Positions 1-11,785 of a stretch of DNA of 11,785 nt are shown in pieces. The translations under genes and the position numbers were made by a program. The notes beneath the pieces are model-generated. The model saw only the letters and a list, made by a program, of their open reading frames with translations. It ran no database searches and was not told the DNA's origin. The stretch's first letter is position 1; each line of letters starts with the position of its first letter. The stretch is from Conexibacter sp. (GTDB lineage Bacteria > Actinomycetota > Thermoleophilia > Solirubrobacterales > Solirubrobacteraceae), in assembly GCA_025964295.1 (NCBI GenBank), contig JAOPZD010000046.1, positions 1-11,785 of the forward strand. Reading direction: 5' to 3'.

Positions 1-1
1 C

Positions 2-145
2 CAGCTCGACGCCTACGTCGACCGCGAGGTGCTCGTCGGCGACGCGGAGCACGCCATGCCCGGACTCGCCGCCCACCTCCGCGGCTGCCCCGCCTGCGCC
101 GAGGAGCACGCCAGCCTGCGGGCGTTCGTGCGGGCCGATCGGTGA
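2..145 (+). CDS. C-terminal end of a zf-HC2 (anti-sigma-like) zinc-finger protein, partial
   Basis: The window opens inside this gene; 47 codons remain before a TGA. The visible residues begin QLDAYVDRE and contain HLRGCPAC, that is H25-x3-C29-x2-C32, the H-x3-C-x2-C part of the zinc-binding anti-sigma (zf-HC2/ZAS) domain. The surrounding pattern (LDAYVD, then an acidic stretch, then the H/C motif, then LRAFVRA) also fits that family. The protein stops about 15 residues after the last cysteine, so no membrane segment follows the domain, unlike membrane-bound anti-sigma factors. By family knowledge such small proteins hold a cognate ECF sigma factor inactive, often redox-dependently. The sigma gene would be expected just upstream, outside the window. 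It converges on the peroxiredoxin-like gene with a 10-bp gap. The missing start and unseen partner limit the functional call. Confidence 0.72.
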   Translation, partial: QLDAYVDREVLVGDAEHAMPGLAAHLRGCPACAEEHASLRAFVRADR

Positions 146-155
146 GCCAGACGGC

Positions 156-728
156 TCAGCCGGACTGGTCCCAGCCGTGGAACGGCGAGCGGTCGCCGGC
201 GTCCCAGGCCTCGCGCAGCCCCGGCGCGGCGAGGTCCCAGTCCGGGCGGATCTCCGCCGAGGCGGCGCGCAGGTCGTGCCAGAGGTCGACGACCGACGGG
301 CGGCCCCAGAACCAGTAGCCGTTGTAGATGGAGTGGACGACCAACCCCGGCTTGAGCACGAGCGTGTGCGGGATCATCGGGTCGTTCTCGGGGTCGGTGT
401 ACTCCTGGATGTCGAGGTCCTTCTGCACGATCCGCCCAGGGTCGGAGAGGAACGGCCACTGCGCGCCGACCGAGGCGCGGAACTCCTGCAGCGTGTGGTG
501 CGGGTCGGTGGCGATCGTCGCCACCTGCGTGTAGGAGACCGCGATCTTCGACCACGCCGCGGCCAGCTCGAGATGCTGCTGATGCTCCTTGGGGCAGTAA
601 TGGCCGCGGGCGAGCGTCAGGATCATCGGGTCGTCGCCCTGCAGCTCGCTGAGGCGGCGCGGGACCTCGGTGTGGTCGGGCAGCTCGTAGTCCGGGAAGG
701 TGGCGCCGGGGACGATGTCGGAGCGCAT
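156..728 (-). CDS. One-cysteine peroxiredoxin-like (AhpC/TSA, redoxin) protein
   Basis: 190 residues with a thioredoxin-like redoxin fold. The active-site segment is LTLARGHYCPKEHQQH (residues 37-52), where C45 sits at the peroxidatic position. In the related peroxiredoxin-like family the motif usually reads RGxWCPxC; here the second cysteine is replaced by E48, and C45 is the only cysteine in the protein. A resolving thiol would therefore have to come from a partner or a small thiol such as mycothiol (inference). Later blocks (VGAQWPFLSDP around 87-97, IPHTLVLKPGLVVHSIYNGYWFWGRPS around 119-145) are typical of an actinobacterial redoxin group. The start is supported by a GGAGGTT ribosome site (735-741 on the complement). 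It lies 33 bp downstream of the TetR gene on the same strand with no obvious promoter between, so co-transcription is likely. Probable role: cytosolic peroxide or organic hydroperoxide reduction; substrate unknown. Confidence 0.85.
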   Translation of the reverse strand: MRSDIVPGATFPDYELPDHTEVPRRLSELQGDDPMILTLARGHYCPKEHQQHLELAAAWSKIAVSYTQVATIATDPHHTLQEFRASVGAQWPFLSDPGRIVQKDLDIQEYTDPENDPMIPHTLVLKPGLVVHSIYNGYWFWGRPSVVDLWHDLRAASAEIRPDWDLAAPGLREAWDAGDRSPFHGWDQSG

Positions 729-761
729 GCTGGGAACCTCCGTCGAGTCGGGTTCTGACCA

Positions 762-1325
762 TCATGCCGGGCGCAAGCCGTCGAACGCGGTCTGCAGGAT
801 CGGCTCGAGGTAGCCGGGGTCGCCGTGGATCCTGGCGATGGCGATGATCATGTCCAGGATCTGCTCGAGCGTGAGGTCGTCGCGGACCTCGTGGGCGTCC
901 TGCGCGGCGACGAGCAGCGGCCGGCCGGCGGCGAGCACGCGGTCGCGGTTGTCGTTGAACACGGGGTTGCTGCCGTCGACGTGGGTGAGCAGCTCGGAGG
1001 CGATGTGGCGCTTGCTGGTCGAGAAGGCGTAGAACCGGTGCAGCCAGGCCGCGAGCACCGCTCCGGGCGTCTCACCGTCGACAGCCTCGGCGGCCGCGCA
1101 GATGGCGTCGACCTCCTCGGTGTAGAGGGCCTCGAGGAGCTCCCGGCGTCCGGGGAAGTTGCGGTAGAGCGTCGCCATGCCGACGCCGGCGCGCCGCGAG
1201 ATCTCGGCCATCGAGATCTCCGCCTCCGGGTCGGCGAACGCGAGACGGGCGGCGGTGAGGATCTTGTCGCGGTTGCGCTCGGCGTCGGCGCGTCTCGCGG
1301 GTGGTCTGGAGGGCGGTCGGGACAT
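762..1325 (-). CDS. TetR/AcrR-family transcriptional regulator
   Basis: 187 residues, a normal TetR length. After a basic, proline-rich N-terminus comes the TetR_N domain: helix 1 DKILTAARLAF (20-30), then the helix-turn-helix ISMAEISRRAGVGMATLYRNF (37-57) and RRELLEALY (60-68), closely matching the family consensus. The C-terminal part (70-187) is the helical ligand-binding and dimerisation region; its ligand cannot be read from sequence. It is transcribed divergently from the aldo-keto reductase, and the peroxiredoxin-like gene follows on the same strand. The 118-bp divergent gap carries two 19-bp near-palindromes that are probable binding sites, so the protein probably represses itself and the reductase. 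No good ribosome site precedes the ATG; a TAGCCT -10-like hexamer on the complement (1343-1348) would give a very short leader. Confidence 0.93.
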   Translation of the reverse strand: MSRPPSRPPARRADAERNRDKILTAARLAFADPEAEISMAEISRRAGVGMATLYRNFPGRRELLEALYTEEVDAICAAAEAVDGETPGAVLAAWLHRFYAFSTSKRHIASELLTHVDGSNPVFNDNRDRVLAAGRPLLVAAQDAHEVRDDLTLEQILDMIIAIARIHGDPGYLEPILQTAFDGLRPA

Positions 1326-1335
1326 GGTCGGATCA

Positions 1336-1379
1336 AGTGGACAGGCTATCCGCTACAGTGATCGGACAGCCTCTCCGCT
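1336..1379. promoter_or_regulatory. Two tandem TetR-type operators in the divergent promoter region
   Basis: Two 19-bp near-palindromes lie in direct tandem. Site 1 (1336-1354) is AGTGGACAGGCTATCCGCT, with arms matching at 7 of 9 positions around the central G1345. Site 2 (1361-1379) is ATCGGACAGCCTCTCCGCT, also 7 of 9 around C1370. Centres are 25 bp apart, and both share GGACAG-N-CT-N-TCCGCT. The size, symmetry and position between a TetR gene and its divergent neighbour are what TetR-family operators look like. Weak TANNNT hexamers fall in or beside the sites: TACAGT (1354-1359, plus strand, towards the reductase) and TAGCCT (complement of 1343-1348, towards tetR). Binding would thus block both promoters. 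The repeats are seen directly; the binding is inferred. Confidence 0.6.
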
Positions 1380-1443
1380 TCGCCAGCGGACTCTATCTCA
1401 CGACCGCCGCGCGACGGACTCGCGGCGACGCAAGGAGCTCTTC

Positions 1444-2481
1444 ATGGACACCCGACCCCTGGGACGCAGCGGCGTCTCGGTCAGCCCGCTCTGCCTGGGC
1501 GCGATGATGTTCGGCGCCTTCGGCAACCCCGACCACGACGACGCGGTCCGGATCATCCACCGCGCCCTCGACGCCGGGATCACCTTCATCGATACCGCCG
1601 ACGTGTACTCCGACGGCGAGTCGGAGGAGATCGTCGGTCAGGCGCTCGCCGGCGGACGGCGCGACGACGTCGTGCTGGCCACGAAGGTCGGCCTGCCGTT
1701 CGGCCAGGACCCCAACCACCGCGGCACGTCGCGGCGCTGGATCACCGAGGCGGTCGAGGGCTCGCTGCGGCGACTCCAGACCGACTGGATCGACCTCTAC
1801 CAAGTTCATCGCCTTGATCCGTCCGTCGACATGGACGAGACCCTGGGCATCCTGTCCGACCTCGTCCACGCGGGCAAGATCCGCGCCTTCGGCGCGTCGA
1901 CGGCCTCCGGCTCGGAGATCGTCGAGGCCCGGTGGACGGCCGAGCGCCGCGGCCGCGAGCGGTTTCGCACCGAGCAGCCCCCGTACTCCCTCCTGACGCG
2001 CGCCGTCGAGTACGACGTCCTGCCGACCTGCCTGCGCCACGGGATCGGCGTGTTGACCTACAGCCCGCTGGCCGGCGGCTGGCTGTCGGGCAAGTACCGC
2101 AAGGGCCAGGAGATCGCCGGGCCGGGGTCCGTCGCCCGGCAGCAGCGCTTCGGCGAGCGCCTGGATGGCGCCTCCCCCGCGAACGCCGCCAAGCTCGACG
2201 CCGCCGACGCCCTCGGCGCGCTCGCCGACGAGGCCGGGCTGACCCTCATCCAGATGGCGATCGCCTTCGTCACCCGCCACCCGGCGGTCACCTCCGCGAT
2301 CGTCGGCCCGCGCACGATGGAGCACCTCGAGTCCTACCTGGCCGCCGCCGACGTCGACCTGTCCGGCGACCTGCTCGACCGCATCGACGCGATCGTCCCG
2401 CCCGGGCACAGCGTCGACGTCGCCGACAACATGTGGAACACGAGCACGCCGGCGCTCGACGCCGCGTCGCGTCGCCGCTGA
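1444..2481 (+). CDS. Aldo/keto reductase
   Basis: 345 residues. The start is fixed by an AAGGAG ribosome site (1432-1437) six bases before the ATG. The catalytic tetrad is visible: D50 and Y55 in FIDTADVYSDGES, K81 in LATKVG, and H122 in YQVHRLDP. Other family landmarks are the N-terminal RPLGRSGVSVSPLCLGAM, the IRAFGAST strand, the TYSPLAGGWLSGKY segment and the NADPH-binding end SAIVGPRTMEHLES. It resembles the AKR class that includes YajO/YghZ-like and Tas-like reductases of about 330-350 residues. The expected reaction is NADPH-dependent reduction of aldehydes or ketones in the cytosol; the substrate cannot be told. It is divergent from tetR with two probable operators between, suggesting induction by a xenobiotic or reactive carbonyl. 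The peroxiredoxin-like gene on the other side fits an oxidative or electrophile stress module. Confidence 0.92.
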   Translation: MDTRPLGRSGVSVSPLCLGAMMFGAFGNPDHDDAVRIIHRALDAGITFIDTADVYSDGESEEIVGQALAGGRRDDVVLATKVGLPFGQDPNHRGTSRRWITEAVEGSLRRLQTDWIDLYQVHRLDPSVDMDETLGILSDLVHAGKIRAFGASTASGSEIVEARWTAERRGRERFRTEQPPYSLLTRAVEYDVLPTCLRHGIGVLTYSPLAGGWLSGKYRKGQEIAGPGSVARQQRFGERLDGASPANAAKLDAADALGALADEAGLTLIQMAIAFVTRHPAVTSAIVGPRTMEHLESYLAAADVDLSGDLLDRIDAIVPPGHSVDVADNMWNTSTPALDAASRRR

Positions 2482-2500
2482 GCAGGTCTTGCGCATGTGG

Positions 2501-2521
2501 TGATAGAATCGCAACTATTAT
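2501..2521 (+). promoter_or_regulatory. Candidate MarR operator and -10 element ahead of the exporter
   Basis: The 20-bp stretch TGATAGAATCGCAACTATTA is an imperfect inverted repeat: TGATAG at one end and CTATTA at the other match in 5 of 6 positions, around AATCGCAA. Its end overlaps TATTAT (2516-2521), a near-consensus -10 hexamer and among the few A/T-rich spots in the region. A start site near 2528 would give a leader of about 28 nt. No convincing -35 was found: TTGCGC at 2489-2494 is too far upstream. An inverted repeat covering the -10 ahead of an exporter whose operon ends in a MarR gene is the expected layout for MarR autorepression. That use is inferred. Confidence 0.45.
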
Positions 2522-2555
2522 GACATCGCAAGGATCGCAGCGCGAGGAGCCACCG

Positions 2556-3995
2556 ATGGCCGCCGGCTCCCAGCTCAGTCGCCGGCGGCGCATCGACGTC
2601 CTGCTGATCTGCTCGATGACCCTGTTCATGGTCGGGCTCGACATCACCGCCGTGAACGTCGCCCTGCCGTCGATCGGCGAGCAGATGGACGCCGGCCTCT
2701 CCTGGTTGCAGTGGACCGTCAGCGCCTACACGGTCGTCATGGCCAGCCTGTTGCTGTTCTCGGGCTCGATGGCCGACCGGCTGGGCCGCAGGCGCACCCT
2801 CGTCCTCGGCCTCGGCGTGTTCTCGACGGCATCGCTGCTGTGCAGCCTCGCGCCGACGGTCGAGCTGCTCGTCGTCTTCCGCGTCCTGCAGGGCGTCGGC
2901 GCCTCGATGCTCAATCCCGTCGCGATGTCGATCATCACCAACACCTTCACCGACCCGCGCGAGCGAGCCCAGACGGTCGGGGTCTGGGGAGCGGTCTTCG
3001 GGGCGTCGATGGCGCTGGGCCCCATCCTCGGCGGCGCGCTCGTCTCCACGGCCGGCTGGCGGTGGATCTTCCTGATGAACATCCCGCTCGGGCTGGCCGC
3101 CATCATGCTGACCCTGCGCTTCGTCCCGGAGTCCAGGGCCGCGAAGCCGCGCCGGTTCGATCCGGTCGGCCAGGTGCTGGTCATCGTCCTGCTGTCCTCG
3201 GTCACCTACGGGATCATCGAGGCGCCGGACGCCGGCTGGACCTCGCCGACGATTCTGGTGGCCCTCGGCGCCGCCGCCGTCGCGCTGCTGGGGCTGCTGC
3301 GCTACGAGCCGCGCCGTGACGAGCCGCTCGTCGAGCTGCGCTTCTTCGGCTCGATCCCGTTCTCGTCGTCGATCGCGCTCTCGGTGGCCGCCTTCGCCTC
3401 CTTCGGCGGCTTCCTCTTCCTCAACACGGTCTACCTGCAGGAGGCACGAGGCCTGTCCCCGGTCCAGGCGGGCGTCGCCATCGTGCCGATCGCCCTGATG
3501 ACGGTCGTCCTGTCGCCGATCTCGGGTCGCATGGTCGGCCGCGGCGGGCCGCGCAAGCCGCTCGTCATCGCCGGCATCGCCTTGTTGGTGTCCTGCTCGA
3601 TGCTCGTCGACATCGGGCCGGACACCCCGTTTGCCTGGCTCATCGCCGCCTACGCGCTCTTCGGCGTCGGCATCGGCTTCGTCAACGCGCCGATCACCAA
3701 CGCCGCCGTGTCCGGCATGCCCCGCGAGCAGGCCGGCGTCGCCGCGGCCATCGCCACCACGTCACGGCAGTTCGGCCAGGCCATCGGCGTGGCGATCGTC
3801 GGCGCGATCGTGGCCTCCGGCGCCGCGGGCTCCACCGCCGCCGGGCTCTCGTCGGCCACCCATCCCGCGTGGTGGACCCTGACGACCCTGGGCGCGGTCG
3901 TGCTCGTCCTCGGGCTGCTGGCGACGGGCAGCCGGGCCACCCGGTCGGCACGGCGCACGGCGGTCGAGCTCAATCCCGAGGCCCTCGCCGCTTAG
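2556..3995 (+). CDS. DHA2-family (EmrB/QacA-type) MFS drug:H+ antiporter
   Basis: 479 residues, very hydrophobic, consistent with about 14 membrane helices. TM1 carries the DHA2 motif D1 (LDITAVNVALPSI, 28-40) with D29 in the membrane. Motif A is GSMADRLGRRRT (70-81), motif B is VFRVLQGVGASMLNP (107-121) and motif C, the antiporter motif, is GASMALGPILGGAL (149-162). The length and motifs match 14-TM exporters that use the proton gradient to expel drugs, dyes or antibiotics from the inner membrane. The ATG at 2556 is preferred because GAGGAG (2544-2549) lies six bases upstream; an in-frame ATG at 2520 overlaps the candidate -10 and is less likely. A marR gene starts 11 bp after the stop, so the two are probably co-transcribed. 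The substrate is unknown. Confidence 0.93.
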   Translation: MAAGSQLSRRRRIDVLLICSMTLFMVGLDITAVNVALPSIGEQMDAGLSWLQWTVSAYTVVMASLLLFSGSMADRLGRRRTLVLGLGVFSTASLLCSLAPTVELLVVFRVLQGVGASMLNPVAMSIITNTFTDPRERAQTVGVWGAVFGASMALGPILGGALVSTAGWRWIFLMNIPLGLAAIMLTLRFVPESRAAKPRRFDPVGQVLVIVLLSSVTYGIIEAPDAGWTSPTILVALGAAAVALLGLLRYEPRRDEPLVELRFFGSIPFSSSIALSVAAFASFGGFLFLNTVYLQEARGLSPVQAGVAIVPIALMTVVLSPISGRMVGRGGPRKPLVIAGIALLVSCSMLVDIGPDTPFAWLIAAYALFGVGIGFVNAPITNAAVSGMPREQAGVAAAIATTSRQFGQAIGVAIVGAIVASGAAGSTAAGLSSATHPAWWTLTTLGAVVLVLGLLATGSRATRSARRTAVELNPEALAA

Positions 3996-4006
3996 GCTGG
4001 AGCGAC

Positions 4007-4426
4007 ATGACCGAGGACCGCAAGGACGACCTCTCCCGCGAGGTCTGGACGCTGATGTCCGATCTCGTCCTCGACCACCAGCGGCGCCGCCAGGTCTCCG
4101 AGGCCGTCGGGCTCAGCTTCTCGCGCGCGCGAGCGGTGCGACGCGTCGCCGAGGAGCCGCTGTCGATGGGCGAGCTGGCCGCGATGCTCGGGATCGACCG
4201 TCCCAACGCCACGGTGCTCGTCGACGACCTCGAGCGCCAGGGACTCGTCCGCCGCCGTCCTCATCCGACGGACCGGCGAGCCAAGCTGGTCGAGGCCACC
4301 CGCAAGGGCAAGACCATCGCCAAGCGCGCCAACGACATCCTCGGGACGCCACCGGCAGCCCTGAGCGCGCTTGACGCAGACGACCTCGAAGCCCTCCGAC
4401 GCGTGCTGGGCCGGGTCGCGCCGTAG
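4007..4426 (+). CDS. MarR-family transcriptional regulator
   Basis: 139 residues, the usual MarR size. The winged helix-turn-helix spans about 38-97: LSFSRARAVRRVAEEPLSMGELA, then the recognition helix region IDRPNATVLVDDLERQGLV (63-81), and the wing with the conserved D-x-R pattern, RRPHPTDRRAKLVEAT (83-98). Short helices at both ends (10-30 and 100-139) would form the dimer interface. It follows the exporter gene by 11 bp and most likely represses that operon, with an efflux substrate as effector (inference). GGAG at 3999-4002 serves as ribosome site. The sequence TAGGCT (3993-3998), which includes the exporter stop codon, also resembles an actinobacterial -10 eight bases before the ATG, so a separate near-leaderless transcript is possible. 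Confidence 0.92.
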   Translation: MTEDRKDDLSREVWTLMSDLVLDHQRRRQVSEAVGLSFSRARAVRRVAEEPLSMGELAAMLGIDRPNATVLVDDLERQGLVRRRPHPTDRRAKLVEATRKGKTIAKRANDILGTPPAALSALDADDLEALRRVLGRVAP

Positions 4427-4436
4427 GGATGGAGGC

Positions 4437-4453
4437 GGGGCTTGGCGCGCCCC
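4437..4453 (+). terminator. Possible terminator hairpin after the exporter-marR operon
   Basis: GGGGC (4437-4441) pairs with GCCCC (4449-4453) over a 7-nt loop, 10 bp after the marR stop. No T-run follows, which is common in high-GC actinobacteria but makes the call weak. The rest of the gap to 4623 lies between convergent genes. It holds only a second small hairpin, GAGCG (4578-4582) with CGCTC (4589-4593), and a repeated CCTGTCGG. I see no gene in it. Confidence 0.3.
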
Positions 4454-4623
4454 TGCGCGGAGCGGCGCCTCGCAGCGGCCGCCGTGTCTGGCCCTGGTCA
4501 CGGCCTGCGATCGGACCGGGCGCGGCGCACCTCCCCTCTCTGCCAACGCAAAGGCCGCAAACCACGTGAGCGGAACCGAGCGCTATGCCGCTCTCATCCG
4601 GCACCTGTCGGGTCCTGTCGGCG

Positions 4624-5547
4624 TCAGCCGAAGAGCGGGAAGGCCCGCCGGCGCGCGAGCGCGTCCATCCCGTGCTGGATGCTGTCCCGCACCTCGTCGT
4701 ACTTGCGCTGGACGTACTCCTGGTCGTTCGCTCGCGCAGGATCGGGGTCGATCTCGACGGCCGGCTGGAACGCCGTGCGGATCTTCGTCGGCAGCGGGAT
4801 CTCGGGCAGCATCGAGGGCGCCAGGCCCCACGGCGCGCTGAGGCCGATCGGGAACATCTTCAGACGAGCGACCTTGTCGAGGCGCAGCGCGCGCGCCAGC
4901 CGCCGGCCGCGCACGAGCACGGGCATCGAGTCCGGTCCGCCGACGGTCGCGACCGGGACGATCGGCACGCCGGCGTTGATCGCCATGCGCACGAAGCCCT
5001 TGCGGCCGGCCAGGATGGCCTCGTCGCGCTGGACCCACGGGCGCAGCGAGTCGACCTCGCCACCGGGCCACAGCGCCACGTCGTGGCCGGCGGCCAGGGC
5101 GCCGGCGATGCTGTCGGGCGCGGCGGGGAGCACCCCCATCCTGCGGAAGTAGCTGCCGATCAGCGGTGCGGCCATCAGGGCGTCGTGCGCGGTGCCGTGG
5201 AGCACGCGGTCGGAGCCGAAGCGCCGCCACCACTGGATGCCGACCGTCCACGCGTCCCAGACGAACGGCGCGCCCGCGTGGACGCCGACGACGAGCACCG
5301 GCGGGTCGGGCAGGTTCTCCCAGCCTTCGATCTCCATCCGGAACCAGTAGTCCATGAGCGGGTTCCAGAAGAACTTCTGCAACTCCATCAACTCGGACTG
5401 GTCGACGTCCAGCGACCACTCGCCCGCGCGGTCGGCGACCCAGCCGGCGGCCCCCGATGTGTCCTCGCGCCGCTGATCCACCTTCTCCCTGGCCTGCTCG
5501 GCGTAGGTGAAGCGCTGCTCGCGTACGGCCTGGTCCTTGCTCGGCAT
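4624..5547 (-). CDS. Lysophospholipid/diacylglycerol acyltransferase-like protein (PlsC/MGAT-like fold)
   Basis: 307 residues. The acyltransferase core starts near residue 80: PPVLVVGVHAGAPFVWDAW (82-100) is the catalytic block, with H90 and D98 standing for the H...D pair. A second block, DVALWPGGEVDSLRPW (156-171), replaces the FPEG/FPGG motif that binds the glycerol phosphate or acyl acceptor. The third, AGVPIVPVATVG (192-203), is the conserved proline-containing block. The WPGG form and the wider H-to-D spacing resemble the MGAT-like subgroup more than classical PlsC. The polar N-terminus (1-60) is rich in charged residues. The start at 5547 has an AGGAGAGG ribosome site just upstream; a longer frame to 5706 has no such support. 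Expected reaction: acyl transfer from acyl-CoA or acyl-ACP to a glycerolipid at the membrane. The acceptor is unknown and no lipid gene is adjacent. Confidence 0.83.
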   Translation of the reverse strand: MPSKDQAVREQRFTYAEQAREKVDQRREDTSGAAGWVADRAGEWSLDVDQSELMELQKFFWNPLMDYWFRMEIEGWENLPDPPVLVVGVHAGAPFVWDAWTVGIQWWRRFGSDRVLHGTAHDALMAAPLIGSYFRRMGVLPAAPDSIAGALAAGHDVALWPGGEVDSLRPWVQRDEAILAGRKGFVRMAINAGVPIVPVATVGGPDSMPVLVRGRRLARALRLDKVARLKMFPIGLSAPWGLAPSMLPEIPLPTKIRTAFQPAVEIDPDPARANDQEYVQRKYDEVRDSIQHGMDALARRRAFPLFG

Positions 5548-5660
5548 CGACCTCTCCTGCGTTGCCGTCGCGCGCCCGGGCTCGGACGCGCCCCGCCCTC
5601 CGGTTACCCGAGGTCCTCCTCCAGAAACCAGCGGCGGATGGTGGCCGTACTGCTCCCGGC

Positions 5661-5688
5661 TTGATCGGCTGGATGACGCTCGTAGACT
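5661..5688 (+). promoter_or_regulatory. Candidate promoter of the HD-domain gene
   Basis: TTGATC (5661-5666) and TAGACT (5683-5688) form -35 and -10 hexamers 16 bp apart, the best sigma-70-like pair in this gap. Transcription would start around 5694-5696, right on an ATG at 5695. That ATG opens a 19-codon frame ending TGA at 5752-5754, overlapping the GTG at 5751 as GTGA. If the promoter is real, the upstream in-frame ATG at 5673 cannot be the HD start, and the transcript would be leaderless with a short translated leader. Confidence 0.4.
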
Positions 5689-5750
5689 CCCGCCATGGCT
5701 TGGCACGCTGCAACCGCTCAGGTCAGGCGCCCCGCGACCTGGGCGGCGGC

Positions 5751-6347
5751 GTGAGGGTCGCTGACCTTCTCCCAGACGACACGCCTGCGACGCACGCCGC
5801 GCGGGAGGTCGTTACGGAGTACAGCTCGGCCGCCCTGGTCAACCATTGCCAGCGCGCGTATCTGTGGTCCGCGGCCCTGGGCGAGTTCACCGCAGCCGCC
5901 TACGACCGCGAGCTGCTCTACGTCGCCTCGATGCTCCACGACCTCGGCCTCGTGCCCGCGTTCGACAACTACCGCTCGCCGTTCGAGGACGCCGGCGGCG
6001 ACGTCGCCTGGGTGTTCGCCGCCGGCGCCGACTGGCCGCTGGAGCGCCGGACCCGCGTCAAGGAGATCGTCGTCCGCCACATGTGGGACCAGGTCGATCC
6101 CTCGTTCGACACCGAGGGCCATCTTCTCTGCGAGGGCACCAAGCTCGACATCGCCGGCCGCAATCCCGACACCTGGCCCACCGGCTTCCGGGCCGAGGTC
6201 GTCGAGCGCTTCCCGCGGCTCGGCCTTCCCACCGAGTTCCTCGCGGCGTTCCAGGACCAGGCTCGCCGCAAGCCGGGCTGTGCCGCCGCGGCCGCCGTCG
6301 CAGCCGGCCTCGCCGACCGCATCGCCACGAACCCCCTCGACCGCTAG
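5751..6347 (+). CDS. HD-domain metal-dependent hydrolase, cyanamide hydratase-like
   Basis: 198 residues from the GTG at 5751. Metal ligands of the HD fold are clear: H32 in LVNHCQRAYLW, H63-D64 in LLYVASMLHDLGLVP, H110 in IVVRHMW, and D133 in GTKLDIAGRNP as a possible distal ligand. The NHxxRxY opening and LYVASMLHDLGL core resemble cyanamide hydratase-type HD proteins of about 200 residues. Family members hydrate or hydrolyse small molecules or nucleotides, so the substrate is left open. Start choice is uncertain: homologous sequence begins near VRVADLLPDD, but no strong ribosome site precedes 5751, and an ATG at 5673 is also in frame. The overlap with a 19-codon upstream frame suggests translational coupling. 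It converges on the cupin gene, 30 bp apart. Confidence 0.82.
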   Translation: MRVADLLPDDTPATHAAREVVTEYSSAALVNHCQRAYLWSAALGEFTAAAYDRELLYVASMLHDLGLVPAFDNYRSPFEDAGGDVAWVFAAGADWPLERRTRVKEIVVRHMWDQVDPSFDTEGHLLCEGTKLDIAGRNPDTWPTGFRAEVVERFPRLGLPTEFLAAFQDQARRKPGCAAAAAVAAGLADRIATNPLDR

Positions 6348-6377
6348 TCGCCGCCTTCGCTCACGCGTCAGGCCGCG

Positions 6378-6779
6378 CTAGTCACCCCACCAGTCGCGCT
6401 CGCCCTCGACGTCTTCGCGCGGAGCCTCGCCGAGGTTGGGCGCGCCGATGACGAGGATCTCGAGGCCCTCCGGCCCGGCCTCGTAGCCGCGCCACGTGCC
6501 GGGCGCGACGCGCACCGCGTCCCACTCCTTGAGCTCGACGATCTCGTCGTCGAGCTTCATCCGCCCGCTCCCGCGCAGCACCACGGACACCTCCTCCTGG
6601 CGCTTGTGCGTGTGGCCGTACGGAAAGCGGGAGCCGGGCGGGACGCGCTGGTAGCTCAGGCCCGACTCCTCGAGCTCGAGCGCCTGGGTCGCCAAGCGGA
6701 ACTCCAGTCCCGGCGCGCCCTCGAACTTGGACCCGACGTCCTCCAGATCCTCCTTGAGGTTCCTCTGCGTGAACGGCAC
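6378..6779 (-). CDS. Single-domain cupin protein
   Basis: 133 residues with one cupin_2 beta-barrel. Motif 1 is PYGHTHKRQEEVSVVLRGSG (53-72), giving metal ligands H56, H58 and E62 or E63. Motif 2 would be VRVAPGTWRGYEAGPEG (89-105); the histidine normally found there is replaced, apparently by R97. A catalytic metal site would be incomplete, so a binding or sensing role is as likely as enzymatic activity. The C-terminus is acidic and ends GERDWWGD. The start codon is GTG (complement of 6777-6779). On the complement, TAGGAT (6786-6791) lies exactly six bases before it, which fits a -10 of a leaderless transcript. The acetyltransferase gene is 65 bp upstream on the same strand; a functional link is not evident. 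Confidence 0.87.
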   Translation of the reverse strand: MPFTQRNLKEDLEDVGSKFEGAPGLEFRLATQALELEESGLSYQRVPPGSRFPYGHTHKRQEEVSVVLRGSGRMKLDDEIVELKEWDAVRVAPGTWRGYEAGPEGLEILVIGAPNLGEAPREDVEGERDWWGD

Positions 6780-6844
6780 GGCGCGATCCTATGGCAGCTC
6801 TGGCTGGGGAAGGCCGATCTGACGCATCCCAAGCGCTTTGCAGC

Positions 6845-7420
6845 TCAGAGCGCTCGGATGACCTGAGCCGGGACGCCGGCGACCAGCGTGCGCGGCGGGA
6901 CGTCCTTGGTGACGACGGCGCCGGCGGCGACCACGGCGTCGTCGCCGACCGTGACGCCCTGCAGGACCATCGCGCCTGCGGCGATCCACACGCCGCGGCC
7001 GACGCGGATCGGGGCGGTCGTGATCTGCGAGCGGCGGGTCGCCGAGTCGAGCGGATGGCCCGAGCTGATCAGCTGCACGTTCGGCCCGATCATCACGTCG
7101 TCACCGATGTCGATGCCGCCGAGATCCATCGCGGTGCAGCCGTGGTTGACGAACACGTTGCGGCCGAATCGGAGCTTGCGCCCGCCGTCGGTGTGGAACG
7201 GCGGGAGCACGCGAACCGACGGGTCGAGCTCGTGACCGGTCAGCTCCCCCAGGAGGGCGCGCATGGCGTCGAAGTCCCCTGGCGCCAGCGCGTTGAGCCG
7301 CCCGAGGATCTCCCACGCGCGCCGGACGTCGGCGTACATCGCGCGCGATTCCGGCGTTCCGGCATGCGTGACAGTGCGGCCCCGCGGCGGCGCCATCGGT
7401 TCGCGGTCGGGGCCATGCAC
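6845..7420 (-). CDS. Sugar O-acetyltransferase, hexapeptide-repeat (maltose/galactoside acetyltransferase family)
   Basis: 191 residues. An N-terminal helical Mac-type region (28-62, [16 protein letters not shown]...) leads into left-handed beta-helix hexapeptide repeats (about 80-185): [39 protein letters not shown]. The active-site histidine of the family is H122 in SSGHPLD, and [10 protein letters not shown] (90-99) matches the conserved FxN block. The end [11 protein letters not shown] is the usual NPAxVIR tail. The expected reaction is acetyl-CoA-dependent acetylation of a sugar or glycoside hydroxyl in the cytosol, acting as a trimer. The GTG at 7420, with AGGA about ten bases upstream, is tentative; ATG at 7396 or 7339 would also keep the domain, and 7339 matches the typical start of family members best. 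Confidence 0.88.
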
Positions 7421-7536
7421 GGAAGGGGATCCTGCCGATGCGGCCGGATGTCGGTACGCCCGAGACTCGTCGAACGATCGTCACGCACCTCGCCGGCAGC
7501 GGTTAGGCTCGATGTCCCTGGCCGACAGCCGGTAAG

Positions 7537-7604
7537 GGTCGTCCCCGAGAGGGCTGATAAGGGATGACCGGGGCGATGGTCGCAAGACGTACAACCTCAT
7601 CGCC
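7537..7604 (+). other. Two consecutive hairpins of the same architecture; possible structured RNA
   Basis: Hairpin A: helix 7537-7543 (GGTCGTC) with 7563-7569 (GATGACC, one G-U pair), an inner 3-bp stem CCC/GGG capped by GAGA (7547-7550), and a 9-nt 3' bulge CTGATAAGG (7554-7562). Hairpin B: helix 7572-7578 (GGCGATG) with 7598-7604 (CATCGCC, perfect), an inner stem GTC/GAC capped by GCAA (7582-7585), and a 9-nt bulge GTACAACCT (7589-7597). Both loops are GNRA tetraloops and all element lengths agree, though the base sequences differ. AACC in bulge B can also pair with GGTT (7607-7610). TAGGCT at 7504-7509 is a possible -10 that would start a transcript just upstream. I know no RNA class with this layout, and no coding frame here looks real. 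Confidence 0.35.
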
Positions 7605-7659
7605 AGGGTTTGTGCCGCTGCACCACGCGCCCCCCTGCCACACCAGAGTATCCCGGCCA

Positions 7660-7680
7660 GGGGGCTTGTTTCAAGCCCCC
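7660..7680. promoter_or_regulatory. Rifamycin-associated element (RAE) upstream of rph
   Basis: A perfect inverted repeat with 9-bp arms, GGGGGCTTG (7660-7668) and CAAGCCCCC (7672-7680), separated by TTT. The inner 19 bp (7661-7679) match the rifamycin-associated element as I recall it, GGGGCTTGCRGCAAGCCCC, at every position except the central three. RAEs precede rifamycin-inducible resistance genes of actinobacteria, including rph, glycosyltransferase, monooxygenase and helR genes. Here it lies 48 bp before the phosphotransferase start. A -10-like CATACT (7691-7696) follows; with 17-bp spacing its -35 (GTTTCA, 7668-7673) would fall in the centre of the repeat. The palindrome is seen directly; its identity rests on recalled consensus plus gene context. 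Confidence 0.8.
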
Positions 7681-7690
7681 GGGTGTCCCC

Positions 7691-7696
7691 CATACT
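7691..7696 (+). promoter_or_regulatory. Candidate -10 element of the rph promoter
   Basis: CATACT lies 10 bp after the RAE. A start site near 7703 gives a leader of about 26 nt that includes the ribosome site GGGAG (7717-7721), seven bases before the ATG at 7729. The matching -35 position falls inside the RAE. This is the simplest promoter model; a further upstream start cannot be excluded. Confidence 0.4.
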
Positions 7697-7728
7697 CGCT
7701 CGCCGCAAGCGACGACGGGAGCAACGTG

Positions 7729-10383
7729 ATGAGTACCGAGCAGCATGCGGCGGGGACCGCCGGGGGCGATCCAAGAGGGGCGTCCCAGCCCAACTGCTAC
7801 GTGTTGGGTTTCGGAGACATCGACCAGACGCAGGTCGCGCTCGTCGGCGGCAAGGGCGCGCACCTCGGGGAGCTGTCGCGCATCGAAGGCATCCGCGTGC
7901 CGCCTGGCTTCTGCGTGACGACGGACGCCTTCCGGCGGATCGTGGGGCAAGCGCCGTCGATCGACGGTCTGCTGGATCGACTGTCGCGCCTGAGCGCGGA
8001 TGACCGGGAGGCGATCCGCGCGCTCAGCGCCGAGATCCGCCGGACCGTCGAAGGGATCGCCATCCCCGACGACGTGGCGGCGGCGATCACCCTCGCGCTC
8101 ACCCGCCTCGGCGAGCACGCCGCGTACGCCGTCCGATCGAGCGCGACGGCAGAGGACCTGCCGGCGGCCTCCTTCGCCGGCCAGCAGGACACGTACCTCA
8201 ACATCGTGGGGCCGGCCGCGATCCTCGAGCACCTCAGCCGGTGCTGGGCCTCGCTGTTCACCGAGCGGGCGGTGACCTACCGCCTGCGCAACGGCTTCGA
8301 CCATCGCACGGTCCACATGGCCGTGGTCGTCCAGCAGATGGTCTTCCCGCAGGCGGCCGGCATCCTGTTCACGGCCGACCCCGTCACGTCCAACCGCAAG
8401 GTCGCCTCCGTCGAGGCAAGCTTCGGCCTCGGCGAGGCCCTCGTCTCAGGCCTGGTCAACGCAGACCGCTACAAGGTGCGCGACGGCGAGGTCGTCGCCA
8501 AGGCGGTCGGCACCAAGCGGCTGGCCATCCACGCCTCACCGACGGGCGGGACGCAGGAGCAGGCGATCGACCCGGCGCAGCAGGAGCAGCCGGCGCTGAC
8601 CGATGCGCAGGTCGTGCGGCTCGCGCAGCTGGGCCGGCGGATCGAGGCGCACTTCGGCCGCCCCCAGGACATCGAGTGGTGCCTGGCCGGCGACGGCTTC
8701 GAGATCGTCCAGAGCCGGCCGATCACCACGCTGTTCCCGATCCCCGTGGCCGACGACGACGAGAACCACGTCTACGTCTCCGTCGGCCATAAGCAGATGA
8801 TGAACGACCCCATGTAGCCCCTCGGGCTCTCCCTCTGGCAGCTGTCGGCCCTCCCGCGGATGTACGACGCCGGCGGGAGGCTGTTCGTCGACGTCCTCCA
8901 GCGCCTGGCCTCGCCGGCGACCCGCGAAGCCATCGTCGAGGCCTTGGGGACGTCCGATCCGCTGATCGGCGACGCGCTGCAGACCATCCTCGACCGCGGC
9001 GACTTCATCCCGTCGCTCCCCGACGAGGGTCCCGCGAGCGCGCCGCCTCCCGACGCGCCGGCCCCGATCGAGACCGATCCGGCCATCGTCACCGAGCTGA
9101 TCGAGCGCGGCCGGGCTTCCAACGCCGCCCTGGGACGCAGCATCCGGTCGAGGTCCGGGTCGGCGCTGCTCGACGTCATCCTGGCGGACATCCAGGAGCT
9201 GAAGCGGATCCTCTTCGATCCGCGAAGCCGTCAGGTGTACATGGGAGCGATGGACGCCTCGGGGTGGCTCAACGAGCGCCTGCAGGAGTGGCTGGGCGAG
9301 AAGCACGCGGCCGACACGCTCACGCAGTCGGTCCCCCACAACGTCACGTCGGAGATGGGGCTGGCGCTCCTGGACGTCGCGGACGTGATCCGCCCGCATC
9401 CGGAGGTGGTGGCCTTTCTGCGGGACGCCGAGGACGAGCGGTTCCTGGACGAGCTGACCCAGCTTGCCGGCGGGCCGCAGGCGCGGGAGGCCATCGGGGC
9501 CTTCCTCGACGAGTACGGCATGCGCTGCGTCGGCGAGATCGACATCACGAGGCCCCGCTGGAGCGAACGCCCCACCACGCTCCTGCCCCTGATCCTCGGC
9601 AACATCGACACCTTCGAGCCGGGCGCCGGCGAGCGGCGCTTCGAGCAAGGGCGCCAGGAGGCGCTGGAGAAGGAGCAGGAGCTGCTGGAACGCCTGCGGG
9701 CGCTGCCGGACGGCGAGCGGAAGGCCGACGAGACCAAGCGGATGATCGATCGGGTCCGGAACTTCAGCGGACACCGGGAATATCCGAAGTACTTCATGGT
9801 CAGCCGCTACTTCATCTACAAGCAGGCCCTGCTGGAAGAGGCCGAGCGCCTCGTCCGGGCCGGCGTGCTGCGTGAGCAGGAGGACATCTTCTTCCTCACC
9901 TTCCAGGAGCTCCACGACGTCGTGCACACCAGCGACGTCGATGACCAGCTCATCGCAGAGCGCAAGCTCGCCTTCAGGTCCTACGGAGCGCTCACACCGC
10001 CCCGGGTGCTCACGTCCGATGGCGAGGCCATCGCCGGGGCCTACCGACGCGACGACGCGCCGGCCGGGGCGCTGATCGGCCTCCCGGTCTCCAGCGGGAC
10101 CATCGAGGGCCGGGCCCGCGTCATCCTGGACATGGCCGAGGCCGAGCTCGAGCCGGGCGACATCCTGGTCACGGCGTACACGGACCCCAGCTGGTCGCTG
10201 CTGTTCGTCGCGATCGACGGTCTGGTGACGGAGGTCGGTGGCCTGATGACCCACGGCGCGGTGATCGCACGCGAGTACGGCCTGCCGGCGGTCGTGGGCG
10301 TGGAGCGGGCCACCGAGCTGATCCGGGACGGGCAGCGCATCCGCGTGCACGGGACGGACGGCTACGTCGAGCTGCTGGACTGA
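7729..10383 (+). pseudogene. rph: Rifampin phosphotransferase, reading frame interrupted by an in-frame amber codon
   Basis: One frame of 884 codons, broken only by TAG at codon 363 (8815-8817). Before it, residues 1-335 form the PPDK-type ATP-grasp domain: QVALVGGKGAHLGELSRIEG, then YAVRSSATAEDLPAASFAGQQ, GILFTADPVTSN and DIEWCLAGDGFEIVQSRPI. After it come the rifamycin-binding domain and the swivelling phospho-histidine domain, with TEVGGLMTHGAVIAREYG and catalytic H842, ending GTDGYVELLD. Family enzymes (about 865 residues) transfer the beta-phosphate of ATP through this histidine to the C21 hydroxyl of rifamycins, inactivating them. PEP synthase is the main alternative, but the THGAVIAREYG form and RAE context favour rph. 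The stop falls just past the ATP-grasp domain, so the 362-residue product lacks both drug site and catalytic histidine. ATG 8860 is in frame downstream but has no ribosome site. Sequence on both sides of the stop is well conserved, indicating a recent mutation, an error or read-through. Confidence 0.85.
8815..8817 (+). other. rph: In-frame TAG at codon 363 of rph
   Basis: The codons read ATG-AAC-GAC-CCC-ATG-TAG-CCC-CTC-GGG-CTC. In rifampin phosphotransferases I recall, this motif reads M-x-D-P-M-K-P-L-G-L, so TAG replaces a lysine codon; AAG to TAG is a single base change. The frame is uninterrupted on both sides, with no frameshift. TAG also ends the exporter, marR, HD, cupin and XRE genes in this window, so it works as a normal stop in this genome. 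No pairing element or other recoding signal is obvious around it. Confidence 0.9.
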
Positions 10384-10395
10384 CGGCCCGGCCCC

Positions 10396-10626
10396 CTAGC
10401 CCTCCGACGAGCGCACGCCGAGCAGCAGCTCGGACGGCGTCGTGCGCAGCGCGCGGGCCAGCCGCGTGACCATCCGGATCGACGGGTCGACGCGCCCGCG
10501 CTCGATGCGGCTGTACTGGCTCTGGTCCATCATCGCGGCCGCCGCGACGGCCTCCTGGGTCAACCCGAGCGCGCGCCGGCGGCGCACGAGGTTGGCGGTG
10601 AAGGCGTCGAGCGGGTCATCGAACAT
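10396..10626 (-). CDS. XRE/Cro-type helix-turn-helix regulator
   Basis: 76 residues, essentially one HTH_3 domain (about 11-66): LVRRRRALGLTQEAVAAAAMM, then the recognition helix and following turn DQSQYSRIERGRVDPSIRMV, then LARALRTTPSELL. This is the standard lambda-Cro-like pattern; no sensor or catalytic domain follows. It converges on rph with a 12-bp gap and is divergent from the sigma-factor gene 85 bp away, so control of that promoter or of itself is plausible (inference). The ATG at 10626 lacks a strong ribosome site, and an in-frame GTG at 10668 could add 14 residues; the shorter form begins close to the domain and is preferred. Confidence 0.87.
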   Translation of the reverse strand: MFDDPLDAFTANLVRRRRALGLTQEAVAAAAMMDQSQYSRIERGRVDPSIRMVTRLARALRTTPSELLLGVRSSEG

Positions 10627-10711
10627 CGGCCGGCCCCGAACGACCGTGCCGGGCGGCAGGGGTCTCACCGGGGCGTCCGCGTGACTGAAGGCGGCGCCGA
10701 GGGTGTAAGAC

Positions 10712-11449
10712 GTGCGACAGGCGGTTCGGTTCGTCCCCGAACTGCCGCAGCGGATGCACGACGCAGACCAGCCACCCGACCCCGACGCCTTCCTGCTCCA
10801 GCAGCTGGCCCACGCACGCCGTCGCGACGACGGCGGGCTCAGCGCCGGCCTGGTCACGGCCGAGCTGCTGGAGCGCCACGTCGCGGCGATCGACCAGCGG
10901 ATCCGGTGGAGGACGCACGGCTGGCGGGCCTCCGAAGACGACCGCGCCGAGATCGCCAACGGCGTGCTGCTGCGCCTGGCGCAGACCCTCGAGCGCAAGA
11001 CGGCGTTCACCACCGCGTTTCGCTACGTGGTCGCGGCCAACGTCGACTGGGAGGTCACCGACGTCGTCCGCCGCCGCATGCGCCACGGCGCCGAGGCGCC
11101 GCGCGACGTCGACGACCTCCCGAAGGTCGGCGGGGAGCTCGGCCGCAAGCGCGGTGGCGAGGGCGGCGCGACCGACGCACTGCCCGACGTCGCGCGCTCC
11201 GGCCCGGTCCCCGATGCCCTCGCCGCCCAGGCGCGCGACTTCGCCGACCGCATCGGGGAGCTGGCGCCGCGCGACCGGCGGATCCTCACCGAGCGCTTCT
11301 TCGTGGGCACGCCGATCGAGGAGATCGCCGACATGCTCGACATGTCGCGCGGCGCGGTCGACACCGCCACGCACCGCGCGCTGAAGCGCCTCTACCCCGC
11401 CGAGGATGAAAGACCCGGCGCGCCGCCGTCGGACGGAAAGGCAGCATGA
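10712..11449 (+). CDS. Sigma-70-family (ECF-like) RNA polymerase sigma factor
   Basis: 245 residues from GTG. The C-terminal region 4 is clear: IGELAPRDRRILTERFFVGTPIEEIADMLDMSRGAVDTATHRALKRLY (181-228), with the helix-turn-helix at about 201-225. The region around 51-125 (ELLERHVAAIDQRIRWR... FRYVVAANVDWEVTDVVRRRMR) fits a divergent region 2, less certain. A charged, glycine-rich linker (127-165) separates them. GTG 10712 is chosen because GAGGG (10699-10703) lies eight bases upstream; ATG 10754 is an alternative without such a site. The stop overlaps the next ATG (ATGA), so the two are translationally coupled. It would direct RNA polymerase to a small regulon, and the coupled partner or the divergent XRE protein may control it. 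The trigger is unknown. Confidence 0.8.
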   Translation: MRQAVRFVPELPQRMHDADQPPDPDAFLLQQLAHARRRDDGGLSAGLVTAELLERHVAAIDQRIRWRTHGWRASEDDRAEIANGVLLRLAQTLERKTAFTTAFRYVVAANVDWEVTDVVRRRMRHGAEAPRDVDDLPKVGGELGRKRGGEGGATDALPDVARSGPVPDALAAQARDFADRIGELAPRDRRILTERFFVGTPIEEIADMLDMSRGAVDTATHRALKRLYPAEDERPGAPPSDGKAA

Positions 11450-11785
11450 GCCACATCACCGACGCACCCTGCGACGAGGCCGCGCTGGCCGCCTGCGACG
11501 AGGAGACGCTCGAGCGCCGCCGCCGCGCGCTGGTCCTCGAGCTCGACGACCGCCGCGTGGCGGTCATCGACCACCTGATGGTCCGCGCGATGCCGACCGT
11601 GGCGCGCACGACCGTCCGCCTGGCCGACGCGGCCGGGCTCCCGCGCGCGGCCACGCTGATGGCCGGCGAGGAGGCCGCGATCACGCTGCTGATGCGCCTG
11701 CATACTCCCGAGCCGCTGGCGCCGGTCACCGAGCTGGCGCGAACGGTGGCGGCGGTGGCGATCCGCGCCCACGCGGCCGGGCCCG
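11446..11785 (+). CDS. Unrecognised protein coupled to the sigma factor, 3' truncated
   Basis: 113 codons are visible before the window ends. The start ATG overlaps the sigma-factor stop as ATGA, which is strong evidence for a real, co-translated gene. The protein begins MSHITDAPCDEAALAACDEE and continues as an alanine- and arginine-rich, probably helical chain (ETLERRRRALVLELDDRR, LARTVAAVAIRAHAAG). Cysteines at 9 and 17 lie in an acidic N-terminus, but no H-x3-C-x2-C zinc motif, signal peptide or membrane helix is seen so far. I do not recognise the family. Position suggests an anti-sigma factor or other modulator of the adjacent sigma factor, but nothing in the visible sequence proves it. 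Confidence 0.7.
   Translation, partial: MSHITDAPCDEAALAACDEETLERRRRALVLELDDRRVAVIDHLMVRAMPTVARTTVRLADAAGLPRAATLMAGEEAAITLLMRLHTPEPLAPVTELARTVAAVAIRAHAAGP

What the first reader, a model, noticed from the sequence alone, without database searches (positions are those of the whole stretch)
8815..8817. Rifampin phosphotransferase split by a single amber codon between its ATP-grasp and drug-binding parts
Seen: one open frame of 884 codons from 7729 to 10383 with a single TAG at codon 363; both sides are fully conserved in character and no frameshift exists. Known: rph needs the ATP-grasp domain, the rifamycin-binding domain and the swivelling histidine on one chain. I recall lysine at this position in relatives, so AAG to TAG is one base. 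Inference: a very recent loss of rifamycin resistance, a sequencing or assembly error, natural suppression, or a split enzyme if the second half is made separately. The intact RAE and downstream half argue against an old pseudogene.
Basis: partly seen in the sequence, partly recalled or inferred. Interest (0 to 1): 0.7.

Follow-up and report, generated by a model that had tools for sequence, protein, structure and literature searches.

The report
Rifamycin-inactivating gene with one stop
A gene for an enzyme that inactivates rifamycin antibiotics is complete except for one stop codon inside its drug-binding domain, which is most likely a very recent loss of the gene or an error in a metagenome contig rather than a new kind of split enzyme.

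Summary
In detail: one frame, 7729-10383, with a single TAG at codon 363 (8815-8817) and no frameshift. The pieces align to Listeria RPH 4-343 and 345-867. The stop is therefore not between the ATP-grasp (1-314) and rifampin-binding (327-754) domains but about 17 residues inside the latter, within arm 1. Relatives mostly carry Lys there (107 Lys, 5 Arg of 120 hits). No rph over the family cut-off shows an internal stop in two overlapping unnamed-genome searches (22 of 232 and 18 of 399 genomes). TAG is an ordinary stop in this contig: 5 of 11 other genes end with it, and the one checked does so at its family's usual C-terminus (86 of 120 homologues). The C piece's first ATG has no Shine-Dalgarno. 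Reassignment, efficient suppression and a working split enzyme are disfavoured. Best reading: a young single-lesion loss of function, with contig error close behind; no reads or genome are held to separate them. Two residues seen in none of 213 relatives lie just upstream of the stop, unexplained.

The parts
7657..7683 (.). RAE-like palindrome upstream of rph (12-nt arms, 92% complementary, 3-nt loop)
   Evidence: the repeat finder; the same or a relaxed core is within 350 nt upstream of the rph match in 22 of 44 loci (L002 and L029 are the same genome and both count; three loci with too little upstream DNA were left out); RAE described as a 19-bp palindrome in passages of PMC10719064 and PMC12802891
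7729..8814 (+). N piece, 362 codons: complete ATP-grasp domain plus the first ~17 residues of the rifampin-binding domain
   Evidence: PPDK_N E 7.9e-94; NF041857 positions 2-341; RPH-Lm 4-343; start has a Shine-Dalgarno-like stretch, -6.6 kcal/mol
8815..8817 (+). in-frame TAG, codon 363, equivalent to RPH-Lm residue 344
   Evidence: relatives have Lys, less often Arg
8818..10383 (+). C piece, 521 codons plus TGA: rest of the rifampin-binding domain and the swivel phosphohistidine domain
   Evidence: NF041857 positions 343-864; RPH-Lm 345-867; R666, E667, K670 and H825 equivalents kept
8860..10383 (+). first possible downstream ORF (ATG, 507 aa); no Shine-Dalgarno
   Evidence: anti-SD energy -1.7 against a random median of -3.5 kcal/mol
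8791..8793 (+). codon 355, Lys where RPH-Lm has Gln336, a direct rifampin hydrogen-bond residue
   Evidence: 0 of 213 relatives have Lys; role of Gln336 from PMC4844700 section 6
8803..8805 (+). codon 359, Asn where 212 of 213 relatives have Thr
3993..3995 (+). TAG as the stop of the MFS efflux gene
4424..4426 (+). TAG as the stop of the MarR gene
6345..6347 (+). TAG as the stop of the HD-domain gene
6378..6380 (-). TAG as the stop of the cupin gene, at the same end residue as 86 of 120 homologues
10396..10398 (-). TAG as the stop of the XRE-type regulator gene

Best explanation
An ordinary rph of a probably actinobacterial host has taken a single nonsense lesion very recently. Inferred mechanism: rifamycin still induces the gene through the RAE-like element; ribosomes then terminate at codon 363 and release an ATP-grasp domain with a short stub of the drug-binding domain. 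The phosphohistidine swivel domain and most of the drug pocket are not made, so rifamycin is not phosphorylated by this gene. The lesion is young, because the downstream 521 codons have no second stop or frameshift and keep the catalytic residues. Shown: the TAG, the single-lesion anatomy, past constraint on both pieces, TAG as a common stop in the contig, and no Shine-Dalgarno at the C piece's first ATG. Inferred: that the TAG is really in the cell's DNA, that it terminates translation efficiently, and that the element still responds to rifamycin.
For: Single TAG with exactly one residue missing between the alignments. Past constraint on both pieces (10 relatives). Catalytic residues kept. 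TAG ends 5 of 11 other genes of the contig, and the one compared with its family ends at the usual C-terminus. The stop lies within arm 1 of the rifampin-binding domain. Residues seen in no listed relative accompany it: Lys at the Gln336 place, Asn359, His next to the catalytic Arg666, Val483. The C piece has 11 such residues against a mean of 6.7 in relatives of similar distance, of which 3 of 28 have as many. Most bacterial pseudogenes are defined by a single mutation (PMC11017572 passage). One relative genome, G304, carries an rph without its 5' part in the 4 kb read, so loss does occur, unless that contig is chimeric.
Against: One contig with no reads, sister strain or genome, so an assembly error explains the TAG equally simply. 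The signs of decay are weak: at columns conserved in at least 98% the window departs once in the N piece (126 of 213 relatives depart as often) and three times in the C piece (29 of 119), and the N piece has an ordinary number of never-seen residues (3; mean 3.2 in relatives of similar distance). dN/dS is higher in the C than in the N piece for only 6 of 10 relatives. The intact RAE and frame are also what an intact gene would show. The nearest listed relatives are 87% identical over the C piece and 90% over 92% of the N piece, so the age of the lesion cannot be dated.
Confidence: 0.52

Rival explanations
1. Base error in a low-coverage metagenome contig, or a strain-mixture consensus; the organism's rph is intact.
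For: The window appears to be one whole 11,785-base contig (its own proteins list longest_contig 11785). No in-frame stop among the rph genes over cut-off in 22 of 232 and 18 of 399 genomes (overlapping sets), nor within the gene in 26 loci checked over 330 codons before and 515 after the site. [quoted passage not shown] Two residues seen in none of 213 relatives lie within 8 codons upstream of the stop, as a local patch of bad consensus would give. An inverted repeat ends at 8789 just before them.
Against: The other unusual residues are spread along the C piece, which a local error does not explain. No other damaged gene was noticed, but this rests on open frames and domain matches; whole-length comparison was made only for the cupin. 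No reads were seen.
Confidence: 0.36
2. The TAG is read through at a useful level (suppressor tRNA or leaky context) and full-length enzyme is made.
For: The downstream frame is preserved. In-frame stops with signs of selection are reported as widespread in prokaryotes (PMC7918605, start of abstract and passages).
Against: 5 of 11 other genes in the contig end in TAG; the MarR and HD proteins would gain at least 29 residues each. The cupin ends at its TAG like 86 of 120 homologues. No relative was seen with a stop here. The same paper judges many such events short-lived. No tRNA gene in the window; the genome is not held.
Confidence: 0.07
3. A two-component enzyme: N piece and C piece are made separately and work together, as in HpeHI.
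For: HpeHI is a two-polypeptide homologue of RPH (PMC12167813). The N piece (362 residues) is close in size to HpeI (40.6 kDa). The ATG at 8860 opens a 507-aa ORF. An in-frame TTG at 8944 has an SD-like stretch (-5.9 kcal/mol), and one gene start of the contig, the TetR gene's, has no SD either (+0.4).
Against: By RPH domain limits the break lies inside the rifampin-binding domain and separates Gln336/Gln337 from the rest of the site. HpeH is 71.1 kDa, much larger than the 507-521 residues here. No SD at 8860. A piece from 8860 would also lose 14 residues, 7 of them at least 95% conserved. None of the other 119 of the 120 listed N-piece hits stops at this point; one ends three residues short of it on a 2,929-base contig.
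Confidence: 0.04

Closest known systems
Rifampin phosphotransferase (RPH/Rph; NCBIfam NF041857; RPH-Lm structures 5FBS, 5FBT, 5HV1)
   Same: Domain order, catalytic residues K22, R117, T136, R666, E667, K670, H825, RAE-like element upstream
   Different: Frame interrupted by TAG at the residue-344 equivalent; Lys at the Gln336 position; neither piece alone reaches the family cut-off of 999 bits (617 and 918)
HpeHI / CreHI / PpsAB two-component dikinases
   Same: ATP-grasp and swivel parts homologous; show that the reaction can run on two chains (PMC12167813)
   Different: Separate genes, with a substrate-binding/swivel component (HpeH, 71.1 kDa) larger than the C piece; here one frame is broken inside the drug-binding domain
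Single-lesion bacterial pseudogenes and spurious pseudogenes of assemblies (PMC11017572)
   Same: One internal stop in an otherwise constrained gene
   Different: Nothing that sets it apart, except two residues seen in none of 213 relatives close to the stop

Membership tests
Rifampin phosphotransferase (NF041857) | Sequence over the curated cut-off of 999 bits | tested here: inconclusive
   Pieces searched apart score 617 and 918 bits over contiguous model positions 2-341 and 343-864; each alone is below the cut-off, and they were not joined
Rifampin phosphotransferase (NF041857) | ATP-grasp residues K22, R117, T136 | tested here: met
   K42, R136, T155 in the N piece
Rifampin phosphotransferase (NF041857) | R666/E667/K670 and phosphohistidine H825 | tested here: met
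   codons 683, 684, 687 and 842
Rifampin phosphotransferase (NF041857) | Gln336/Gln337 of the drug site | tested here: inconclusive
   Gln337 kept; Gln336 is Lys, seen in 0 of 213 relatives. The position is Gln in 91% of them, and some relatives have Asn, Gly or Ala
Rifampin phosphotransferase (NF041857) | ATP-grasp, drug-binding and swivel domains on one continuous chain | tested here: not met
   TAG at codon 363
Rifampin phosphotransferase (NF041857) | Phosphorylates rifamycins and gives resistance | not testable with these tools
   needs an assay
Two-component dikinase (HpeHI type) | Separate genes with the break between the ATP-grasp and substrate-binding domains | tested here: not met
   Break at the RPH-Lm 344 equivalent, inside the domain 327-754; no start signal at the second piece's first ATG. 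The N piece's size is nevertheless close to HpeI's
Amber reassignment or suppression | TAG not used as a general stop | tested here: not met
   5 of 11 other genes of the contig end in TAG; cupin C-terminus
Amber reassignment or suppression | tRNA that reads UAG | not testable with these tools
   no genome held; none in the window

The most novel reading that the evidence does not exclude
A rifamycin-inducible rph whose drug-binding domain is gated by a leaky amber codon: a short ATP-grasp product is made by default and a little full-length enzyme by readthrough, a cheap low-dose resistance setting tuned by translation fidelity, with the altered residues at codons 355 and 359 accommodating whatever residue is inserted at 363.
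Probability: 0.03. Interest if true: 0.6.

Novelty: new member of a known kind. Interest (0 to 1): 0.15.

Why it matters
It shows how a single stop in an environmental resistance gene should be read: surveys that count rph by homology would count this contig as carrying a working gene. It would matter more only if readthrough were shown. As it stands it is a routine single-lesion gene or a contig error, and the useful result is the corrected position of the break, inside the drug-binding domain.

Tried and rejected
Codon reassignment: rejected, because TAG is a common stop in the contig. Split enzyme: disfavoured; on re-checking, HpeI's size (40.6 kDa) turned out close to the N piece's, and I raised this rival from 0.03 to 0.04. 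Chimeric join at the stop: GC3 is 0.934 and 0.937 on the two sides, the same loci match both pieces, and the repeat search round the site gave one direct pair and one inverted pair, with no copy lying on the stop; not pursued further. Recurrent break at this codon: of the 120 listed C-piece hits, P0004, P0037, P0038, P0081 and P0120 begin within seven residues of the site, and P0079, P0094 and P0098 begin where the window's own ORF does. Several lie on short contigs; P0037 is on a 172-kb contig, no such match showed in the order and class searches, and it was not sought otherwise, so a break there is not excluded. G124 turned out to be a gene cut by two contig ends. One helix face for the changes at codons 355, 359 and 363: not supported, because the model of an intact relative has no helix over these residues, though confidence there is low (block mean pLDDT 60). 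CAT at codon 354 as part of a mutation patch: rejected, because it is the commonest codon there in relatives, 26 of 45. The first AlphaFold model was too poor to use (mean pLDDT 49.7).

Rows left out. C-piece search, 8 of 120 hits not counted at the site: own protein; three that start downstream; four that the motif search missed and that were not looked at singly. N-piece search, 5 of 120: own; one that ends before the site; three missed by the motif search. Only the best 120 of about 8,000 scored hits were listed in either search. Codon table: 45 of loci L001-L049; L015, L028, L029 and L030 left out. dN/dS: 10 of the loci, my choice. Gene ends are my own calls; the gene running off the window's end was not counted.

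The clustering figure p = 0.004 (3 of 14 never-seen residues within 10 codons of the stop) was computed after seeing the pattern and is a lead only.

Full report
The sequence. The frame from ATG 7729 to TGA 10381-10383 contains one stop, TAG at 8815-8817, codon 363 of 884. Searched apart, the N piece matches NF041857 positions 2-341 (617 bits) and the C piece positions 343-864 (918 bits). Against Listeria RPH they match residues 4-343 and 345-867. So exactly one residue is missing between them and there is no frameshift. The fold of an unbroken natural relative, P0100 (named Conexibacter stalactiti; mean pLDDT 84.3), matches the RPH-Lm crystal structures best (5hv1, E 1.4e-82); HpeI is the tenth match.

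Where the stop falls. PMC4844700 (passages and one section seen) gives ATP-grasp 1-314, rifampin-binding domain 327-754 and swivel 767-865, with arm 1 made of 314-338, 357-413 and 738-753. The TAG corresponds to residue 344. It is therefore inside the rifampin-binding domain, between two parts of arm 1, and not between ATP-grasp and drug-binding domains as the finding's title says. The N piece carries the positions of Gln336 and Gln337; in that paper Gln336 makes one of only two hydrogen bonds to rifampin and Gln337 holds a phosphate oxygen of the product. The C piece carries Arg666, Glu667, Lys670 and His825. In the model of P0100 the site is residue 340, the last loop residue between strand 325-328 (followed by a three-residue helical turn) and helix 341-350; local confidence is low.

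Conservation. Among the 120 listed C-piece hits the residue is Lys in 107 and Arg in 5, with 8 not counted. Among the 120 listed N-piece hits it is Lys in 114 and Arg in 1, with 5 not counted. Among 45 loci read as DNA it is Lys in 39, Arg in 5 and Thr in 1. In 26 loci scanned over 330 codons before and 515 after the site there is no stop inside the gene; one stop counted in L026, and one met in L017, lie before the conserved start of the protein. Intact copies are thus the rule. One genome (G304) has an rph lacking its 5' part in the 4 kb read, by rearrangement or contig chimera.

Constraint and age. dN/dS against 10 chosen relatives is 0.25-0.50 for the N piece and 0.32-0.50 for the C piece, higher in the C piece for 6 of 10. 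The C piece has no further stop or frameshift. At columns conserved in at least 98% of relatives the window departs once in the N piece (Thr to Asn, codon 359) and three times in the C piece (codons 483, 678, 682, the last next to the catalytic Arg); 126 of 213 and 29 of 119 relatives depart as often. Never-seen residues number 3 in the N piece (mean 3.2 in 53 relatives of similar distance) and 11 in the C piece (mean 6.7 in 28; 3 of 28 have as many). So signs of decay are slight at most. Three of these 14 residues (codons 355, 359, 373) lie within 10 codons of the stop; a post hoc binomial estimate is 0.004. Codon 355 is Lys where RPH-Lm has Gln336; 0 of 213 relatives have Lys there, although the position is only 91% Gln. 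This cluster fits local relaxed selection, a local patch of poor consensus after the inverted repeat 8747-8789, or chance. I cannot separate these.

Is TAG a stop in this organism? Of 11 other complete genes of the contig, by my own gene calls, 5 end in TAG, 6 in TGA and none in TAA. The cupin gene ends at its TAG at the same residue as 86 of 120 homologues; 14 of 120 run on by 10 or more residues. Reading TAG through would add at least 29 residues to the MarR and HD proteins. There is no tRNA in the window and no genome is held, so an amber tRNA cannot be excluded directly. PMC7918605 (start of abstract and passages) argues that readthrough of internal stops is frequent in prokaryotes but that many such cases are short-lived.

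Can the C piece be made separately? The first ATG is 42 nt after the stop at 8860 and has no Shine-Dalgarno (-1.7 kcal/mol, weaker than the random median of -3.5; the rph start has -6.6). Against this, one of the other starts tested, that of the TetR gene, has none either (+0.4), and an in-frame TTG at 8944 has -5.9. A product from 8860 would miss 14 residues beyond the Gln336/337 segment already lost. [quoted passage not shown] The N piece is close to HpeI in size, but the C piece is much smaller than HpeH, and by RPH domain limits the break here is inside the drug-binding domain.

Upstream and host. A palindrome at 7657-7683 has the same or a relaxed core as elements upstream of rph in 22 of 44 loci (L002 and L029 are one genome). 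It resembles the RAE, a 19-bp palindrome of rifamycin-response genes in Actinobacteria (passages in PMC10719064 and PMC12802891). The host is uncertain. Named hits for rph include Solirubrobacterales but also Acidimicrobiales, Microbacterium, Chloroflexi and others, and the best named genome hits include Myxococcus, Conexibacter and Saccharothrix. Named cupin hits are Thermoleophilaceae and Solirubrobacterales. No tree was made.

Verdict. The window appears to be one whole contig. PMC11017572 (passages) states that most pseudogenes have a single mutation and that low coverage and low-quality reads create spurious internal stops. Both readings fit. I put a real, young loss of function slightly ahead (0.52) of contig error (0.36), because unusual residues are also spread through the C piece and no other damaged gene was noticed (frames and domain matches only). 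Suppression (0.07) and a split enzyme (0.04) are unlikely. No title listed in the two paper searches that bear on it describes an rph broken by a stop codon (15 of 28 papers listed, 10 of 194); I did not search further.

Noticed in passing
   Followed up: partly
window 8791-8805: Two residues seen in none of 213 relatives (codons 355 and 359) lie just upstream of the TAG; the first is at the rifampin-contacting Gln336 position.
   Followed up: partly
window 8747-8789: A 15-nt inverted repeat (87% complementary, 13-nt loop) ends just before the patch of unusual residues.
   Followed up: no
window 2478-4426: DHA2-type MFS efflux gene (TIGR00711, over its cut-off) directly followed by a MarR-type regulator: a likely drug-efflux operon in the same contig as rph.
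   Followed up: no
   Followed up: no
P0037 (522 aa, 172-kb contig): A database rph C-part that begins at the residue before this same site on a long contig; its DNA was not obtained, so a second break near this place is possible.
   Followed up: no
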